This document shows, piece by piece, positions 1-64,000 of a stretch of 64,000 bases of DNA. The stretch is from positions 5,828,001 through 5,892,000 of the forward strand of contig NZ_CP087164.1 of NCBI RefSeq assembly GCF_021172045.1, read 5' to 3'. Below the pieces are notes generated by a model. It made no database searches. It worked only from the letters and a program-made list of their open reading frames with translations, and was not told where the DNA came from. The stretch comes from Capillimicrobium parvum (GTDB taxonomy: Bacteria > Actinomycetota > Thermoleophilia > Solirubrobacterales > Solirubrobacteraceae). Made by a program: the position numbers and the translations under genes. Position 1 is the first letter of the stretch, and every line of letters begins with the position of its first letter.

Positions 1-559
1 AGGGGACCTTGCGGCCCTTCGGCTTGACGATGACGAGGCCCTTCATGCCCGGATGGACGTCGCAGTAGTACGTGTACCGGCCGGGCTTGGTGAACCTGAC
101 CGTGATGACCGGCGGGTTGTTGGCGAGGGGCAGGCCGCTCTCGACCCGCGCGGACCCGTTGTACTTCACGCTCTTGCCGAACAGGCCGGGCGGTCCGAGC
201 GCGGGCGTGAAGCCCACCGCGTCCTGCCCGTTGAACCAGAACGGCGTCCCGGCCGCGTCCAGCGAGCCCGACACCTTCTGGCCGGTCGGCGAGAACAGCG
301 GCAGCGGCTGCCCGCCGCTCGCCGGGAAGTCGAACGTGTGAAATCCGGTCGGAGCGAAGCGCACGCTGTCGCCGACGTGGATCGTCGTGACACGCGGAAA
401 GAACGCGTTGACGTCCGAGCCCAGCTGCTCGTTGAAGGTCTTCTGCGCCTTCACCGGCAACCCCATGTTCACCGTCTTCGTCGCCGCCGACGCCATCGCC
501 GGCCCGGCGACGAGCGCTGCTGCGGCAGTCATCGTGACCGCCGCGATGGCCCGTACCAT
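1..559 (-). CDS. Secreted cupredoxin (plastocyanin-like), 3' end cut by window edge
   Basis: Probably an exported blue-copper protein that carries electrons or binds copper outside the membrane. Reading leftward from ATG at 559, residues 1-26 form a signal peptide with an Ala-rich core ending ...AMASA. A beta-rich domain follows. Putative copper ligands are His74 (GFHTFDF) and the C-terminal group Cys166, His169 and Met172 (YYCDVHPGMKG), the classic plastocyanin spacing. At least 186 residues are present and no stop is reached, so the C-terminus lies outside the window. A strong ribosome site (GGGAGG, 7 nt before ATG) fixes the start. It is divergent from the PPK2 gene. The fold is clear; the redox partner is unknown. 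Confidence 0.85.
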   Translation of the reverse strand, partial: MVRAIAAVTMTAAAALVAGPAMASAATKTVNMGLPVKAQKTFNEQLGSDVNAFFPRVTTIHVGDSVRFAPTGFHTFDFPASGGQPLPLFSPTGQKVSGSLDAAGTPFWFNGQDAVGFTPALGPPGLFGKSVKYNGSARVESGLPLANNPPVITVRFTKPGRYTYYCDVHPGMKGLVIVKPKGRKVP

Positions 560-630
560 GACCAAACCTCCCGTTCGTGGGGGGAATCCCGGCGCCAAAC
601 CTATTTGTCCTGTGGAGCGGATTGCAAGCC

Positions 631-1392
631 ATGGGCTTCTTCGACGACGTGGACCTCTCGCTGCGTCTCAACGGCGACGAGGAGCAGGAGCAGCTCGAGC
701 GGCTCGGCCGGCGGCTGCTGCAGCTGCGGCTGACCGCGGGCGGGCTCATCGGCTCGGGGCGCCTCGGGCCGCCGCTGTGCGTGCTCGTGGAGGGCTGGGA
801 CGCGGGCGGCAAGGGCGGCGCGATCAAGCGCCTCGTCGCCCCGCTCGACGCTCGTCACGTCCGCGTGGCGACGTTCGCCGCGCCGACGCCGGACGAGAAG
901 CGCCACCACTTCCTGCACCGGTTCGTCTCGGCGCTGCCCGGCTGGGGCGGCATGGCGATCATGGACCGCACCTGGTACGGCCGCGTGCTCGTCGAGCGCG
1001 TGGAGGGCTTCGCGACGAAGGCCGAGTGGACGCGGGCCTACGGCGAGATCGACCAGTTCGAGCGCATGCTCGCCGAGGAGGGCATGATCTTCCTGAAGAT
1101 CTGGCTGCACATCTCCGACGAGGAGCAGCTCAAGCGCTTCGAGAAGCGGCGCAAGGACCCGCTGAAGTCCTGGAAGCTCACCGACGAGGACTGGCGCAAT
1201 CGCGAGAAGCGCCCCGCCTACGAGGCGGCGTGCGAGGACATGTTCGAGCGCACGTCGACCGGCTGGGCGCCGTGGCACATCGTGCCGGCCGAGTCGAAGT
1301 CCTACGCGCGCGTCGAGGTGATGCGCCTCGCCGTCACCGCGCTCGAGGACGGGCTTCGTCGCGCGGACGTGCCCATCCCCGAGCCGCTGTAG
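631..1392 (+). CDS. PPK2-family polyphosphate kinase
   Basis: Cytoplasmic kinase of the PPK2 family, which moves phosphate between polyphosphate and nucleotides. The 253-aa length matches a single-domain PPK2. The Walker A segment EGWDAGGKGG is at residues 54-63, and the Walker B/lid segment beginning MDRTWYGR is at 111-127 with VERVEGF. The C-terminal part (RRKDPLKSWKLT, then WAPWHIVPAE) is typical of the family. I start at ATG 631; the upstream in-frame ATG at 577 would add an unrelated stretch read from the divergent promoter region. Sequence alone does not settle whether it phosphorylates AMP, ADP or GDP. It stands alone, with a MATE gene converging on its 3' end. Confidence 0.9.
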   Translation: MGFFDDVDLSLRLNGDEEQEQLERLGRRLLQLRLTAGGLIGSGRLGPPLCVLVEGWDAGGKGGAIKRLVAPLDARHVRVATFAAPTPDEKRHHFLHRFVSALPGWGGMAIMDRTWYGRVLVERVEGFATKAEWTRAYGEIDQFERMLAEEGMIFLKIWLHISDEEQLKRFEKRRKDPLKSWKLTDEDWRNREKRPAYEAACEDMFERTSTGWAPWHIVPAESKSYARVEVMRLAVTALEDGLRRADVPIPEPL

Positions 1393-1405
1393 GGTCCCGC
1401 CTCGA

Positions 1406-2701
1406 TCAGCTCGGCGTCGCCGCCCCGAGCACCATCCAGCGCCGTCCGAGGAAGCGCCAGACGACCGTGGCCAGGCGCACCGCCATGAGCGCCAGCAGCG
1501 CCCACCACAGGGCGGCGAGCGTCCCCGCAGACAGCGCGAGCGGGACGTAGACCACCAGCGACGCGACCATCGCGAGCGCGAGGAACCGGGTGTCGCCCGC
1601 GCCGATGAGGACGCCGTCGAGGGCGAAGATCACTCCGGCGGCCGGCTGCATGATCGCGAACAGCGGCCACATCGACCGCGCCTGCTCGATGACCTCGGGG
1701 TCGGACGTGAACGCCCGGGGGATCACGTCCGTGAGCGCCAGCAGGACGCCCATGACCAGCCCGCCGATCACGATGGCCCAGCCGATCATCCGCCGCGACG
1801 CCGCCCGCGCCTCCTCGCCGCGCCCCGCGCCGAGCGCCCGCCCGACGAGGATCTGCCCGGCGATCGCGAGCGCATCGAGCACGAGCGCCAGGAAGATGAA
1901 CAGCTGGAAGGCGATGTTGTGCGCGGCGACCTGCGCGGTCCCGAGCTGCGCCGCGAGCACGCTGCCCAGCGTGAACGCGCCGAGAAGCGCCGCCGAGCGC
2001 ACCGTCAGGTCCCCGCCCATGCGCAGGAGGGGGCGCATCCGCGACCACCGCGGCCGGCGCGAGTCCGCGCGCGCGGCGAGCAGCAGCCGCGCGAAGAGCG
2101 CCCCCATGAGCACCTGCGCGATGACCGTGCCCCACGCCGAGCCCGCGAGGCCCCAGTCGAACCCGTAGACGAACACGACCTCGAGCACGATGTTCAGCGC
2201 GTTGGTGGCCAGGAGGATCACGAGCGGCGTGCGCAGGTCCCCGACGCCGCGCAGGTAGCCCTCGGCGGCGAGCGCGACCAGCATGAACGGGACGCCGATC
2301 GCAGCGATCCGGATGTACGTCGAGGCGAGGTCGGCGACCTCCTCCGTCGGCCCGAAGAGCGTCATCGCGGGCGGCCCGAGCAGCGCGATGAGCGCGCCCA
2401 CCACCGTGCCTGTGGCGATCGCCAGCCAGAGCGACTGCGCGGCCAGCCCGCCTGCCCGGCGCTCTTCGCCGGCGCCGTGGAGCCGCGCGACCTGCGCGGT
2501 CGTCCCGTAGGACAGGAAGTCCGACAGGTCCGTGACCGAGGAGACCACGATCGCGGCCAGCGCGAGCGCGGCGAGCTGCGGTGTGCCGAGGTGCCCGACG
2601 ATCGCCGTGTCCGCCAGCACGTAGAGCGGCCCCGCGGCCAGCGCGCCCAGCGCCGGAACGGCGAGCACCGCGATCTGGCGATCGTAGGGGCTGCGCAGCA
2701 C
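1406..2701 (-). CDS. MATE-family multidrug/Na+ efflux transporter (DinF-like)
   Basis: Polytopic inner-membrane exporter of the MATE family, driven by a Na+ or H+ gradient. The 431-aa protein has about 12 hydrophobic segments in two homologous halves. The N-terminal half has the family-typical run PALGALAAGPLYVLADTAIVG, and LAALALAAIVV follows. The start is taken as GTG 2701 (VLRSPYDRQIAV); the open frame continues another 113 codons upstream, but that stretch lies antisense to the lipoprotein gene and looks non-coding. It is divergent from the lipoprotein gene with only 24 bp between the starts. The substrate cannot be inferred. Confidence 0.88.
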   Translation of the reverse strand: MLRSPYDRQIAVLAVPALGALAAGPLYVLADTAIVGHLGTPQLAALALAAIVVSSVTDLSDFLSYGTTAQVARLHGAGEERRAGGLAAQSLWLAIATGTVVGALIALLGPPAMTLFGPTEEVADLASTYIRIAAIGVPFMLVALAAEGYLRGVGDLRTPLVILLATNALNIVLEVVFVYGFDWGLAGSAWGTVIAQVLMGALFARLLLAARADSRRPRWSRMRPLLRMGGDLTVRSAALLGAFTLGSVLAAQLGTAQVAAHNIAFQLFIFLALVLDALAIAGQILVGRALGAGRGEEARAASRRMIGWAIVIGGLVMGVLLALTDVIPRAFTSDPEVIEQARSMWPLFAIMQPAAGVIFALDGVLIGAGDTRFLALAMVASLVVYVPLALSAGTLAALWWALLALMAVRLATVVWRFLGRRWMVLGAATPS

Positions 2702-2725
2702 CCGCCGGACTCTACGATCGACGCC

Positions 2726-3151
2726 ATGCGCCGCCTTCTCGCGCCGCTCGCGGTGGTCGCCCTGCTCGTCGCCACGGGTTGCGGCGAGGAGAAGACGGTG
2801 CTTGCGCCGGCGTGCACCGACAGCGCCGAGGCGATCGTCACGGCACTCGAGAAGGCGCCGGGCCCGGTCACGCTCGGCGACGGGACCACGCTGTCGCGCT
2901 GCGTCGACCAGGCGCGCTCGGACGTGGAGCTGCAGAGCCTCGGGATGGTCCTCACCAGCGCCGCCGAGCAGCTGGCCGAGCAGCGCCGCATGGTGGCGCT
3001 CGGCTACCTGGTTGGTGCGGCGCGGCGCGGCGCGGAGCACAACGGCGGCGTGGGGACCGAGCTCGTGCGCCGGCTGGAGGGCACCGGCCGCCTGGTGGGC
3101 GACGGGCCGGATCTGCGGCGGGGGCTGAGGGCTGGGAACGCGAGCGGATGA
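2726..3151 (+). CDS. Putative lipoprotein of unknown function
   Basis: A 141-aa protein with an n-region MRR, a hydrophobic core (LLAPLAVVALLVA) and a Cys in VATGC, which fits a lipoprotein signal ending at Cys20. The mature part is small and mostly helical, with two Cys residues (PACTD, SRCVD) that could form a disulfide. I do not recognise the family. Its last codons overlap the alpha/beta hydrolase gene (ATGA), so the two are probably translated together. The Gly/Arg-rich tail (RRGLRAGNASG) may be weakly constrained. Confidence 0.65.
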   Translation: MRRLLAPLAVVALLVATGCGEEKTVLAPACTDSAEAIVTALEKAPGPVTLGDGTTLSRCVDQARSDVELQSLGMVLTSAAEQLAEQRRMVALGYLVGAARRGAEHNGGVGTELVRRLEGTGRLVGDGPDLRRGLRAGNASG

Positions 3152-3981
3152 AGCTGCGCCTCTACCACCACCGCGACGGCGCGCGCGTCGCCTACCGGGA
3201 GGCGGGGACGGGCCCCGGCCTCGCGATCCTGCACTCGGCGATGCTCTCGCACCGCGAGTGGGAGCCCGTCGTCGAGTACCTCAGCGACCGGTATCGCGTC
3301 GTGCTGCCCGACCTGCCGCTGCACGGCGACTCCGAGGACCGCCCGCGCCACCCGTACACGCTCGCGTGGCTGTCGGAGGTGATGGCGGGGTTCATCCGCG
3401 AGACGTGCGGCCCACGCCCGCTCGCCGCCGGCCACGAGCTCGGCGCCGAGCTGCTGCTGCGCGGCGTCGCGTCGGGCGCGCTTCAGCCGTCCAAGCTCGT
3501 GCTGATGGGCTGCTCGCTGCACCGCGTCGCGCCGCGGCGGCGGGCGTGGCGGGTGGCGGCGCGGGCGGGGGCGGTGCCGGTGCTCGACCGCGCCGTCGCC
3601 CACGGCGCGCGGGTCGTGCTGCGCCCCGAGGTCGGGGTGCGCCTCTCGGCCCAGGCCAACCCGGCCGCGCGCGACCTCGTGCGCCACGCGGTCGCCGACG
3701 TCGGCGGCAACGCGAACCTGGCCCGCTCGTGGGCGAAGTTCGCGCGCTCCTGGCCGCCGCGCTCCCCGCGCCGGGAGGCGCTCGACGAGCTCGCGTCGAT
3801 CGCCTGCCCGACTCTGCTGCTATGGGCCGGCCAGGACCGCGTGCACCCGCTCGAGACCGCCGAGGAGGCGGTCGACCTCCTCCCCGACGGACAGCTGCGC
3901 GTGCTGCCCGAGTCCGGGTTCCTCATGGCCTACGACGACCCCGCGGGCGTGGCCCGGGAGCTTGGGGCGTTCCTGGTCTGA
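3148..3981 (+). CDS. Alpha/beta-hydrolase fold protein lacking the nucleophile and catalytic His
   Basis: A 277-aa protein with the alpha/beta-hydrolase order: AGTGPGLAILHS (oxyanion loop), VVLPDLPLHGDSED (strand 4 region), a nucleophile elbow, a cap, WAGQDRVHP (acid) and a C-terminal His region. At the elbow the sequence is GHELG (residues 95-99), so the usual Ser is Glu97. The motif that normally carries the catalytic His reads PESGFLMAYDDP, with Phe258 in the His position. Only the acidic residue (Asp230) remains. A non-catalytic binding role or new chemistry is therefore more likely than ordinary hydrolysis. The start ATG 3148 overlaps the stop of the lipoprotein gene. Confidence 0.8.
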   Translation: MKLRLYHHRDGARVAYREAGTGPGLAILHSAMLSHREWEPVVEYLSDRYRVVLPDLPLHGDSEDRPRHPYTLAWLSEVMAGFIRETCGPRPLAAGHELGAELLLRGVASGALQPSKLVLMGCSLHRVAPRRRAWRVAARAGAVPVLDRAVAHGARVVLRPEVGVRLSAQANPAARDLVRHAVADVGGNANLARSWAKFARSWPPRSPRREALDELASIACPTLLLWAGQDRVHPLETAEEAVDLLPDGQLRVLPESGFLMAYDDPAGVARELGAFLV

Positions 3982-4018
3982 GGTCGGCCTCGAGTCAGCC
4001 TCTAACGTGACAGGGATC

Positions 4019-5365
<1,347 letters not shown>

Positions 5366-5366
5366 C

Positions 5367-6047
5367 GTGCCCCGCGCGCTGGTCCTGCAGCACGACGCCG
5401 ACGCGCCGGCCGGCCTGCTCGCCGAGTGGGCCGCCGCGCGCGGCTGGACCCTGGAGACGGTCCGCCTGGACCTGGGCGAGCGCGCGCCCGCGACGCTGCA
5501 CGAGTACGACCGTGTCGTCTCGCTCGGCTCGGGCGACGCCGCCGACGACGAATCCGTCGCCTGGCAGGCCGAGGAGCGGCGGGCGCTGGCCCGGGCGCTC
5601 GAGGACGACGTGCCGGTCCTGGGCATCTGCTTCGGCGGCCAGGCGCTCGCGCTCGCGCTCGGCGGCGGCGTGCGCCGGGCGGCGCGGCCGGAGATCGGCT
5701 GCTGGACCGAGGTCGACACCGCGGATCCGGCCGTCGTGGGCGCCGGGCCGTGGTTCGAGTGGCACGTCGACGAGATCGTCGCGCCCCCGGGCGCCGAGAT
5801 CCTGGCCCGCAACGCGAGCGGCGTGCAGGCCTGGCGCCTCGGCGACCACGTCGGCCTGCAGTTCCATCCGGAGGTCGACGAGGAGATCGTCGTCCTCTGG
5901 ACGGCGCGCAGCACCGATCCGCGGGCGCCGGCGCTCCCGGACGTGCGGCGGCAGACCGCCGAGCTTCTGCCCGTCGTGCGCGAGCGGGCGTTCGCGCTGT
6001 TCGACGCGCTGATCGGCGTGCCCGCGCCTACACGATCGAGCCGATGA
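5367..6047 (+). CDS. Class I glutamine amidotransferase-like protein
   Basis: A 226-aa protein with the triad glutaminase fold: nucleophile Cys88 in GICFGGQ and His167/Glu169 in LQFHPEV. It is a stand-alone domain like the GuaA-type amidotransferase proteins often annotated as GMP synthase-like. No synthetase partner is adjacent, so the acceptor substrate is unknown. The start GTG 5367 follows the fumarase stop by 1 bp, implying co-transcription with fumC. Its 3' end overlaps the 3' end of the VIT-type gene on the other strand by 20 bp. Confidence 0.8.
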   Translation: MPRALVLQHDADAPAGLLAEWAAARGWTLETVRLDLGERAPATLHEYDRVVSLGSGDAADDESVAWQAEERRALARALEDDVPVLGICFGGQALALALGGGVRRAARPEIGCWTEVDTADPAVVGAGPWFEWHVDEIVAPPGAEILARNASGVQAWRLGDHVGLQFHPEVDEEIVVLWTARSTDPRAPALPDVRRQTAELLPVVRERAFALFDALIGVPAPTRSSR

Positions 6048-6732
6048 GGACCCCGATCGCGTAGCTGACGACCGCCGCCCCCACGCCGAACGCGAGCTGG
6101 CGGGCGCCCGAGTACCACGGCGACCGTCCGGTGAGGCGGGTGATCGCCGCCCCGATCCCGAACAGGGCGACGCACGACAGCGCCAGGCTGACCGCGACGG
6201 CGGTGTCCCCGTCGAGGAACGCGAACGGCGCGACCGGCGGGATCGCCCCGATGCAGAACAGGCCGAACGATGCCACCGCGGCCTGCAGCGCCGATCCGCC
6301 GAGCTCGTCGGGATCGATCCCGAGCTCCTCGCGCGCGTGCGTGTCCAGCGCCGTCTCCGGCGACGCCGAGAGCGCGGTGGCGACCCGGTCGGCGAGCTCG
6401 GCGTCCAGGCCCTTGCGCCGGTAGATCTCCGCGAGCTCGGCATGCTCGGCCTCCGGCATGTCGCGCAGCTCGCGCCCCTCGATGCGCAGCTCGCGCGCGT
6501 AGAGCTCGCGCGCGCTCGTCACCGAGATCCACTCGCCCATCGCCATCGAGAACGCGCCGGCGACGAGCCCGGCCAGGCCGGTGATGAGGATCTGCGTGCT
6601 GCCCAGCGACGCGCCGGCGACGCCCATGACGAGGCTCAGGTCGGAGACCAGCCCGTCGTTGGCGCCCAGCACCGCGGCGCGCAGCGCGTTGCCGCTGCCC
6701 GCCCGGTGCTGCTCGGCGTGGGGACGCGCCAT
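6028..6732 (-). CDS. VIT1/CCC1-family membrane transporter
   Basis: A 234-aa integral membrane protein of the VIT1/CCC1 family, which moves iron or manganese ions. N-terminal blocks GANDGLVSDLSLVMGVAGA and GAFSMAMGEWISV match the first two helices of the family. A cytosolic Glu-rich segment (residues about 80-125, with ELYARELRIEGREL and AEHAELAEIY) corresponds to the metal-binding domain of VIT proteins, and three C-terminal helices follow. The 3' end overlaps the amidotransferase gene tail to tail. It lies 7 bp downstream of the semialdehyde dehydrogenase stop, so it may be the last gene of that leftward operon. Confidence 0.85.
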   Translation of the reverse strand: MARPHAEQHRAGSGNALRAAVLGANDGLVSDLSLVMGVAGASLGSTQILITGLAGLVAGAFSMAMGEWISVTSARELYARELRIEGRELRDMPEAEHAELAEIYRRKGLDAELADRVATALSASPETALDTHAREELGIDPDELGGSALQAAVASFGLFCIGAIPPVAPFAFLDGDTAVAVSLALSCVALFGIGAAITRLTGRSPWYSGARQLAFGVGAAVVSYAIGVLIGSIV

Positions 6733-6739
6733 GGCGGCG

Positions 6740-8218
6740 TCAGACGTTCATGGCGATGTACTTCGTCTCCAGGTACTCGTCGATGCCCTCGGGGCCGCCC
6801 TCGCGGCCGAACCCGGACTGCTTGACGCCGCCGAACGGCGCGCCCGCGTTGGACACCATGCCCTGGTTGAGGCCGATCATGCCGGTGTCCAGCGCCTCGC
6901 ACACCCGGAACGCGCGGTTGAGATCCTGCGTGAAGACGTACGCGACGAGCCCGTACTCGGTGTCGTTGGCGCGGGCGATCGCCTCGTCGTCGGAGCGGAA
7001 CGTGATCACCGGCGCGACGGGCCCGAAGATCTCCTCGCGCAGGATCATCGCATCGTCGGGCAGGTCCGCCAGCACCGTCGGCGCGTAGAAGTAGCCGGGG
7101 CCGTCGACCCGGTTGCCGCCGACGACGGCGCGGGCGCCCTTGCCCACCGCATCTTCGACGAGCTCGGCCACCTTCGAGCGCTGCGCCTCGTCGATGAGCG
7201 GCCCGACCTTCACGCCGTCCTCGGTGCCGCGGCCGACCTTCAGCCCGCCGATCTGCGCGGCGAGGCGCTCGGAGAACTCCTGGGCGACCGACTCGTGGAC
7301 GTAGATGCGGTTCGCGCTCGTACAGGCCTCGCCGCCGTTGCGCATCTTCGCCAGGAGCGCCCCCTCGACCGCCTTGTCGAGGTCGGCGTCCTCGAAGACC
7401 AGCAGCGGCGCGTTGCCGCCGAGCTCCATCGAGACCTTCAGCACCTGCTCGGCGGACTGCTCGATCAGCTTGCGGCCGACCTCGGTCGAGCCCGTGAACG
7501 ACAGCTTGCGCGTGCGCGGGTCGCGGATCAGCGGTTCCATGATCGTGCCCGACGACTTCGACGTCACCACGTTGAGCACGCCGCCCGGCAGGCCGGCCTG
7601 CTCGAGGATCCCCGCGAGCGCCAGCATCGACAGCGGCGTCTGCTTGGCCGGCTTGACGACCATCGAGCATCCGGCGGCGATCGCCGGGCCGATCTTGCGG
7701 GTGCCCATCGCCAGGGGGAAGTTCCAGGGCGTGATGAACAGGCACGGCCCGATCGGCTGCTGCATCGTCAGCACCCGGCCGGCGCCGGTCTCGTTGACCG
7801 TGAAGCGGCCGTTGATGCGCACCGCCTCCTCGGCGTACCAGCGGAAGAAGTTCGCGGCGTAGGCGATCTCGCCCTTGGACTCGGCGACCGGCTTGCCCAT
7901 CTCGAGCGTCATCAGCAGCGCGAGCTCGTCGGTGCGCTCGGTGATCAGGTCGTAGGCGCGACGCAGGATGTCGGACCGCTCGCGCGGCGCGACCTCCCGG
8001 AACGTCTTGAACGCCTCGTCGGCCGCCGCGAGCGCGGCCTTCGCGTCCTCGACCTTCGCGTCGGCGATCTCGCACAGCGTCGCGCCCGTCGCCGGGTCCT
8101 CGACGGGCAGCGTCTCGCCCCCGGTCGCGTCGACCCACCTGCCGCCGATGAACAGCTGCTTGCGCACCGAGTCGAGCACCGTCTGCTCGGACGTCGTCTC
8201 CGTCGCCGCCATTGTCAC
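6740..8218 (-). CDS. gabD: NAD(P)-dependent succinate-semialdehyde dehydrogenase-like ALDH
   Basis: Aldehyde dehydrogenase of the GabD type, expected to oxidise succinate semialdehyde (or a related semialdehyde) to the acid with NAD(P)+. The 492-aa length is normal. Catalytic residues are present: Asn166 (TPWNFP), Glu265 (MELGGNAP) and Cys299 (GGEACTSANR), plus EEIFGPV near the C-terminus. The start GTG 8218 overlaps the stop of the TPP-enzyme gene (GTGA), so the two are translationally coupled. An ATG two codons later is an alternative. The pairing with a TPP decarboxylase suggests it receives succinate semialdehyde made from 2-oxoglutarate; that is inference from context. Confidence 0.9.
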   Translation of the reverse strand: MTMAATETTSEQTVLDSVRKQLFIGGRWVDATGGETLPVEDPATGATLCEIADAKVEDAKAALAAADEAFKTFREVAPRERSDILRRAYDLITERTDELALLMTLEMGKPVAESKGEIAYAANFFRWYAEEAVRINGRFTVNETGAGRVLTMQQPIGPCLFITPWNFPLAMGTRKIGPAIAAGCSMVVKPAKQTPLSMLALAGILEQAGLPGGVLNVVTSKSSGTIMEPLIRDPRTRKLSFTGSTEVGRKLIEQSAEQVLKVSMELGGNAPLLVFEDADLDKAVEGALLAKMRNGGEACTSANRIYVHESVAQEFSERLAAQIGGLKVGRGTEDGVKVGPLIDEAQRSKVAELVEDAVGKGARAVVGGNRVDGPGYFYAPTVLADLPDDAMILREEIFGPVAPVITFRSDDEAIARANDTEYGLVAYVFTQDLNRAFRVCEALDTGMIGLNQGMVSNAGAPFGGVKQSGFGREGGPEGIDEYLETKYIAMNV

Positions 8219-9864
8219 GTCACCACCGTTTCGGTTCCCAGTTCCTCGATCGCCACGTCGATCGAGTAGTCGATCGGCACGACGATCATCGAAGGCACGT
8301 CAAGCGTCAAGGCGTGGCGGAGATGGCGACCGAAGTCCTCGGTCGACTCACAGCGCCACGCGGGCAGGCCGAAGGACTCGGCCAGCCGCACGAAGTCCGG
8401 GTTCGTGAAGTCCGTGCCGAAGTGGCGCCCGAACTTCTTGTCCTGCTTCCACACGATCGAGCCGTACTGCCGGTTCTCCCAGATGACGTTCACGACTGCC
8501 GTGCGCAGGCGCGTCGCCGTCTCGAGCTCCTGGAAGTTCATGAGCGCGCCGCCGTCGCCGCTGACCGTGACGACGTTGCGCTCGGGATGCACGAGCTTGG
8601 CCGCGATGGCGCACGGGATCGCGAAGCCCATGCCGGCCAGCCCGTTGGCGATCATCACCGTGTTCGGCTCATGCGCCGGGAACATCCGGCCGATCCACAG
8701 CTTGTGCAGGCCGACGTCGGACACGAGGATGTCCTGGCGCCCGAGCGCCTGGCGCAGCTCCCAGAGCACGCGCGGCGGCTGCATCGGGAACGCGTCGTCG
8801 GTCTGCGCCGCCTCGAAGCGGCCGAGCACGACCTCGCGCAGGCGGACCGACTCGGCCCGGACGGGATCGGAGCGCGCGTGGCGGCAGTCCATGGCCAGGC
8901 GGCTGAGCACGTGGTAGATGTCGCCGACCAGCTCGACCTCCGGGGTGAAGTACTCGTCGATCTCGGCCTGGTCGGAGTCGATGACCACGATGCGCTTGTC
9001 GCCGCTCGGGTTCCAGTGCTTGGGCGAGTGCTCGACGAGGTCGTAGCCGACCGCGATCACCACGTCGGCGTCCTCGAAGCCGGCCATCGCGTAGTCGCGC
9101 GACTGCAGCCCGACGGTACCCAGCGCGCGCGGGTCGGTGTAGTCGAGGACGCCCTTGCCCATGAACGTCTCGGCGACGGGGATGCCGGTCGCCCGGGCGA
9201 ACTCGCGCAGCGCGGGCGCGGCGCCCGCGCGCACGACGCCGTTGCCCGCCAGCACGACCGGGTTCAGCGCCGAGCGGATGACGTCGGCCGCCTTCAGCAG
9301 CTCGCGCGCGCCCGGCTCCGGCAGCACGGGACGCCGGCGGGGCAGCGGCGTGGCGTCGACCTCCTCCGCCATGACGTCCTCGGGCAGCTCGAGGTGCGTC
9401 GCGCCGGGCTTCTCGGACTCGGCGACCTTGAACGCCTTGCGCACGACCTCCGGGATGATCTCGGGCGCCATGAGCCGCGCGTTCCACTTCGTGATGGGCC
9501 GCATCACCTCGACGAGGTCGATGTACTGATGCGACTCCTTGTGCATGCGCTCGAGGTCGCCCTGCCCGGTGAGCGCCACGAGCGGCGCGCGGTCGAGGTA
9601 GGCGTCCGCGACGGCGGTGACGAGGTTCAGCGCCCCGGGGCCGAGCGTGCCGAGGCAGACCCCGGCGCGGCCGGTGAGCCGGCCGGCCATGTCGGCCATG
9701 TAGGCCCCGCCCTGCTCGTGTCGAACAGGGATGAACTCGATCGACGAGTCGGCGAGCGACTCGTTGAGATCCAGCGTCTCCTCGCCCGGGATGCCGAACA
9801 CATGACGAACACCCTCCGCCTCGAGGCACTCGACGAACAGGTCCGAGGCGCGCCGCTTGCTCAC
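8215..9864 (-). CDS. TPP-dependent decarboxylase, acetolactate-synthase-like; candidate 2-oxoglutarate decarboxylase
   Basis: A 549-aa thiamine-diphosphate enzyme with the acetolactate synthase architecture: N-terminal PYR domain with catalytic Glu50 (RHEQGG), a central domain, and a C-terminal PP domain with the TPP/Mg motif GDGGALMN (436-443) and Asn464. Automated annotation would say acetolactate synthase. However, the segment ERMHKESHQYIDLVEV followed by ITKWN is, from memory, much closer to the cyanobacterial 2-oxoglutarate decarboxylase than to Bacillus AlsS. As in cyanobacteria, a succinate-semialdehyde dehydrogenase gene follows, here with a 4-bp overlap. No regulatory small subunit is adjacent. 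The start is GTG 9864 (VSKRRASDLF); codons further upstream lie in the divergent promoter region. Confidence 0.8.
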   Translation of the reverse strand: MSKRRASDLFVECLEAEGVRHVFGIPGEETLDLNESLADSSIEFIPVRHEQGGAYMADMAGRLTGRAGVCLGTLGPGALNLVTAVADAYLDRAPLVALTGQGDLERMHKESHQYIDLVEVMRPITKWNARLMAPEIIPEVVRKAFKVAESEKPGATHLELPEDVMAEEVDATPLPRRRPVLPEPGARELLKAADVIRSALNPVVLAGNGVVRAGAAPALREFARATGIPVAETFMGKGVLDYTDPRALGTVGLQSRDYAMAGFEDADVVIAVGYDLVEHSPKHWNPSGDKRIVVIDSDQAEIDEYFTPEVELVGDIYHVLSRLAMDCRHARSDPVRAESVRLREVVLGRFEAAQTDDAFPMQPPRVLWELRQALGRQDILVSDVGLHKLWIGRMFPAHEPNTVMIANGLAGMGFAIPCAIAAKLVHPERNVVTVSGDGGALMNFQELETATRLRTAVVNVIWENRQYGSIVWKQDKKFGRHFGTDFTNPDFVRLAESFGLPAWRCESTEDFGRHLRHALTLDVPSMIVVPIDYSIDVAIEELGTETVVT

Positions 9865-10004
9865 CCGCCTGACCTTAGAGTACGCGCACGGGGGCCCGCC
9901 TCCCCGCCGGAGGCTGCAGCAGCGCACCCTGAGAGCGCCAGGGCGGCGGTCGGCACCCCCAGCCCTGGACCGCAACTCCAAACCCGTGTCGGAGTTCGTG
10001 GTCG
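9865..10004. promoter_or_regulatory. Divergent intergenic region between TPP enzyme and SpoIID/LytB gene
   Basis: A 140-bp gap that must hold the promoters of both outward-facing genes. Visible structure is limited to an inverted repeat, CCCTG at 9927-9931 and CAGGG at 9939-9943, and a GC-rich stretch near 9888-9915. A GGAG at 9991-9994 is a plausible ribosome site for the SpoIID gene. No clear -35/-10 pair was recognised. Confidence 0.4.
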
Positions 10005-11240
10005 GTGATGCGACGGATCGCCTCCGCCCTTGCCCTTGCCGGCCTGCTGACCACCGCTTCCACCGGGGCGGCGTCGGCGTTCACCATCCGCGGCGCCGGC
10101 TTCGGCCACGGCGTCGGGATGAGCCAGTACGGCGCCGCCGGGTTCGCCGAGCACGGGTGGACCCACGAGCAGATCCTCACCCACTACTTCACCGGCACGG
10201 AGATCGGCCACGCCGACACGGACACCGTGGTGCGCGTGCTGCTGCAGTCGCCGCAGACCGCGACGTTCACCGGCGCGACGAACGCGGGGACGAAGAAGCT
10301 CGACCCGGGCAGGACGTACGGTGCGCGGGCGGCGTCGGGCGGCCGCGTCGACCTCCTCGACGCGGACGGCCGCGTGCTCGCGACCTTCGACGCGCCGCTG
10401 CGCGCCACGAACGGCGCGGACGATCCGGTCAAGCTGCTCGGCACCGCCGGCAACGGCGTGCGCGACGGCGCCTATCGCGGCTGGCTCGAGTTCCGGCCCG
10501 GCGCCATGGGCGAGGTCCTCGCCGTCAACGCGGTCGGCCTCGAGCAGTACGTCGCCGGCGTGATCGCCAACGAGGCGATCCCGTCGTGGCCGATGGAGGC
10601 GCTCGAGTCCCAGGCGGTGGCCAGCCGCGGGTACGCGCTCACGACGCGCAAGACGGAGTCGCGCGGCTGGGACCTCTACCCCGACACCCGCTCGCAGGTC
10701 TACCGGGGCGTCACCGGCGAGAACCCGAACACCAACCGGGCGGTCAACTCGACGGCGGGCGAGGTCGTCACCTATCAGGGCGACCCGATCACGACCTTCT
10801 ACTTCTCCACGTCGGGCGGGCGCACGGAGAACATCGAGAACGCCTGGCCGGGCTCGCCGCCCCAGCCCTACCTCGTCGGCGTCGACGACCCGTACGACGA
10901 CGGCTCGCCGTACCACCGCTGGGGGCCGATCCGGCTGTCGAAGGCCCAGGCCGCGGGCAAGCTCGGCGGACTCGTCAAGGGCTCGTTCGTCGGTGTCAAG
11001 GTGACCAAGCGGGGCGTATCGCCGCGAGTGGTCAAGGCGGTCGTGATCGGGACCGGCGGGCGCACCACCGTCACGGGCGCGACGCTGAAGGCGCGCTTCG
11101 GGCTGCGCGACACGTGGATGACGTTCAACGCGCCCAGCGCCGACGTGGGACCGCAGCCCTCTCAGGACCCCGCGACGGCGCCTCTGCCCGGCCCCGACCC
11201 GCCGTCGTCCGGCGGGTCGAAGGCCGGCGTCAGCCGCTGA
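10005..11240 (+). CDS. Secreted SpoIID/LytB-domain protein, permuted motif order
   Basis: Probably an exported cell-wall protein related to the lytic transglycosylase SpoIID and to LytB. The 411-aa protein has a signal peptide (residues 1-25, ending AASA). The GxGHGVGMSQYGA motif comes directly after it, with a following WTHEQILTHYF segment. The SpoIID core then comes later: LEQYVAGVIANEA, SWPMEALESQAVASRGYAL, and FYFSTSGGRTEN. In SpoIID itself, as I recall it, the GHGVGMSQ block is C-terminal to the core, so this order looks circularly permuted. The C-terminus is Pro/Ser/Gly-rich and disordered. The start is GTG 10005, with ATG 10008 equally possible. It converges on the MaoC gene. Confidence 0.85.
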   Translation: MMRRIASALALAGLLTTASTGAASAFTIRGAGFGHGVGMSQYGAAGFAEHGWTHEQILTHYFTGTEIGHADTDTVVRVLLQSPQTATFTGATNAGTKKLDPGRTYGARAASGGRVDLLDADGRVLATFDAPLRATNGADDPVKLLGTAGNGVRDGAYRGWLEFRPGAMGEVLAVNAVGLEQYVAGVIANEAIPSWPMEALESQAVASRGYALTTRKTESRGWDLYPDTRSQVYRGVTGENPNTNRAVNSTAGEVVTYQGDPITTFYFSTSGGRTENIENAWPGSPPQPYLVGVDDPYDDGSPYHRWGPIRLSKAQAAGKLGGLVKGSFVGVKVTKRGVSPRVVKAVVIGTGGRTTVTGATLKARFGLRDTWMTFNAPSADVGPQPSQDPATAPLPGPDPPSSGGSKAGVSR

Positions 11241-11279
11241 AGACGCGCGTCGCCGGGTCAGCCGCTGAAGACGCGCGTC
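11229..11279. repeat. 23-bp tandem duplication at the junction of two convergent genes
   Basis: The same 23 bp (beginning GTCAGCCGCTGAAG) occurs at 11229-11251 and 11257-11279, period 28 bp. The left copy holds the stop codon of the SpoIID gene. The right copy holds, on the other strand, the last codons and stop of the MaoC gene. One copy alone could serve as the end of both genes, so the duplication appears to have pulled apart two formerly overlapping convergent genes. Confidence 0.9.
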
Positions 11280-11722
11280 AGCGTCTCGGCGACGCAGACC
11301 GGCTTGTCGCCGCCCTCGGTCTCGAACGTGCAGGTCGTCGTGAGCTGGATGCCGCCCGGGACGTCCTCGACGTTCGCAACGGTGCAGCGCATGCGGACCT
11401 TCGAGCCGACCTTCAGCGGCGACGGGAAGCGGACGCGGTTGGCCCCGTAGTTCAGCGCGAACGCGACGTTCTCGATCGTGTAGAGCTCGTAGGACAGGCG
11501 CGGCACGAGCGACAGCGTGTAGAAGCCGTGGGCGATCGTCCCCCCGAACGGCGTGTCCTTCGCCCGCTCGACGTCGACGTGGATCCACTGGTGGTCACCC
11601 GTCGCGTCGGCGAACTTGTCGATGTCGTCCTGGGTCACCTCGACCCAGTCGCTGACGCCGAGCTCCTGGCCGACCCGTGCCTTGATGTCGTCGATTCCGC
11701 TGAGGGTGATCATGCCGGCCAT
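11258..11722 (-). CDS. MaoC-family (R)-specific hydratase
   Basis: A 154-aa hotdog-fold protein of the MaoC/PhaJ type, which hydrates trans-2-enoyl-CoA or similar thioesters in the cytoplasm. The hydratase signature is present: FADATGDHQWIHVD holds the conserved Asp and the His a few residues later, and FGGTIAHGFYTLSL forms the substrate tunnel. Two in-frame starts are possible, ATG 11722 (MAGMITLSG) and ATG 11713. It is divergent from the exonuclease gene with 18 bp between starts. No other beta-oxidation gene is adjacent, so the acyl substrate is unknown. Confidence 0.88.
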   Translation of the reverse strand: MAGMITLSGIDDIKARVGQELGVSDWVEVTQDDIDKFADATGDHQWIHVDVERAKDTPFGGTIAHGFYTLSLVPRLSYELYTIENVAFALNYGANRVRFPSPLKVGSKVRMRCTVANVEDVPGGIQLTTTCTFETEGGDKPVCVAETLTRVFSG

Positions 11723-11740
11723 CCTGCCATGCTGCCGCGC

Positions 11741-12622
11741 ATGGCCGACGCTCCTCTGCTCGCGGTCGACGGGCCGTCGCTGATCTACCGCGCGTTCTTC
11801 GCGCTGCCCGATTCGATCACCGACTCCGACGGCCACCCCGTCAACGCCCTGCTCGGCATGGCGAACCTGATCCTGCAGGCCGTCGAGCAGCACGAGCCGC
11901 GCGCGGTCGTGCTGTGCTGGGGCGCGGAGGCCGCGGTCTACCGCGTCGAGCTGCTGCCCGAGTACCACGCCGACCGGCCCGAGGTGCCCGAGGACCTCGC
12001 GCGCCAGCTCGAGTGGGCGGGCGCGTTCTTCGGCGCGTTCGGCTGGCACTCGCTCGTGCACGACACGCTGGAGGCCGACGACCTGCTCGGCTCGCTGGCG
12101 ACGGTCGAGGTCGAGGCGGGCGGCCGCGCGCTGCTGTTCACCGGCGACCGCGACATGTTCCAGTGCGTGAACGATCGCGTCGCCGTGCTGTGGCCGGGCG
12201 GCGGCAGGACGGGCCCGGAGCTCGTCGACGAGCGTGGCGTGCGCAAGCGCTACGGCATCGGGCCGGAGCTCGTGCCCGACTTCATCGCGCTGCGCGGCGA
12301 CCCGTCGGACTCGATCCCCGGCGGCAGGGGGATCGGCGAGAAGACGGCCAAGGAGCTGCTGCTCAACTACGGCACGCTCGAGGGCGCGATGGCCAACGCG
12401 GTGCGCGAGCGCCCGCGGGTGCAGGCGGCGCTGCGCGACCAGGCCGAGGAGCTGCGCGCGTTCAAGGAGATCGCGACGCTCGTCCACGTGCCGGTGGAGC
12501 GCCCGCCCGACGAGCCCACCCGCTGGGCGGCGGCCGCTGCCGCCGCCCGCGAGCGGGGGATGAACCGCCTGGCCGAGCGCCTCGAGGGCAAGGCCGATGG
12601 CGGAGCCGCCCAGGAGTCCTAG
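11741..12622 (+). CDS. Stand-alone 5'-3' exonuclease (flap endonuclease family)
   Basis: A 293-aa protein equal to the N-terminal domain of DNA polymerase I: a structure-specific 5' nuclease that removes RNA primers and flaps. N-terminal acidic site LLAVDGPSLIYRAFFA, metal-site segment LFTGDRDMFQ, and the helix-3-turn-helix DNA-binding region DSIPGGRGIGEKTAKELL are in order. It has no polymerase domain. The start is ATG 11741 (MADAPLLAVDG); an in-frame ATG at 11729 would add four residues. Its TAG stop shares the palindrome CTAG with the stop of the convergent VOC gene. Confidence 0.9.
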   Translation: MADAPLLAVDGPSLIYRAFFALPDSITDSDGHPVNALLGMANLILQAVEQHEPRAVVLCWGAEAAVYRVELLPEYHADRPEVPEDLARQLEWAGAFFGAFGWHSLVHDTLEADDLLGSLATVEVEAGGRALLFTGDRDMFQCVNDRVAVLWPGGGRTGPELVDERGVRKRYGIGPELVPDFIALRGDPSDSIPGGRGIGEKTAKELLLNYGTLEGAMANAVRERPRVQAALRDQAEELRAFKEIATLVHVPVERPPDEPTRWAAAAAAARERGMNRLAERLEGKADGGAAQES

Positions 12623-13050
12623 AGCGCGGCGAGGTCGCCGACGATCTGGGTGAGGCGCAGGCTGTTGCCCGACGGGTCGCGGAAGCCCGAGTCGATGCCG
12701 TAGGGGCGCTCCTCGGGCGCCTCGGTGAACTCGACGCCGCGGGCGCGCAGCTCCTCGTAGGAGGCCCGGCAGTCCTCCGTGGTCAGGAAGACCGTGCCCG
12801 CCAGGCCCTTGGCCATGAGGTCGCGGATCTGACGACCCGTCTGCTCGTCGATCATCGGCGCGCCGGGGATGGCCATGAGGACGATGTCGATGTCCGGCTG
12901 GCCGGCCGGGCCGACCGTGACCCAGCGGAAGTTGCCCATCTCGGGCATCGTGACGTCGACGCGAACCTCGAAGCCGAGCTTCTGCGTGTAGAAGGCGAGC
13001 GCCTCGTCCTGGTCGTGCACCCAGAGCTGGGCGGTGGCGATCCTGATCAT
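12619..13050 (-). CDS. VOC (glyoxalase/bleomycin-resistance superfamily) protein
   Basis: A 143-aa single-chain VOC-fold protein with two beta-alpha-beta-beta-beta modules: ATAQLWVHDQDEALAFYTQKLGF near the N-terminus and FLTTEDCRASYEELRARGVEF after residue 90. It ends with the family-typical FRDPSGNSLRLTQ. Members bind a metal and act on diverse small molecules, so the substrate is unknown. It is 43 bp downstream of an AraC-type regulator in the same direction, a common pairing for detoxification enzymes. Stop codons of this gene and the convergent exonuclease overlap. Confidence 0.85.
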   Translation of the reverse strand: MIRIATAQLWVHDQDEALAFYTQKLGFEVRVDVTMPEMGNFRWVTVGPAGQPDIDIVLMAIPGAPMIDEQTGRQIRDLMAKGLAGTVFLTTEDCRASYEELRARGVEFTEAPEERPYGIDSGFRDPSGNSLRLTQIVGDLAAL

Positions 13051-13093
13051 CGTGGGCCTCCGGTGTGAGGGGGTGGATGGGTCGCCGGGGACG

Positions 13094-13528
13094 CTAGACC
13101 GAGGGCGCCGCGCTGTCTTCTCCAGATGTGCGGTGTTGCGGGCGGCCGTAGAAGCGCACGACGCAGGTCGGCACGAGCGCGTACCGGGACGCCGGCGGAT
13201 GCTGCGCGCGGTACGCCGTCGGCGACACGCCGAACGTGCGGGTGAAGCTCGAGGTGAACGAGCCGACGCTCTGCAGGCCCACCGAGAAGCAGACGTCCGC
13301 CACGGAGCGGTCGGTCGTACGCAGCAGGGCCGCGGCGCGCTCGAGGCGGCGGGTGAGCAGGTATCCGTGGGGCGACACGCCGAACGCGCGGCGGAACTCG
13401 CGGCTGAAGTGCGCGCGCGAGAGGCCCGCGGCAGCCGCGAGGTCGTCGACCGTGAGCGGGTCCAGGTAGCGCGAGTCGGCGACGTCCCGGGCGCGGAGCA
13501 GATGGCGGGCGGGCGGGACGAACGCCAT
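13094..13528 (-). CDS. AraC-family transcriptional regulator, DNA-binding domain only
   Basis: A 144-aa protein consisting almost only of the two AraC helix-turn-helix motifs: VDDLAAAAGLSRAHFSREFRR and SVADVCFSVGLQSVGSFTSSF, followed by FGVSPTAYR. No ligand-binding domain precedes it; the start ATG 13528 leaves about 25 residues before the first helix. Such short members usually act with a partner or sense redox or DNA state directly. It is probably co-transcribed with the VOC gene and divergent from the FAD oxidoreductase, with 18 bp between starts. Confidence 0.85.
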   Translation of the reverse strand: MAFVPPARHLLRARDVADSRYLDPLTVDDLAAAAGLSRAHFSREFRRAFGVSPHGYLLTRRLERAAALLRTTDRSVADVCFSVGLQSVGSFTSSFTRTFGVSPTAYRAQHPPASRYALVPTCVVRFYGRPQHRTSGEDSAAPSV

Positions 13529-13546
13529 GGCATCAGTATTGCGCTC

Positions 13547-14914
13547 GTGGCCCACAGCCTCTGGATGGACACCCTGGCCGAGCCGGTGGTCCCGCGGCCC
13601 GCGGTCTCGGGCGACGTCATGTGCGACGTCGCCGTGGTGGGCGCCGGGTTCATCGGCCTGTGGACCGCGTACAGCCTCGTGCGCGCCGACCCGTCGCTGC
13701 GGGTCGTGGTGGTCGAGGCGCAGCATGCGGGCTACGGGGCGGCGGGGCGCAACGCGGGCTTCGTCTCGGCCGGCATCTCCGGCGAGGCGCGCGCGTACGC
13801 GCCGCGGGGCGGGATGGACGGCGTGGTGCGCGCCGAGCGGGCGATGGTCGAGGCGGTCGACGAGGTGGGCCGGGTCGTCGCCGAGGAGGACATCGACTGC
13901 GGGTGGGTCAAGAGCGGCTCGCTGCGCATCGCGACGAGCCGCCCGCAGCTCGAGCGGCTGCACGCGGGGATCGACGGGCGGCGCGCGCGGGGGCTCGGCG
14001 AGGGCGACATGTGGATGCTCAGCGCGCGCGAGGTGGGCGAGCGCGTGCGGATCCCCGGCGTGCTCGGCGGCGCGTTCACGCCGCACTGCGCTCGGGTGCA
14101 CCCGGGGCGGCTCGTGCGCGGGCTCGCCGCCGCGTGCGTGCGGCGCGGCGTGACGCTGCACGAGGGCAGCCCGGCGCGGCTCGTCGAGGGCCGGCGGGTC
14201 GTGTGCCCCGGCGGGACCGTTCGGGCGGAGATGGTGGTCCGGGCGACCGAGTCCTACACGGTGCGCCTGCCCGGGCGGCGGCGGGCGTACCTGCCGGTGT
14301 TCAGCCACATGCTCGCCACGGAGCCGCTGCCGGGCGACGTGTGGGCGCGGATCGGGTGGGCGGGCTGCGAGCCCGTCGCCGACCAGCGCCACCTCTTCGC
14401 CTACGGGCAGCGCACGGTCGACGGCCGGATCGCGATGGGCGGGCGCGGCGCGCCGTACCGGCCGGGCAGCCGCATCCGGGTCGCCGACGAGGTGCGCCCC
14501 GCGGTTCTCGCGCGCATCGAGGAGGCGCTGCGGCGCTGGTTTCCCGCGGCGGCGGGCGCGGCGATCACGCATCGCTGGGGCGGGCCGCTGGCGATCCCGC
14601 GCGACTGGTCGATGTCCATCGGCTGCGATCGCGCGGCGGGGCTCGCGTGGGCGGGCGGGCTGAGCGGCCACGGCATCGTCGCGGCGAACGTCTGCGGGCG
14701 CACCCTGGCCGACCTCATCCGGGGCGAGCGGACGCCGCTGACCGCGCTGCCGTGGGTCGGCCACGCGAGCCCGCCGTGGGAGCCGGAGCCGCTGCGGATG
14801 CTCGGGGCGCGCGGGGTCGCCGCGGTGCTGGCGAGCGCGGACCGCGACGAGGACGCGACGCAGCGCCCGGCGCGGCGGGCGAAGCTCGTGGCGCGGTGGA
14901 CGCCGGGACGCTGA
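13547..14914 (+). CDS. FAD-dependent oxidoreductase of the DAO family
   Basis: A 455-aa flavoprotein of the D-amino acid oxidase/glycine oxidase superfamily, similar in order to gamma-glutamylputrescine oxidase and sarcosine oxidase-type enzymes. The FAD Rossmann motif is VAVVGAGFIGLWTAYSL, the DAO motif YGAAGRNAGF follows, and the C-terminal FAD contact is GLSGHGIVAANVCGRTLADLI. The substrate is likely a primary or secondary amine, unproven. I start at GTG 13547 because SLWMDT is usually part of the N-terminus in this family; ATG 13565 is the alternative. It faces the GntR gene, with stops 9 bp apart. Confidence 0.85.
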   Translation: MAHSLWMDTLAEPVVPRPAVSGDVMCDVAVVGAGFIGLWTAYSLVRADPSLRVVVVEAQHAGYGAAGRNAGFVSAGISGEARAYAPRGGMDGVVRAERAMVEAVDEVGRVVAEEDIDCGWVKSGSLRIATSRPQLERLHAGIDGRRARGLGEGDMWMLSAREVGERVRIPGVLGGAFTPHCARVHPGRLVRGLAAACVRRGVTLHEGSPARLVEGRRVVCPGGTVRAEMVVRATESYTVRLPGRRRAYLPVFSHMLATEPLPGDVWARIGWAGCEPVADQRHLFAYGQRTVDGRIAMGGRGAPYRPGSRIRVADEVRPAVLARIEEALRRWFPAAAGAAITHRWGGPLAIPRDWSMSIGCDRAAGLAWAGGLSGHGIVAANVCGRTLADLIRGERTPLTALPWVGHASPPWEPEPLRMLGARGVAAVLASADRDEDATQRPARRAKLVARWTPGR

Positions 14915-14923
14915 GGCAGGCGC

Positions 14924-15775
14924 TCAGCCCGCGCCCGGCCGGCTGACGGCCTCGGGCTCCGTCAACTCCCACACGGCCTGCATTCCGTCCGCGGACGACG
15001 GCGAGAGCTCCAGCCGGAAGCGCAGGAGGTCGCCCCGGTACTCGACCCGGGCCACCTCGATCGGGCGCGTGGACCCGGATGCGGCGCGACAGAACTCGGT
15101 GCACACGGCCAGGAACACCGGCGAGCGGTGCGGGATGCCGAAGCGATCGGCCTCGAACTGCCCGCACTGGCTCGTCTCGACCGCGATGCGGGCATGGGCG
15201 AGCTCGATCCCCTGGTCGGCGAGCACGAGATCCCCCGGCAGGTTGCGACCCGGATGGGCGACGCGCTCGAGCCAGCCGGCGTCCGAGCGCCGGAAGAACG
15301 AGTAGCTGATGCTGAGGGGAACGCCGCGCAGCGACAGCAGGGTCGTGAGGCGCACGATCTCCTCGCCGGCGCCGGCCGCGAGCTCCGCTCGGATGGAGTC
15401 CTCCACCCCGGCGACCCGCAGGTCGAGCACCTGGATGGTGACGTGGCCGGCGCGCGGGCGGACGAGCAGCCGCGACAGGCCGCCCGCGCGCGCATCGAGC
15501 TTCGGCTCGGCCACGAACGTCCCGCGGCCCTTGATGCGCACGATCTGGCGGTCGTCCTCAAGGATCGCGAGCGCCTGACGTACCACCACGCGGCTCACGC
15601 CGAAGCGGCGGGCCAGCTCGGGCTCGGACGGAAGCGACTCTCCCGGCGACCAGATCCCGGACTCGATCTGCTCCTTGAGGACCTCTTGCAGCTGGTAGTA
15701 CAGCGGCACGAAGCTGGTGCGATCAAGGCTCGCCCCGATCCGCTCGGATCCCGCTGGCGGCCGGGAGATCGGCAT
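14924..15775 (-). CDS. GntR/HutC-family transcriptional regulator with UTRA domain
   Basis: A 283-aa regulator with an N-terminal winged helix (SLPSEPELARRFGVSRVVVRQAL, wing IKGRGTFV) and a C-terminal UTRA ligand-binding domain (from LDLRVAGVEDSI onward, with ISYSFFRRSDAGW and ARVEYRGDLLRFRLEL). HutC-type repressors bind small metabolites and release palindromic operators. It is divergent from the APC permease with 168 bp between starts, so the most likely target is the permease-ureohydrolase-NiCoT operon. The start is ATG 15775; longer frames run into the permease gene antisense. Confidence 0.9.
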   Translation of the reverse strand: MPISRPPAGSERIGASLDRTSFVPLYYQLQEVLKEQIESGIWSPGESLPSEPELARRFGVSRVVVRQALAILEDDRQIVRIKGRGTFVAEPKLDARAGGLSRLLVRPRAGHVTIQVLDLRVAGVEDSIRAELAAGAGEEIVRLTTLLSLRGVPLSISYSFFRRSDAGWLERVAHPGRNLPGDLVLADQGIELAHARIAVETSQCGQFEADRFGIPHRSPVFLAVCTEFCRAASGSTRPIEVARVEYRGDLLRFRLELSPSSADGMQAVWELTEPEAVSRPGAG

Positions 15776-15943
15776 GGGGCGAGAATAGAACAGATCGCGG
15801 GCACCGGTTAGGACAAGCGACCGCCGGATGGCGCACCGGCGGCGGCGAGGGCAGAAATTTGCCCTTGACATGCGGCATTCCACGGCGATACCACTCGCCT
15901 GTCTGCCTGTACTGACAGGTGCCCAGGAGAGGGGACGGGGTCG
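15776..15943. promoter_or_regulatory. Divergent promoter/operator region, GntR gene and APC permease operon
   Basis: This gap holds a perfect -35-like TTGACA at 15865-15870 on the plus strand, with only weak -10 matches 16-18 bp on (GATACC/TACCAC). Downstream is an inverted repeat CCTGT-ACTG-ACAGG at 15906-15919, preceded by another CCTGTC at 15899-15904. That palindrome lies between the promoter and the permease start, where a repressor such as the adjacent GntR protein would block transcription. The permease ribosome site is AGGAGAGGGG at 15925-15934. No guanidine riboswitch-like sequence was seen. Confidence 0.55.
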
Positions 15944-17467
15944 ATGGCGCAACCGATCGCCGACGAGCAACAGCTCGAGGAGTTCGGCTACAAGCAGGAG
16001 CTGCCGCGCGTGCTGCGGCTGTGGACCAACTGGGCGATCGGCTTCGCCTTCATCTCGCCGATCGTCGGGCTGTACACGGTGGTCGCCCTCGGGGCCTCGA
16101 CCGCGGGGCCCGCGTGGGTCTGGAGCATCCCGGTCGTCATCGTCGGCCAGCTCCTCGTCGCGCTCGTGTACGCGCAGCTCGCCGCACGGTGGCCCATCGC
16201 CGGCGGCATCTACCAGTGGTCGCGCCGGCTCGTCGGCCCGCGCTACGGCTGGTGGGCCGGGTGGTTCTACATCTGGGCGCTCATCCTTACGCTGTCGACG
16301 GTCGCCTACGGCGGCGGTGGGTTCCTCGGCCAGCTCGTCGGCATCGATGCCCCCACCACGGGGCAGTCGATCATGCTGGCGCTGGCGATGATGTGCATCA
16401 CGACGGCGGTCAACGTCGTCGGCCTCGGCCTCCTGCGCTACACCGTGAACATCGGTATCGCCTGCGAGGCGGTCGCCAGCGTCGGCATCGGCATCGCGCT
16501 CATCCTGTTCGCGCGCCAGCAGCCGATCAGCGTGCTCACCGACACGGGCGGCGTGGCCGGCGGCGGCGACTACTTCCCGGCCTTCATCGCGGCCGTCGCG
16601 ATCGCCGGATGGGTCCTGCTCGGCTTCGATGCGTGCGGCAGCGTCGCCGAGGAGACCCGCGACGCCGCCCGGCAGGTCCCCAAGGCGATCGTCATGTCGA
16701 TCCTGTGCGTCGGCCTCGTCGACCTGATCGCGGCCTTCGCACTCGTGCTCGGCAACCCCGACCTGGGGGCGATGGTCTCCGGCGAGCAGAGCGATCCGGT
16801 GTCGGCGGCGGTCGTCGCCGGGCTCGGGAGCTGGGCTGAGACGCCGTTCCTCATCGTGGTCGTGACGTCGTTCATCGCGTGCGGGATCGCCGTGCAGGGC
16901 GCGACCGTCCGCGTCGTCTTCTCCTACTCCCGCGACGGCATGTTCCCGCTGGCGCGGCTCTGGCGGAAGGTCGCGCACTGGAACCGCTCGCCGGTCTACG
17001 CGACCCTGCTGGTGGCCGGTCTCGCGTCGATCGCGTTCGCGTACGCCAACGTGCTGAGCGTGCTCGTGGCGTTCGCGACGGGCGCGTACTACGTCGGGTT
17101 CCTCGCGCCGGTCGCGGCGGCGCTCTACCTGCGGTTCCGCGGCCGCTGGCTCGACGTCAGCGGGCCCTTCTCGGTCCGAGGGCGCCTCGGCTACGCCATC
17201 AACATCGCGGCCGCGGCCTGGCTCGTGTTCGAGACGATCAACATCGCGTGGCCCCGCTACGGCGACCTGCCGTGGTGGCAGAACTGGGCGTTCGTGATCG
17301 GGATGAGCGCCTTCGGCATCGTCGGCCTCATGTACTTCCTCGCGCGCCGCCCCGACCGGAGGTTCCAGGAGGGCGCCGCCACGATGGGCGAGGACCCGGC
17401 GATGGCCCCCGCCACGGCGCCGCCCGTGCCCGTCTCCACCTCAGAAGACGACCGCCAGCCCGCGTGA
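15944..17467 (+). CDS. APC-superfamily amino acid/amine permease
   Basis: A 507-aa importer with about 12 transmembrane segments of the amino acid-polyamine-organocation superfamily. The first helix region (TNWAIGFAFISPIVGLYTVVALG) and IAGGIYQWSRRLVGPRYGWWAGWFY are typical of the GABA/amine permease subgroup. The consensus loop GFDACGSVAEETRDAARQVPKAI sits after helix 6-7. The hydrophilic C-terminus is about 45 residues and disordered. It is the first gene of the presumed operon with the ureohydrolase (49 bp gap) and NiCoT gene. The context suggests a guanidino compound or its product as substrate; amino acids are the alternative. Confidence 0.88.
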   Translation: MAQPIADEQQLEEFGYKQELPRVLRLWTNWAIGFAFISPIVGLYTVVALGASTAGPAWVWSIPVVIVGQLLVALVYAQLAARWPIAGGIYQWSRRLVGPRYGWWAGWFYIWALILTLSTVAYGGGGFLGQLVGIDAPTTGQSIMLALAMMCITTAVNVVGLGLLRYTVNIGIACEAVASVGIGIALILFARQQPISVLTDTGGVAGGGDYFPAFIAAVAIAGWVLLGFDACGSVAEETRDAARQVPKAIVMSILCVGLVDLIAAFALVLGNPDLGAMVSGEQSDPVSAAVVAGLGSWAETPFLIVVVTSFIACGIAVQGATVRVVFSYSRDGMFPLARLWRKVAHWNRSPVYATLLVAGLASIAFAYANVLSVLVAFATGAYYVGFLAPVAAALYLRFRGRWLDVSGPFSVRGRLGYAINIAAAAWLVFETINIAWPRYGDLPWWQNWAFVIGMSAFGIVGLMYFLARRPDRRFQEGAATMGEDPAMAPATAPPVPVSTSEDDRQPA

Positions 17468-17516
17468 CCGCGGCGCCGGCGCTCAGCGACCCCACGAGTC
17501 CGAAGGAGGACCCACC

Positions 17517-18716
17517 ATGGGCATGTTCCACCACCACGGCAACGGCAAGGGCCACCGCCACGGCGGCCCGAAGCCGAGCGGGATCGATCGGGAGTCGCTG
17601 CGAGGAATGCAAGCGCTCAAGCGCCTCGCCGACATCAAGGACCGCCGGGAACGCGAGCAGCTCGAGCGCGGGCTCGATCTCGGGCTCGCCGCGGCCCCGT
17701 CGGTCAACGACCGCACGATCTCGACGTTCTCGCGCGGCCAGCAGCCGGCGTTCGCGGGCATCAACACGTTCCTGAAGGCGCCCTACTGCGAGAACATCCG
17801 CGACGTCGGCAAGTACGACGTCGCGATCATCGGCGCGCCGTTCGACATGGGCACGACGTACCGCGCCGGCTGCCGGTTCGGCCCCCAGGCCGTCCGCCGC
17901 ATCTCCGCGCTCTACGACTCCTACAACGCCGACATGGCCGTCGACCTCTACGAGGAGCTCAACCTCTGCGACGCCGGCGACATCTTCGTCATCCCGTCGA
18001 ACATCGAGAAGTCGTTCGACCAGATCGATCGAGCCGTCTCCTTCGTCCACGAGCAGGGCGTCTTCCCCGTCGTCATCGGCGGCGACCACTCGATCGGCTA
18101 CCCCGACGTGCGCGCGCTCGCCCCGCACATCGACGGTCGCATCGGGATCATCCACCTCGACCGCCACATCGACATCCAGGAACGCGACATGGACGAGCGG
18201 ATGCACACGACGCCGTGGTTCCATGCCACCGACATCCCGAACGCTCCGGCCAGCAACCTCGTCCAGATGGGCATCGGCGGCTGGTACGGCTCGCGCCCCG
18301 GCATGAAGGTGGCCCGCGACCGCCAGTCGACCGTGATCACGATCTCCGACGTCGAGGAGCTCGGCATCGAGAAGGCCGTGGAGGTCGCGCTCGAGTGCGC
18401 GTGGAAGGACGCCGACGCGGTCTTCCTCTCGTTCGACATCGACTCCATCGACGCCGGGTTCGTCCCCGGCACCGGCTCGCCCGAGCCGGGCGGCCTGCTG
18501 CCGCGCGAGGCCCTGAAGGCGCTGCGCATGGTCGCGCGCGAGGGGATCTGCGGCATGGAGGTCGTGGAGATCGCCCCGCCGTACGACGTGTCGGACATGA
18601 CCGCCCAGCTCGGCTGCCGCGCGATCATGGACGTGCTCGGCACCCTCGTCGAAGAGGGCTACCTGGGATCGCGCCGCAAGGACGAGCCCGAGCGCGAGCG
18701 GATCAACGTCTCCTGA
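17517..18716 (+). CDS. Agmatinase-like ureohydrolase, candidate nickel-dependent guanidine hydrolase
   Basis: A 399-aa ureohydrolase, about 90 residues longer than E. coli agmatinase because of an N-terminal extension. The metal site is complete: His191 (GGDHS), Asp215/His217/Asp219 (HLDRHID) and Asp307/Asp309 (SFDIDSID), followed by GTGSPEPGG. The second motif is DRHID rather than the usual DAHTD, and MHTTPWFHATD follows. From memory these features match the Synechocystis Sll1077/GdmH group, the Ni2+-dependent guanidine hydrolases, better than Mn2+ agmatinases. The first 15 residues contain five His (HHH, HRH), a possible metal-binding tail. The next gene is a nickel/cobalt importer, which supports nickel. 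Agmatine or another guanidino substrate remains possible. Confidence 0.85.
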   Translation: MGMFHHHGNGKGHRHGGPKPSGIDRESLRGMQALKRLADIKDRREREQLERGLDLGLAAAPSVNDRTISTFSRGQQPAFAGINTFLKAPYCENIRDVGKYDVAIIGAPFDMGTTYRAGCRFGPQAVRRISALYDSYNADMAVDLYEELNLCDAGDIFVIPSNIEKSFDQIDRAVSFVHEQGVFPVVIGGDHSIGYPDVRALAPHIDGRIGIIHLDRHIDIQERDMDERMHTTPWFHATDIPNAPASNLVQMGIGGWYGSRPGMKVARDRQSTVITISDVEELGIEKAVEVALECAWKDADAVFLSFDIDSIDAGFVPGTGSPEPGGLLPREALKALRMVAREGICGMEVVEIAPPYDVSDMTAQLGCRAIMDVLGTLVEEGYLGSRRKDEPERERINVS

Positions 18717-18741
18717 TCGCGGTCTGCTCGATCGACGTCTC

Positions 18742-19884
18742 GTGACTGCTCTCGCACTCCGGCTGGCGTCCCGCGCCAGCCGGATCCGCCACATGCTCAG
18801 CCGGGCCGAGTGGACCCGGGTCGCGGCCATGGCCGCCGTCGTCGTCGGCCTGCACGTCGTCGGCTTCGGGCTGCTGTTCGCCGTGGTCGTCCCCGCGCAC
18901 CTCGACATGGGGACGGCCGGCGTCTTCACGGCGGGCGTGGGCCTGACCGCGTACGCCCTCGGCCTGCGCCACGCCTTCGACGCCGATCACATCGCGGCGA
19001 TCGACAACACCACCCGCAAGCTGATGGCCGACGGCCAGCGGCCGCTGAGCGTCGGGTTCTTCTTCTCGCTCGGCCACTCGACCGTCGTGTTCGTCCTGGC
19101 GTTCCTGTTCAGCATCGGCGTGCGCGCCGTGGTGGGGCCCGTCGCCGACGACAGCTCGGCGCTGCACCAGATCACGGGCGTGATCGGCCCGTCGGTCTCC
19201 GGGACGTTCCTGCTCGTGATCGCCGCGATCAACCTCGCCGTCCTGGTCGGGATCGTGCGGGCCGTCCGGGCGAGCCGGCGAGGCCGCTGCACGGGCGAGG
19301 AGCTCGCCGCGCGGCTGGCGTGCGGAGGCGTCTCCGCACGCCTCTTCTCCCGGGTGACGCGGACGATCACCCGGCCGTGGCAGATGTACCCGCTCGGCCT
19401 CCTGTTCGGGCTCGGGTTCGACACGGCCACCGAGATCGCGCTGCTGTTCCTCGCCGGCGGCGCCGCCGGGGCGGGACTCCCGTGGTACGCCGTGCTCTGC
19501 CTGCCGGTCCTGTTCGCCGCCGGGATGTCCCTCCTGGACACGATCGACGGCTCGTTCATGAACTTCGCGTACGGGTGGGCATTCTCCAACCCGGTCCGCA
19601 AGGTCTACTACAACCTCACCGTCACCGGACTCTCCGTCATGGTCGCGCTCGTGATCGGCTCGATCGAGATCGCCGCGGTGCTGGCCGACCGCCTCGGACT
19701 GTCGGGCAGCATCTGGGACCTCGCCACGGGCGCCGACCTCAACTCGGTCGGCTACGTCGTCGCGGGGCTGTTCGTGGTGACGTGGGCCGCCGCGATCCTG
19801 GTGTGGCGGGTCGGGCGGATCGAAGAGCGGTGGGCGCTCCCGGAGGCCGGCGCGGGGACGACCCGGCCGCCACCCCGGAACTGA
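18742..19884 (+). CDS. NiCoT-family nickel/cobalt transporter (HoxN/NixA type)
   Basis: A 380-aa high-affinity Ni2+/Co2+ permease with eight predicted transmembrane helices. The family signature in helix 2, RHAFDADHIAAIDN, is at 76-89; other blocks are FSLGHSTVVF, LGFDTATEIALL and MSLLDTIDGSFM. It is 25 bp downstream of the ureohydrolase and in the same direction. In NiCoT genomics, neighbours usually reveal the metal enzyme served, so it probably feeds nickel to that hydrolase. No urease or hydrogenase genes are visible. The start is GTG 18742. Its stop is 1 bp from the convergent AraC gene's stop. Confidence 0.93.
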   Translation: MTALALRLASRASRIRHMLSRAEWTRVAAMAAVVVGLHVVGFGLLFAVVVPAHLDMGTAGVFTAGVGLTAYALGLRHAFDADHIAAIDNTTRKLMADGQRPLSVGFFFSLGHSTVVFVLAFLFSIGVRAVVGPVADDSSALHQITGVIGPSVSGTFLLVIAAINLAVLVGIVRAVRASRRGRCTGEELAARLACGGVSARLFSRVTRTITRPWQMYPLGLLFGLGFDTATEIALLFLAGGAAGAGLPWYAVLCLPVLFAAGMSLLDTIDGSFMNFAYGWAFSNPVRKVYYNLTVTGLSVMVALVIGSIEIAAVLADRLGLSGSIWDLATGADLNSVGYVVAGLFVVTWAAAILVWRVGRIEERWALPEAGAGTTRPPPRN

Positions 19885-19885
19885 G

Positions 19886-20728
19886 TCACGCGGCGGCGTA
19901 GCCGGCGCCCTGCGCGAGGCGGGCGGCGAGGAACTCGGTCGGCGTCCTACCGGCGAGCGCGCGGAACTCGCGGGTGAAGTGCGGCTGGTCGGCGAAGCCG
20001 CACGCGAGCGCGACGTCGGCGAGGTCGCTGCCGCCGTCGAGGAGGCCGACGGTGCGCTGGAAGCGCAGGATCCGGGCGAACGCCTTCGGGGTCAGGCCGA
20101 TCTCCTCCCGGAAGCGCGCGCTGAGGTGGCGGCGGCTGCAGCCCAGCTCGCGCCTGAGGCGCTCGATGGGCATGGCGCCGGCGGTCTCGGTGAGGCGGCG
20201 ATGGGCGTAGGCGACGTCGGGTCGCAGCGCCGTCGCGCCGGCGACGCGGCGCAGGAGGATGCGGTCGAGCAGGTCGAAGCGGGCCGGCGAGGCCCCCGCA
20301 GCGTCGAGGACGTCCTCGAGGCGCTGCGCATCGGGGCCGAGGAGGTCGTCGAGCGCGATGACCTGGTGAGCGAGCTCGCCGGGCGGGACGCCGAGGAGCA
20401 TCCGGGCGCCGAGCGGATGGAGGTCGATCTGCATGCAGCGGGCGCGGCCGGCGTGCTCGGCGACCGCAGGGCCGTCGTGCAGCCCGCCGGCGAACGAGCC
20501 GAGACGGGTGAGCGGCATCTCGCCCTGCCCGACGAGCCACCCGTCGCCGAAGTCGACGATGACCGGGATCTCGCCCCGCGGGACCTCGAGCCTGCGCAGC
20601 GGCTCGACGGTCCGTTCGTGGTAGTCGCCGTAGCGGACGACGAGGCCGCGCAGCCGCGGGTCGGGGGCGGCGACCGCGAAGAAGAAGTCGCCGTCCGGGT
20701 CGCCGTGGATCACGTGCGGCCGCCGCAT
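19886..20728 (-). CDS. AraC-family transcriptional regulator
   Basis: A 280-aa regulator with a DUF6597-like N-terminal sensor half (residues about 15-170, with PLRRLEVPRGEIPVIVDFG and ARCMQIDLHPLGARMLLG) and a C-terminal AraC DNA-binding half (IERLRRELGCSRRHLSARFREEIG, DLADVALACGFADQPHFTREFR). It is 5 bp downstream of the alpha/beta hydrolase stop in the same direction, so the two form an operon. The effector is unknown. Confidence 0.87.
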   Translation of the reverse strand: MRRPHVIHGDPDGDFFFAVAAPDPRLRGLVVRYGDYHERTVEPLRRLEVPRGEIPVIVDFGDGWLVGQGEMPLTRLGSFAGGLHDGPAVAEHAGRARCMQIDLHPLGARMLLGVPPGELAHQVIALDDLLGPDAQRLEDVLDAAGASPARFDLLDRILLRRVAGATALRPDVAYAHRRLTETAGAMPIERLRRELGCSRRHLSARFREEIGLTPKAFARILRFQRTVGLLDGGSDLADVALACGFADQPHFTREFRALAGRTPTEFLAARLAQGAGYAAA

Positions 20729-20733
20729 GGCGC

Positions 20734-21597
20734 TCAGCCTGGCGCGACCGGGGCGTGCTCGTCCAGGAAGCGCGTGAGCTGCTCGAGGTAGGCTCGGCGG
20801 AAGCGGCGCGCGCCGCCGATGCTGTGCCCGCAGCCGTCGAGCGCGACGACCTCGATGCCGCGGTGCGTGGCGTGCAGGCGCTCGGCGTGGCGGGCCGCGA
20901 ACACGCCGCCCTGCGACTCGTCGGCGGCGAGCAGGAGCACGGGCGCCTCGACGGGCGCCGTGAGGTCGATGCCCTCGAGCGTGGAGTTGTCCGCGGCTCC
21001 CTGGAGGACGGCGGGATCCAGGTCGTGGTAGGCGCGGCCCATGGCCTGCAGCGCGTCGTCGGTGAGCACCTCGCGCAGGCGCAGCGTGTGGTCCCGGCCG
21101 AACCACTGCTCGCCGATGCGCTCGCTCATGGTCTCCGCGCTCGCGCCCTCGGCCTGCCACTGGATCGTCCGGTCGCGCAGGACCGGGAACGCCTGACGCG
21201 CGGCGCTCGTCTCGAACTCGGCCGCCTCGCTGTAGAACAGCGGCGGGTCCTCGAGGAACACCGCCGTGACGAGCTCGGGATGGCGCTGGGCCACGGTCCA
21301 CGCGACGCAGCCGCCGAGCGAGTGCCCGACCAGGACGGCGGGGCGGCCGACCGCGCGCAGGATGGCGACGGCGTCGCCGGTGTAGTCCTCGATCCCGTAG
21401 GCGCCCGGCGTCTTGGCGGAGTCCCCGTGCCCGCGCTGGTCGACGCGCAGGACGCGCCGGCCGAGGAGGATCTCCGGGGGCAGCCAGGCGTACGCGTGGC
21501 GGCTGCCCGACACGCCGTGCAGGAAGACCACGGGGGGGCCGTCCTGCGGCCCGTCGTCCTGCACGTTCAGGGTGACCCCGTCGTTGGAGACGCGCAT
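20734..21597 (-). CDS. Alpha/beta-hydrolase with intact catalytic triad
   Basis: A 287-aa hydrolase of the broad esterase/epoxide-hydrolase-like group. The oxyanion segment is VVFLHGVSG, strand 4 gives VDQRGHGDS, the nucleophile elbow is GHSLGG, the acid lies in LLLAADESQGG, and the catalytic His is in DGCGHSIGG. The substrate cannot be predicted. It is the upstream gene of the AraC pair and follows the adenylate cyclase by 9 bp, so all three leftward genes may be co-transcribed. Confidence 0.87.
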   Translation of the reverse strand: MRVSNDGVTLNVQDDGPQDGPPVVFLHGVSGSRHAYAWLPPEILLGRRVLRVDQRGHGDSAKTPGAYGIEDYTGDAVAILRAVGRPAVLVGHSLGGCVAWTVAQRHPELVTAVFLEDPPLFYSEAAEFETSAARQAFPVLRDRTIQWQAEGASAETMSERIGEQWFGRDHTLRLREVLTDDALQAMGRAYHDLDPAVLQGAADNSTLEGIDLTAPVEAPVLLLAADESQGGVFAARHAERLHATHRGIEVVALDGCGHSIGGARRFRRAYLEQLTRFLDEHAPVAPG

Positions 21598-21606
21598 GGG
21601 CGGAGC

Positions 21607-23304
21607 TTAGGCGGCGTAGACGACCACCGGCTCGCTGCGGCCGCGCAGCTCGATCTCGCCGAAGCGGCGCAGCCCGTCCGCCGGACCGCCGGCCTGATCC
21701 ACCGTGGTCGAGGCGACGAAGATCCGCTCGGGCGCGTCGCGGCTGAGCGCCTGCAGGCGCGCGGCGACGTTCGTCGCGTCCCCGACCGCGGCGTACTCCA
21801 GCCGCCGCTCCGACCCGACGCTGCCCGACATGACGGCGCCGGTGTTGACGCCGATGCCGACGTCGAGCGTGCGGTCGGTCAGGCCCCGGTCGTGCAGCCA
21901 GCGGTTGAACCGCGGCAGCCCGTCCCGCGCGATCTGGCGCGCGGCGGCAAGCGCTCGCGCCGCGTGGTCGGGCTGCTCGATCGGGGCGCCGAAGACCGAC
22001 ATGACGCCGTCGCCCTGGTAGGAGACGACCGTCCCGCCGTGGTCGAACACCGCGCCAGAGACCAGGCCCAGGTAGCGGTTGAGCACCTCGATGACCTGGT
22101 CGGGCTGCAGGCCCTCGGCCAGCGCGGTGAAGCCGCGCAGGTCGCAGAACATGACGGTCGCCTCGACGCGCCTGGGCGGGATGCCGTCGCGCTCCACGAT
22201 CTCGTCGACCACGGCGGGCGGGACGAAGCGGGCGAAGGCGGCGCGGACCCGGTGGCGCGCGCGGACCTCGGTCGCGTAGGTGGCCGCGACGGCGCCGAGC
22301 GTCCCGAGGACCAGCGCGAGCAGCGGCGCCGCCAGCGGGACGATCCAGCCGCCGTCGAAGGCGAGCTGCGCGCCGGCGAGGAGCATCGCGAACCCCGCCG
22401 CACCAGCGATCAGCGCGCGGGCGAGCGGGCCGAGCGGGCGCTTGGGGAGCGTGGCGAGCGGCGCGGCGAAGGCGGCGGCGAGGAGGAGCAGGATGCCGAC
22501 GGCGACGCCGGTGTCCTGCAGCGGGTAGCCGTCGAGGATCGTCTGGATGGCGTTGGCGTTGATCTCCGGGCCGGACATGCTCCCCAGCGGCGTCGTGTGG
22601 ACGTCCTGCAGCGTGGGTGCCGTGGCGCCGACGACGACGATCCTGTCCTTGACCCTGCGCTCGGAGAAGCGATCGAAGAACACCCGGTGAAACGGGATCG
22701 TGGTAACGGTCCCGATGCCCCCGGCGAAGTCGATCTCCCGCTCGCCCTGTTCGGGGTCACCCCCCGCGCCGAGCGAGGCCAGGCTGGGCACGCCGTCCTT
22801 CGATCCCGTGAACGTGCGCATCACGCCGCCCGAGCTCAGCGGGAGGTTCGCGTAGCCGACCCGGTCCCGGTCGACCCCGGCCAGGATGTCGGGCGCGGCC
22901 GGCCGGCCGGGACCGGCCCGAACGATGTCGGCGGTGCCGAGGATCACGCGCGGATCCTGCGCCGCGTCGAGCAGCGCCTGATCGCTGCGGCGCGACCCCG
23001 ACGGCTCGGAGAACTGCACGTCATAGACCACCTTGGCGGCGCCTGCGGCGAGCAGGTTCCGGATGACCCGGGCATGGAACCGGCGCGGGAACGGCCACTG
23101 GCCGAGGTGCGCGAAGGCGTTCTCGTCGATGCCGACGACGACGACCTCCGGCGGACTGCCCTGGTCGCCGCGCACCTTGAAGCGCGCGTCGACGAGGTTC
23201 GACTCGGGCCGCTCCAGCCACCCCGCCGCCCAGATGCCGCCCGCGATCGCCGCGGCGAGCACGCCGACGACCACCGCACGCGCCACCCTGCTGCCCGCGA
23301 GCAT
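21607..23304 (-). CDS. Membrane CHASE2-domain class III adenylate/guanylate cyclase
   Basis: A 565-aa signalling enzyme that makes cAMP (or cGMP). It has an N-terminal helix (about 9-28), an extracytoplasmic CHASE2 sensor (about 30-300, containing VVVVGIDENAFAHLGQWPF and the typical IVVVGATAPTLQD), and three hydrophobic helices (about 310-380). The cytosolic class III catalytic domain follows, with metal-binding Asp in VMFCDLRGFTALAE and YQGDGVMSVFG and the nucleotide region LEYAAVGDATNVAARL. The start ATG 23304 gives a short cytosolic N-tip before helix 1. It is divergent from the NHL gene (84 bp). A cNMP-binding Crp-type regulator lies 2 kb away and may read its product. Confidence 0.92.
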   Translation of the reverse strand: MLAGSRVARAVVVGVLAAAIAGGIWAAGWLERPESNLVDARFKVRGDQGSPPEVVVVGIDENAFAHLGQWPFPRRFHARVIRNLLAAGAAKVVYDVQFSEPSGSRRSDQALLDAAQDPRVILGTADIVRAGPGRPAAPDILAGVDRDRVGYANLPLSSGGVMRTFTGSKDGVPSLASLGAGGDPEQGEREIDFAGGIGTVTTIPFHRVFFDRFSERRVKDRIVVVGATAPTLQDVHTTPLGSMSGPEINANAIQTILDGYPLQDTGVAVGILLLLAAAFAAPLATLPKRPLGPLARALIAGAAGFAMLLAGAQLAFDGGWIVPLAAPLLALVLGTLGAVAATYATEVRARHRVRAAFARFVPPAVVDEIVERDGIPPRRVEATVMFCDLRGFTALAEGLQPDQVIEVLNRYLGLVSGAVFDHGGTVVSYQGDGVMSVFGAPIEQPDHAARALAAARQIARDGLPRFNRWLHDRGLTDRTLDVGIGVNTGAVMSGSVGSERRLEYAAVGDATNVAARLQALSRDAPERIFVASTTVDQAGGPADGLRRFGEIELRGRSEPVVVYAA

Positions 23305-23388
23305 GAGCCGAGTGTCGCGGATATGACACAGCGAGTGCCAACTCTGCGACAGTCGCGCTGGCCCGGGCAAGGGACGATCGCCACCGCC

Positions 23389-25116
23389 ATGACGCGCAGA
23401 CAGCTCTCGCTCTCACTCCTCGTCGCGCTGTTCGCCGTCGTGGCCCTTGCGGTGTCCACTTCGCACGGGCAGGCGGTTGATCGCATCGACACGGGCGCTG
23501 GGACGGGGACCGCCGGGTTCGGCGGCGACGGCGGCCCGGCGACGACCGCGCTGCTCAACACGCCGTCGGACGTGTCCCCACAGGCCGACGGCGACTTCTT
23601 CATCGCGGACACGGCGAACGACCGCATCCGCCGGGTGTCCGCGGCCGGCGCGATCGCCACGGTGCCGGGCCCGTCCGCGGAGCTGACCCTCAACGCTCCG
23701 CGCGGCGTGGCCGCCCTCTCCGACGGGGGCTTCCTCATCGCCGATACCGGCAACAACCTCGTGCGCCTGGTCAGCGCGGCCGGCACCGTGACGAACGTGG
23801 CCGGCACCGGGACGGCCGGCTTCTCCGGCGACCGGGGCGCGGCCACCGAGGCGCTGCTCAACGCCCCGCAGGGCGTCGCGGCGCTGCCGGACGGCTCCAT
23901 CCTCATCGCCGACACCGGCAACAACCGCATCCGCCGGGTGAGCGACGGCGTCATCACGACCGTCGCGGGGACCGGCCCGGCGGCGTTCAACGGCGACGGC
24001 GCGCCGGCGACGCGCGTCGCGCTCAACGCGCCGGCGCGCGTCGCGCCGCTGGCGGGCGGAGGCTTCCTGATCGCCGACACCGGCAACGACCGCATCCGCC
24101 GCGTCGACACGGCGGGCAACATCTCCACGATCGCCGGGACCGGCACCGCGGGCTTCGCCGGCGACGGCGGCCCCGCGACCGCCGCTCAGCTCGACGCGCC
24201 CCAGGGGATCGCCGTGCGCGCCGACGGCTCGCTCGTCGTCGCGGACACGGCCAACGACCGCGTCCGCGCCATCGCGGCCGACGGCACCATCCGCACGATC
24301 GCGGGAACGGGCGCCGCGGGCTTCTCCGGCGACGGCGGCCCCGCCTCCGCGGCCCGGCTCGCCGGCCCGCGCGCGGTCGCGCAGGGCACGGGACGCCTGC
24401 TCGTCGCCGACACCGCCAACCACCGCATCCGCGCGATCACGACCGTCGCCCCGCAGCCCGACTCCGGGGTGCCCGCGACGCTGCCCCAGCCCGCCGAGCA
24501 GCCGCCGCCCGGCGTCGCGCCGCCGACCATCGGGGCCAACGCGGTCGTCGCGCCGGTCGCCGGCAAGGTGCGGGTGCGACTGGCCGGCCATCGCGGCTTC
24601 GTCGCGCTGACCGGGGCGGAGAACGTCGGGCTCGGCTCCGAGCTCGACGCGACGAAGGGCGCCGTCGCGGTGTTCTTCATCACCACGAAGCAGGGCCGCG
24701 CGGCGAGCGCCATCGCCTCCGGCGGCCGGTTCCTGCTCCTCCAGCCCGACGTCCTGGACCGCAACCAGCGTCCGGGCCTGCTGTCGCTGAGCGCCAGGCT
24801 CACCGGCTGTCCGAGGCGCGCCGCGACCCGTGTCCACCTCCTGCGCAGCGCGACGGCAAGGGCGGCGCGCAAGGGCTCTCCGCGGCGGCGGGTCCGCGTG
24901 CACGCCCGCGGACGGATCCGGACGAAGGGCCGCTACGGCTCGGCGATCGTGCGCGGCACCCAGTGGACGATCCAGGACCAGTGCCCGCCCATCCGCCCCG
25001 CCGGCACGAAGTTCGTCGTGACCGAGGGCATCGTGTCCGTCCGCGACTTCGTCAAGCACCGCAGCGTGCTCGTGCGCGCCGGCCGGCGCTACCTCGCCCG
25101 CGCCCGCGTGCGCTGA
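23389..25116 (+). CDS. Secreted NHL-repeat beta-propeller protein with FecR-like C-terminus
   Basis: A 575-aa exported protein. A signal peptide (LSLSLLVALFAVVALAVSTSHGQA) is followed by about six NHL-type repeats of roughly 55 residues. Each carries a GTG-AGF-GDGGPA block and an IADTGN-RIRRV block, which should fold as a beta-propeller between residues about 35 and 355. A Pro-rich linker (about 360-385) leads to a C-terminal region with DNA-like basic segments and an ending similar to FecR domains (GTKFVVTEGIVSVRDF, VRAGRRYLARA). Probably a surface scaffold or ligand-binding protein; function unknown. The start is ATG 23389; longer upstream frames are antisense to other genes. Confidence 0.82.
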   Translation: MTRRQLSLSLLVALFAVVALAVSTSHGQAVDRIDTGAGTGTAGFGGDGGPATTALLNTPSDVSPQADGDFFIADTANDRIRRVSAAGAIATVPGPSAELTLNAPRGVAALSDGGFLIADTGNNLVRLVSAAGTVTNVAGTGTAGFSGDRGAATEALLNAPQGVAALPDGSILIADTGNNRIRRVSDGVITTVAGTGPAAFNGDGAPATRVALNAPARVAPLAGGGFLIADTGNDRIRRVDTAGNISTIAGTGTAGFAGDGGPATAAQLDAPQGIAVRADGSLVVADTANDRVRAIAADGTIRTIAGTGAAGFSGDGGPASAARLAGPRAVAQGTGRLLVADTANHRIRAITTVAPQPDSGVPATLPQPAEQPPPGVAPPTIGANAVVAPVAGKVRVRLAGHRGFVALTGAENVGLGSELDATKGAVAVFFITTKQGRAASAIASGGRFLLLQPDVLDRNQRPGLLSLSARLTGCPRRAATRVHLLRSATARAARKGSPRRRVRVHARGRIRTKGRYGSAIVRGTQWTIQDQCPPIRPAGTKFVVTEGIVSVRDFVKHRSVLVRAGRRYLARARVR

Positions 25117-25133
25117 GCGCGGTGGGCGGCTCG

Positions 25134-25808
25134 CTACGTGAACAGCCCGCGCGCCCGGTGCTCGAGCGCCGCCGGGTCGACCAGCGTCGTCCGGCCCCGC
25201 CCCAGCTCGACCGAACCGTGGTCCTGCTCCTCGCGCAGGACGCGGTTGACCGTCGCGCGCGACGTGCCCGCCATCGACGCGAGCTCCTCCTGGGTGAGCG
25301 GGACGACCGCGCCCGCCTCGACCGGGCCGTACGCCGCGACCGCGTCGAGCAGCCGGCGCCTCACGCGTGTGTCGGCCGGCAGGTAGAGCGCCTCGACGAG
25401 CTCCTCCGAGAGCTGGCGCACCCGAGCGGCGAGCACGCCGATCAGCAGCGAGTCGGTCTCCGGCCGCTGCGCGCGCAGGCGCTTGAACTCGATCTCGTGG
25501 ATCGACAGCGTCTCGCCGTCCTCGAGCGCCGCGACCGTCGCGCTGCGCGGCGCGCCGGGCGTGAGCAGCGCGAGCTCGCCGAACGCCGAGCCCGGCCCGA
25601 CCACGTTGAGCGTCGCGACGTCGCCGAACTCGGTGACGATCCGCACGGCGAAGCGGCCGGAGCGGACCAGGTGCATCGTGTCGGCCGGGTCGCCGGCGTG
25701 GAAGACGACCTCGCCCGCCGCGAAGCGGCGCCGGCGCGCGCGCTGCAGCAGCTCGCCGACCTCTCGGGGCGCCTCCTCCAGCAGCCACGCGAACTCGCCA
25801 CCCGCCAT
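25134..25808 (-). CDS. Crp/Fnr-family cyclic-nucleotide-type regulator
   Basis: A 224-aa transcription factor. The N-terminal cyclic-nucleotide-binding fold has GEVVFHAGDPADTMHLVRSGR and the phosphate-binding cassette FGELALLTPGAPRSAT, in which Arg and Ser contact cAMP in CRP. The C-terminal winged helix is LTQEELASMAGTSRATVNRVL. The intact cassette suggests it binds cNMP. No Cys cluster for an FNR-type iron-sulfur centre is seen. It converges on the NHL gene and precedes, on the same strand, nothing obvious except the cyclase 2 kb downstream. Confidence 0.9.
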   Translation of the reverse strand: MAGGEFAWLLEEAPREVGELLQRARRRRFAAGEVVFHAGDPADTMHLVRSGRFAVRIVTEFGDVATLNVVGPGSAFGELALLTPGAPRSATVAALEDGETLSIHEIEFKRLRAQRPETDSLLIGVLAARVRQLSEELVEALYLPADTRVRRRLLDAVAAYGPVEAGAVVPLTQEELASMAGTSRATVNRVLREEQDHGSVELGRGRTTLVDPAALEHRARGLFT

Positions 25809-25844
25809 CGCTCGATCGAACCTACCGGGCCGTCCGCCGCCCCG

Positions 25845-26924
25845 CTACGGGGTGAACTTGACCGTCAGCACGTCGCCGTCGGCCATGACGTAGTCGCGGC
25901 CCTCCAGGCGCAGGACGCCGCGGTCGCGCGCGCCCGCATAGCCGCCGGCCTCGACCAGCGCCTCCCAGCCGATCACCTCGGCCCGCACGAAGCCCTTCTG
26001 GATGTCCGTGTGGATCTCGCCCGCCGCATGCCAGGCGGTGAGCCCGTCGCGCAGGTGCCACGACTGCGCGGGCTTGTCCTCGCCGGCCGTGAAGAACGCG
26101 ATCAGGTGCAGCAGCGCGAACGCGCCGCCGACGACGCGGTCCAGCCCCGACTCGCTGATGCCGAGGTCGGCGCGCATGGCGGCGGCGTCCTCGTCGTCGA
26201 GCTCCGACAGCTCGGCCTCCAGCCGCGACGAGACCGGGACGGCGACCGCACCCTGGGCCTCGGCGTGCGCCGCGATCTCCGGCGGCACCGAGTCGTCGCC
26301 TTCGTCGACGTTCGCCACGAACAGCACCGGCTTGGCGGTCAGCGACCCGAGGTCGCGCTGCGCGTTCGGCGCCTCGTCGGGCGGCGGCACCGTGCGCGCC
26401 GGCCGGCCCTCCTGCAGCCCCGCGATCAGCTCCCGCAGCCACGCCTCCTCGGCGATCGCGCCCCGGTCGCCGCCCCGAGCGGCCCGCACGACGCGGTCGT
26501 AGCGCCGCTCGGCCTGCTCGAGATCGGCCATGACGAGCTCGGTCTCGATGATCTCGATGTCGCGCAGCGGATCGACCTCGCCGTCCGGATGGATGACGTT
26601 CGGGTCGCGGTGCGCGCGCACGACGTGGACGATCGCGTCGGTCTCCCGGATGTTCGCGAGGAACTTGTTGCCGAGCCCCTCGCCCTTGTGCGCGCCCGCG
26701 ACGAGGCCGGCGATGTCGTGGAAGTCGATCGTGTCGTAGACGACGTTCGAGGCGCCGACCGTCTCCGCCACCCGGTCGAGCCGCTCGTCGCGCACCGGCA
26801 CGACGGCGACGTTCGGCTCGATCGTCGTGAACGGGTAGTTCGCCGCTTCGGCGCCCGCCCGCGTGAGGGCGTTGAAGAGCGAGGACTTGCCCGCGTTGGG
26901 CATGCCGACGATGCCGACCCTCAT
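25845..26924 (-). CDS. ychF: Ribosome-binding ATPase YchF (Obg family)
   Basis: A 359-aa P-loop protein of the universally conserved YchF/OLA1 group, which binds ribosomes and hydrolyses ATP. N-terminal G1 motif is [14 protein letters not shown], the G2/G3 region contains YPFTTIEPN and [20 protein letters not shown], and the C-terminal TGS-like domain ends with GFVRAEVI...[16 protein letters not shown]. In YchF proteins the G4 motif differs from NKxD; here the site reads VLFVANVDE. The start ATG 26924 overlaps the stop of the PAP2 phosphatase gene (ATGA). Confidence 0.95.
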
Positions 26925-27487
26925 CGCGCGAGGCTCCCCATAGCCGTGCCGAGCAGCGCGCCCGCCGCGATGTCGGACGGGTAGTGGACCCCGAGGTAGA
27001 CCCGGGACCAGCCCATGACCGCCGCGGCCGCCAGCAGCGGGCCGCGCGGCAGCAGGCCGCCATACACGCGAGCTGCGGCGAACGACGACGAGGCGTGCGC
27101 GCTCGGGAACGAGAGCTCCGTCGGCGTGGCGATGAGCGCGGGCAGGTCCTCCAGTGCCGGGCGCCGGCGCCGGACGACGCCCTTGATCGCCGTGTTGAGC
27201 AGGTACGTCGCGCCGACGACGAGCGCGCCGCGCCACCAGCGGGCGCGGCGCGGGCGGTCGACCAGCGCGCCGGCCGCGCCGATGGCGAGCCAGACGCCGG
27301 CGTGCTCGCCCGAGCGCGAGAACGCCCGGATCGCCGGCGTCAGAGCGGGCACGTGGCCCGTCGAGCGCACGAGGCGGTACAGGCGCAGGTCGGCGAGCGC
27401 GACGCGGCGGCCGAGCGGCCCCGCGGCCAGGCGGCGGCGCAGCGACCGGCGGGCTCCGTGGTCCATGGGGGCGGCGGGGGCGGACAT
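26921..27487 (-). CDS. PAP2-superfamily membrane phosphatase
   Basis: A 188-aa membrane enzyme of the type 2 phosphatidic acid phosphatase superfamily. It holds the three-part active site: VVRRRRPALED (KxxxxxxRP-like), SFPSAHASSSFA (PSGH-like, here PSAH) and GWSRVYLGVHYPSDI (SRxxxxxHxxxD). About four to five helices are predicted. Likely substrates are lipid phosphates such as phosphatidate or undecaprenyl diphosphate. The start is ATG 27487, with ATG 27466 an alternative. It is co-translated with ychF downstream and divergent from a diacylglycerol kinase gene, 33 bp away. Confidence 0.88.
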   Translation of the reverse strand: MSAPAAPMDHGARRSLRRRLAAGPLGRRVALADLRLYRLVRSTGHVPALTPAIRAFSRSGEHAGVWLAIGAAGALVDRPRRARWWRGALVVGATYLLNTAIKGVVRRRRPALEDLPALIATPTELSFPSAHASSSFAAARVYGGLLPRGPLLAAAAVMGWSRVYLGVHYPSDIAAGALLGTAMGSLAR

Positions 27488-27520
27488 CGCGACCGGCCAC
27501 GATAGGTGAGACTGCCGCGC

Positions 27521-28369
27521 ATGCGCGTCGCGCTCATCGCCAACCGGGCCTCCGGGACCGGGACGGATGCGGAGGACATCGCCGCCCGGCTGCGCGCCGG
27601 CGGAGCCGAGGTCACGCCGTTCGACCTCGGCGACGTCGCCTCCGCGACGCGCGTGGATCCGGAGCGGCTCGTCGTCGCCGGCGGCGACGGGTCGGTCGGC
27701 ATCGTGGCCGAGCTCGCCTCGCGCACCGGAGCGCCGATGGCGGTCGTGCCGACCGGCACGGCCAACGACTTCGCCCGCGAGCTCGACCTGCCGTCCGACC
27801 TCGACGGCGCGTGCGCGCTCGCGGCCAGGCCGGACGCGCGGACGGTGACGCTGCAGCTCGCGCGGGCCGGAGAGCGCCCGTTCGTCAACGCCGCGGCCTG
27901 CGGCCTCTCGGTCGTCGCCGCCCGCCGCGCGAAGCCGCTGAAACCGAAGCTCGGGGCGCTCGCGTATGCGCTGGGCGCATTGCGCGCCGGCCTCACCGGC
28001 CGGCCCATCGCCGTGCGGGTCGAGGACGCGAGCGGGCGGACCGTGTTCGACGGGCGCGCGTGGCAGGCGATCGTCGGCGCGACCGGGGCGTTCGGCGGAG
28101 GCAGCGGCATCGAGGAAGCCGACCCGCGCGACCGGCTGCTCGACCTCGTCGTGGTGACCGCGAGATCGCGCATCGCCCTCGTGCGCCGCGCGTTCGGCCT
28201 GCGCACCGGGCGCATCGCCCGTCAGCCCGGCGTCGTCCACGCCCGATCCACCGAGCTGCGGGTGCTCGCCCCACCGGGGACGCGCTGGAACGTCGACGGC
28301 GAGATCGGCGAGTTGAACCCATCCCTGTTCGCCAACCGCGGCGAGGACTACGCCGTCGTGGTGCCGTGA
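27521..28369 (+). CDS. Diacylglycerol/lipid kinase, DAGK catalytic family
   Basis: A 282-aa soluble lipid kinase. The ATP-binding motif is GGDGS (54-58), the second signature is PTGTANDFARELDLP from residue 77, where most homologues read GTGNDFAR, and the C-terminal half holds GAFGGGSGIEEADPRDRLLDLVVV. It phosphorylates diacylglycerol or a similar lipid at the membrane surface. I start at ATG 27521; GTG 27506 would add five residues. Its stop overlaps the GTG start of the phospholipase D gene, so the two act together. Confidence 0.9.
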   Translation: MRVALIANRASGTGTDAEDIAARLRAGGAEVTPFDLGDVASATRVDPERLVVAGGDGSVGIVAELASRTGAPMAVVPTGTANDFARELDLPSDLDGACALAARPDARTVTLQLARAGERPFVNAAACGLSVVAARRAKPLKPKLGALAYALGALRAGLTGRPIAVRVEDASGRTVFDGRAWQAIVGATGAFGGGSGIEEADPRDRLLDLVVVTARSRIALVRRAFGLRTGRIARQPGVVHARSTELRVLAPPGTRWNVDGEIGELNPSLFANRGEDYAVVVP

Positions 28370-29655
28370 ACTGGCGCCCCCACGCAGCCTGGGCCGCGGG
28401 CCTGACCGTGGCCGCCGGCACGTGGTACGCCATGGGCTCGCTCGCCCACCGCCGCGAGCAGCGCCACGGCTACGAGCTGCGCGGCGAGGAGATCGAGGTC
28501 GGCTCCCCCGACTTCCTGCGCGCGGCGGAGGCCCTCACGAGCGCGCCGATCTCCGGGGGCAACGACCTCGAGGTGCTCATCAACGGCGACCGCATCTTCC
28601 CGGTCTTCCTCGACACGATCCGCGAGGCGCGCCGGACCGTGAACCTCGAGACCTACGTCTACTGGCGCGGCGACATCGCCGGCGAGGTCGCCGAGTGCCT
28701 GTGCGAGAAGGCGAAGGAGGGGGTCGAGGTCAACGTCGTCCTCGACGCGATCGGCGCGGCGAAGATGGAGGACGGGCTGGTCGACGAGATGCGCGACTCC
28801 GGGGTCTGCGTCGCGCTGTTCCGGCCGCCGCGCCCCTACGCGCTGCAGCGCCTGAACAACCGCACGCATCGCAAGCTGCTCGTCGTCGACGGCGCGGTCG
28901 GGATGATCGGCGGCGTCGGGATCGCGGAGGAGTGGACCGGCGACGCCCAGGACCCCGACCACTGGCGCGACACGCACGTCCGGGTCCGCGGGCCGGTCGT
29001 GCGGGGGCTGCAGGGAGCGTTCGCGGAGAACTGGCTCGAGGCGACCGGCGACGTCCTCGTGGGCGACGCCTACCTGCCCGACCTCGAGCCCCGGGAGGAC
29101 GGCGGGCCGATGCAGCTCGTGCGCTCGCGCGCGACCGTCGGCGACACGAACGTCGAGGCGCTCTACTTCCTCGCGATCGCCTGCGCGCGACAGACGCTCG
29201 ACCTCACGGCGGCGTACTTCGCCCCGCGCCCGGCGTTCGTCGACGCGCTGTGCGACGCGGCGGGCGAGCGCGGCGTGCGCACGCGGATCCTCGTCCCCGG
29301 CCCGCACATCGACAAGCAGTTGGTGCGCATCGCCGGCCGGGTCGAGTACGACCGCCTGCTCGACGCCGGCGTCGAGCTCTACGAGTACGGCCCGACGATG
29401 CTGCACGCCAAGACGCTGTGCATCGACGGCGTCTGGGCGTCGATCGGCTCCGTGAACTTCGACAACCGCTCGTTCCAGTCCAACGACGAGGCGACGCTGT
29501 GCGTGCAGTCCGAGCGCGTCGCGGAGCAGCTGACCGAGGCGTTCGAGGCGGACCTGCAGGTCTCCGAGCGGCTGCGGCCGGGCCGCTGGGCAGACCGGCC
29601 GCTGCGTCAGCGCGCGACCGAGCGCGCGACGAAGCTCATCCGGCGCGAGCTGTAG
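28366..29655 (+). CDS. Phospholipase D-family protein, cardiolipin synthase-like
   Basis: A 429-aa enzyme with one N-terminal helix (residues about 8-26) and two HKD motifs: His168-Lys170-Asp175 (THRKLLVVDG) and His347-Lys349-Asp354 (LHAKTLCIDG). Both motifs continue with Gly/Ser-rich turns (GMIGG, ASIGS) as in cardiolipin synthases, which join two phosphatidylglycerols. Phospholipase D or nuclease activity is the alternative. The start GTG 28366 overlaps the stop of the lipid kinase gene (GTGA). Confidence 0.9.
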   Translation: MNWRPHAAWAAGLTVAAGTWYAMGSLAHRREQRHGYELRGEEIEVGSPDFLRAAEALTSAPISGGNDLEVLINGDRIFPVFLDTIREARRTVNLETYVYWRGDIAGEVAECLCEKAKEGVEVNVVLDAIGAAKMEDGLVDEMRDSGVCVALFRPPRPYALQRLNNRTHRKLLVVDGAVGMIGGVGIAEEWTGDAQDPDHWRDTHVRVRGPVVRGLQGAFAENWLEATGDVLVGDAYLPDLEPREDGGPMQLVRSRATVGDTNVEALYFLAIACARQTLDLTAAYFAPRPAFVDALCDAAGERGVRTRILVPGPHIDKQLVRIAGRVEYDRLLDAGVELYEYGPTMLHAKTLCIDGVWASIGSVNFDNRSFQSNDEATLCVQSERVAEQLTEAFEADLQVSERLRPGRWADRPLRQRATERATKLIRREL

Positions 29656-29706
29656 GGACCGCGCCGCCCGTCCGGCGCCGCGCGACGTGGAACGCGGCCT
29701 CCCGGT

Positions 29707-29919
29707 CTAACGGCCGAAGCCGACCCGGTGCTCGTCGTTCTCGGTCCGCACCCAGAGGACGTGCGCGAGGTTCAGGCGCACGCTGCCGTCGGCGGTCTTC
29801 AGGTCGTGCCAACCCTCGCCGCCGAGCGCGGAGAGCAGCGCGTCGAGGTCGGACTGCTCGACGCGCAGCCCAAGGGGCGGGCTGGCCTGGAAGCCGATGG
29901 ATGCCTGGACCATGGTCAA
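29707..29919 (-). CDS. Small conserved-looking protein coupled to methylmalonyl-CoA epimerase
   Basis: A 70-aa protein that I cannot assign to a family. It has no signal peptide or membrane helix. The sequence looks folded rather than random: an amphipathic helix around SDLDALLSALGGEGW, then beta-like segments LKTADGSVRLNLAHVLWVRT and EHRVGFGR. Its ATG overlaps the TGA of the epimerase gene, so its translation is coupled to that enzyme. This arrangement, and codon use like the neighbours', argue that it is real. A binding or regulatory partner of the epimerase or an RNA-binding role are guesses. Confidence 0.6.
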   Translation of the reverse strand: MTMVQASIGFQASPPLGLRVEQSDLDALLSALGGEGWHDLKTADGSVRLNLAHVLWVRTENDEHRVGFGR

Positions 29920-30326
29920 TGCTCCTTCGCGGGCTGGACGATCTCGGTGAGGACCCCGCCCGACCAGGCGGGGTGCAGGAAGGCGACGCGCGAGCCGCGG
30001 ATGCCCACCCGGGGCTGCTCATCGATGAGGCGGGCGCCTGCCGCCTTCAGCGCGGCGAGCGTCTGCTCGACGTCGGTGGTCTGGTAGGCCACGTGGTGCA
30101 GGCCGGGCCCGTTCCTGGCGAGGAACTTGCCGACCGGCGTGTCGGCGCCCAGCGGGCTCAGCAGCTCGACGTGGTTCGAGCCGACGTCGAGCAGCACGGC
30201 CTCGACGCCCTGGGAGTCGACGGTCTCGCGGTGCACCAGCGCCAGGCCGAGGTCGCGCTCGTAGAGGGCAATGGCGGCGTCGAGATCCTCGACGGCCACG
30301 CCGATGTGGTCGATGCGGGCGAACAT
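29916..30326 (-). CDS. mce: Methylmalonyl-CoA epimerase
   Basis: A 136-aa VOC-fold enzyme that interconverts (2S)- and (2R)-methylmalonyl-CoA in propionyl-CoA metabolism. The length and motif order fit the family: IDHIGVAVEDLDAAI with metal-ligand His7, VELLSPL with Glu, GLHHVAYQT with the second His, and the C-terminal LTEIVQP supplying Glu. No mutase or propionyl-CoA carboxylase gene is present here, so the pathway is incomplete in this window. It overlaps a 70-aa gene downstream (ATGA). Confidence 0.9.
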   Translation of the reverse strand: MFARIDHIGVAVEDLDAAIALYERDLGLALVHRETVDSQGVEAVLLDVGSNHVELLSPLGADTPVGKFLARNGPGLHHVAYQTTDVEQTLAALKAAGARLIDEQPRVGIRGSRVAFLHPAWSGGVLTEIVQPAKEH

Positions 30327-30362
30327 GCGCGGCGCAGTCTAGGGGTGGCCCGGCGATCCGCC

Positions 30363-31436
30363 CTACGCGACGAGCTCGAGCCGGTCGCTCGGCCAGATCC
30401 CGCGCCCGGCCTTCGCGCACGGCCGCCCGTCGACCTCCACCACGTCGGCCGTGAAGTCGTCCCGGCCGCGGATGAGCGACGAGCCGACGCCGTAGGCGTC
30501 CACCGGGACCCCGTCGGCCTCGAAGCGGCGGATGCGCTCGGCGTCGAACCCGCCCGAGACGACGATCCGGACGTGCTCGTGACCGTGTTCGTCGAGCGCC
30601 GCGCGGACCTTCTCGACGAGCAGGGCCTGCACGCCGCGCAGGTCGGTGCCCTCGAGCGCGCGGTCCACGAGCGTCTCGCTCGTGTCCAGCCGCACGCCCC
30701 ACAGCTCGGGCCCCAGCGCGTCGGCGACCGCGAGCGCGGTCCCCACGGAGTCGTTCTCGAAGTCCACGAGCACCGTGATGTTCATCTCCTTCGCGAAGCG
30801 CCCGGCGAAGGCCCGCGCCGCCGCCACCGTGTCGCCGCCGAACGCCGCGATGAGCCCATGCGGCACCGTGCCCACCCCCCGCCCGCCCCACCACGACGCC
30901 TGCGCGTCGGTCGACACGCCGATCGCCCCGGCGACGTGCGCCGCCCAGCCGTCGCCGGTCTGCACGAGCCAGTGGTCGTGGCGGGCGGGGAAGTAGAGGA
31001 TCTCCTTGCCGCGCGCGGCGTCGACGACCTCGGCCACGTTGCGCATGATCAGCGAGCGCCGGGCCAGGCAGCCGAGGTACACCGTCTCCAGGTGGGCGAA
31101 CAGCGCGTAGTCGCCCCGGATCGTCATGACGGGCTCGCGCGGCGCGATCGGGTCGCCCTCGTGGAGCGCCTGCACCTCGAGCCGGTCCCAGCCCGCGATC
31201 CACTCGCCGCCGGTCCCGCGCTCGCCCGAGCACTCGCGCAGGATCGCGATCGCCTCGTCGATGCCGCCGAGGATCGAGTCGCGCTTCTGGAAGACCTGCA
31301 TGAGGACCGGCGGATGGCGCCCCTCGGCCTCGAGCAGGTCCTTGGTCAGGTTGAAGTACTGGTCGGAGTAGTAGCCCTCCCGGATGCGGACGATCGGCAG
31401 CCGGAAGACGGCGGAGGAGAGGCGCTGGCGGGGCAC
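30363..31436 (-). CDS. pncB: Nicotinate phosphoribosyltransferase
   Basis: A 357-aa enzyme that makes nicotinate mononucleotide from nicotinate and PRPP in NAD salvage. It has the short-form layout: N-terminal REGYYSDQYFNLTKDLL, the barrel strands ending in ITVLVDFENDSVGTALAVADAL and LWGVRLDTSETLVDRAL, and SGGFDAERIRRFEADGVPVDAYGVGSSL near the phosphate-binding loops. The start is GTG 31436 (VPRQRLSSAVF), 11 bp after the peptidase stop in the same direction. The alternative frame extension upstream overlaps the peptidase and is rejected. Confidence 0.88.
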   Translation of the reverse strand: MPRQRLSSAVFRLPIVRIREGYYSDQYFNLTKDLLEAEGRHPPVLMQVFQKRDSILGGIDEAIAILRECSGERGTGGEWIAGWDRLEVQALHEGDPIAPREPVMTIRGDYALFAHLETVYLGCLARRSLIMRNVAEVVDAARGKEILYFPARHDHWLVQTGDGWAAHVAGAIGVSTDAQASWWGGRGVGTVPHGLIAAFGGDTVAAARAFAGRFAKEMNITVLVDFENDSVGTALAVADALGPELWGVRLDTSETLVDRALEGTDLRGVQALLVEKVRAALDEHGHEHVRIVVSGGFDAERIRRFEADGVPVDAYGVGSSLIRGRDDFTADVVEVDGRPCAKAGRGIWPSDRLELVA

Positions 31437-31447
31437 GGCCCGGGGGT

Positions 31448-32764
31448 CTACCCCAACATCCGGACCGTCACGTCGCGGAAGAACTGCGCGGCGTGGCCGA
31501 GGTCGCGGACGTCGATGCGCTCGTCCGCCGAGTGGATCAGCGGCGCGGTCTCCATCACGGTCATGTGGCGGTGCGGGAAGAAGCCGTAGGCGACGACGCC
31601 GGGAAACGCGGCGCGAAACGAGCGCGAGTCGCTGAAGCCCGTCAGGATCGTCGGGACGACCGTCGTCTCCGGGTCGTGCTCGCCGACCCACTCGCGGATG
31701 GCGTCCATGAGCGGCGACTCGACGGGCGACTCGTTGCCGGCCACCTGCTCGGTCCACTCGAGTCGATAGCCGTCCCGGGTGGACGGGGTGGGTGGGCCAA
31801 GGATCTCGACCACGCGGCGCTCGGCCAGGTCGCGGCCGTGGCCCGGCGGGACGCGGCAGTCGACGCCGACGGTCGCGACCGCCGGGATGACGTTGACCTT
31901 CTCCGACGCCCAGATCCGCGTGGGCGCGAGCGTGACGCCGAGCATCGGCTCGACGAGCAGGGCGAGGCCGGGATCGCGGCGCTGCAGCTCCTCGAGGGCC
32001 GCGGCCGGATCGGATGCGTCGAAGCCGAGGCCCTCGAGCAGCCCGCGCGGCCCGTCGGTGAGATCGAAGGCCGGCTGGCGGTCGCGCATGCGCTCGAGGA
32101 TCGGCGCCATCTTCAGCAGCGCGTTGTCGCCGATCTTCGGCATGGATGCGTGGCCGGCGACGCCGTCCGTGCTGACGCGGAAGCGGAACACGCCCTTCTC
32201 GGCGACGCAGACGCCGATGTGGCGGCGGCCGTCGAAGGGGATGATCGAGCCGGCGCCCTCGTTGAGCAGGAAGTCGCAGCGGACCTTGTCAGGGTGCTCG
32301 GAGCAGATCCACTGCGCGCCGTCCGCGCCCCCGGTCTCCTCGTCGACGAGCACGACGATGAGCAGCTCGCCCGCCGCGGGCCGCCAGCCCTCACGCGCCA
32401 GGGAGATGCCGGCGGCGACCTCGGCGGCCGTCTGGCTCTTCATGTCGATCGCGCCGCGGCCCCACAGGCAGCCGTCGGCGATGTCGCCCGACCACGGGTC
32501 GTGCTGCCAGTGCTCGGGCGATGCGTAGACGGTGTCGACGTGCGAGAGCAGGCACAGCGTCGGCCCGTCCACCGCGCCGCGCAGGCGGGCGATCAGGTTC
32601 GGCCGCTCGGGCGTGCGGCCCAGCAGCTCGACCTCGAATCCGGCCTCGCTGAGCAGGGCGGCGAGGTGCTCCTGGGCGGCCAACTCGTTGCCGGGCGGGT
32701 TGACCGTGTCGAAGCGCAGAAGGCGCTGGAGCAGGTCGGTCGTCGCGCCCTGGAGGTCGGCCAT
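31448..32764 (-). CDS. M20-family metallopeptidase / amidohydrolase
   Basis: A 438-aa enzyme of the M20/ArgE-DapE family, which cleaves amide bonds with two zinc ions. Metal-site motifs are SHVDTV, GRGAIDMK with the bridging Asp, DEETGG with the catalytic base Glu, and a C-terminal His (PLIHSADERIDV). A dimerisation insert lies between residues about 195 and 310. The substrate (dipeptide, N-acyl amino acid or carbamoyl compound) cannot be told. Likely the gene upstream of pncB in one leftward unit. Confidence 0.88.
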   Translation of the reverse strand: MADLQGATTDLLQRLLRFDTVNPPGNELAAQEHLAALLSEAGFEVELLGRTPERPNLIARLRGAVDGPTLCLLSHVDTVYASPEHWQHDPWSGDIADGCLWGRGAIDMKSQTAAEVAAGISLAREGWRPAAGELLIVVLVDEETGGADGAQWICSEHPDKVRCDFLLNEGAGSIIPFDGRRHIGVCVAEKGVFRFRVSTDGVAGHASMPKIGDNALLKMAPILERMRDRQPAFDLTDGPRGLLEGLGFDASDPAAALEELQRRDPGLALLVEPMLGVTLAPTRIWASEKVNVIPAVATVGVDCRVPPGHGRDLAERRVVEILGPPTPSTRDGYRLEWTEQVAGNESPVESPLMDAIREWVGEHDPETTVVPTILTGFSDSRSFRAAFPGVVAYGFFPHRHMTVMETAPLIHSADERIDVRDLGHAAQFFRDVTVRMLG

Positions 32765-32773
32765 CGGCGGATC

Positions 32774-33910
32774 CTAGACGGGGGCGCCGAGCGCCCACAG
32801 CACGATGCCGGCCACGAACCCGGTGAGCAGCACCTCGATCGGCCTGCGGCCGAGCAGCAGCGCTCCGGCGGCGAGGCCGAGCAGCACCCACTGCCACGCG
32901 TGGTCGACGCCGTCGAGCAGGACGACCGCAGCCCCGAGGATCGCCCCGACCGCGGCCGGCCCGGCGCCGTCGAGGAACGCGCGCGCCGGCACGCTGGCCC
33001 GCAGCGCGGCGAAGCGCGGCGCGAGCAGGAGGACGAGGACGAACGACGGGGCGAACGCGATCGCCGAGGCCAGCAGCGCCCCGGGGAGGCCGTCCGCCGC
33101 CCACCCGACCACCGCGACCGTGTGCGTCACCGGGCCGGGCGTGATCTGGCCGAACGCGACCGCGTTGAGGAACTCGGCATGGGTCATCCAGCCGCGCGCG
33201 TCGACCGCGTCGGCCTGCATGAGCGGGATGATCACGAAGCCGCCGCCGAAGCTCAGGGCGCCCACCTTCAGCGCGGTCCAGGCGAGCGGGGCGAGCTGCG
33301 CGGCGGCGGCGAAGAGGACCGGCCAGGCGTGGACGGCGGGGTTCGACGATCCGATGCGGGGCGGCGCACGCCGGATCGCCAGCTCCACGAGCCCGCAGGC
33401 CAGCAGGGCGAGCAGGACGCCCAGGCCGGCGAAGATCGCGGCGGCGACCCCCACCGCCATGTAGGCCACGGCCCGGACCATCCGCCAGCCGGCGTGGCGG
33501 GCGAGGCTGCTGCGGGCCAGCGCGACGCCCGCGTCGGCGATGACCGGGACGACCGTGGCCCCCGCCCCCGCGCCCGCGGCGAGCAGCCACTCCGGCGCGC
33601 CGCCCGCGAGCGCGGTGCCGGCGAGCACGAGGATGATCAGCAGCCCCGGCAGGATGAACGCGAGGCCGCCGACGAGCGCACCGGGGACGCCCGCGACCCG
33701 GTGCGCGCAGTAGATCGACAGCTGCGTCGAGGCCGGGCCGGGCAGCAGGCCGCACGCGGCGTTGGCATCCTCGAACTCGGTCGCGTCGATCCATCCGCGC
33801 CGCTCGACGCACAGCTCGCGCAGCAGCGCGACGTGCGCGGGCGGGCCGCCGAAGCCGATCGTGCCGATCCGGCCCCATTCGCGCGCGACGGTTGCGAGTG
33901 CCACGGCCAT
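32774..33910 (-). CDS. chrA: Chromate transporter, ChrA family
   Basis: A 378-aa membrane protein with two homologous CHR domains. The first begins IGTIGFGGPPAHVALL with DANAACGLLPGPASTQLSIY; the second has KVGALSFGGGFVIIPLM with EFLNAVAFGQITPGPVTHT. The paired FGGP/FGGG and PGP motifs are the family signature. It exports chromate or takes up a related oxyanion across the inner membrane. Ten or so helices are predicted. It ends 9 bp upstream of the peptidase start. Confidence 0.9.
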   Translation of the reverse strand: MAVALATVAREWGRIGTIGFGGPPAHVALLRELCVERRGWIDATEFEDANAACGLLPGPASTQLSIYCAHRVAGVPGALVGGLAFILPGLLIILVLAGTALAGGAPEWLLAAGAGAGATVVPVIADAGVALARSSLARHAGWRMVRAVAYMAVGVAAAIFAGLGVLLALLACGLVELAIRRAPPRIGSSNPAVHAWPVLFAAAAQLAPLAWTALKVGALSFGGGFVIIPLMQADAVDARGWMTHAEFLNAVAFGQITPGPVTHTVAVVGWAADGLPGALLASAIAFAPSFVLVLLLAPRFAALRASVPARAFLDGAGPAAVGAILGAAVVLLDGVDHAWQWVLLGLAAGALLLGRRPIEVLLTGFVAGIVLWALGAPV

Positions 33911-33965
33911 GAGCGCCGGGATGTTCCTGCAACCCGGCGCCCGCGTGTTGCGCGGCCTTGAACCC

Positions 33966-34943
33966 TCAGTCGGCGTCGAGCGCCTCGGCGGCCTCCCGCC
34001 GGCGCGCGAACAGCGCCGCGAGGAGGACGCTCACCTCGAAGAGGAGGACGAGCGGCGCCATCTCGATCAGCATCGTCACCGGGTCGGTGCCCGGCAGCGC
34101 CATGGCCACCGCGGCGCAGGCGACGATCGCGTACCGGCGGTGGCGCCGCAGCTGCACGACGCTCACCACGCCAAGGCGGGTCAGGGCGAGGATGCCGACG
34201 GGAATCTGGAAGACGATGCCGGTCGCCAGCAGCGTCATCGCGACGAACTTGTAGTAGTCGCGCGCCTGGACGAGGACGTTGAACTCGTCCGTGTTGAAGT
34301 TCTGCAGGAAGCGGATCGCCGCGGGCAGGACGAGCACGTAGCCGAAGGCGACGCCGGCCGCGAACAGCGCCGGGACCATCGCCAGCAGCGGGATCGCCGC
34401 GCGCCGCTCGCGCGGGGAGATCGCCGGCACGACGAACGCGTAGAGCTGGTAGAGGATCAGCGGCAGCGACAGGATCAGCGCGAACATGCCGGAGACCATC
34501 AGCGTCATCGAGAAGGGCTCGCCGATGCCGAGGGTGACCGGCTTGTTGCCATCGACGTGGGTCGGCAGGCTCGCGATGGTCCGGTCGAGTTGGGCGACGC
34601 GCGCCTGCATCGCCGCCCGGCCGGCGTCCGACAGCCCGGAGCCGGGGGCGGCCAGGGCCGCCGCCGTCGCCCGGTCGGCGCGGGCGACGGCGAGCACGGA
34701 ACGCTGTGTCGTCGCGATCTCGCCGAGCGGTCCCTCGCCCTTGGCGATGTGCTTCTGCGTCTGGGTGTCGAGCGGGCGGTTGACGATGTGCAGGAGCGCG
34801 TCGTTCTGCCAGAGGCAGATCCCGAAGGCGGCGGTGAGCGCCGCCAGGCACACGATCAGCCGGGAGCGCAGCTCGTCGAGGTGCCCGACGACGCTCAGCG
34901 TCGCGTCGTGGGCGACGGGACGGCGCAGGGCGTTCGTGGCCAT
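33966..34943 (-). CDS. tatC: Sec-independent protein translocase subunit TatC
   Basis: A 325-aa core receptor of the twin-arginine translocase, which binds RR signal peptides. The N-terminal GHLDELRSRL motif and the helix 2-3 region PLILYQLYAFVVPAISPRERR are the signature. It is about 65 residues longer than E. coli TatC because of an extended hydrophilic loop between helices 1 and 2 (residues about 55-135, with many Ala and Glu). The C-terminus ends EALDAD. The start ATG 34943 is 14 bp after the tatA stop, so tatA-tatC form an operon. The ferritin-like gene lies further upstream. Confidence 0.92.
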   Translation of the reverse strand: MATNALRRPVAHDATLSVVGHLDELRSRLIVCLAALTAAFGICLWQNDALLHIVNRPLDTQTQKHIAKGEGPLGEIATTQRSVLAVARADRATAAALAAPGSGLSDAGRAAMQARVAQLDRTIASLPTHVDGNKPVTLGIGEPFSMTLMVSGMFALILSLPLILYQLYAFVVPAISPRERRAAIPLLAMVPALFAAGVAFGYVLVLPAAIRFLQNFNTDEFNVLVQARDYYKFVAMTLLATGIVFQIPVGILALTRLGVVSVVQLRRHRRYAIVACAAVAMALPGTDPVTMLIEMAPLVLLFEVSVLLAALFARRREAAEALDAD

Positions 34944-34957
34944 GGCGGCGCCGACCC

Positions 34958-35152
34958 TCAGACCGTCTCGCGAGTGCGGGCTGCACCCTCGAGAGCGGGA
35001 TCGTCATCGTGGTCGCGGCCGGAGACGGAGTCCTTGAACTCACGCAGCCCGCGGCCGACCGAACGGCCGACGTCGGGCAGCTTCTTGGGGCCGAGGATGA
35101 GCAGCGCGATCACGAGGACGATCACGAGCTCCATGGGTCCGATGTTGGGCAT
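34958..35152 (-). CDS. tatA: Sec-independent protein translocase subunit TatA
   Basis: A 64-aa single-pass protein that forms the Tat pore. A short N-terminal segment (MPNIGPMELVIVLVIALLILG) spans the membrane and is followed by the conserved hinge GPKKLPDVGRSVGRGLREFKDS, an amphipathic helix, and a short charged tail. The gene is immediately upstream of tatC and downstream of the ferritin-like gene, all in one direction. Confidence 0.93.
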   Translation of the reverse strand: MPNIGPMELVIVLVIALLILGPKKLPDVGRSVGRGLREFKDSVSGRDHDDDPALEGAARTRETV

Positions 35153-35192
35153 GGCGGTGCTCCCTTTCGGAGACGAGGGTGGTCGCGAGGGG

Positions 35193-35882
35193 TCAGCCGG
35201 TGATGAAGCCGGTGCCCTTGACCGCGGCCAGGACCTGCTTCATGGACAGCGGCTTGTCGAACGGCCCGTTCGGCGTGATGCCGTTCGCGCCGGCCAGCTG
35301 GTTGGTGTTGAGGATCGTCGCGATCGCCGCCGCGTGACGCGCCTCGATCGTCAGGATCGACGCGGCGGCGCCAAGGTACGCGGGGTTCTTGATGCGCCCG
35401 GCCTGCCCGAGGTACGCACCGACGCCGGTGTTCTCCAGCGTGAACGCCGTCTTGGTGAACGTCGCCTCGTCGGTGACGGCGCTGCCGAAGTCGAACTTGG
35501 GCTTGGCCACGGCCTTGGAGCCGAGCGCCTTCTTCAGCGCCGCGACGTGGGCGGCCTCGTCGGCGGCGACCAGCGCCGTGAACGCGCCGAGCGGGCCGCT
35601 GGTGAAGTTCGGCTTGGCCTGGGCGTAGAACTCGGCCTCGAGGTACTCCAGCGTCAGCGCGTAGTTGAGGATGGCGACGTCGCGCTTGTCGGACTTCTTC
35701 GCGGAGGCCACGACGGGAAGGCCACCCATGACCGCGCCCGCGCCGGCGAGACCGGCGGCGCCGATGCCCGCTCGGCGCAGGAACGCGCCGCGGGTATGGG
35801 AGTCGAGCCGGTCGCCGGTCTCGGCGACCGCGCCATCCGCATCGAACTGCTCGAGATCGATCATCGTGTTCTGCGAGCTCAT
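35193..35882 (-). CDS. Tat-exported ferritin-like domain protein
   Basis: A 229-aa protein with a long N-region and a twin-arginine signal (RGAFLRRAGIGAAGLAGAGAVMGG, about residues 31-55), so export by the adjacent Tat system is expected. The mature part is a ferritin-like four-helix bundle: NYALTLEYLEAEFYAQA, AADEAAHVAALKKALG, FTLENTGVGAYLG and ILTIEARHAAAIATI supply Glu and His for a possible di-iron site. This resembles the Ferritin_2/desiccation-related group. Function could be iron or oxidant handling outside the membrane. ATG 35882 is chosen over a much longer antisense frame. Confidence 0.87.
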   Translation of the reverse strand: MSSQNTMIDLEQFDADGAVAETGDRLDSHTRGAFLRRAGIGAAGLAGAGAVMGGLPVVASAKKSDKRDVAILNYALTLEYLEAEFYAQAKPNFTSGPLGAFTALVAADEAAHVAALKKALGSKAVAKPKFDFGSAVTDEATFTKTAFTLENTGVGAYLGQAGRIKNPAYLGAAASILTIEARHAAAIATILNTNQLAGANGITPNGPFDKPLSMKQVLAAVKGTGFITG

Positions 35883-36002
35883 GGGTCCACCTTCACTGTT
35901 GGGGTCCAGGGCCCTAGCGCGATGCTCTGCGGAACAGATCATCGGCATGGCGCCCCGCCGCTCGGGCGCTGCCGCCATGTCCGCAGCCATACTGGGCGAT
36001 GC
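35883..36002. promoter_or_regulatory. Divergent intergenic region between ferritin-like gene and rarA
   Basis: A 120-bp gap between outward-facing genes that should carry two promoters. It contains GGTGGACCC on the minus strand near 35884-35892 as the ribosome-site area for the ferritin-like gene. I found no convincing -35/-10 pair, operator or riboswitch. Confidence 0.3.
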
Positions 36003-37292
36003 ATGGAGGATCAGCTCTTCCCCACCGCCGACGAGCCGCCGCCGTCGGCGCGCCCGCTGCAGCCGGCCACGGACCCCGCCGCCCCGCTGCCCGCGCGGAT
36101 GCGCCCCACGTCGCTCGGCGAGGTCGTCGGCCAGGGACATCTCCTCGGCGAGGGCTCGGCCCTGCGCCGCGCCATCGAGGAGGGCCGGCCGCATTCGATG
36201 CTGCTCTACGGGCCGCCGGGCAGCGGCAAGACCACGCTCGCCCGCATCGTCGCGACGAGCGCGAACGCCGCGTTCGAGGAGCTCAGCGCCGTCCAGGTCG
36301 GCCGGCCCGAGATCCGCGGCGTCATCGAGCGCGCGGCGCACCGCCGCCGGTCCGGCCAGCGCACGGTCTTCTTCCTCGACGAGATCCACCGCTTCAACAA
36401 GGCCCAGCAGGACGCCCTGCTGCCGGCGGTCGAGGAGGGCCTCGTGACGCTGATCGGCGCGACGACGGAGAACCCGTACTTCGAGGTGAACTCGGCGCTG
36501 CTGAGCCGGATGCAGGTCTACGAGCTGCAGCCGCTGTCGGCGGACGACGTGGCGGTCCTGCTGCGGCGGACGGGCGCGGAGATCGACGACGAGGCGCTCG
36601 ACTTCCTGGCCGAGCGGTCGGGCGGGGACGCACGCACGGCGCTCGGCGCCCTCGAGCTCGCGGTCGAGACCGCGGGGCGCGTGACGCTCGCCGCCGCGGA
36701 GGACGCGTCGCAGCGCCGGGCGATCCGCTATGACCGCGCCGGCGATCAGCACTACGACCTCGCCTCGGCGTGGATCAAGGCCACACGCGGGTCGGATCCC
36801 GACGCGTCGCTCTACTACCTGGCGGTGATGCTCGAGGGCGGCGAGGACGCGCGGTTCATCGTGCGGCGGATGGTCATCTTCGCCTCCGAGGACGTCGGCA
36901 ACGCGGACCCGCAGGCGCTCGTCATGGCGGTGGCCGCGGCGCAGGCCGTGGAGCACGTCGGGATGCCCGAGGCGCACTACGCCCTCGCGCAGGCGGCGAT
37001 CTACCTGGCCCTGGCGCCGAAGTCCAACGCCGAGGGCCGCGCGCTGCACGCCGCGCGCGCCCAGGTCCGCGAGCACGGCGCGGCCCCGCCGCCGCCGTAT
37101 CTGCGTTCACCTCCCGGTCCGGACGGCCGCGGCTACGACTATCCGCACGACAACCCGGGCCACCTCACGCGGCAGAACCTGATGCCTCCGGGGCTGGAGG
37201 GGCTGCGGTTCTATGCGCCGGACGAGCACGAGGACGAGATGGCGCGGCGGCTGGACGAGATCGAGCGCGGCCGCGGGCGGCGCGGGGAGTGA
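36003..37292 (+). CDS. rarA: Replication-associated recombination protein A (MgsA/WRNIP1 family)
   Basis: A 429-aa AAA+ ATPase that acts at stalled replication forks. Walker A GPPGSGKT is at 70-77, Walker B FFLDEIHRFNKAQQDALLPAVEEG follows, then sensor 1 LIGATTENPYFEVNSALLSRMQVY. The C-terminal half holds the RarA-specific oligomerisation region (YDLASAWIKATRGSDPDASLYYLAVMLEGGEDARFI and FASEDVGNADP). The start is ATG 36003. The final TGA overlaps the ATG of the ALDH-like gene (TGATG), so both are on one message. Confidence 0.94.
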   Translation: MEDQLFPTADEPPPSARPLQPATDPAAPLPARMRPTSLGEVVGQGHLLGEGSALRRAIEEGRPHSMLLYGPPGSGKTTLARIVATSANAAFEELSAVQVGRPEIRGVIERAAHRRRSGQRTVFFLDEIHRFNKAQQDALLPAVEEGLVTLIGATTENPYFEVNSALLSRMQVYELQPLSADDVAVLLRRTGAEIDDEALDFLAERSGGDARTALGALELAVETAGRVTLAAAEDASQRRAIRYDRAGDQHYDLASAWIKATRGSDPDASLYYLAVMLEGGEDARFIVRRMVIFASEDVGNADPQALVMAVAAAQAVEHVGMPEAHYALAQAAIYLALAPKSNAEGRALHAARAQVREHGAAPPPPYLRSPPGPDGRGYDYPHDNPGHLTRQNLMPPGLEGLRFYAPDEHEDEMARRLDEIERGRGRRGE

Positions 37293-38734
37293 TGGCGCCC
37301 GCCCCCGGCGTCGCCGCGCTCGTCGCGTCGAGCGCGCAGGTCCAGCCGCTCTGGGCCGCGCTGCGGCTCCCGGACCGCGCCCGCTACCTGCGCCGCGCGG
37401 CCCAGGCGGTCATCGACGAGCTCGACGAGCTGGCGGGCGTGCTCGGCGCGGAGGGCGGGCGCGAGCGGGCGGAGGTCATCGCGCTCGAGCTGCTGCCGTC
37501 GATCGACGCGCTGCGCTGGCTGGCCGAGGGCGGCGTGCGGGCGCTGCGCGAGCGGCGGCTCGCCGTGCCGCGCGCGACGAGCCCGGTCACGCGCGCCCGC
37601 CGCACCTACGAGCCGCTGGGCGTCGTCGCGATCGTCGGGGCCGGGGACGCGCCCTTCGCCCAGCCGCTGTGGCAGATCGGCGCCGCGCTGCTGGCCGGCA
37701 ACGGCGTCGTGCTCAAGCCGTCGCCGCGGGCGCGGGTCGCCGGCGCCCGGATCGCGCGGCTCTTCGCCCGCGCCGGCCTGCCGGAGGGCCTGCTCGCCCT
37801 CGCGCCGGGCGGCGACGAGGTCGGCCGCGGGCTCGTCGCGACGCCGGGCATCGCGAAGGTCGCGTTCACCGGGACCCGCTCCGCCGGGCAGGAGGTCGCG
37901 CTGGGGGCCGCGCGTGCCGGCGTGGCCGTCGCCCTGGAGACGGCGGGCGTCGGCGCGGCGCTCGTACTCGCCGATGCCGGGATCCCCCGGGCCGCGCGCG
38001 GCGTGGTCAACGCGGCGTTCGCCGCCGCCGGCCGGACGCGCGGAGCGCTGCGCCGCGCCTTCGTGGCCGATGCCGTCCACGACGCGTGGCTCGAGGCGGT
38101 CGGCGAGGCGGCGCGCGCGCTCCCGCCGGTCGCCGATCCCGGGAGCGTGCCCCGGCTCGTCGACGAGGCGCTCGCGGCGGGCGCCCGCCTCGTGGCCGGG
38201 GGACCCGAACCCGGCGCCGGCGGCGACGGCGCGCCGGCCGCGTGGCGCCCCGCGGTGCTCGCCGGCGTGACCGGCGACATGCGCGTCGCCCGGGACCCCT
38301 CCGACGGCCCGCTGCTCGCGGTCACGCGCGTGGCCTCCACCGACGAGGCGATCGCCGCCGTCCAGGAGCTGCCCGCGGGCCCCGGCACCTCGGTGTGGAC
38401 GGCCGACCGCTACGAGGGCGAACGGATCGCGCGAGCGCTGCACACCGGCGCGACGTGGCTCAACGACCACCGCGTCGTCCCTGCCCTCCCGGCCGCGCCG
38501 TGGGGCGGCGCCGGCGGCGAGGACGCCCTGCGCGCCTTCGCCGACCCGCGCGTGATGACGTGGGAGCCGCCGGCCGGCAGCGCCCTGTGGTGGGGCCCGT
38601 ACGACGCGACCCTCGAACGCGCCGGCCGCGCGGTGGCCGAGCTGCGGTCGGTGCGCGACCGCGATCGCGAGCGGGCGCTGCGCCATGGCCCGCTGCCGCT
38701 CGCGAAGGTCGTCGCGCGCGCGCTCAGGCGGTGA
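37292..38734 (+). CDS. Aldehyde dehydrogenase-fold protein without catalytic Cys (pseudo-enzyme)
   Basis: A 480-aa member of the ALDH superfamily by overall order: GAGDAPFAQPLWQIGAALLAGNGVVLKP (NAD-binding start), KVAFTGTRSAGQEV, ALETAGVGAALVLADA, and TGATWLND near the end. Key residues have changed. The Asn of PWNFP is Asp119, and the catalytic Cys position (canonical GQxC) is Arg250 in AAGRTRGALRRAF. Glu216 remains but in TAG rather than LGG context, and EEIFGPV has become DPSDGPL. Oxidation of aldehydes is therefore unlikely; a structural or cofactor-sensing role is possible. The start ATG overlaps the rarA stop, and its stop abuts the convergent oxygenase stop within TGATCA. Confidence 0.8.
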   Translation: MAPAPGVAALVASSAQVQPLWAALRLPDRARYLRRAAQAVIDELDELAGVLGAEGGRERAEVIALELLPSIDALRWLAEGGVRALRERRLAVPRATSPVTRARRTYEPLGVVAIVGAGDAPFAQPLWQIGAALLAGNGVVLKPSPRARVAGARIARLFARAGLPEGLLALAPGGDEVGRGLVATPGIAKVAFTGTRSAGQEVALGAARAGVAVALETAGVGAALVLADAGIPRAARGVVNAAFAAAGRTRGALRRAFVADAVHDAWLEAVGEAARALPPVADPGSVPRLVDEALAAGARLVAGGPEPGAGGDGAPAAWRPAVLAGVTGDMRVARDPSDGPLLAVTRVASTDEAIAAVQELPAGPGTSVWTADRYEGERIARALHTGATWLNDHRVVPALPAAPWGGAGGEDALRAFADPRVMTWEPPAGSALWWGPYDATLERAGRAVAELRSVRDRDRERALRHGPLPLAKVVARALRR

Positions 38735-39535
38735 TCAGGCCGCCCGCGCGGCGGGCACCAGCCGCAGCCGCGGCGGCAGCAGCGGCACGACCAGGCGCTT
38801 GACGTACTCCGCGCCCCCGCGGACGGCCAGGCCGCGCAGCGGGTCCCAGCGCAGCCCGTACATGGCGCGCACCCGCCCGGGCAGCAGCCCGATCGTGATC
38901 TGGTTGGCGAGCTCGAGCAGCGGCCGGGCGCGCAGCGGCACCGGCGGGCGCAGCACGATCCGGATCGCGAGCTCGCGCGCCTCGTCGCCGACGAAGAGGT
39001 CCCCGCCGCCGACCATGTCGCGCCAGTACGCCTCGAGCTCCTCGATCGTGTCCGGCATCTCGGCGTCGGCCAGGCCGAAGAGCGAGCCGATCACCCGGTA
39101 GTCCGTCCAGTACGCGTTGCGCTCGTCGCGCGACAGCGACGAGACGTAGCGCTCGTAGACCACGAGCGCCGAGTTCGCCAGCGCCGCGAGGATCCACAGC
39201 AGCAGCTCCGGGTCGTCGGCGCGGTACGGCGTACCGGCCGGGAAGCGCCCCGCCGGCTCGCGCAGCTCCCCGCTCACGCGCCCGTGCATCGCCCGGACGA
39301 CCCGCGTCGCGCGCTCGGCATCGGCGGCCTCGCCGAACGCGATCGTGTCGAGCACCTGCGCGGTGCGCGAGAGCCGCTCGTACGGCTCGTCGAGGGCGCC
39401 CGTGTGGGCGAAGAACCCGGCGAACGCCACCGGGTGGGCGGCCTGCAGCAGCAGGGCGCGCGGGCCGCTGAGCGCCACGACCGACTCGCGATGGACGCGG
39501 CGCAGCATGGAGTCGTCGGTGAACATCGAGGCCAT
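38735..39535 (-). CDS. MpaB/latex-clearing-type oxygenase-like protein (DUF2236)
   Basis: A 266-aa protein of the DUF2236/MpaB family, in which several members bind b-type heme and act as oxygenases. The conserved N-terminal SVVALSGPRALLLQAAHPVAFAGF, the block DTIAFGEAADAERATRVVRAMHGRV, and the helix WILAALANSALVVYERYV are present. His in AAHP and in AMHGRV are candidate heme or active-site residues. The start is ATG 39535; a TTG one codon earlier and ATG 39526 also fit. Its stop shares the palindrome TGATCA with the ALDH-like gene. Confidence 0.8.
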   Translation of the reverse strand: MASMFTDDSMLRRVHRESVVALSGPRALLLQAAHPVAFAGFFAHTGALDEPYERLSRTAQVLDTIAFGEAADAERATRVVRAMHGRVSGELREPAGRFPAGTPYRADDPELLLWILAALANSALVVYERYVSSLSRDERNAYWTDYRVIGSLFGLADAEMPDTIEELEAYWRDMVGGGDLFVGDEARELAIRIVLRPPVPLRARPLLELANQITIGLLPGRVRAMYGLRWDPLRGLAVRGGAEYVKRLVVPLLPPRLRLVPAARAA

Positions 39536-39586
39536 CAACCCGAGGGTACGTACCGGGCCGCGCGCTTGGACGTCCGCCGCCCGACC

Positions 39587-40027
39587 TCAGTCCTTCTTGA
39601 TGAAGCTGATCTGCCCGTTGGACTCCAGGACGGCGTAGCGGACCTCCTCGAGCGAGGCGATGGAGCTCAGGCGCGCCTCGGCCTCGACCTCCTCGACGGT
39701 CATCCGCTGCTTGCGCAGGCTGCGCTCGATCACGTGGCCGTCGGACACGATCAGGATCGGCTCGCCCTCGAGCAGGGGCCGCAGGCGCCGGAACCGGAAG
39801 CTCAGGTACGCCGTGCCGACGACGAGGAGCGCGAGCGTGACGATGACCGTGGCCGTCCCCGTCAGCGAGTAGTCGCTCTGGGTCACGCCCTGCTGGACGA
39901 GATCGCCGATGACGACGAGGAGGATGAGGTCGAACGGCTCCATCGAGCTCAGCTCGCGCCGGCCCACCGCCCGCGTGACGACGAAGATGATCAGGAAGAC
40001 GACGACGGTGCGCAGGACGAGATCCAT
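39587..40027 (-). CDS. DUF421 membrane protein (YetF-like)
   Basis: A 146-aa membrane protein with three N-terminal helices (VLRTVVVFLIIFVVTRAVG, FDLILLVVIGDLVQQ, TATVIVTLALLVVGTAYL) and a C-terminal soluble DUF421 domain (GEPILIVSDGHVIERSLRKQRMTVEEVEAEARL). The biochemical role of the family is unclear. It is 3 bp downstream of a small membrane-anchored protein gene in the same direction, so they form an operon and perhaps a complex. Confidence 0.85.
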   Translation of the reverse strand: MDLVLRTVVVFLIIFVVTRAVGRRELSSMEPFDLILLVVIGDLVQQGVTQSDYSLTGTATVIVTLALLVVGTAYLSFRFRRLRPLLEGEPILIVSDGHVIERSLRKQRMTVEEVEAEARLSSIASLEEVRYAVLESNGQISFIKKD

Positions 40028-40030
40028 GGC

Positions 40031-40546
40031 TCAGGGCAGCACGGTGATCCGGCGGTCGATGCGGGCGACGGGCGTGACGGCGTCCTGGAGCTCGACGCCG
40101 TAGTCGCGCCGGCCGGGGTTCGTCGGGTCGACCTGGGACTGGACCCAGACGACGAGCCGGTCGCCGGCGCGCAGGCGGCCGTAGCTGAGGACGACCCGCC
40201 CGTCCTGGGACTCCTCGCTCGTCGGCTGGGGCTCGATGTTGCTGATCTGCATCCCCTCGAACCAGCCCTCGCGCAGCACGAGCCGGGCGTGGTCGATGGT
40301 GCGCAGCGCGCGCACCTCGATCCGCGACTGGAACAGGATCCCGCCGCGCACGGTCTTCGGCGCCGAGAGGCTCAACCGGGCTCCGCCGGTGGTGGCCTCG
40401 GAGTCGGTGGGCCGCTGGCCGAAGACGTTGAGCAGGGCGAGCAGCACGACCACGCCGAACAGCGCGAGGACGGCGCGCCGGGTCCACAGCCCGATCGTGT
40501 TGGCCCGCTCGTCGCCGGCGCTCTGCGGTTGGAAGGTGTCGGCCAT
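40031..40546 (-). CDS. Membrane-anchored protein of unknown function paired with DUF421
   Basis: A 171-aa protein with a short cytosolic tail, one transmembrane helix (AVLALFGVVVLLALLNVFG, about residues 25-43) and an extracytoplasmic beta-rich domain of about 125 residues. I do not recognise a family. The domain's alternating hydrophobic pattern (SRIEVRALRTIDHARLVLREGW, RLVVWVQSQVDP) suggests an Ig-like or similar sandwich. Its gene sits 3 bp before the DUF421 gene. It is divergent from the precorrin-2 dehydrogenase gene, 75 bp away. Confidence 0.7.
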   Translation of the reverse strand: MADTFQPQSAGDERANTIGLWTRRAVLALFGVVVLLALLNVFGQRPTDSEATTGGARLSLSAPKTVRGGILFQSRIEVRALRTIDHARLVLREGWFEGMQISNIEPQPTSEESQDGRVVLSYGRLRAGDRLVVWVQSQVDPTNPGRRDYGVELQDAVTPVARIDRRITVLP

Positions 40547-40621
40547 GCTCAGCGCCTCCCCGCGCTGTCCGTCGTCGGACGGCCCCTACCCGCGCAGGCG
40601 GCCTGAGTACCCTGAGGAGGG

Positions 40622-41356
40622 ATGCCTGCCGCCGCCTATGCCGGAAAGCCGTGTGTCTGCCAGTTCCGTCGCGGCACGTGCGACCAGACCTGCGTGCGCG
40701 ACATGCTCGACACCCCGTTCTACGTCGCGTGCCTGAAGCTGCGGAACCGCCGCTGCCTCGTCGTCGGGGGCGGCGAGATCGGCCTCGAGAAGGTCGAGGG
40801 GCTCCTGGCCTGCGACGGCGACGTGACCGTCATCGCCCCGGAGATCGGCCCCGAGCTCGAGCGGCTCGCCGACGAGGGCTCGATCGCGTGGGAGCGGCGC
40901 GAGTACGCCGGCGCGCAGGACCTCGACGGCGTCTTCATGGTCATTGCCGCGACCGACGACACCGACGTCAACATCCGCATCTACGACGACGCCGAGGAGC
41001 GGGCGATGCTCGTCAACGTCGTCGACGTGCCGCCGCTGTGCAACTTCATCCTGCCGGCGATCGTCCGCACCGGCCCGCTGGCCATCGCGATCTCCACCGC
41101 CGGGGCGTCGCCCGCGCTGGCCAAGCGCATGAAGCGCCAGATCGCCGAGCAGTACGGCGAGCCCTACGCCCGGCTGGCGGTCATGCTCAACGACGCCCGC
41201 GGCTGGGCGAAGGCGACGCTCCCGACCTACCAGGACCGCAAGGAGTTCTTCGAGGGCATCGTCAACGGCGAGCCCGACCCGATCGAGCTGCTGCGCGACG
41301 GCGACGATCAGGCGGTGCTCGACCTCATCCGCTCCGCACAGCTCGCGGCGGCCTGA
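40622..41356 (+). CDS. Precorrin-2 dehydrogenase / sirohydrochlorin ferrochelatase-like (Met8/CysG-N)
   Basis: A 244-aa NAD-dependent enzyme that oxidises precorrin-2 to sirohydrochlorin and may insert iron to give siroheme. The Rossmann motif is [17 protein letters not shown], and the region [40 protein letters not shown] is typical of CysG-N/Met8. The first 27 residues contain four Cys (C11, C13, C20, C24), unusual for the family. The ribosome site (AGGAGG) lies only 1-2 nt before ATG 40622, so a downstream start such as GTG 40694 or ATG 40703 (MLDTPFY) is possible, and then the Cys segment would be untranslated. The CobA-HemD protein encoded in the same run supplies precorrin-2. Confidence 0.85.
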
Positions 41357-41380
41357 TCCCAGCCCCCGCCGCCCGCCGCC

Positions 41381-41860
41381 GTGGCCGACCAGCTCACGCA
41401 CCTCGACGAACGCGGGCAGGCCCGCATGGTCGACGTGGGCGCCAAGGACGTCACGCAGCGGCGCGCGGTCGCCCGCGCGCTCGTGCGCATGACCCCGGCG
41501 ACGGCCGCCGCGATCGCCGCCGGCAACGCGCCGAAGGGCGACGTCCTCGCCACCGCGCGGATCGCCGGCATCCAGGCGGCCAAGCGGACGAGCGAGCTGA
41601 TCCCGCTCTGCCACCCGCTGCCGCTCGACAAGGTCACCGTCGACGCCGAGGTCGACGCCGCCGCGGGCGTGGTCACGATCACGGCCGAGGCTCGCGTGAC
41701 CGCCCGCACGGGGGTCGAGATGGAGGCGCTCACCGCCGCGAGCGTCGCCGCGCTCACCGTCTACGACATGGTCAAGGGCATCGAGCGCGGCGTCGAGATC
41801 TCCTCGGTCGCGCTGCTCGAGAAAACCGGCGGCAAGTCGGACTACGCGCGCGGGTCCTAA
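41381..41860 (+). CDS. moaC: Cyclic pyranopterin monophosphate synthase MoaC
   Basis: A 159-aa enzyme of molybdenum cofactor synthesis that rearranges the MoaA product to cyclic pyranopterin. Conserved features are [34 protein letters not shown] with the substrate-binding His and Cys, [19 protein letters not shown], and [10 protein letters not shown] with the catalytic Lys. The start GTG 41381 lies 24 bp after the siroheme gene and 72 bp before moaB, all in one direction. No moaA is visible. Confidence 0.92.
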
Positions 41861-41932
41861 GGAAACGCGGCGCAGGCAGGCGCGACGCGCACCGGCATGG
41901 GCCCGCGCCCGCTCGTTAACCTCCCGCGCGCC

Positions 41933-42406
41933 ATGCGCTGCGCCGTCCTCACCGTCTCGACCAGCGTCGCCCGCCAGAAGCGGGACGACACGAGCGGCGA
42001 GCTGCTCGCCCGCCGCGCCGAGGAGGCGGGCGCCGACGTCGCCGCGATGGAGGTCGTGCCCGACGACTTCAGCCTCATCGAGGACCGGCTGTTCCACTAC
42101 GTCGACGAGGGATACGAGCTCGTCTTCACCACGGGCGGGACCGGGCTCACCCCGGACGACGTCACGCCCGAGGCGACGCGCCACGTCATCGACCGCGAGG
42201 TGCCGGGCCTGGCCGAGGCGATGCGCGCCGAGTCGCTGCGCAACACCCCGATGGGGGCGCTGTCGCGCGGCCTGGCCGGCGTCGCCGCGGGGACCCTGAT
42301 CGTCAACTTCCCCGGCAGCCCGAAGGCGATCGACGAGGTCTTCGGCGTGGTCGCCCCCGTGCTCGCGCACGCGGTCGCCACGATCCGCGGTGACCACCGC
42401 CATTGA
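41933..42406 (+). CDS. Molybdenum cofactor protein MoaB/MogA family
   Basis: A 157-aa molybdopterin-binding protein of the MoaB/MogA family, which adenylylates molybdopterin for metal insertion. Binding motifs are VFTTGGTGLTPDDVTPEAT (residues about 65-83) and the SRGLAGVAAGTLIVNFPGSPKAI C-terminal segment. I chose ATG 41933 (MRCAVLTVS); the frame is open to 41897, where the added residues look like intergenic sequence. The last 17 bp overlap the start of the CcmA gene. Confidence 0.88.
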   Translation: MRCAVLTVSTSVARQKRDDTSGELLARRAEEAGADVAAMEVVPDDFSLIEDRLFHYVDEGYELVFTTGGTGLTPDDVTPEATRHVIDREVPGLAEAMRAESLRNTPMGALSRGLAGVAAGTLIVNFPGSPKAIDEVFGVVAPVLAHAVATIRGDHRH

Positions 42407-43088
42407 GCTCGACGGCGTCGGGCGCTCCTACGGCGAGCGAGCGGCGCTCGCCGGCGTCTCGCTGACGCTGGAGGCCGGCCGCACGCTCGTGATCTTCGGG
42501 CCCAACGGCGCGGGCAAGTCGACGCTGCTGCGCGTCCTCGCGACGCTGCTGCGCCCGACCGCCGGCACGGTGCGCGTCCTCGGCGAGCCGCTGCCCGACC
42601 AGGCGTGGGCGGTGCGCGGCCGGATCGGCCTGCTCGGCCACGACCCGCTGCTGTACCGCCAGCTCAGCGCCCGCGAGAACCTGCGCTACCACGCGCGCCT
42701 GCACTCGGTGCCCGAGACGCGGGTGGCCGAGATGCTGGACGCGATCGGCCTCGCCCGCCGCGCCGACGAGCCGGTCGCGCTGCTGTCGCGCGGCATGGTG
42801 CAGCGGGTCGCCGTCGCCCGCGCGGTCCTCCACGACCCCGACCTGCTGCTGCTCGACGAGCCGCGGGCGAATCTCGATCCGGCCGCCGCGGAGCTGCTCG
42901 AGCCGCTCCTGCGCGGGACGAGCGAGGGCCGCGGCGGGCGGGCGCGCACCCGCGTCATCACGAGCCACGATCCCGCCGGCGGGCTGGCCGAGGCCGACGT
43001 CGCGCTCGGCCTGCGCGGCGGCCGTGCCGCGCTCGTCGCCGCGGCCGCCGACGTCACCACCGCGCAGATCGGGGCGCTGTACCGGTGA
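42390..43088 (+). CDS. ccmA: Heme exporter ATP-binding protein CcmA
   Basis: A 232-aa ABC ATPase of the CcmABCD complex that releases holo-CcmE in System I cytochrome c maturation. Walker A is GPNGAGKSTL, the signature is LSRGMVQRVAVARA (the CcmA form of LSGGQ) and Walker B is LLLLDEPRANLDP. The start is GTG 42390, inside the 3' end of moaB. CcmB begins at an overlapping GTGA at its stop. Confidence 0.9.
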   Translation: MTTAIELDGVGRSYGERAALAGVSLTLEAGRTLVIFGPNGAGKSTLLRVLATLLRPTAGTVRVLGEPLPDQAWAVRGRIGLLGHDPLLYRQLSARENLRYHARLHSVPETRVAEMLDAIGLARRADEPVALLSRGMVQRVAVARAVLHDPDLLLLDEPRANLDPAAAELLEPLLRGTSEGRGGRARTRVITSHDPAGGLAEADVALGLRGGRAALVAAAADVTTAQIGALYR

Positions 43089-43756
43089 GGGTCGCGCTCG
43101 CCGTCCTGCGCAAGGAGCTGCGCCTGGAGCTGCGCACGCTCGAGTCGATCCCCGGCATGGCGCTGTTCTCGGTCACGACGTTCGTCGTGTTCCACTTTGC
43201 CCTGCATCGCGGGCAGGTCGAGGGCGACCTGGCCGCCGGCATCCTCGTCGTGACGCTGCTGTTCGCCGGGATGCTCGGCCTGAACCGCCTCTACGTCGCC
43301 GACGAGGAGCAGGGCGGCTTCGACGGCTTCCTGCTCGCTCCGGTCGACCGCACCTGGCTGTTCGTCGCCAAGGCGCTCGCGCTGCTCGCCTACCTCGTCG
43401 TGCTCGAGATCGTCGCCGTCCCCGCGTTCGCGCTGCTGCTGCTCGGCCCCGGGATCGACCAGGCGCTGCCCGAGCTCGTCGGCGTCCTGCTGCTGGCCGA
43501 CATCGGCTTCGCGATCATCGCCGCGCTGGTCGGCGCGCTCGCCGTGCGCACCCGAGCGCGGGACCTCGTGGGCCCCCTGATCGCGCTGCCGCTGCTCGTC
43601 CCGGTGGTCATCGGCACGGCCCGCGCGCTCGAGCCGCTGCTGCTCGAAGGTGGCGCGGAGCCGGTCCCCGCCCGCTGGCTGTTGATCCTCGGCCTGTACG
43701 ATCTGATCTTCGGACTGCTTGCGATAGCGGTCTTCGATCCGTTGCTGGAGGACTGA
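43085..43756 (+). CDS. ccmB: Heme exporter permease CcmB
   Basis: A 223-aa membrane protein with about six helices that pairs with CcmA. Family blocks VLRKELRLELRTLESIPGMALFSVTTFVVFHFAL, the FAGMLGLNRLYVADEEQGGFDGFLLAPVDR loop and PLIALPLLVPVVIGTARALEPLL are all present. The start GTG 43085 overlaps the ccmA stop. CcmC begins 7 bp after its own stop. Confidence 0.9.
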   Translation: MRVALAVLRKELRLELRTLESIPGMALFSVTTFVVFHFALHRGQVEGDLAAGILVVTLLFAGMLGLNRLYVADEEQGGFDGFLLAPVDRTWLFVAKALALLAYLVVLEIVAVPAFALLLLGPGIDQALPELVGVLLLADIGFAIIAALVGALAVRTRARDLVGPLIALPLLVPVVIGTARALEPLLLEGGAEPVPARWLLILGLYDLIFGLLAIAVFDPLLED

Positions 43757-43763
43757 AGCCCTC

Positions 43764-44486
43764 ATGTACGGCAAGGGGCTGCGCGCCCTCTCCGTCACCA
43801 CCCTCATCACCCTCGTCGGCGCCTTCGCGCTCGTCTTCTTCTACGCGCCCAACGACGCCGACCAGGGCTTCGTGCAGAAGATCTTCTACGTGCACGTGCC
43901 GATGGCCATCGTGGCGCTCTTCGGCTTCATCGCCGGCGGGATCTTCGCCATCCAACATCTGCGTACGCGCGACCCGCGCCACGACCTGCGCTCGTACGTC
44001 GCGATCCACATCTCGCTGATCCTGGCGATCGGCGTGCTCGTCACCGGTTCGATCTGGGCACGCGCGGCGTGGGGCCACTGGTGGGTGTGGGACGAGCCGA
44101 CGCTCGTGTCGTTCCTCATCGTCTTCCTGCTCTACGCGACCTACCAGCCGCTGCGCTTCTCGATCGAGGACCCTGAGCGCCAGGCCCGCTACGCGAGCGT
44201 CTTCGCCGTCATCGCCGGCGCCTTCGTGCCGCTCAACTTCCTCGCCGTGCGCCTCGCGCAGGCGTACACGCACCCGCGGGTGCTCGGCACGACCGGAGGC
44301 TCCATGCCGGGCGACATGCGGCTGACCTTCCTCATCGCGATCGTCGGCATGGCGCTCCTGTTCATCACCTTGTGGAAGTTCGAGATGGCCGCCAAGCACG
44401 CGCGCGCCAACCTGCGCTCGCTGCGGCGCAAGCTCGGCGTCGACGAGGTCCCCGCCGCGCGGCGCACCGCCGCCCCCTCGCTCTGA
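43764..44486 (+). CDS. ccmC: Cytochrome c biogenesis protein CcmC
   Basis: A 240-aa, six-helix heme-handling protein. The tryptophan-rich motif AWGHWWVWDEP (about residues 102-112) binds heme on the outer face, flanked by candidate axial His such as His44 (YVHVP) and His in the HPR segment (AYTHPRVLG). The C-terminal 40 residues are basic and cytosolic. Its TGA shares bases with the ATG of the small CcmD-like gene. No ccmE, ccmF or ccmH is in view. Confidence 0.9.
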   Translation: MYGKGLRALSVTTLITLVGAFALVFFYAPNDADQGFVQKIFYVHVPMAIVALFGFIAGGIFAIQHLRTRDPRHDLRSYVAIHISLILAIGVLVTGSIWARAAWGHWWVWDEPTLVSFLIVFLLYATYQPLRFSIEDPERQARYASVFAVIAGAFVPLNFLAVRLAQAYTHPRVLGTTGGSMPGDMRLTFLIAIVGMALLFITLWKFEMAAKHARANLRSLRRKLGVDEVPAARRTAAPSL

Positions 44487-44683
44487 TGCCCGCGCTCCCC
44501 CTCGACGAGGCCGGCAAGTACGTCGCCGCCGCCTACCTGGTCTTCCTCGCGCTCGTCTTGGCCTACGTGATCATCATGGGCGTGCGTCTGGGCCGCATCG
44601 AGCGCGAGCTGGCCGAGCTCGACGAGATCACGCCCGAGCGGCGGGAGGACCTGCCGCCGGTCCGGGAGGAGGCTGCTCGATGA
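44486..44683 (+). CDS. CcmD-like small membrane protein
   Basis: A 65-aa protein with one helix (AAAYLVFLALVLAYVIIMGVRL, about residues 13-34) followed by a charged amphipathic tail (RIERELAELDEITPERRED). Its size, topology and place right after ccmC match CcmD, which holds CcmA, CcmB, CcmC and CcmE together. Sequence similarity to CcmD is too short to judge, so the call rests on context. The start overlaps the ccmC stop. Confidence 0.7.
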   Translation: MPALPLDEAGKYVAAAYLVFLALVLAYVIIMGVRLGRIERELAELDEITPERREDLPPVREEAAR

Positions 44684-44732
44684 GACCCTGCGGATCCTCA
44701 TCCCCAACGGCCTCGACCCTGAGGGAGGCTGC

Positions 44733-46067
44733 GTGATGAGCGCCGAGGTCCTCTGCCTGGGCATCTCGTTCAAGACGGCGCCCGTCGCGCTGCGCGAGCG
44801 CCTGGCCATGACCGACACGGGCGCGGCCGAGTTCCTGCGCGACGCGATCGATGTGCCCAGCGTGCACGAGGCCGCCGTCATCTCGACCTGCAACCGCACC
44901 GAGATCTACCTCGTCTCGCCGAACCCGGTCGCCGCCGAGAGCGCGGTCCTCGGCCTGCTGGCGACGCGCGCGGGCATCCGGCCGACGCAGCTCGCCGAGA
45001 TCATCTACGCGCCGCGCAACTGCGACGCCGCCCTCCAGCTCTACCGGGTCGCCGCCGGCCTGGAGTCGATGATCGTGGGCGAGGTCGAGGTGCAGGGTCA
45101 GGTCCGCCGCGCCCACGAGCTCGCGCGGGCGGCGGGCACGACCGGCCCGATGCTCAACCGCCTGTTCGGCGCCGCCGTGCAGACCGGCAAGCGCGTGCGC
45201 TCGGAGACCGCGATCTCCGAAGGTCGCGCGAGCGTCTCGTCCGTCGCGGTCCGCCTGGCCCAGGAGGTCATCGGCGACCTGCGTTCGCGCCACGTGGTGA
45301 TCGTCGGCGCCGGGGAGACCGCCGAGTTGACCGCGCAGGCGCTCGCGGAGCAGGGCGTCGCCACCGTGTTCCTGGCCAACCGGCGCGCCGACCGCGCCCG
45401 TTCGATCGCCGCGCGCTTCGGTGGCGAGGTCGTCTCGCTGCACGAGCTGCCCGACCAGCTCGCGCGCGCCGACATCGTCGTCGCGTCGACCGCCTCGCCG
45501 CACCCGATCATCGAGGCCGGCGGCCTGGAGGTCGTCATGGCGCAGCGCCCCGGCCGGCCCCTGCTGCTCATCGACATCGCCGTCCCGCGCGACATCGACC
45601 CCATGTGCGGCGACCTCGACGACGTGGCGCTCTACGACATCGACGACCTCCAGTCCGTCGTCGCGCACACGCTGTCAACCCGCTCCGTGGAGGCCGAGAT
45701 CGCCGAGCAGATCGTCGAGGAGGAGATCCACCGCTTCGCCCGCTGGATGGGTCAGCAGGACGTCCTGCCGACCGTGGCGGCGCTGCGCGAGCACGGACGG
45801 GGGATCGTCGACCAGGTGCTGGCCGAGAACCGCGGCCGCTGGGAGGGCGCGACGGACCGCGACCTCGCGCGCGTCGACGCGATCGCCCGCGCCGTCATGC
45901 AGCGCCTGCTGCACGAGCCGACGATCCGGGTGCGCGAGAGCGGCCATGGCCGCGTGGCGCTGGTGCGCGAGCTGTTCGGCATCGTCGAGGACCCGCCCGC
46001 GCGCGACGGCGAGGGCGAGACGACCGAGCCGCTGCGCGACAACGTCCGCCAGCTGCGCGGATCGTGA
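44733..46067 (+). CDS. hemA: Glutamyl-tRNA reductase
   Basis: A 444-aa enzyme that reduces glutamyl-tRNA(Glu) to glutamate-1-semialdehyde, the first committed step of C5 tetrapyrrole synthesis. The catalytic Cys53 lies in STCNRTEIY. The substrate/NADPH region begins HVVIVGAGETAELTAQAL and continues FLANRRADRA. The dimerisation helix region is present to the C-terminus. The start is GTG 44733 or ATG 44736, after GAGGGAGG. The downstream hemC begins 5 bp after the stop. Confidence 0.93.
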   Translation: MMSAEVLCLGISFKTAPVALRERLAMTDTGAAEFLRDAIDVPSVHEAAVISTCNRTEIYLVSPNPVAAESAVLGLLATRAGIRPTQLAEIIYAPRNCDAALQLYRVAAGLESMIVGEVEVQGQVRRAHELARAAGTTGPMLNRLFGAAVQTGKRVRSETAISEGRASVSSVAVRLAQEVIGDLRSRHVVIVGAGETAELTAQALAEQGVATVFLANRRADRARSIAARFGGEVVSLHELPDQLARADIVVASTASPHPIIEAGGLEVVMAQRPGRPLLLIDIAVPRDIDPMCGDLDDVALYDIDDLQSVVAHTLSTRSVEAEIAEQIVEEEIHRFARWMGQQDVLPTVAALREHGRGIVDQVLAENRGRWEGATDRDLARVDAIARAVMQRLLHEPTIRVRESGHGRVALVRELFGIVEDPPARDGEGETTEPLRDNVRQLRGS

Positions 46068-46071
46068 GGCG

Positions 46072-46926
46072 TTGCTGAGGATCGCCACGCGGGGCAGCGC
46101 GCTCGCGCTCGCCCAGGCGCGGCACGTGGCGACGCTGCTGGGCGGCGCTGAGCTGGTCGAGGTGGTGACGAGCGGCGATCGCCGCCGCGACGTCGAGGAC
46201 AAGCGCGAGTGGGTGGCCGAGATCGAGTCGGCGCTCGAGCGCGGCGAGGCCGACCTCGCGGTCCACTCGGCCAAGGACGTTCCCGCCACGCTGCCCGACG
46301 GCTTCGTGATCGCCGCGGTGCCGCCGCGGGCGTCGCCCTACGACGCGCTGTGCGGCGCCTCCGGCCTCGACGCGCTCGACGAGGGCGCCCGCGTCGGCAC
46401 GAGCTCGCTGCGCCGCGCGGCGGCGCTGCACGCGCTGCGCCCCGACCTCGACGTCGTGGAGCTGCGCGGCAACGTCGACACCCGGCTGCGCAAGCTCGCC
46501 GCGGGCGAGTGCGACGCCGCGGTGCTGGCGCTGGCCGGGCTCGAACGCCTGGGCCGGGCTGATGCGGCCGGGGCGGTGCTCGAGGCGGTCGTGCCGGCCT
46601 CGGGCCAGGGGGCGCTGCTGCTCGAGGCCCACGTGGAGGCGGCCGAGGCGCTGCAGGCGGCGCGGACCATCAGCGACCCGGCCGCGGAGCGGACCCTCGC
46701 CGCCGAGCGCAGCCTCGTCGCGGCGCTGGGCGCCGACTGCCGCACGCCGGTGGGCGCGCACGCGCGCGAGGGCGCGGACGGCGGGCTCGGCCTGCGGGCG
46801 TTCGTCGGCCGCGTCGACGGCTCGGAGTGGGTGATCGACGAGCTCGACGGCTTCGACGACCCCGCGGCCCTGGGCGCGGCGGTGGCGGCCCGGCTGCTCG
46901 CCGCGGGCGCCGGGGAGATGCTGTGA
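46072..46926 (+). CDS. hemC: Porphobilinogen deaminase (hydroxymethylbilane synthase)
   Basis: A 284-aa enzyme that links four porphobilinogens to hydroxymethylbilane on a dipyrromethane cofactor. The cofactor Cys223 lies in LGADCRTPVGAHA. N-terminal IATRGSALALAQA and the AVHSAKDVPATLP, VGTSSLRRAA and LRGNVDTRLRKL blocks are intact. The only suitable start is TTG 46072 (or CTG 46075), which fits the high-GC, GTG/TTG-rich style here. Its stop overlaps the start of the CobA-HemD gene (GTGA). Confidence 0.92.
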   Translation: MLRIATRGSALALAQARHVATLLGGAELVEVVTSGDRRRDVEDKREWVAEIESALERGEADLAVHSAKDVPATLPDGFVIAAVPPRASPYDALCGASGLDALDEGARVGTSSLRRAAALHALRPDLDVVELRGNVDTRLRKLAAGECDAAVLALAGLERLGRADAAGAVLEAVVPASGQGALLLEAHVEAAEALQAARTISDPAAERTLAAERSLVAALGADCRTPVGAHAREGADGGLGLRAFVGRVDGSEWVIDELDGFDDPAALGAAVAARLLAAGAGEML

Positions 46927-48383
46927 CCGGCGTCGTCTACCTCGTCGGCGCCGGGCCCGGCGACCCCGGCCTGCTGACGGTCCGCGCGCGCGAACTGCTC
47001 GAGAGCGCCGACGTGGTGCTCACCGACAAGCTCGTCCCGCCGGGGATCCTGGACGACGTCCCCGGCGAGGTCGTCGACGTGGGCAAGATCGGCGGCGGGA
47101 CGCAGGTCCCCCAGGACGAGACGAACCGCCTGCTGCTCGAGCACGCGCGCGCCGGGCGCACCGTCGTGCGGCTCAAGGGCGGCGACCCGTTCGTGTTCGG
47201 CCGCGGCGGCGAGGAGGCGCAGGTGCTGCGGGAGGCGGGCATCCCGTTCGAGATCGTCCCCGGCGTCACCGCCGGCGTCGCCGCCCCCGCCTATGCGGGC
47301 ATCCCGGTCACCCAGCGCGGGCTGGCCGCGGGGGTCGCGTTCGTCACCGGCCACGAGGACCCGGCCAAGGGCGAGACCCAGATCGACTGGCCGCCGCTCG
47401 CCGCCTTCCCGGGGACGCTCGTCTTCTACATGGGCGTGCGCGCGCTGCCGCGGATCGCCGAGCGGCTGGTCGCCGGCGGGCGCTCGCCCGACGAGCCGGT
47501 GGTCATCGTCGAGCGCGGGACGCTCGCCGGCCAGCGCAGCGTGTCGGGCACGCTGGCGACGATCGCCGAGCGCGCGAGCGCCGCCGCCGTCCGGGCGCCG
47601 TCGGTGACGATCGTCGGGCCGGTCGCGGCCCTGGGCGACGAGCTCGCATGGCTCGACGCGGCGCGCCCGCTGTCGGGCCGCACGGTGGCCGTGACCCGCG
47701 CCCGCGCGCAGGCCAGCGCGCTCGCCGGCCGGCTGCGCGCGCTGGGCGCCGAGGTGGTCGAGGCGCCCGCGATCGCCATCGAGCCGCTGGCGGTGACGGT
47801 CCCCGACCTCGCGGGCTACGACCTGCTCTGCGTGACGAGCCCGAACGGCGCCGGCCGGCTGCTCGAAGAGGTCCGCGACGCGCGCGCCCTCGCCGGACCG
47901 GTCATCGCCGCGATCGGCCCGGGCACCGCCCGCGCGCTGCGCGCCGGCGGCATCGAGCCCGACGTGGTGCCGGAGCGGGCGATCGCCGAGTCGCTCGTGG
48001 AGGCGCTGGCCGGCGTGCCGGTGCGCCGCGCCCTGATCGCCCGCGCCGAGGAGGCCCGCGACGTGCTGCCCGGCGCGTTGCGCGAGCGCGGCGCCGAGGT
48101 CGACGTCCTCGCGCTGTACCGGACCGTGGCGGCGCCGCTGGACGATGCTGCGCGCGCAGCGGTGGACGGCGCGGACTACGTGACGTTCACGTCGGCCTCG
48201 TCGGTGCGCAACGTGCTCGCCGCAGGCGCCACGCTGCAGGGCCCCCGACTCGTGTCGATCGGCCCGGTGACGAGCGCCGAGCTCGACGCGCACGGGCTGC
48301 GAGGCGACGTCGAGGCGACCGAGCACACGCCGGACGGGCTGGTCTCCGCGCTCGTCGCGGACGCCGCGGTCAGCGCGGCATGA
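46923..48383 (+). CDS. Fused uroporphyrinogen-III C-methyltransferase / uroporphyrinogen-III synthase
   Basis: A 486-aa two-domain protein. Residues 1-240 are a SAM-dependent methyltransferase (CobA/SumT) with GAGPGDPGLLTV, KGGDPFVFGRGGEE and PGVTAG. Residues about 245-486 are HemD-like, beginning LSGRTVAVTRARAQASALAGRL, with FTSASSVRNVL and a C-terminal SIGPVTSAEL segment. The fusion makes uroporphyrinogen III from the HemC product and methylates it to precorrin-2, which feeds the precorrin-2 dehydrogenase 5.5 kb upstream. It starts at GTG 46923. Its 3' end overlaps the MocR gene by 14 bp. Confidence 0.93.
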   Translation: MTGVVYLVGAGPGDPGLLTVRARELLESADVVLTDKLVPPGILDDVPGEVVDVGKIGGGTQVPQDETNRLLLEHARAGRTVVRLKGGDPFVFGRGGEEAQVLREAGIPFEIVPGVTAGVAAPAYAGIPVTQRGLAAGVAFVTGHEDPAKGETQIDWPPLAAFPGTLVFYMGVRALPRIAERLVAGGRSPDEPVVIVERGTLAGQRSVSGTLATIAERASAAAVRAPSVTIVGPVAALGDELAWLDAARPLSGRTVAVTRARAQASALAGRLRALGAEVVEAPAIAIEPLAVTVPDLAGYDLLCVTSPNGAGRLLEEVRDARALAGPVIAAIGPGTARALRAGGIEPDVVPERAIAESLVEALAGVPVRRALIARAEEARDVLPGALRERGAEVDVLALYRTVAAPLDDAARAAVDGADYVTFTSASSVRNVLAAGATLQGPRLVSIGPVTSAELDAHGLRGDVEATEHTPDGLVSALVADAAVSAA

Positions 48384-49740
48384 GCTCGGCGAGCTCCGCG
48401 ATCGCGGCGGCGATCGCCGGCTCGGGCATCGCGGCGTAGCCGAGGATCAGGCCGGGGGGCCCGCCCGCCGGCTCGAAGCGCTGGTCGCCGAGGCCGTGGA
48501 TCTCGATGCCGCGCGCCCCGGCCGCCGCCACGAGCGCGTGCTCGTCGGTGCCCTCGGGCAGGAGCACGACGGCGTGCAGCCCGGCCGCGACGCCCTGGAC
48601 GCGGACGCCCGGCAGGTGGCGGGCGAGCGCGTCGAGCAGCGCGTCGCGGCGCGCGCGGTAGCGGCGGCGCGTGCGCCGCAGGTGACGCTCGAGCTCGCCG
48701 CTCTCGACGAACTCCGCGAGGGCGAGCTGCTCGATCAGCGGCGTGCCGAGGTCGGCGTGGCGCTTGTGCTCCACGAGCGCGCGGGAGAGCGCGAGCGGCG
48801 CGACGAGCCAGCCGAGCCGCAGCGCCGGCGCGAGGATCTTGCTCGCGGATCCCGCGTAGAGGACGTGGTCGGGGTCGAGCCCCTGCAGAGCGCCGACCGG
48901 CTCGCGGTCGTAGCGGTACTCGGCGTCGTAGTCGTCCTCGACGATCAGGCCGCCCGTGCGCTGCGCCCAGCCCAGCAGGGCCGCGCGGCGGTCGGGAGCC
49001 AGGACGGCGCCCATCGGCGACTGGTGCGCGGGGGTGACGACGACGGCGTCCACGCGCGCCTCGTCGAGCAGGTCCACGCGCATTCCATGGTCGTCCACCG
49101 GGATCGGGACGGCCTCGAGGCCGGTGTGGGCGGCGACGGTCCGGTGCCCGAGCCATCCGGGGTCCTCGAGCGCGATGCGCGTCGCCCCCGCGTCGCGCAG
49201 GGCGGCGAAGGCGAGGGTGAAGCCCTGGATGAGTCCGCTGCACACGAGCATCCGCTGCGGGTCGGCCGCCGTGCCGCGCGTCCGGCCGAGGTGCTCGGCG
49301 AGCGCCTCGCGCAGGACGCGCGGGCCGCGGACGGTGCCGTAGCCGAGGTCCTGGTCGGGCAGCGCGTGCAGCGCGCGCCGTGTCGCCGCGAGCCAGGCGG
49401 TGCGGGGGAAGGCCGACAGGTCCGGCTGGCCGGGGTGGAACGTGTAGCGCGGCCGTGGGGCCGGTGCGTCACCCCGCGCGGCGGCCGGCGCGGCCGCCGC
49501 GTGGGCCACGTGCGTGCCCGACCCGCGGCGGGTGGCGAGGTAGCCCTCCGCGTGCAGCTGGGCGTAGGCCTCGACGACCACCCCGCGCGAGACGCCGAGC
49601 TGGGCGGCGAGGCGGCGCGTGGAGGGCAGGCGGGCGCCGGGGCGCAGCCGGCCGGCGCGGACGTCCTCGCGCAGCGCCCGCTCGAGCTGGGCGTGCAGCG
49701 GCACGCGGTCGGCGGGATCGAGGGTGACGAGGAGCTCCAT
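48370..49740 (-). CDS. MocR-type regulator (GntR HTH fused to aminotransferase)
   Basis: A 456-aa fusion. An N-terminal GntR winged helix (RLPSTRRLAAQLGVSRGVVVEAYAQL, residues about 40-65) leads to a class I aminotransferase-like domain. PLP contacts include IVEDDYDAEYRYDREPVGALQ and the Schiff-base Lys in YAGSASKILAPALRLGWL. MocR proteins regulate PLP or amino-acid/GABA/taurine genes. The target here could be the divergent membrane protein gene 69 bp away, but that is a guess. The start is ATG 49740, where a longer frame was rejected. Confidence 0.9.
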   Translation of the reverse strand: MELLVTLDPADRVPLHAQLERALREDVRAGRLRPGARLPSTRRLAAQLGVSRGVVVEAYAQLHAEGYLATRRGSGTHVAHAAAAPAAARGDAPAPRPRYTFHPGQPDLSAFPRTAWLAATRRALHALPDQDLGYGTVRGPRVLREALAEHLGRTRGTAADPQRMLVCSGLIQGFTLAFAALRDAGATRIALEDPGWLGHRTVAAHTGLEAVPIPVDDHGMRVDLLDEARVDAVVVTPAHQSPMGAVLAPDRRAALLGWAQRTGGLIVEDDYDAEYRYDREPVGALQGLDPDHVLYAGSASKILAPALRLGWLVAPLALSRALVEHKRHADLGTPLIEQLALAEFVESGELERHLRRTRRRYRARRDALLDALARHLPGVRVQGVAAGLHAVVLLPEGTDEHALVAAAGARGIEIHGLGDQRFEPAGGPPGLILGYAAMPEPAIAAAIAELAELMPR

Positions 49741-49809
49741 GTGGTCCGCTCCGGCAGTGGGCGGCTGGACCTGGCCCGCGGACCAGTCCGGGCGTATGGT
49801 GCCACCGAC
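49741..49809. promoter_or_regulatory. Divergent intergenic region beside MocR gene
   Basis: A 69-bp gap between the outward-facing MocR and membrane protein genes. It is too short for more than overlapping promoters. Direct repeats recognised by MocR proteins could lie here, but I could not pick a convincing pair by eye. Confidence 0.3.
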
Positions 49810-50250
49810 ATGCCGACAAGACCCATGCTCGTGCGCGCCGGGCTCGCCCTGCTCGCGCTCGTGCAGGGGGCGCTGGCGGTGTGGGCGCTGCTCGCGCCGC
49901 GCGCCTTCTACGACGACTTCCCCGGCGGCGGGCGTGCGTGGGTGAGCCCGCTGGGCCCGTACGACGAGCACCTCGTGCGCGACGTCGGCGCGCTGTCGCT
50001 GGCGCTCACCGTGGTGCTGGTGGCGGCGCTCGTGTCGCTGGACCGCCGGCTCGTCCTGGTCGCCGGCCTCGCCTACCTGGCCTGGTCGGTGCCGCACCTC
50101 GCGTTCCACCTGACCGCCGACGACGTGCTGCCGGCCGGCGACCGGGTCGCCAGTGAGGCGGGTCAGCTGCTGACGACGCTGATCGCGGCGGCGCTGGCAC
50201 TGGACGCCCTGCGGGCTCGCGATCGCGCCCGGCCCCGCACGCCGGCGTAG
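49810..50250 (+). CDS. Small integral membrane protein of unknown function
   Basis: A 146-aa protein with about four hydrophobic helices (LVRAGLALLALVQGALAVWALL, LALTVVLVAALVSL, LVLVAGLAYLAWSV, and QLLTTLIAAALALDAL). A conserved-looking extracytoplasmic loop contains FYDDFPGGGRAWVSPLGPYDEHLVRD. I recognise no enzyme motif. It is divergent from the MocR gene. Confidence 0.75.
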   Translation: MPTRPMLVRAGLALLALVQGALAVWALLAPRAFYDDFPGGGRAWVSPLGPYDEHLVRDVGALSLALTVVLVAALVSLDRRLVLVAGLAYLAWSVPHLAFHLTADDVLPAGDRVASEAGQLLTTLIAAALALDALRARDRARPRTPA

Positions 50251-50259
50251 CGCGCCGCC

Positions 50260-50418
50260 TCAGCCGTCGGTCTGCGGCTCATCGTCGGGCAGGCCGGGCA
50301 TGGCGGCGTCGCCGCGGCGCGGCCGGGCCTCGCCGTCGGGGTCGGCCTCGTCGACTCCGAGCGGGCGGTCAGGCTCCTGGTCGGGCGGAAGGCCGCTGGG
50401 TGCGTCGTCGCGGTGCAT
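50260..50418 (-). CDS. Possible small acidic/disordered protein
   Basis: A 52-aa frame from ATG 50418, rich in Asp, Pro, Glu and Arg and predicted disordered (SGLPPDQEPDRPLG, LPDDEPQTDG). Codon use is strongly GC-biased at third positions, as in real genes here, and nothing else covers these bases. I see no family, domain or clear ribosome site. A frame starting 12 codons earlier would overlap the next gene's start region. Confidence 0.4.
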   Translation of the reverse strand: MHRDDAPSGLPPDQEPDRPLGVDEADPDGEARPRRGDAAMPGLPDDEPQTDG

Positions 50419-50443
50419 CCCAGGGCGTCTACCCTTCCCGGCC

Positions 50444-51247
50444 GTGTTCGTCACCTTCCTCAGCGACTACGGCGAGCAGGACGAGTTCGTCGGCGTGTGC
50501 CGCGGCGTGCTCGCCGGCCTGGCCCCGGCGGCGCGGGTCATCGACGTGACCCACGGCATCGCGCGCCACGACGTCCGCGCCGGCGCCCTCGTGCTGCGCA
50601 ACGCGCTGCCGTACATGCCGGCGGGCGTGCACCTCGCCGTCGTCGACCCCCAGGTGGGCGGCGCGCGGCGGGGGGTCGCGGTCGCCTGCGCGGACGAGGA
50701 GCGCACGCTCGTCGGACCGGACAACGGGCTGCTCATGCTCGCCGCCGAGCGCTTCGGCGGCGCGATCGAGGCGGTGGACGTCTCGCGCTCGCCGTGGCGC
50801 CTGGAGCCGGTGTCGGCGACGTTCCACGGCCGCGACATCTTCGCCCCGGTGGCGGCCGCGCTCGCCCGGGGCGAGCCGCTTGCGGCGGCCGGCGAGCCGT
50901 GTGCCGTGGAGGAGCTCATGCCGCTCATGCTGCCCTCGGCCGACCGCCGGCCCGGCGCGCTGGCCGCCCACGTCCTGCTGTCGGACCGCTTCGGCAACGT
51001 GATCCTCGACGGAACCCACGACGACCTCACGGCCGTCGGACTGCGGCTCGGCGACGAGGTCGAGGTGGTCGCCGACGGCCGGGCGCACCGCGGGCGCTTC
51101 GCGTCGACCTTCGCCGACGTGGACGTGGGCGCCCTGCTGCTCTACGAGGACGCCCAGCGCCAGATCGCGCTGGCCGTCAACCGCGGGTCGGCCCTGCGCG
51201 AGCTCCGGCTGGGCCGTGACGACGAGCTGCTGCTGCGGACGTGCTGA
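50444..51247 (+). CDS. SAM hydrolase (DUF62, SAM hydroxide adenosyltransferase)
   Basis: A 267-aa enzyme of the chlorinase/fluorinase-like DUF62 family. Most members hydrolyse S-adenosylmethionine to adenosine and methionine. N-terminal FLSDYGEQDEFVGVCRGVL with DVTHGIARHDVRAGA, VVDPQVGGARRGVAV, VGPDNGLLMLAAERFGG and FHGRDIFAPVAAAL are the family blocks; the C-terminal beta domain follows. Halogenase-specific features are not seen. The start is GTG 50444. Its TGA overlaps the ATG of the biotin ligase gene. Confidence 0.87.
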   Translation: MFVTFLSDYGEQDEFVGVCRGVLAGLAPAARVIDVTHGIARHDVRAGALVLRNALPYMPAGVHLAVVDPQVGGARRGVAVACADEERTLVGPDNGLLMLAAERFGGAIEAVDVSRSPWRLEPVSATFHGRDIFAPVAAALARGEPLAAAGEPCAVEELMPLMLPSADRRPGALAAHVLLSDRFGNVILDGTHDDLTAVGLRLGDEVEVVADGRAHRGRFASTFADVDVGALLLYEDAQRQIALAVNRGSALRELRLGRDDELLLRTC

Positions 51248-51954
51248 TGGCGGTCCGGCGGCTCGGGCGGCCGCGGCTGCACCTGCGTGAGGTCGATTCC
51301 ACGAACCGGCGGGCGCGTGAGCTCGCTGCGGCCGGAGCCGCGCACGGCACGCTCGTGACGGCGACGGCGCAGACCGCCGGGCGCGGCCGCCAGGGCCGGT
51401 CCTGGAGCGCGCCGGCCGGCCGGGCGCTCGTCCTGTCGGTCGTGCTGCGCGACCCGCCCGCGCTGCTGCCGCTGGTCGCGGCGGCGGCGGTGGCGGAGCT
51501 GGCCGGGGACTCCGCGCTCGTGAAGTGGCCCAACGACGTGCTCGTCGACGGCCGCAAGGTCGCCGGCATCCTCGCGGAGGGCCGGCCCCAGGAGAGCTGG
51601 GCCGTGCTCGGCATCGGCGTCAACGTGGCGGTGCGGATGGACGACCTGCCCGCCGGGCTGCGCGGGACGGCGGGGACGCTCGGCCTCGAGCCCGGCGACG
51701 TCGAGCCGTGCCTGCAGCGGCTGCTGTGCGCGCTCGAGCGCTGGCTGGCCGCACCGCGGGACGAGCTGCTCGCGGCGCTGCGCGCCCGTGACGCCCTCGC
51801 GAACCGCGAGGTCCGGTGGGACGGCGGCGCGGGCACCGCCCGCGGCATCGACGACGGGGGCCGGCTGGTGGTGCAGCGCGCGGACGGCGAGCGGGTCGCG
51901 CTCGAGGCCGGCGAGGTGCACCTGGCGTCCGGTCCGCCGCCGGGTGACGCCTAG
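51247..51954 (+). CDS. birA: Biotin-[acetyl-CoA carboxylase] ligase, without DNA-binding domain
   Basis: A 235-aa enzyme that activates biotin and attaches it to the biotin carboxyl carrier. Conserved blocks are AGRGRQGRSW (residues 44-53) and KWPNDVLVDGRKVAGILAE. It lacks the N-terminal helix-turn-helix of E. coli BirA, so it is a ligase only. The C-terminal SH3-like domain is present (AGTARGIDDGGRLVVQ). The start ATG 51247 overlaps the stop of the SAM hydrolase gene. Confidence 0.9.
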   Translation: MAVRRLGRPRLHLREVDSTNRRARELAAAGAAHGTLVTATAQTAGRGRQGRSWSAPAGRALVLSVVLRDPPALLPLVAAAAVAELAGDSALVKWPNDVLVDGRKVAGILAEGRPQESWAVLGIGVNVAVRMDDLPAGLRGTAGTLGLEPGDVEPCLQRLLCALERWLAAPRDELLAALRARDALANREVRWDGGAGTARGIDDGGRLVVQRADGERVALEAGEVHLASGPPPGDA

Positions 51955-51964
51955 TACAGCGACG

Positions 51965-54900
51965 CTACGCCGCCGCGGCCGGACGGTCGTCGTCGGACGG
52001 CTCGTCCTGCGACGCCGGGGGCTCGGGGTCCTTCGGCTTCGGGGTGCGCCGGGGCGTGGCGGGCTTCTTCGCGGCGGTCGACTTCGCGGCCGCAGGCTTC
52101 GCGGTCGTCGTGCGGCGGCGGGTCGCGGGCTTCTTCGCCGGCTCCGCGGCCGCGGGGCCGGCGGCGGTGTCGGCCGGTTCGTCGGTCGCCGCGGGCTTCG
52201 CGCGGGTCGACTTCGCGGCCGTCGACCTCGCAGCCGTCGACCTCGCGGCCGTCGACTTCGCAGCCGTCGACTTCGCGGCCGTCGACTTGGCCGCGGTGGA
52301 CCTGGCCGCGGTGGACTTGGCTGCGGCCGGCTTCGCGGCCGTCGACTTCGCAGCGGTGGACTTCGCGGTCGTGGTGCGGCGACGGGTCGCCGCCTTCTTC
52401 GCGGGCGCCCCAGCCGCCTCGGGCGTCTCAGCCGCCTCAGCGCCCTCAGCCGGGTCAACCGCCTCAGCCGCCGCCTGCGGGGTCTCGTCCTTCGCCGCCA
52501 CGGTCTTCGCCGGGGTCGTCCGCCGGCGCGTCGCCGGCTTCTTGACGGGCGCCGACTCCGGTTCCGATGCGGCCGCGGTGGGCTCGGACTCGGCGGACGC
52601 CGCAGCGTCGCTCTCGGCCGCCGCCGGGGGCTTCGCGGTCGTGCGGCGCCGGGTCGCCGGCTTCTTGACGGGCGCCGACTCCGGTTCGGATGCGGCCGCC
52701 GGGCGCTCGGACTCGGCGGACGCCGCAGCGTCGCTCTCGGCCGCCGCCGGGGGCTTCGCGGTCGTGCGGCGCCGGGTCGCCGGCTTCTTGACGGGCGCCG
52801 ACTCCGGTTCGGATGCGGCCGCCGGGCGCTCGGACTCGGCGGACGCCGCAGCGTCGCTCTCGGCCGCCGCCGGGGGCTTCGCGGTCGTGCGGCGCCGGGT
52901 CGCCGGCTTCTTCGGCCCCGTCGTCGACTTCGCCGTCGTCGTCCGCCGGCGGGTGGCCGGCCTCTTGAGCGGCTCCGGGGGCGTCTCGGAAACAGGCTCG
53001 ACCGGCTCCGGGGCCGTCTCGGCAACAGGCTCGACCGGCTGCGGGGCCGTCTCGGCGACCGGCTCGGCCGGCGCGGGGTCCACGCCCGCGCCGCGGGCCT
53101 CGAACAGCGCCGCGGCCGCGGAGGCGATGCCGGCGAGGGCGTCGGCCTCGCGCGCGGCGGCCGCCGCGGCCGCCTCCTCGGGATCCTCGACCTCGGCCTC
53201 GACGGGCTCGGGCTCGGGCGCGTCCTCGCCGTCGTCGTCCTCGGGCTCGCGCGCCTCGTCCTCGTCGTCCTCGGCGTCGATCTCCACCTCGACGACGTCG
53301 TCGTCGTCGTCCAACTCGTCGTCGTCGAGTGCAGTCGTCGTCTCCAGCGCCTCGACAGGCTCCAGCACGGCCTCCTCGCCCTTGCGCCGGCGGCGCCGGT
53401 TGCCGCGGGTGCGCTTCTTGGGGAAGTTGCGCAGCAGGTCGCGCGCCAGGGAGTTCGGCTTGCGCGACAGGCGGGTGCGCGCCCCGCGCAGCACCTCCTC
53501 CGCCTCGGGCGTGTGGGCCAGCGCGGCGGCCAGCAGCGCGGCGCTCAGCCGCCGGTCCTGCTTGCGCGACGCGTGGACGAGCCGGCGGGCGTTGCGGGCA
53601 TGCGCCCCGCCCGAAGAGTTGACCAGCAGCCCGAGCAGCCGCTTGGTCTCCGGCCAGCGCTGGACCGCGTACTCCTCGTGGACGTCGCGCGTGTACTCGG
53701 CCATCCGCCAGATCCACGCGTTGGCCTGGTCGCGGCGCCCGATGCGCTTCTCGGCCAGCGCCTGCAGGCAGACCTTGACCGCCTCGCGCCGCTCGTCGCG
53801 CGACCACTGGCCGATCTCGTCGATCGCGAGGTCGAACGCCTCCGCGTCCTTGGCCGCCGCGATCTCCTGGAGAGCGCGGATGCGCAGCTGCGACGACTTG
53901 TTGCGCTGGACCGCCGTCAGGAGGAACCGCCGCTTGAGCTCGCCGGTCTTGTCGAAGTGCAGCATCGCCCGCGCGCGGCGCCACCCGGATGGCTGCACCC
54001 GCGCGCCCGCGAGCGCCGCCCACACGTGCTGCTCGCCCCAGTCGAGGTGCTCGACGGCGATGCGCCACAGCTCGCGCTCGAAGACCTGCGCGCGCCGGTC
54101 CGGATCGGCGGTCACCGGCATCACGCGCCGCTCGACGCGCACGCGCCGGCCGCGGCCCCGGCGCACCGGGCCCACGACGATCGCGCCGCCGCGGTAGACG
54201 TCGCGGTCCAGCAGCGAGTGCAGCGTCACGACCGGGTCGTCGTGCTTCGTCGCAGGATGGACGAAGTCGACGACGATGCCCGACTCCTTGCCGGGGTGCC
54301 GGCGCGTGACGCGGCCCACGCGCTGCTGGTAGATGCGCTTGGACGCCGTCGGCGCGAGGTGCATGCAGACCGTCGCGCGGGGCGAGTTCCAGCCCTCGGC
54401 CAGCAGCTGCGCGTTGACCAGCACGTCAACGTCGCCGCGCTCGTAGCGGGCGAGGATGTCGGCCAGCTCGCGCTTGGGCGTCTCGCCCGAGACCGCCATC
54501 GCCTTCAGGCCCTCGTCACGGAACGCCTCGGCGACGTTGTAGGCGTGGCGCACGCCGGCCGCGTAGACGACCCCCGGCACGCCGTTGAAGCGCGTCTTGT
54601 AGAGGTTCGCCACCGCGAGGTTGAACGGCAGCTGGTCGAGCAGCTCGGCCAGCATCTCCTGGTCGAACTCGACGTCCACGTCGCCGCGGCGCAACGGCAC
54701 CTTGGCGATCGAGCGCACGCCGGCCCCCGGCGGGATGCGGATGCAGCGCAGCGGCGAGATGACGCCCCGCCGGGCGGCCTGCGCGAGGTCGAAGCGCGAC
54801 GTCTGCGTCGGGAAGAGGTCGGTGACGTGCCGGGCGATCAGCGCGCCCGTCGCGGTCATCCCGACGAAGATCGGGCCGGTCCACTCGCGGATCGCGGCGG

Positions 54901-55780
54901 ACGTCTTCTCGCCCAGCGCCGTGTGCGCCTCGTCGCAGATGACGATCGTGTACGCGGACGAGACCTTGCCCGCGTTGCGCACGAACCACTGGTAGGTCTC
55001 GACCGTGACCGGGCCGGTCCGCGGCTCACGGTCGCCCTGCATGAGCGGGCCGTGGATGCGGTCGCGGTAGCCGCGGTCGCGCAGCTCCCCGAGGAACTGG
55101 TCGACGAGGTTGCGGCGGTGCGTGAGGATCAGCACGCCGCCGGTGCGCGAGGCCTCGACGAAACCGAGCGCCGCGACGGTCTTGCCCGCGCCGGTCGCGT
55201 GCTCGAACCAGAAGCGCTTGTGCGCGTTGGGATCCTCCGGCTGCTCGGCGAGCTGCTCCCAGTCCTCGCTGGCGGCCGGCTCGTCCCAGTCCTGCGGCTC
55301 CTCGTCCTCCGGCAGCTCCTCGTCGATCTCCTCCTCGCCGGGCACCGCGGAGGAGCCGACGTACGGGTCCTCGGCCGGCGCCGGCGGGGCATGCGCGGCG
55401 GCGGCGCCCCCGTTGGCCGCGTGCCCGTTCGAGGACGCCCCGCCGTTCGGCCCGATCGCCGCCGCGAGCAGCGCCGTCAGCGTGCCCGACAGCGCGTCGA
55501 CCTGGTGCGGGTTCAGCAGCGTGCCGTCGGCGAGATGTGGCTCGTCCTCGCTGAGCAGCCGCTCGAGGCCGAGCAGCAGCGAGTACGCGCGCCGCCACTC
55601 CGGCGACGGATAGTCGAGCCCCTGCGCGAGCTCCGCGAGCGCAGCGTCGAGCGCGCGCCGGCGAGCGCTGCCGGGCCCGAGCGCAACCGCGGCATCCTCG
55701 CCCTCATGGACGAAGCGCTCACGGGTGAACTTCTCGGCCCGGGCGATGTCGGCAGCCGGGGGAAGGGGTGCGGCCACCAT
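51965..55780 (-). CDS. DEAD/DEAH-box helicase with acidic insertion and long repetitive basic C-tail
   Basis: A 1271-aa superfamily 2 helicase-like protein. N-terminal Q-motif-like NPHQVDALSG (90-99) is separated from Walker A ATGAGKT (195-201) by an 80-residue low-complexity, Gly/Ala then Glu/Asp-rich insertion (about 110-188). Other motifs are DEAH (283-286), MTATG (308-312), and motif VI QRVGRVTRRHPG (486-497). A helical domain covers about 560-800. The remainder, about 470 residues, is disordered: acidic (about 830-905), then three 41-residue near-identical repeats (KKPATRRRTTAKPPAAAE..., about 961-1083), then AKSTAA-type repeats (about 1127-1246). The tail resembles histone H1/HupB-type nucleic-acid tails. 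The role could be DNA or RNA remodelling; no nuclease motif is seen. ATG 55780 is used. Confidence 0.88.
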   Translation of the reverse strand: MVAAPLPPAADIARAEKFTRERFVHEGEDAAVALGPGSARRRALDAALAELAQGLDYPSPEWRRAYSLLLGLERLLSEDEPHLADGTLLNPHQVDALSGTLTALLAAAIGPNGGASSNGHAANGGAAAAHAPPAPAEDPYVGSSAVPGEEEIDEELPEDEEPQDWDEPAASEDWEQLAEQPEDPNAHKRFWFEHATGAGKTVAALGFVEASRTGGVLILTHRRNLVDQFLGELRDRGYRDRIHGPLMQGDREPRTGPVTVETYQWFVRNAGKVSSAYTIVICDEAHTALGEKTSAAIREWTGPIFVGMTATGALIARHVTDLFPTQTSRFDLAQAARRGVISPLRCIRIPPGAGVRSIAKVPLRRGDVDVEFDQEMLAELLDQLPFNLAVANLYKTRFNGVPGVVYAAGVRHAYNVAEAFRDEGLKAMAVSGETPKRELADILARYERGDVDVLVNAQLLAEGWNSPRATVCMHLAPTASKRIYQQRVGRVTRRHPGKESGIVVDFVHPATKHDDPVVTLHSLLDRDVYRGGAIVVGPVRRGRGRRVRVERRVMPVTADPDRRAQVFERELWRIAVEHLDWGEQHVWAALAGARVQPSGWRRARAMLHFDKTGELKRRFLLTAVQRNKSSQLRIRALQEIAAAKDAEAFDLAIDEIGQWSRDERREAVKVCLQALAEKRIGRRDQANAWIWRMAEYTRDVHEEYAVQRWPETKRLLGLLVNSSGGAHARNARRLVHASRKQDRRLSAALLAAALAHTPEAEEVLRGARTRLSRKPNSLARDLLRNFPKKRTRGNRRRRRKGEEAVLEPVEALETTTALDDDELDDDDDVVEVEIDAEDDEDEAREPEDDDGEDAPEPEPVEAEVEDPEEAAAAAAAREADALAGIASAAAALFEARGAGVDPAPAEPVAETAPQPVEPVAETAPEPVEPVSETPPEPLKRPATRRRTTTAKSTTGPKKPATRRRTTAKPPAAAESDAAASAESERPAAASEPESAPVKKPATRRRTTAKPPAAAESDAAASAESERPAAASEPESAPVKKPATRRRTTAKPPAAAESDAAASAESEPTAAASEPESAPVKKPATRRRTTPAKTVAAKDETPQAAAEAVDPAEGAEAAETPEAAGAPAKKAATRRRTTTAKSTAAKSTAAKPAAAKSTAARSTAAKSTAAKSTAAKSTAARSTAARSTAAKSTRAKPAATDEPADTAAGPAAAEPAKKPATRRRTTTAKPAAAKSTAAKKPATPRRTPKPKDPEPPASQDEPSDDDRPAAAA
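52044..52400 (-). repeat. Low-complexity AKS/TAAK repeat coding for the helicase C-terminal tail
   Basis: On the coding (minus) strand this stretch encodes many copies of a 5-6 residue unit of the form AKSTA with variants ARSTA, AKPAA and AKSTR. In DNA it appears as repeated GTCGACTTCGCGGCC-like units on the plus strand. Such tails are length-variable and prone to slippage. Confidence 0.85.
52533..52901 (-). repeat. Three tandem 123-bp repeats within the helicase gene
   Basis: Units begin with GCCGGCTTCTTGACGGGC at 52533, 52656 and 52779 (period 123 bp, 41 codons). The units at 52656 and 52779 look identical through most of their length, and the unit at 52533 differs by a few bases (for example CGGTGGGCTC instead of CCGGGCGCTC). 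A partial unit begins at 52902 and diverges after GGCTTCTTC. Each unit encodes one positively charged TRRRTTAK cluster and an acidic Ser/Glu-rich spacer. Confidence 0.9.
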
Positions 55781-55993
55781 GGCCGCCGCTGGCGTGATCT
55801 CAGCCAAAAGGCTCTGACGATGGACGGGGGCCGCCGTTCGACGATGAAATGCGACCCGAGGGACCGGGACCCACCCGGACAACAAGCTGCGAGGGCGACC
55901 TCCCAGGAGGCCCTCGCGACGGGTTAACGAAGAGTACCGCATGACCGGACGGTGCGGGTCGGTAGGCCGTCGGCCTTTAGGCTGGACGCACAC
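55781..55993. promoter_or_regulatory. Divergent intergenic region between helicase and thioredoxin-like gene
   Basis: A 213-bp gap that must hold both outward promoters. It contains a strong GC hairpin at 55891-55915 (GAGGG...CCTC, CCAG loop, GAGG...CCCTC), and a short AGGCC-GTC-GGCCT hairpin at 55964-55976 just upstream of the ATG at 55994. No T-run follows either, so they are not ordinary terminators. A role in mRNA leader control is possible. Confidence 0.4.
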
Positions 55994-56626
55994 ATGCGCC
56001 GCCTCGTCTTCGCGCTCATCGGCCTTGGCATCGTCGCGATCGTCGTCATCGGGCTGACCCAGACGAAGGGCGGCAACGACAAGCCGCGGGCCTCGACGAT
56101 CTCCGCCGAGCAGGCGCGGCAGCGGCTCGCGGGCTCGCCGGCGCCGCTCGCGGCGCTGCATGCGCAGGCCAACCAGCTGCTGCCCGGCGGCCAGGACGCG
56201 TTCGACCGGCGGCTGCGCGAGCTGCGCGGGCACCCGGTCGTCGTCAACGGCTGGGCGTCGTGGTGCGGACCGTGCCGCGCCGAGTTCCCCTTCCTGCAGC
56301 GCACGTCGGTCGACATGGGCCGCCAGGTGGCGTTCGTCGGCCTCGACTCAGAGGACAACGACGGCGACGCGCGCGGCTTCCTCGAGAAGTTCCCGGTCTC
56401 CTACCCGAGCTACACGCTGCCGCGGATCCCCGCCGGCGAGCTGGGCGCCATCCGCGGCCTGCCGTTCATGCTCTTCTACGACAAGGCGGGCGAGCTGCAG
56501 TACCTGCACCAGGGCGGCTACGTCTGCGAGGCGCAGCTGCGCGCCGACGTACGCCGCTACGCGCTCGGACATCCGCCGGGGGAAGGGGTGGGCTCGCTGT
56601 GCCAGAAGTCCGCGTCGACCCCCTGA
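55994..56626 (+). CDS. Membrane-anchored thioredoxin-like protein (TlpA/ResA type)
   Basis: A 210-aa thiol-disulfide protein facing outward. An uncleaved N-terminal helix (LVFALIGLGIVAIVVIGL, residues 4-21) is followed by a thioredoxin domain with the redox site WCGPC (90-94), a Pro in GLPFMLF (cis-Pro region) and two extra Cys at the C-terminus (YVCEAQ and LCQKS). TlpA-type proteins reduce apocytochrome c or protect exported proteins. The system I cytochrome c genes are 11 kb upstream, but not in one operon. The start is ATG 55994. Its 3' end overlaps the GalT-like gene by 28 bp in another frame. Confidence 0.87.
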   Translation: MRRLVFALIGLGIVAIVVIGLTQTKGGNDKPRASTISAEQARQRLAGSPAPLAALHAQANQLLPGGQDAFDRRLRELRGHPVVVNGWASWCGPCRAEFPFLQRTSVDMGRQVAFVGLDSEDNDGDARGFLEKFPVSYPSYTLPRIPAGELGAIRGLPFMLFYDKAGELQYLHQGGYVCEAQLRADVRRYALGHPPGEGVGSLCQKSASTP

Positions 56627-57585
56627 CCGGCCTGCGCGCGATCATCGCCGCCGACCGCGCCACGCGGCCCGGCGGCGGCCTGTCCGCCGAGCCCGCGCCG
56701 CAGCCGGACCCGGCGACCGACCCGTTCCTGGAGGGCCACGAGGACCGCACGCCGCCCGAGGTGTTCGCGATACGGGCCGCTCCGGGCGGGGCGGACACGC
56801 CCGGCTGGACGGTGCGCGTCGTGCCGAACCTCTATCCGGCGCTCGACCCCTCGAGCCCCGAGCCGCCGCGCGACGCGACGCCCGACCTCTTCACCGCGCT
56901 CGCCGCCACCGGCGCCCACGAGGTGATCGTCAACGCGCCCACCCCGACGGGCACGCTGGCCGAGCTCGCCCCCGCGCAGGTCCGGTCCGCGGTCGACGTG
57001 TGGCGGCTGCGCATGCGCCACCACGCCGAGGCGGGCGCGAACTGCGTGCACGTGCTGGTCAACGAGGGCCGCGAGGCGGGCGCGTCGCTGCCCCACACGC
57101 ACGCCCAGCTCTACGCCCTGGACTTCGTGCCCGCGGCCATCGCGCGCGAGCGCGAGCGCTTCGGCGCGCACGCCACCCGCACGATGGGCGGCAACCTGCT
57201 CGCCGACCTCGTGCAGGAGGAGGTCCGCCGTCGCGAGCGCATCGTGGCGATCGACGACGAGGCGGTCTGCCTGGCCCCCTACGCGTCGCGCATGCCCTTC
57301 CAGCTGCTCATCGCGCCCCGCCGCCCGGTCCCGCGCTTCGAGGACGACGGGCCGAGCGGCGCGGCGCTGCTGCACGACGTGCTCAACCGGCTCGCGCGCC
57401 GCCTCGGCGCCAGCCCGCCGCTGAACCTCTGGGTGCGCACCGCCCCGCGCGGCGCCGACCACTTCTGCTGGCGCATCGACGTGCTCCCGCGCCTGGCCCA
57501 TCTCGCGGGGCTTGAGCTCGGCGCGGGTCTGGGGCTGAACATCGTCGCGCCCGAGCACGCGGCCGCCGAGCTGCGCGGCGCTTGA
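56599..57585 (+). CDS. Galactose-1-phosphate uridylyltransferase-like protein
   Basis: A 328-aa HIT-superfamily enzyme of the GalT type, which transfers nucleotide monophosphate between sugar phosphates. The N-terminal blocks [30 protein letters not shown] and [12 protein letters not shown] match GalT. The catalytic His region reads [16 protein letters not shown], where GalT usually has HPHGQ. No galK or galE is adjacent, so another sugar nucleotide or Ap4A-type substrate is possible. The start GTG 56599 lies inside the 3' end of the thioredoxin-like gene. Its TGA overlaps the TTG start of the transporter gene. Confidence 0.8.
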
Positions 57586-58502
57586 CCTTCCTCGTCGCCG
57601 CGGTCATCGCCGTGTCCCTGGCGGCGGGGCTCCTCGCCGAGCCGCGCCTGCCCCACCGCGGCCGGCCGGTCGCCCGCGCGATCGCGTGGGTGCAGTTCTA
57701 CGTCACGCTGCCGTTCATCACGTTCTTCGTGATGGTGCGGTTCGAGCCGACGGGCGGCAGCGGCCTCGGCCTGCTGGCGGGCTACGTGGAGCTCGCGATC
57801 GTCGGGCTGATCGCGTGGGCGATCGGGCGCTGCGTGCTGCACCTGAGCGGCCCCTCGCTCGGCGCTCTGATCGTCGTGTGCTTCATGGGCAACACCGGAC
57901 TGGTCGGGACGCCGCTGGCCGGCGCGATCTTCGGCAGCGACGCGATCGAGCCCGCCATCGCGTTCGACGCGCTCGTCTCGGGCCCGATGTTCTACGTCGC
58001 CTCGGTCTCGATCGGCGCCGCGTTCGGGAGCGCGATCGCGCCCTCGGCGCGCGCGCGGGTGCGGGCCCTCGCGCGCAACCCTCCGCTCATCGCGGTGATC
58101 TGCGGCCTCGTGGCCCCGGACGCGCTCGCGCCCGACGTCCTCGTCGATGCCGCGCACGTCCTGGTCTACGCGCTCGTTCCCTTCGCCTTCTTCATGGTGG
58201 GCCTGACGCTGGGCGGCGAGGCCGAGGAGGGCGTCCTGCGCTTCCCGCCGGCGCTCACCGCGCCGGTCGCTGTCGCCATCGGGCTGCGGCTCGTCGTCGC
58301 GCCGCTGCTCATGCTCGCCCTGGCGGCGCTCGTCGGCGGGGTGCCCGACGCCTATCTGCTGCAGGCGGCGACGCCCGCTGCGGTCAGCTCCGTCGTCGTG
58401 GCCCACGCGTTCGGCCTGGACCTCAAGCTCACGGCTTCCGCCGTGGCATGGACGACGATGATCGTCGTGGTCGCCGGCATGATCGTCCCGTCCGTCCTGT
58501 GA
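57582..58502 (+). CDS. AEC-family transporter (auxin-efflux carrier-like)
   Basis: A 306-aa membrane protein with about ten helices, organised in two inverted halves as in the bile acid:sodium symporter/AEC fold. Characteristic segments are [28 protein letters not shown] (first crossing region) and the C-terminal [16 protein letters not shown] (second). The substrate is unknown; organic anions such as malate are common. The start TTG 57582 overlaps the preceding stop (TTGA), and its own TGA overlaps the GTG of dtd. Confidence 0.85.
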
Positions 58503-58912
58503 GGGCGCTCGTGCAGCGCGTGCGCCGCGCGGCCGTGCGCGTCGGCGGCGAGGAGGTCGCCGCCATCGGCCCCGGCCTGCTGGTCCTGCTCGGCGTCGGT
58601 CACGACGACGACGAGGCCACCGCGGAGCGGCTGGCGGGCAAGCTGCTGCGGCTGCGGATCTTCCCCGACGCCGACGGCCGCATGAACGAGCCGCTCGGCG
58701 ACCGGGAGGTCCTCTGCGTCAGCCAGTTCACGCTCATGGCCGACACGCGCAAGGGCAACCGGCCCAGCTTCGTCGCCGCGGCCGAGCCGGAGCGCGCGGA
58801 CGCCCTCTACCGCCGGTTCTGCGAGCACGCCGGCGCCCGGCGCGGCGTCTTCGGCGCCCACATGGAGGTCGAGCTCGTCAACGACGGTCCGGTCACCATC
58901 CTCCTCGAATAG
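58499..58912 (+). CDS. dtd: D-aminoacyl-tRNA deacylase
   Basis: A 137-aa homodimeric editing enzyme that removes D-amino acids wrongly attached to tRNA. N-terminal [28 protein letters not shown], the catalytic VSQFTL and the C-terminal [14 protein letters not shown] (usually NxGPVT) are the signatures. The start is GTG 58499, overlapping the transporter stop. Confidence 0.92.
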
Positions 58913-58924
58913 GCTCCCCGCCCG

Positions 58925-59518
58925 ATGCCGCCCGAACGCCGCTTCGTCCCCCGCTTCGCCGCCGAGCCGCCCCAGGCCGTCGCGCCCTACGGCCGCTGGG
59001 CCGACCGCCTCGCAGAAGAGCTGCGCGGCGCCATCGACGAGAAGTTCGGTGAGATCGCCTGGTTCCCCGACCGCACGTGGCACGGGCGCACGTACATCCC
59101 GGCCACGGCGCGCACGCCCGACGGCCGCGAGGTCTTCGGCGTCGTCTCGTTCCGGCCCGCCGCCGGCGACGGCGAGCCCGACGCGCTGCGGGCGATCGCC
59201 GACGTCACCGACGAGACGGCCGAGAACAACCCCGACTGGCAGCTCGACCTCTGCGACGAGGTCGTCGGCGGGTGGCGCGGCGAGAACGGCCAGACGGCCG
59301 CGATGACGCTCGTGTGGGGCGTCCCGCTCGTCGAGGGCGGGCGCATCGCCACCGCCGAGCTCGACGCGATGGCCGTCGACCAGTGCGTCCTCACCGGCGA
59401 CGGCCGCTTCACGCTGCTCGCGCCCGACGACATCGGCGGCGACTTCCTCGAGGTCGCGCTGTTCAACGAGGGCGGCGACGAGCTCGCCCGCGAGTCGCTC
59501 TACGACGAAGAGGACTGA
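58925..59518 (+). CDS. Hypothetical protein, alpha+beta, acidic
   Basis: A 197-aa cytosolic-looking protein with no signal or membrane segment. Blocks that look structured include YGRWADRLAEELRGAIDEKFGEIAWFPDRTWHGRTYIPATART, VVSFRPAAGDGEPDALRAIADVTDETAENNPDWQLDLCDEVVGGW and MTLVWGVPLVEGGRIATAELDAMAVDQCVL. I do not recognise the family. It is 12 bp downstream of dtd and probably in the same transcript. It has two Cys, at about residues 109 and 154. Confidence 0.75.
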   Translation: MPPERRFVPRFAAEPPQAVAPYGRWADRLAEELRGAIDEKFGEIAWFPDRTWHGRTYIPATARTPDGREVFGVVSFRPAAGDGEPDALRAIADVTDETAENNPDWQLDLCDEVVGGWRGENGQTAAMTLVWGVPLVEGGRIATAELDAMAVDQCVLTGDGRFTLLAPDDIGGDFLEVALFNEGGDELARESLYDEED

Positions 59519-59707
59519 CCGCACGCGCGGCGCGCGCCCACGTCCTCGGTTTCTACGGCTAGGCGGGGCGCCCGGCGGGTAGGCAGGGGCCGCTGCCGTG
59601 GGAAGGGACCTGCGCCGGCACGGTCACGATCATCTAGCGTTCGGCCGACCCCACCCGGAGGGAGGACGGGGACGCAGGGCACAAGCCACACGACTTCGGC
59701 GACACGG
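59519..59707. other. Non-coding convergent region with hairpins
   Basis: A 189-bp gap between two converging genes. A GGCAG...CTGCC hairpin is at 59582-59597. A promoter-like TAGCGT (-10 form) is at 59637-59642, and GGAGGGAGG is at 59658-59666 with no start codon at suitable distance. No tRNA fold and no recognised riboswitch or SRP RNA signature was found. It could hold a bidirectional terminator or a small RNA. Confidence 0.35.
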
Positions 59708-60172
59708 TCAGGTCACGGTCGCGACCTGGCCTCCGCTCGCCCGCACGAGGTCCGCCGGCGCGATGGCGAAGACGTCGCGTGGCGTGCCCGCCGCTGCCCA
59801 CACCTCGTCGAAGGCCAGCAGGTCCTCGTCCACGAGCGTCGGCATGGCGGTCGCATGCCCGACCGGCGGCACGCCGCCGATCGCGTAGCCGGTGGCCTCG
59901 CGCACGAGCGCGGCGTCGGCGCGCCCGATCGCGGTGCCGAGCAACTCGCCCACGCGCCGCTCGTCGACGCGGTTGGCTCCCGAGGCGAGCACGAGCACCG
60001 GGTCGCCCGTCTCGGTGGCGAACACGAGCGACTTCACGATCTGGCCGACCTGGACCCCGATCGCGGCCGCGGCGTCCTGCGCCGTGCGCGTGCCCTCGGG
60101 GAACGCGCGCAGGGTCACGTCGAGCCCCGCGGCGGTCAGGGCTGCGCGGACTCGTTGAACCGATGCGCTCAT
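59708..60172 (-). CDS. YbaK/EbsC-family aminoacyl-tRNA editing protein
   Basis: A 154-aa free-standing editing domain homologous to the INS domain of ProRS. It deacylates mischarged tRNAs such as Cys- or Ala-tRNA(Pro). Conserved features: the Lys in QIVKSLVF, GYAIGGVPPVGH with the GGxxP and GH, and TLVDEDLLAFDEVWAAAG. The start ATG 60172 is divergent from the ABC transporter operon. Confidence 0.88.
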   Translation of the reverse strand: MSASVQRVRAALTAAGLDVTLRAFPEGTRTAQDAAAAIGVQVGQIVKSLVFATETGDPVLVLASGANRVDERRVGELLGTAIGRADAALVREATGYAIGGVPPVGHATAMPTLVDEDLLAFDEVWAAAGTPRDVFAIAPADLVRASGGQVATVT

Positions 60173-60309
60173 ATTCGGACCCCTGGTACCAAGCTGCTCA
60201 TGTCGTCAACGGAGTACGGTGTGGCCCACTTGGGAGGCTCTCTCCACCCTCCCGTGGCCGGGAACTGGAGCCGGCGCGGGATTAAACCCCCTGGAGGAGG
60301 TTTACGCAG
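60173..60309. promoter_or_regulatory. Leader of ABC importer operon with possible ribosome-site hairpin
   Basis: A 137-bp divergent gap. A hairpin GGGAGG (60232-60237)/CCTCCC (60248-60253) lies in the middle. The strong Shine-Dalgarno GGAGGAGG at 60293-60300 precedes a TTG start at 60310. This site overlaps an inverted repeat AAACC (60284-60288)/GGTTT (60299-60303), which could hide it in a hairpin. The sequence shows the repeat; translational control is inference. Confidence 0.5.
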
Positions 60310-62007
60310 TTGAGCAAGTTCCGAAGGACCCTTGCGGTCCTCATGCTGATTGCCGCAAGTGCGCTGCTCTTCGCCGCCTGCGGTGGCAATGACAGCGGCG
60401 GCAGCACCGGAGGCGCCAGCACGTCGTCGACGTCATCGGGTGACACATCGGGCGGCAAGTCCGGCGGCACCCTCTCGGCGTACTACACGTCGAGCCCGGA
60501 TTACATGGATCCGGCTCTGTCGTACACGCAGGAGGGATGGACCGCCCTCTGGAACGTGTACACCCCGCTGCTGACGTACAAGCACGCGGAAGGCGCCGAG
60601 GGCGCCACCCTGATCCCGGGTCTCGCCGAGGCGCTGCCCGACATCTCGCCGGACGGCAAGACGTACAAGCTGAAGCTCCGTCCGGGCCTGAAGTTCTCCG
60701 ACGGCACGCCGGTCAAGGCGTCGGACTTCGAGCACACGGTCAAGCGCGTGCTCAACCTGGAGTCGGGCGGCAGCGCGTTCTATCTGCCGATCGTGGGCGC
60801 CGAGGACTACGTCAAGGCCGGCAAGCCCGACGCGGACATCCCCGGGATCGTCACGGACGACAAGACGGGCGAGATCACGATCAAGCTCAACAGCCAGGTC
60901 GGGTCGTTCGCGAACGTCCTCGCGATGGACTTCGCGGGCATCGTGCCGGGCGACACGCCGTTCAAGAACCTGACGGCGAGCCCGCCCCCGGGCGTCGGGC
61001 CGTACAAGATCACGAGCTCGGTCCCGAACCGCGGGTTCACGATGGTCAAGAACGACCAGTTCCCGGGCCTGAACATCCCGGAGATCCCGACCGGGTACCT
61101 GGACGAGATCGACGTCAAGATCGTCAAGAACCAGCAGCGCCAGATCGACGACGTCCTGCAGAACAAGGTCGACTTCCTGCAGGATCCGCCGCCGGCGGAC
61201 CGCATGCGCGAGGTCTCCGACAAGGCGAAGGGCCGGTTCGAGCCCTACGTGACCAACTCGACGTACTACGTCTTCCTCAACGAGCGGGTCGCCCCGTTCG
61301 ACAACGAGAAGGTGCGTCAGGCGGTCAACTACGGCATCGACAAGCGCGCCCTGGCGCGCATCTTCGGCGGCCTGCTCGCCCCGGCGTGCAACTTCCTGCC
61401 CCCGGGCATGAAGGGCTACCAGAAGATCGAGCCGTGCCCGTACGGCGACCCGAACGCGGCGCCGAACGTGGAGAAGGCCAAGCAGCTCATCAAGGAGGCG
61501 GGCGCCGAGGGTGCCGACGTCACCGTGTGGGGCAACGACGAGGATCCGTCCAAGCCGGTCGCCGAGTACCTCGCTGACGCGATGAGCTCGATCGGTCTGA
61601 ACGCGAAGCCGAAGATCGTCGAGGGCTCGGTCTACTTCCAGACCATCGGCAACCAGAAGACGAAGGCCCAGGCCGGCTTCGCCAACTGGTTCCAGGACTT
61701 CCCGCACCCGGCGAACTTCATGTTCCTGGTCAACGGGAAGTCGATCCAGAACACGAACAACCAGAACTTCGGGAACGTCGACGACCCCGAGATCAACAAG
61801 CTGATCGACACCGCCGACGCCAACCCGGACCTGGACGCCGTCGCGCCCGACTACGCCAAGGCTGACCGCCTGCTGGTCGAGCGTGCGCACATCGCGCCGT
61901 ACGGCAACCGCGAGCTGACCAAGCTCGTCTCCGACAAGGTGGACTTCGACTCGTTCATCGCCCACCCGGTGTACAACGGCGACCTCTCGTCGCTGCGCTT
62001 CAAGTAG
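60310..62007 (+). CDS. ABC importer substrate-binding lipoprotein, SBP_bac_5 (peptide/nickel) family
   Basis: A 565-aa extracytoplasmic solute-binding protein. Lipobox LLFAACGG gives Cys24, followed by a Ser/Thr/Gly-rich linker (about 27-55) to the membrane. The family 5 domain starts GGTLSAYYTSSPDYMDPALSY and includes YKLKLRPGLKFSDGTPVKASDFEHTVKRVL, the region typical of OppA/DppA. The ligand is unknown. The start is TTG 60310 with a near-perfect GGAGGAGG site 9 nt upstream. A strong hairpin separates it from the first permease gene, which often allows excess binding protein. Confidence 0.92.
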   Translation: MSKFRRTLAVLMLIAASALLFAACGGNDSGGSTGGASTSSTSSGDTSGGKSGGTLSAYYTSSPDYMDPALSYTQEGWTALWNVYTPLLTYKHAEGAEGATLIPGLAEALPDISPDGKTYKLKLRPGLKFSDGTPVKASDFEHTVKRVLNLESGGSAFYLPIVGAEDYVKAGKPDADIPGIVTDDKTGEITIKLNSQVGSFANVLAMDFAGIVPGDTPFKNLTASPPPGVGPYKITSSVPNRGFTMVKNDQFPGLNIPEIPTGYLDEIDVKIVKNQQRQIDDVLQNKVDFLQDPPPADRMREVSDKAKGRFEPYVTNSTYYVFLNERVAPFDNEKVRQAVNYGIDKRALARIFGGLLAPACNFLPPGMKGYQKIEPCPYGDPNAAPNVEKAKQLIKEAGAEGADVTVWGNDEDPSKPVAEYLADAMSSIGLNAKPKIVEGSVYFQTIGNQKTKAQAGFANWFQDFPHPANFMFLVNGKSIQNTNNQNFGNVDDPEINKLIDTADANPDLDAVAPDYAKADRLLVERAHIAPYGNRELTKLVSDKVDFDSFIAHPVYNGDLSSLRFK

Positions 62008-62019
62008 CAGTCCGAGGAC

Positions 62020-62045
62020 GGAGGGGCCGCTCCGGCGGCCCCTCC
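62020..62045 (+). terminator. Strong stem-loop between binding-protein and permease genes
   Basis: A perfect 11-bp stem GGAGGGGCCGC at 62020-62030 and GCGGCCCCTCC at 62035-62045, with TCCG loop. No T-run follows, so full rho-independent termination is doubtful. It lies 12 nt after the binding-protein stop. In ABC operons such hairpins often cause partial termination or protect the upstream mRNA, giving more binding protein than permease. Confidence 0.7.
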
Positions 62046-62070
62046 GGGCTCCCCCCACCACCTTCATCCC

Positions 62071-63114
62071 ATGGCCACCACGGATTCCGCCGAGACAGGT
62101 TTCTCCACCGACCTTCCTCCGGAGATCGCCGCCGAGGAGCGGCGGGCCGCGGCGGGTACGGGCCCCTGGCGGATCGCGATGCGCCGGCTGCGGCGCAACA
62201 AGGTCGCGCTCGCCTTCGGCGCCCTCTTCCTCGTGCTGGTCGCGATCTCCCTCGCCGCGCCGCTGTACGCCAAGCACGTGGCCAAGACGACGCCGTACAA
62301 GAACAACATCACCGGCACGGTCAACGTCGGCGGCAAGCAGGAGAATGTCGTCGCGTTCGACGGCGTGCCGATCGGGCCGACGTGGCAAGGCCAGTACTTC
62401 CTCGGCGCGGACCGCAACGGCCGCGACGTCATGGTCCGCCTGCTCTACGGCGGGCGCAACTCGCTGCTGATCGGCATCGGCGCGTCGATCATCACGCTGA
62501 TCTTCGCCACGATCTTCGGCCTGATAGCCGGGTTCTTCGGGGGGTGGATCGACGCGATCATCTCCCGCTGCTTCGACATCATGTGGGCGTTCCCGGTGAT
62601 CCTGCTGGGCATCGCGCTCGGCGTGTCGCTGAACCTCGGCGGCATCAATCTCGGGCCGATCCACCTCGAGGGCGGCTCGCTGTGGATCCCGACGATCATC
62701 ATCGGGGTCTCCTACATCGTCTATCTCGCTCGACCGATCCGCGGCCAGGTGATGTCCCTGCGCGAGAAGGAGTTCATCGAGGCCGCCCGCGCGCAGGGGC
62801 TGGGCCCGTGGCGGATCATGTTCACCGAGCTGCTGCCCAACCTCGCCTCGACGATCCTGGTGTTCTTCCCGCTGATCGTCGCCAACGCGGTGCTGCTGGA
62901 GGCGGCGCTGTCGTTCCTCGGGGCCGGCGTTCAGCCGCCCGAGCCGTCCTGGGGCATCATGATCGCCGAGGGCATCGACTTCCTGACCTCCGCGCCGCAT
63001 CTGACGATCGCCCCCGGCCTCATGCTCGTGGCCACGGTGCTCTCGTTGAACATCTTCGGCGAGGGCCTGCGCGACGCGCTCGACCCGCGGGCGAAGATCC
63101 GCCTGGAGCACTAG
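62071..63114 (+). CDS. ABC importer permease, DppC/OppC type
   Basis: A 347-aa inner-membrane permease with about six helices. The cytosolic N-terminus ends MRRLRRNKVALAFGALFLVLV. A large periplasmic loop follows, with YFLGADRNGRDVMVRLLYGGRNSLLIG, the family start of the core. The EAA coupling motif reads EFIEAARAQGLGPWRIMFTELLPN. Its C-terminus has ALDPRAKIRLEH. It follows the binding-protein gene by 63 bp and is followed 2 bp later by the second permease gene; DppB usually precedes DppC, so the order here is reversed. Confidence 0.93.
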   Translation: MATTDSAETGFSTDLPPEIAAEERRAAAGTGPWRIAMRRLRRNKVALAFGALFLVLVAISLAAPLYAKHVAKTTPYKNNITGTVNVGGKQENVVAFDGVPIGPTWQGQYFLGADRNGRDVMVRLLYGGRNSLLIGIGASIITLIFATIFGLIAGFFGGWIDAIISRCFDIMWAFPVILLGIALGVSLNLGGINLGPIHLEGGSLWIPTIIIGVSYIVYLARPIRGQVMSLREKEFIEAARAQGLGPWRIMFTELLPNLASTILVFFPLIVANAVLLEAALSFLGAGVQPPEPSWGIMIAEGIDFLTSAPHLTIAPGLMLVATVLSLNIFGEGLRDALDPRAKIRLEH

Positions 63115-63116
63115 CG

Positions 63117-64000
63117 ATGGCTCGGTTCATCGTCCGCCGCCTGATCGGCATGATCCTGGTGCTGTTCGCCGTGTCGGTGCTCACGTTCCTGATCTTCAAC
63201 GTGATCCCCAACGGCGACCCGGCCGTGCGCATGGCGGGCAAGAACTCCACGCCCGTGCAGATCGAGGCGATCCGCAAGACCTGGCACTTCGACGACTCGC
63301 TGCCCCAGCAGTACATCTACACGATGAAGCAGGTGTTCTCGGGCGAACTCGTCTCCTACTCCAACCAGACCAACGTGTGGCAGGAGATCAAGAAGGGCCT
63401 GCCGCGCACGTTCGCGCTCGGCATCGGCGCGGCGATCATCTGGATGGCGTGCGGCGTCGCGCTCGGGCTCTACAGCGCGGTGAGAGCGGGGCGGTTCTCC
63501 GACCGCGTCCTGACGGTGCTCGCGCTCATCGGCGTGTCCATGCCCGTGTTCTGGGTCGGGGCGCTCATGAACTACTACCTCGGCTACAAGGCCGGGTGGT
63601 TCCCGAACGGGGGCTACGTCCAGATCAACGAGGGCGGCGTCTGGCAGTGGTTCTACCACCTGATCCTGCCCTGGACGGCGCTCGCGATCCTGTTCATCGG
63701 CGTCTACTCGCGCATCCTGCGCTCGAACATCCTCGACACGATCAACGACGACTACGTGCGCACCGCGCGCGCGAAGGGGATCTCGGAGCGGCGCGTCCTC
63801 ACCCGGCACGTCCTGCGCAACTCGATGATCCCGATCGTCACCCTGTGGGGCCTGGACTTCGGCCTGGTCATCGCGGGCGGCGCGGTGCTCACGGAGTCGA
63901 TCTTCGACATCCAAGGCGTCGGGCAGTACTTCGCCGAGGCGATCGGCCAGCTCGACGTGCCGCCCGTGCTCGAGGTCACCCTCCTCGGCGCGTTCTTCAT
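63117..64000 (+). CDS. ABC importer permease, DppB/OppB type (3' end cut by window edge)
   Basis: The first 294 residues of a permease with the DppB layout: helix 1 (FIVRRLIGMILVLFAVSVL), a periplasmic loop containing NVIPNGDPAVRMAGKN and TWHFDDSLPQQYIY, then further helices. The EAA motif reads YVRTARAKGISERRVLTRHVLRNSM. No stop occurs before the window ends. The start is ATG 63117, 2 bp after the DppC stop. ATP-binding genes are expected further right. Confidence 0.9.
   Translation, partial: MARFIVRRLIGMILVLFAVSVLTFLIFNVIPNGDPAVRMAGKNSTPVQIEAIRKTWHFDDSLPQQYIYTMKQVFSGELVSYSNQTNVWQEIKKGLPRTFALGIGAAIIWMACGVALGLYSAVRAGRFSDRVLTVLALIGVSMPVFWVGALMNYYLGYKAGWFPNGGYVQINEGGVWQWFYHLILPWTALAILFIGVYSRILRSNILDTINDDYVRTARAKGISERRVLTRHVLRNSMIPIVTLWGLDFGLVIAGGAVLTESIFDIQGVGQYFAEAIGQLDVPPVLEVTLLGAFF

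Follow-up and report, generated by a model that had tools for sequence, protein, structure and literature searches.

The locus described here raises the question of whether an actinobacterium encodes, in a pair of overlapping genes, a route from 2-oxoglutarate through succinate semialdehyde to succinate and, if so, where that route stands with respect to the TCA cycle. The literature presents the OgdA/SsaD bypass as the means by which cyanobacteria close this cycle. The features that bear on the question, all within the window (the whole stretch of 64,000 nucleotides of Capillimicrobium parvum DNA that was analysed), are as follows:

8215–9864, minus strand: TPP-dependent decarboxylase gene of the NF006187 family, most likely a 2-oxoglutarate decarboxylase (P0001; 549 amino acids, GTG start at 9864)
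6740–8218, minus strand: GabD-type (ALDH5-like) aldehyde dehydrogenase gene, most likely a succinate-semialdehyde dehydrogenase, SSADH (P0002; 492 amino acids, GTG start at 8218)
8215–8218, minus strand: GTGA overlap, four bases shared by the stop codon of P0001 and the start codon of P0002
3962–5365, plus strand: class II fumarase/aspartase-like gene, likely start near 4019, approximately 1.4 kb from the gene pair
10005–11240, plus strand: SpoIID/LytB-domain gene, a divergent neighbour

Both reading frames of the pair, and the GTGA overlap reported by the initial annotation, are confirmed on the minus strand; the three TPP_enzyme domains of P0001 and the Aldedh domain of P0002 are full-length matches (Pfam), with the motif HKESHQYIDL occupying residues 108–117 of P0001. 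The overlap may serve to couple translation of the two genes, an arrangement that, taken by itself, is common in operons. A gene for a VIT1-family membrane protein (6028–6732, minus strand) starts just 7 bases past the P0002 stop codon, but was ruled out as a third member of the operon, as no homologue is found in 16 neighbouring regions of relatives. In 10 of the 16 relatives inspected, the decarboxylase gene has the SpoIID/LytB-domain gene as a neighbour; we use this neighbour as a marker of the syntenic locus and do not think it part of the pathway. The ‘fumarase’ that had been noted 1.4 kb away on the other strand is indeed present at that distance, but by NCBIfam it may be either a fumarase or an aspartase, both scores falling below cut-off. 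As such a gene is also close to the pair in only 4 of the 16 inspected regions (L151, L152, L156 and L160), its value as pathway evidence is weakened and any role for it in the pathway would be conjectural.

Turning to the identity of the TPP enzyme, the best curated family for P0001 is NF006187 (695 bits against a cut-off of 509; NCBIfam), with scores for the AlsS equivalogs lying under their respective cut-offs (NF006378, 474 bits against 510; TIGR02418, 431 bits against 551). NF006187 is itself named ‘acetolactate synthase’, and a catabolic enzyme converting two pyruvates to acetolactate, with the dehydrogenase as an unrelated operon partner, would be in keeping with that name, with the AlsS structures (PDB: 4rjj, 1ozf) that are the closest solved to P0001 and share its fold and TPP chemistry, and with an acetolactate decarboxylase encoded at C1:1185136. 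A cyanobacterial KGD ortholog, however, has its highest score in NF006187 (872 bits), so the label spans the family of cyanobacterial 2-oxoglutarate decarboxylases; the name, as applied to a family that includes these enzymes, should not be trusted. The same name is carried by plasmid-borne members of NF006187 (H1–H15) from Rhizobium, Leisingera, Streptomyces and haloarchaea (family set L043–L122).

A scan of reference genomes for the family returned 47 cyanobacterial sequences plus 33 from other phyla; the cyanobacterial sequence that seeded the contig scan served only as a probe, the results themselves resting on database sequences. P0001 is 48–52% identical to the 47 cyanobacterial sequences, versus 38% to Bacillus subtilis AlsS. 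An initial tree, for which one AlsS plus distant paralogs served as the outgroup, suffered from long-branch trouble that left the order of groups open, and was rebuilt with three AlsS sequences. In the rebuilt tree these three form a separate clade (support 100/100), and P0001 lies outside it, together with cyanobacterial KGD, in a grouping of all NF006187 sequences that joins at 91/91, narrowly missing the strict threshold of 95/80. This joint clade, apart from both AlsS and IlvB, also holds uncharacterised subfamilies. Within it, P0001 sits in a subclade specific to its order (100/100), the nearest outsiders being L139 and L140, both from the actinobacterial phylum. We found no actinobacterial 2-oxoglutarate decarboxylase of this kind in the set of open-access papers searched.

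The active site points in the same direction as the tree. MaKGD (from Microcystis) and ScKGD decarboxylate 2-oxoglutarate but not pyruvate, and 2-oxoglutarate docked into a model of MaKGD contacts Gln254, Val382, His385 (through ThDP), Lys386, Ala408, Leu467 and Lys471 (PMC10418658). After position 380 the numbering of P0001 is that of MaKGD plus two; all of these contacts, which derive from docking on a model, are kept in P0001 save for Leu467, which is replaced by Ser469. The predicted contacts Gln254, Lys386 and Lys471 thus correspond to Gln254, Lys388 and Lys473 of P0001, and both lysines are present in 28 of the 29 sequences in its clade (L042 is without the second). In AlsS these three positions are occupied by Phe, Ala and Gln, so that residues of the AlsS type are absent from P0001 whilst those for 2-oxoglutarate are present. 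The pocket differs from that of MaKGD at three positions: Ala384 is Leu, Asp462 is Asn and Leu467, as above, is Ser. Amongst the ThDP residues (MaKGD numbering), Glu50, Met410, Asp435, Tyr465 and Tyr531 are kept, Asp462 being the exception; a D462N variant of MaKGD retained 19% activity (PMC10418658).

For P0002, the closest solved structure is Escherichia coli GabD (PDB: 3jz4), with human SSADH (PDB: 2w8n) also among the closest. Residues reported to bind succinate semialdehyde (PMC10599462, PMC11681614) are retained, Arg174, Arg293 and Ser456 of P0002 being equivalent to Arg213, Arg334 and Ser498 of the human enzyme, as are the catalytic residues (Cys299 and Glu265, for Cys340 and Glu306). 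The second redox cysteine of human SSADH, Cys342, is in contrast replaced by Ser301, and the score of P0002 against the SSADH family TIGR01780 (596.8 bits), whilst the best for any family, is below the curated cut-off of 646 (NCBIfam). A second GabD-like frame (L142; G000:C1:2995795-2996598), approximately 15 kb from the gene for a KorA-type subunit, encodes 274 amino acids that match the C-terminal half of P0002 at 68% identity, and represents either a truncated copy or a split gene.

GabD-like enzymes accept further acidic aldehydes, sulfolactaldehyde among them (PMC10599462), which would suit a decarboxylase acting on some other 2-oxo acid (a longer dicarboxylic or amino-acid-derived one, for example) whose semialdehyde is then taken up by the GabD-type enzyme. 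The Ala384Leu and Leu467Ser changes in the P0001 pocket would be compatible with this, but Gln254 and both lysines are all retained, as is the clamp for the succinate semialdehyde carboxylate in P0002; we therefore regard another substrate for this particular pair as improbable.

Elsewhere in the family substrates probably do vary, to judge from the pairing followed across genomes. Lysine is found at position 471 (MaKGD numbering) in 56 of 57 sequences with a GabD- or Sad-type partner; 4 of 6 sequences partnered by a third class of dehydrogenase, found in Planctomycetes, Gemmatimonadota, a gammaproteobacterium and Leisingera, have histidine there, which hints at a different 2-oxo acid in those cases. 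The subgroup with His for Lys471 (L100, L107, L109, L111, L117, L119, L122 and L170) tends towards the third-class partner. A separate subclade, drawn from Streptomyces-like actinobacteria and from family f16 of the phylum, combines Met254 with Thr382 (L127 and L129–L135 from f16, together with L013, L123, L125, L126 and L171).

Amongst the source genome and 60 relatives (61 genomes), a TPP enzyme of the window type is present in 33: in 32 it scores over cut-off, whilst that of G005 is partial; a 33rd over-cut-off match to NF006187 (in G021) belongs to another subfamily and stands outside this count. The TPP enzyme has a GabD-type dehydrogenase no further than approximately 3.2 kb away in 24 of these 33 (a hand count from coordinates), a pairing that is beyond chance. 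The dehydrogenase is found in 52 of the 61 genomes, including relatives that have no decarboxylase, and must therefore have other roles too. In most cyanobacteria, by comparison, the same TPP family is preceded by a Sad-type dehydrogenase gene, and on two haloarchaeal plasmids a Sad-type enzyme is again the partner, with a 4-base overlap. That the pairing recurs, with non-orthologous dehydrogenases and in both gene orders, speaks for an aldehyde as the product set free by the TPP enzyme.

The tree, the residues of the active site and the conserved pairing together support the original view that the TPP enzyme is nearer to the cyanobacterial 2-oxoglutarate decarboxylases than to AlsS. A catalytic role in acetolactate formation appears unlikely to us: besides the separate clade of AlsS, the missing AlsS-type residues and the conserved GabD-type pairing, the acetolactate decarboxylase gene lies away from the locus, and such a gene occurs in 7 of 33 genomes with an over-cut-off NF006187 enzyme versus 6 of 28 without. 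Given this independence of the two enzymes among relatives, we reject an acetoin pathway as the principal interpretation.

Decarboxylation of 2-oxoglutarate to succinate semialdehyde followed by oxidation to succinate is, in our judgement, the best explanation of the gene pair and a probable one. P0001 would be a ThDP- and Mg-dependent 2-oxoglutarate decarboxylase, by analogy a homotetramer, in which Lys388, Lys473 and Gln254 would hold the substrate whilst CO2 is removed and succinate semialdehyde set free; P0002 would then use NAD(P) to oxidise the aldehyde, a reactive compound, to succinate. Weighing against this are the modest identity of P0001 to characterised enzymes (approximately 50%), its placement in an order-level clade of its own, and the two glutamate decarboxylases that score over cut-off in the source genome, which could supply the SSADH through GABA. 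With these and the acetolactate decarboxylase present, both GABA and acetoin routes are possible in this genome. The glutamate decarboxylases would also accommodate a P0001 that acts as a carboligase on 2-oxoglutarate (with glyoxylate, for instance), the dehydrogenase either clearing semialdehyde that escapes or working in a GABA shunt. Carboligation is frequent in TPP decarboxylases, and that of 2-oxoglutarate with glyoxylate has been reported for Mycobacterium tuberculosis Rv1248c (PMC10418658). Rv1248c, however, belongs to a different TPP family, and the tight pairing with a dehydrogenase favours a released aldehyde; we consider carboligation very unlikely as the function of P0001.

As to mechanism, the pair likely works as the cyanobacterial bypass does (SynPCC7002_A2770/A2771; MaKGD), with which it shares the NF006187 TPP family, the predicted 2-oxoglutarate contacts, an adjoining SSADH gene and the reactions proposed; the operon is a variant. 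The initial annotation, in calling this the gene pairing of the cyanobacterial TCA bypass, was right as to the adjacent SSADH but not as to its class or the gene order: the partner here is of the GabD/ALDH5 type, 33% identical to SsaD and not its ortholog, and the order of the two genes is reversed. The haloarchaeal plasmid pairs (Haloarcula sp. JP-L23 and Halorarius halobius; annotated as acetolactate synthase plus SSADH) resemble our locus in TPP family, SSADH neighbour and overlap, but place the dehydrogenase first, this being of the cyanobacterial type (52–54% identity to the cyanobacterial enzyme), and have Gly at position 254 of the putative decarboxylase.

A further difference from the cyanobacterial bypass is that the source genome encodes a 2-oxoglutarate dehydrogenase (OGDH). 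The E1 component, at C1:474381-476972, scores 1107 bits against a cut-off of 764, and the frame in which it lies (L001; G000:C1:472881-478472) runs from an E2 acyltransferase portion with lipoyl-like stretches, recognised by eye, into E1; it is an OdhA-like E2–E1 fusion, with lipoyl domains apparently retained. A KorA-type subunit is also found (C1:2980605, 615 bits). The suggestion that this organism could run the TCA cycle without OGDH consequently finds no support: the search of the genome recovered a complete OGDH as well as the KorA-type subunit, the bypass replaces no missing OGDH, and the TCA cycle therefore has no need of the gene pair. In the source organism the pair probably adds a branch alongside the OdhA-like enzyme, and probably also alongside the KorA-type oxidoreductase; this side route would skip succinyl-CoA, lipoate and substrate-level phosphorylation.

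Relatives provide a different setting. An OGDH match over cut-off is present in 52 of the 61 genomes, and the decarboxylase is present in all nine without a full OGDH match versus 25 of the 52 with one (Fisher p 0.003, a value that ignores ancestry). Five of the nine belong to one genus of family f4 and all five have a KorA-type subunit, for which reason f4 was set aside as a clean case of OGDH replacement. G012, G017 and G018, also among the nine, are 78%, 64% and 89% complete, respectively, and G005 (78% complete) holds only fragments of both genes. In G018 neither OGDH nor KorA was found, and its locus (L156) brings together decarboxylase, SSADH and a fumarase-like gene; we see this as a lead, not a demonstration. 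In a phylum-wide sample, the 21 genomes with the family divide into 10 with OGDH and 11 without, so overall mutual exclusion is not seen there; of 26 genomes of named non-relatives with a family member, three of which are cyanobacterial, OGDH is present in 10. In f16, all nine genomes with an NF006187 member show no OGDH match; eight of these members fall in the Met254/Thr382 subclade, the ninth, L140, grouping nearer to the clade of P0001.

A broader proposition—that the decarboxylase/SSADH pair replaces OGDH in G018, and perhaps in f4, and that much of NF006187, in bacteria and haloarchaea alike, consists of broadly distributed 2-oxoacid decarboxylases that have acquired different aldehyde dehydrogenase partners on repeated occasions—is one we put forward tentatively, considering it rather doubtful as a whole. 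Those relatives seemingly without OGDH are nonetheless of more interest than the source organism, and replacement is open to direct test there. The occurrence of the same decarboxylase family alongside unrelated SSADHs in actinobacteria and haloarchaea suggests that the reaction is more widespread than the cyanobacterial bypass, hidden under an acetolactate synthase label; metabolic models that use this label would direct pyruvate towards acetoin in cells that may instead convert 2-oxoglutarate to succinate.

Follow-up and report, generated by a model that had tools for sequence, protein, structure and literature searches.

The window, that is, the whole stretch of 64,000 nucleotides that was analysed, covers positions 5828001-5892000 of the 5.95 Mb single-contig genome of Capillimicrobium parvum, which belongs to a group with named relatives mainly in the Solirubrobacteraceae and Thermoleophilaceae. 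A gene for a RarA/MgsA-type AAA+ ATPase (rarA; 36003..37292, plus strand; MgsA_C at 187 bits and AAA_assoc_2) is located directly upstream of an aldehyde dehydrogenase (ALDH)-like gene (37292..38734, plus strand). As the original prediction had described, the two genes overlap: the A at 37292 both ends the rarA stop codon TGA (37290-37292) and begins the ATG of the ALDH-like gene. The convergent neighbour on the other side encodes an MpaB/Lcp-type oxygenase domain protein (38735..39538, minus strand; PF09995 at 187 bits), and a gene of this type was called beside 24 orthologous loci. After two short genes on the reverse strand, a homologue of the siroheme-type precorrin-2 dehydrogenase SirC (40622..41356, plus strand; NAD_binding_7 and Sirohm_synth_M) is found as the first gene of a downstream cluster with a conserved order. 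This cluster continues with MoaC, a MogA-type protein, an ABC ATPase in the place of CcmA, CcmB and CcmC (41381..44486, plus strand; Pfam matches to MoaC, MoCF_biosynth, ABC_tran, CcmB and Cytochrom_C_asm, in conserved order), followed by the glutamyl-tRNA reductase HemA and the porphobilinogen deaminase HemC (44733..46926, plus strand; Pfam).

Translation of positions 37292-38734 gave one uninterrupted frame of 480 codons without stops, intact as had been claimed. In a profile search the product matched PF00171 (Aldedh) in one stretch, residues 7-407, with 255.1 bits against a cut-off of 23; the protein has a C-terminal tail of about 50 residues. No cysteine is present among its 480 amino acids. 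Active site positions are given here in the human ALDH numbering that we take to correspond to the motif letters. In an order-wide alignment the column of the catalytic Cys302 is occupied by Arg250, and the column of the oxyanion Asn169 of the PWN motif by Asp119, within GAGDAP. Both replacements had been predicted, together with the degradation of the EEIFGPV stretch, which reads DPSDGPL; here the Glu399 column holds Pro336 and the Phe401 column Asp338, and the nicotinamide contacts are lost. Further wear was seen in the LELGGK region (LETAGVG, with the first glycine and the following lysine gone), in the change of GQ to GR, and in the SGxGR region, which is absent. The equivalents of the general base Glu268 (Glu216) and of Lys192 (Lys142) are retained, and the Ser246 column holds Thr195. 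Roles of Lys192, Glu268, Glu399 and Phe401 in ALDHs are described in the literature (PMC8160307). Judged by its residues, the window protein is presumably unable to oxidise aldehydes.

An AlphaFold2 model of the protein (pLDDT 88.5) matched solved ALDH structures with Z scores of 41-43 over approximately residues 2-437. The confident model and these scores indicate a complete fold except for an N-terminal hairpin, which is absent from the window's genus and present in the model of a relative (L137; pLDDT 92.4, used for the N-terminus alone). The chosen starts of the other 43 full-length Cys-less sequences lie 17-39 residues upstream of Met1 of the window protein, exact figures that lean on the script rule by which the starts were picked and which favoured about -27 residues. 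The C-terminal tail (residues 428-480, WWGPYD...LRSVRDRDR; 38573..38734, plus strand), recognized from motif counts, structure coverage and modelled helices, forms three helices in the model and lies mostly outside the span matched by the solved structures.

Genome searches with the window ALDH protein as query identified matches in 53 of 146 genomes of the family (E<=1e-60), in 121 of 232 genomes of the order (E<=1e-57) and in 105 of 399 sampled genomes of the class, five of the latter from outside the order. These searches covered the order and the class sample, and other phyla were covered by one contig scan, in which the matches outside the group (L178-L180 and L182-L185) were weak, with none for L184 at 1e-10, and in which the loci checked among them lacked rarA. 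No internal stop was present in the 54 listed family matches, Cys-bearing ones included, and one Cys-bearing match from the order (G193) has a TAG inside its frame. Each order genome with a match gave one same-family match at E<=1e-57, apart from two genomes (G001 and G146) with two contig fragments each, which resemble one split gene in either case. With a single match per genome at this threshold, no second, Cys-bearing family member that could have taken the place of the Cys-less one was seen. The Capillimicrobium genome itself contains 35 PF00171 matches, and any activity that was lost may be supplied by other ALDHs.

The 123 loci from these 121 order genomes were scored for the catalytic cysteine, which is absent from 47, kept in 73 and not covered by three fragments. 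Loss is distributed unevenly among the families, with 44 loci without and nine with the cysteine in f1 (and the three not covered), three without and 17 with it in f2, and only Cys-bearing loci in f3 (43) and f4 (four). The Cys-bearing orthologues, which come from f2, f3, f4 and some f1 genera, share the neighbourhood and the WWxPYD tail of the window protein and match it over nearly the full length at about 34-44% identity. They differ in carrying PWNYP (PWNFP in one), a GQTC-type motif and EEIFGPV, the last of these in almost all rows, and on this basis they are expected to be active ALDHs.

The residue tally included 44 Cys-less rows and 68 Cys-bearing ones; the remaining 11 of the 123 were left out as fragments or doubtful. 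Among the Cys-less rows the catalytic chamber is emptied, with W168, C302 and F401 kept in none, N169 in one and E399 in 14. Retention is high in the TGS loop (T244 in 41, G245 in all 44, S246 in 40), at K192 (34) and E268 (39), in the NDH motif (44, 42 and 44 rows for its three positions) and in the WWxPYD tail (W 42, W 42, P 44, Y 41, D 40). These residues are invariant or almost invariant among the Cys-bearing rows. The mean majority fraction was 0.65 in the Cys-less against 0.64 in the Cys-bearing rows for the tail, and it was lower in the Cys-less rows for the core (0.70 versus 0.77) and for the N-terminus (0.58 versus 0.70). Stripped chemistry combined with a kept fold, adenine-side loop and tail would be the pattern expected of a pseudoenzyme. 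However, the general-base glutamate in 39 of the 44 rows is unexpected if chemistry was fully abandoned, and it counts against this interpretation.

Two ways in which chemistry might persist at the site were considered. Seven of the 44 Cys-less rows have a cysteine one position ahead of the catalytic site (GQCGG), and a catalytic cysteine shifted by one was rejected because the spacing of the flanking motifs is unchanged, the other 37 rows have no cysteine within three residues of the site and the window protein has none at all. A new, non-thiol enzyme would use the Glu216 equivalent together with a new arginine or glycine in the old pocket, for example for hydration or hydrolysis. The retained glutamate would suit such an enzyme, as would the arginine that replaces the catalytic cysteine throughout most of the window's subclade (14 of the 15 rows in which the position is covered). 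However, most other Cys-less rows carry glycine there (23 of 44, with proline in two), a same-genus sister (L085) has glutamine in place of the general base, and the oxyanion asparagine is replaced in 43 of 44 rows, which makes a new enzyme improbable.

In a careful IQ-TREE run with 75 rows, from which four fragments were left out, 41 Cys-less rows formed a single clade with support of 100/99. The loss of the cysteine is thus old, and the recent loss that would have undermined the original prediction was not observed; recent loss and sequencing error were both ruled out, as the cysteine is missing throughout this clade. One Cys-less sequence (L097), which reads GQSSSG and retains the asparagine, is nested in a genus that otherwise carries the cysteine. 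The tree therefore requires two or more losses, and a single change at the Cys position did not occur in any of the 200 bootstrap trees. In a quick tree built from 116 rows, the f2.g47 group (L187, L188 and L190) joined the main clade with an SH-aLRT of 90, a placement that may reflect either a shared loss or long-branch attraction, as the tree warns of long branches. The placement of the long branches leading to the window, L092 and L102 is less certain.

Maximum-likelihood dS was saturated in several pairs (up to 33), and constraint was assessed with NG86 and codon-position counts. The NG86 omega values, obtained as the original prediction had suggested, ranged from 0.08 to 0.32 across 11 Cys-less comparisons and from 0.14 to 0.21 across four Cys-bearing pairs; for rarA, which was measurable in nine of the 11 Cys-less pairs, they ranged from 0.10 to 0.27. 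The codon-position ratio, defined as (p1+p2)/2 : p3, was 0.28 (0.19-0.41) and 0.39 (0.28-0.50) for the window's gene against the two fragments of its same-genus sister, 0.13-0.40 in five other Cys-less pairs and 0.27 in one Cys-bearing pair, with bootstrap upper limits of at most 0.50 in all seven Cys-less comparisons. The two sister-fragment ratios indicate that even the window's gene is constrained, and together with the frame free of stops they led us to reject a pseudogene, that is, a merely broken ALDH. The rate of divergence is nevertheless raised. Among 87 usable loci with near-full rarA and ALDH, 34 of which served as the f3 reference, the ratio of ALDH to rarA protein distance to the f3 orthologues had a median of 1.83 for Cys-less (n=34) and 0.99 for Cys-bearing loci (n=19). 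The window has the highest ratio, 2.49, and low Cys-less ratios were found for L065 (1.04, with a divergent rarA) and L097 (1.07). Faster yet constrained evolution of the Cys-less genes fits a change of function, and it also fits slow relaxation.

Some loci lack the gene or carry it in eroded form. A rarA match was present in eight of 12 searched genomes without the ALDH. In two of the loci without it rarA lies directly beside MpaB (L241 and L242) and in two others directly beside SirC (L244 and L246); L240, of the same genus, has 1.1 kb between rarA and MpaB with no recognisable ALDH remnant, and no ALDH is found near rarA in L245, L247 and L248. A shortened copy with an open frame is located beside rarA in L243, and an eroded version, likewise open, occurs in L176. 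The eroded copies and the clean absences beside rarA indicate that the ALDH is dispensable in places. An aldehyde supply from the MpaB/Lcp neighbour was also rejected, because MpaB stays near rarA without the ALDH in L240-L242 and the two genes are thus not retained together.

These observations bear on slow decay, the main and serious rival to retention, in which constraint has been weakening since the loss of the cysteine, no new function has arisen and the frames persist because loss is slow. Such a process would produce the greater divergence of Cys-less copies, with the window diverged most, the missing hairpin in the window's genus and the graded series from stripped through shortened (L176, L243) to absent (L241, L242, L244, L246); the divergence and the lost hairpin count directly against a retained function. 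Decay fits less well with the absence of stops from all 54 family matches listed, which span many genera, with the purifying signal that persists even against the same-genus sister fragments, and with tail and NDH motifs that are almost fixed in the 44 Cys-less rows. On balance we regard slow decay as unlikely, at roughly one chance in five.

The original prediction had linked the gene to rarA, and that order is conserved, with rarA upstream on the same strand at 95 of 123 loci, against the possibility that the linkage would not hold among relatives. The upstream rarA was found at 42 of 50 Cys-less loci (the 47 together with the three uncovered fragments, assigned by kinship) and also beside Cys-bearing orthologues (53 of 73). 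Of the 28 loci without it, seven have at least 3 kb of upstream DNA and 21 have less, and in 12 f3 loci and L105 a rarA match lies elsewhere in the locus, not upstream on the same strand. Overlap with the rarA stop was seen at the chosen starts of eight other Cys-less loci, the remainder starting 3 to 2387 nt away, and the spacing reaches about 2.6 kb with genes inserted between.

At least one of SirC, MoaC, MogA, CcmA and CcmB lies downstream on the same strand at 103 of 123 loci (42 of 50 Cys-less and 61 of 73 Cys-bearing). Only L075 has at least 3 kb of downstream DNA without these genes, and at 19 loci the downstream DNA is too short to judge. In the five class genomes from outside the order the ALDH retains the catalytic cysteine, has a similar tail (WWFPYD/WWYPYG) and is located upstream of MoaC, directly in four and at 1.8 kb in L238, and MogA and CcmA follow beyond MoaC in four of the five. 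No rarA was seen near the ALDH in these genomes, L238 having only 115 bases of upstream DNA. The siroheme, molybdenum-cofactor, cytochrome-c and haem cluster is thus the wider association of the ALDH and that with rarA probably a later one; the link to rarA is real but not special. Where the original prediction saw no obvious metabolic explanation, a metabolic neighbourhood exists downstream of the gene and recurs outside the order.

A function linked to RarA, in which the ALDH-like protein would be the partner of the replication-fork ATPase through translational coupling, would account for the stop-start overlap at the window and eight other loci and for the frequent same-strand order. The same order beside Cys-bearing orthologues, the variable spacing, the f3 loci and L105 with rarA out of position, the seven loci with ample upstream DNA and no same-strand rarA, the outside-order loci where none was seen and the retention of rarA where the ALDH is absent all argue against it. 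We consider such a partnership very improbable, the least probable of the alternatives, and the position beside rarA is probably inherited gene order and not evidence of RarA function.

Another ALDH pseudo-domain occurs in some PutA proteins, whose ALDH-like domain at the C-terminus is inactive. Pseudoenzymes with an ALDH fold are already known from human ALDH16A1 (PMC10650815), which lacks the catalytic residues and is considered to act by binding other proteins (PMC10650815, PMC8160307). The window protein resembles the ALDH16 family, as described there, in combining an ALDH fold with lost catalytic residues (PMC10650815, PMC8160307). ALDH16 proteins have an additional large, non-functional C-terminal cofactor-type domain (PMC8160307), whereas the 480 amino acids of the window protein form one ALDH unit with a short helical tail. 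The ALDH of Thermus thermophilus (PDB 6FJX), an active enzyme with a catalytic cysteine and a C-terminal arm, also carries a tail beyond the usual oligomerisation domain (PMC6127216). A literature search of titles and abstract openings, in a collection without preprints and most subscription journals, returned no description of a pseudo-ALDH from Solirubrobacterales or of a bacterial one linked to rarA.

Taken together, the window gene is probably a conserved, non-catalytic pseudo-ALDH that is kept as a folded protein. Its ancestor would have been an ordinary ALDH heading the siroheme, molybdenum-cofactor, cytochrome-c and haem cluster. The thiol chemistry was lost at the root of a large clade in the window's family, in which most named relatives are Solirubrobacteraceae, and on at least one further occasion elsewhere. 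The pseudo-ALDH would have been retained since as a folded, non-catalytic protein. The non-catalytic role most likely arose before or together with the loss of chemistry. The protein may serve as a binding or scaffold protein for a partner, which most plausibly, from gene order only, comes from the adjacent tetrapyrrole and cytochrome cluster. The kept adenine-side residues suggest that it may bind nucleotide, possibly as a dinucleotide- or adenosine-binding oligomer. A more specific reading, to which we give about the same low likelihood as slow decay, would make it a lineage-wide, repeatedly evolved regulatory pseudo-dehydrogenase, which would respond to dinucleotides and serve the neighbouring haem, cytochrome-c and molybdenum-cofactor enzymes as a scaffold or regulator, in line with the emptied chamber and the near-fixed adenosine pocket, NDH motif and helical tail.

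At one gene position these bacteria offer a natural series, from an active-type ALDH through constrained Cys-less and eroded versions to absence of the gene, with at least two independent losses of the thiol, in which one can ask what an ALDH does besides aldehyde oxidation and whether a second role preceded the loss of catalysis. Finally, the best NCBIfam model for the window ALDH is the succinic semialdehyde dehydrogenase PRK09407 (NF006916) with 192.8 bits, as it is for the Cys-bearing orthologue L096 with 434.9 bits; both scores fall below the cut-off of 521, and neither protein is a member. The Cys-less proteins lie far above the cut-off of the general ALDH model and are therefore likely to be annotated as aldehyde dehydrogenases despite the missing chemistry.

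The linkage of the aldehyde dehydrogenase (ALDH) gene to rarA is separable from its linkage to the ccm genes, on the basis of 12 loci from two genera of family f3 (g45 and g46: L196, L198, L199, L201, L202, L206, L207, L210, L211, L214, L225 and L231). A rarA match was present in these loci, but none was located upstream of the ALDH gene on the same strand, whereas ccm genes followed the ALDH gene in 11 of the 12, the exception being the short locus L231. Additionally, tblastn identified divergent rarA homologs with 44 to 48% identity in four further loci (L065, L105, L247 and L248), one of them reversed, which suggests a second rarA type or a replacement.

Two of the ALDH copies adjoining rarA showed erosion. 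The Thermoleophilaceae copy at L176:3914-5338 retained an open frame of 474 codons despite the decay of its motifs. The copy in L243 (genome G014; about 2804-3997, reverse complement) contains internal deletions, with the TGS, LELGG and GQxC region unrecognizable, yet its reading frame likewise stays open over some 400 codons. The ortholog from the same genus as Capillimicrobium parvum (genome G001) was split across two contig ends (L085 and L086) near the catalytic region, at query residues 231 and 248. Clear members of the gene family were also found in records titled Bifidobacterium breve (L156) and Chlamydiae (L171), which look like mislabeled titles or contaminated bins.

An MpaB/Lcp-type oxygenase gene lies convergent with the ALDH gene at 38735-39538 of the window; this gene was called in 24 loci and occurs also at loci lacking the ALDH gene. 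Elsewhere in the C. parvum genome, three adjoining PF00171 pieces on the minus strand (G000:C1:2995804-2998665; profile positions 195-460, 88-194 and 1-94) look like one ordinary ALDH gene that is broken.
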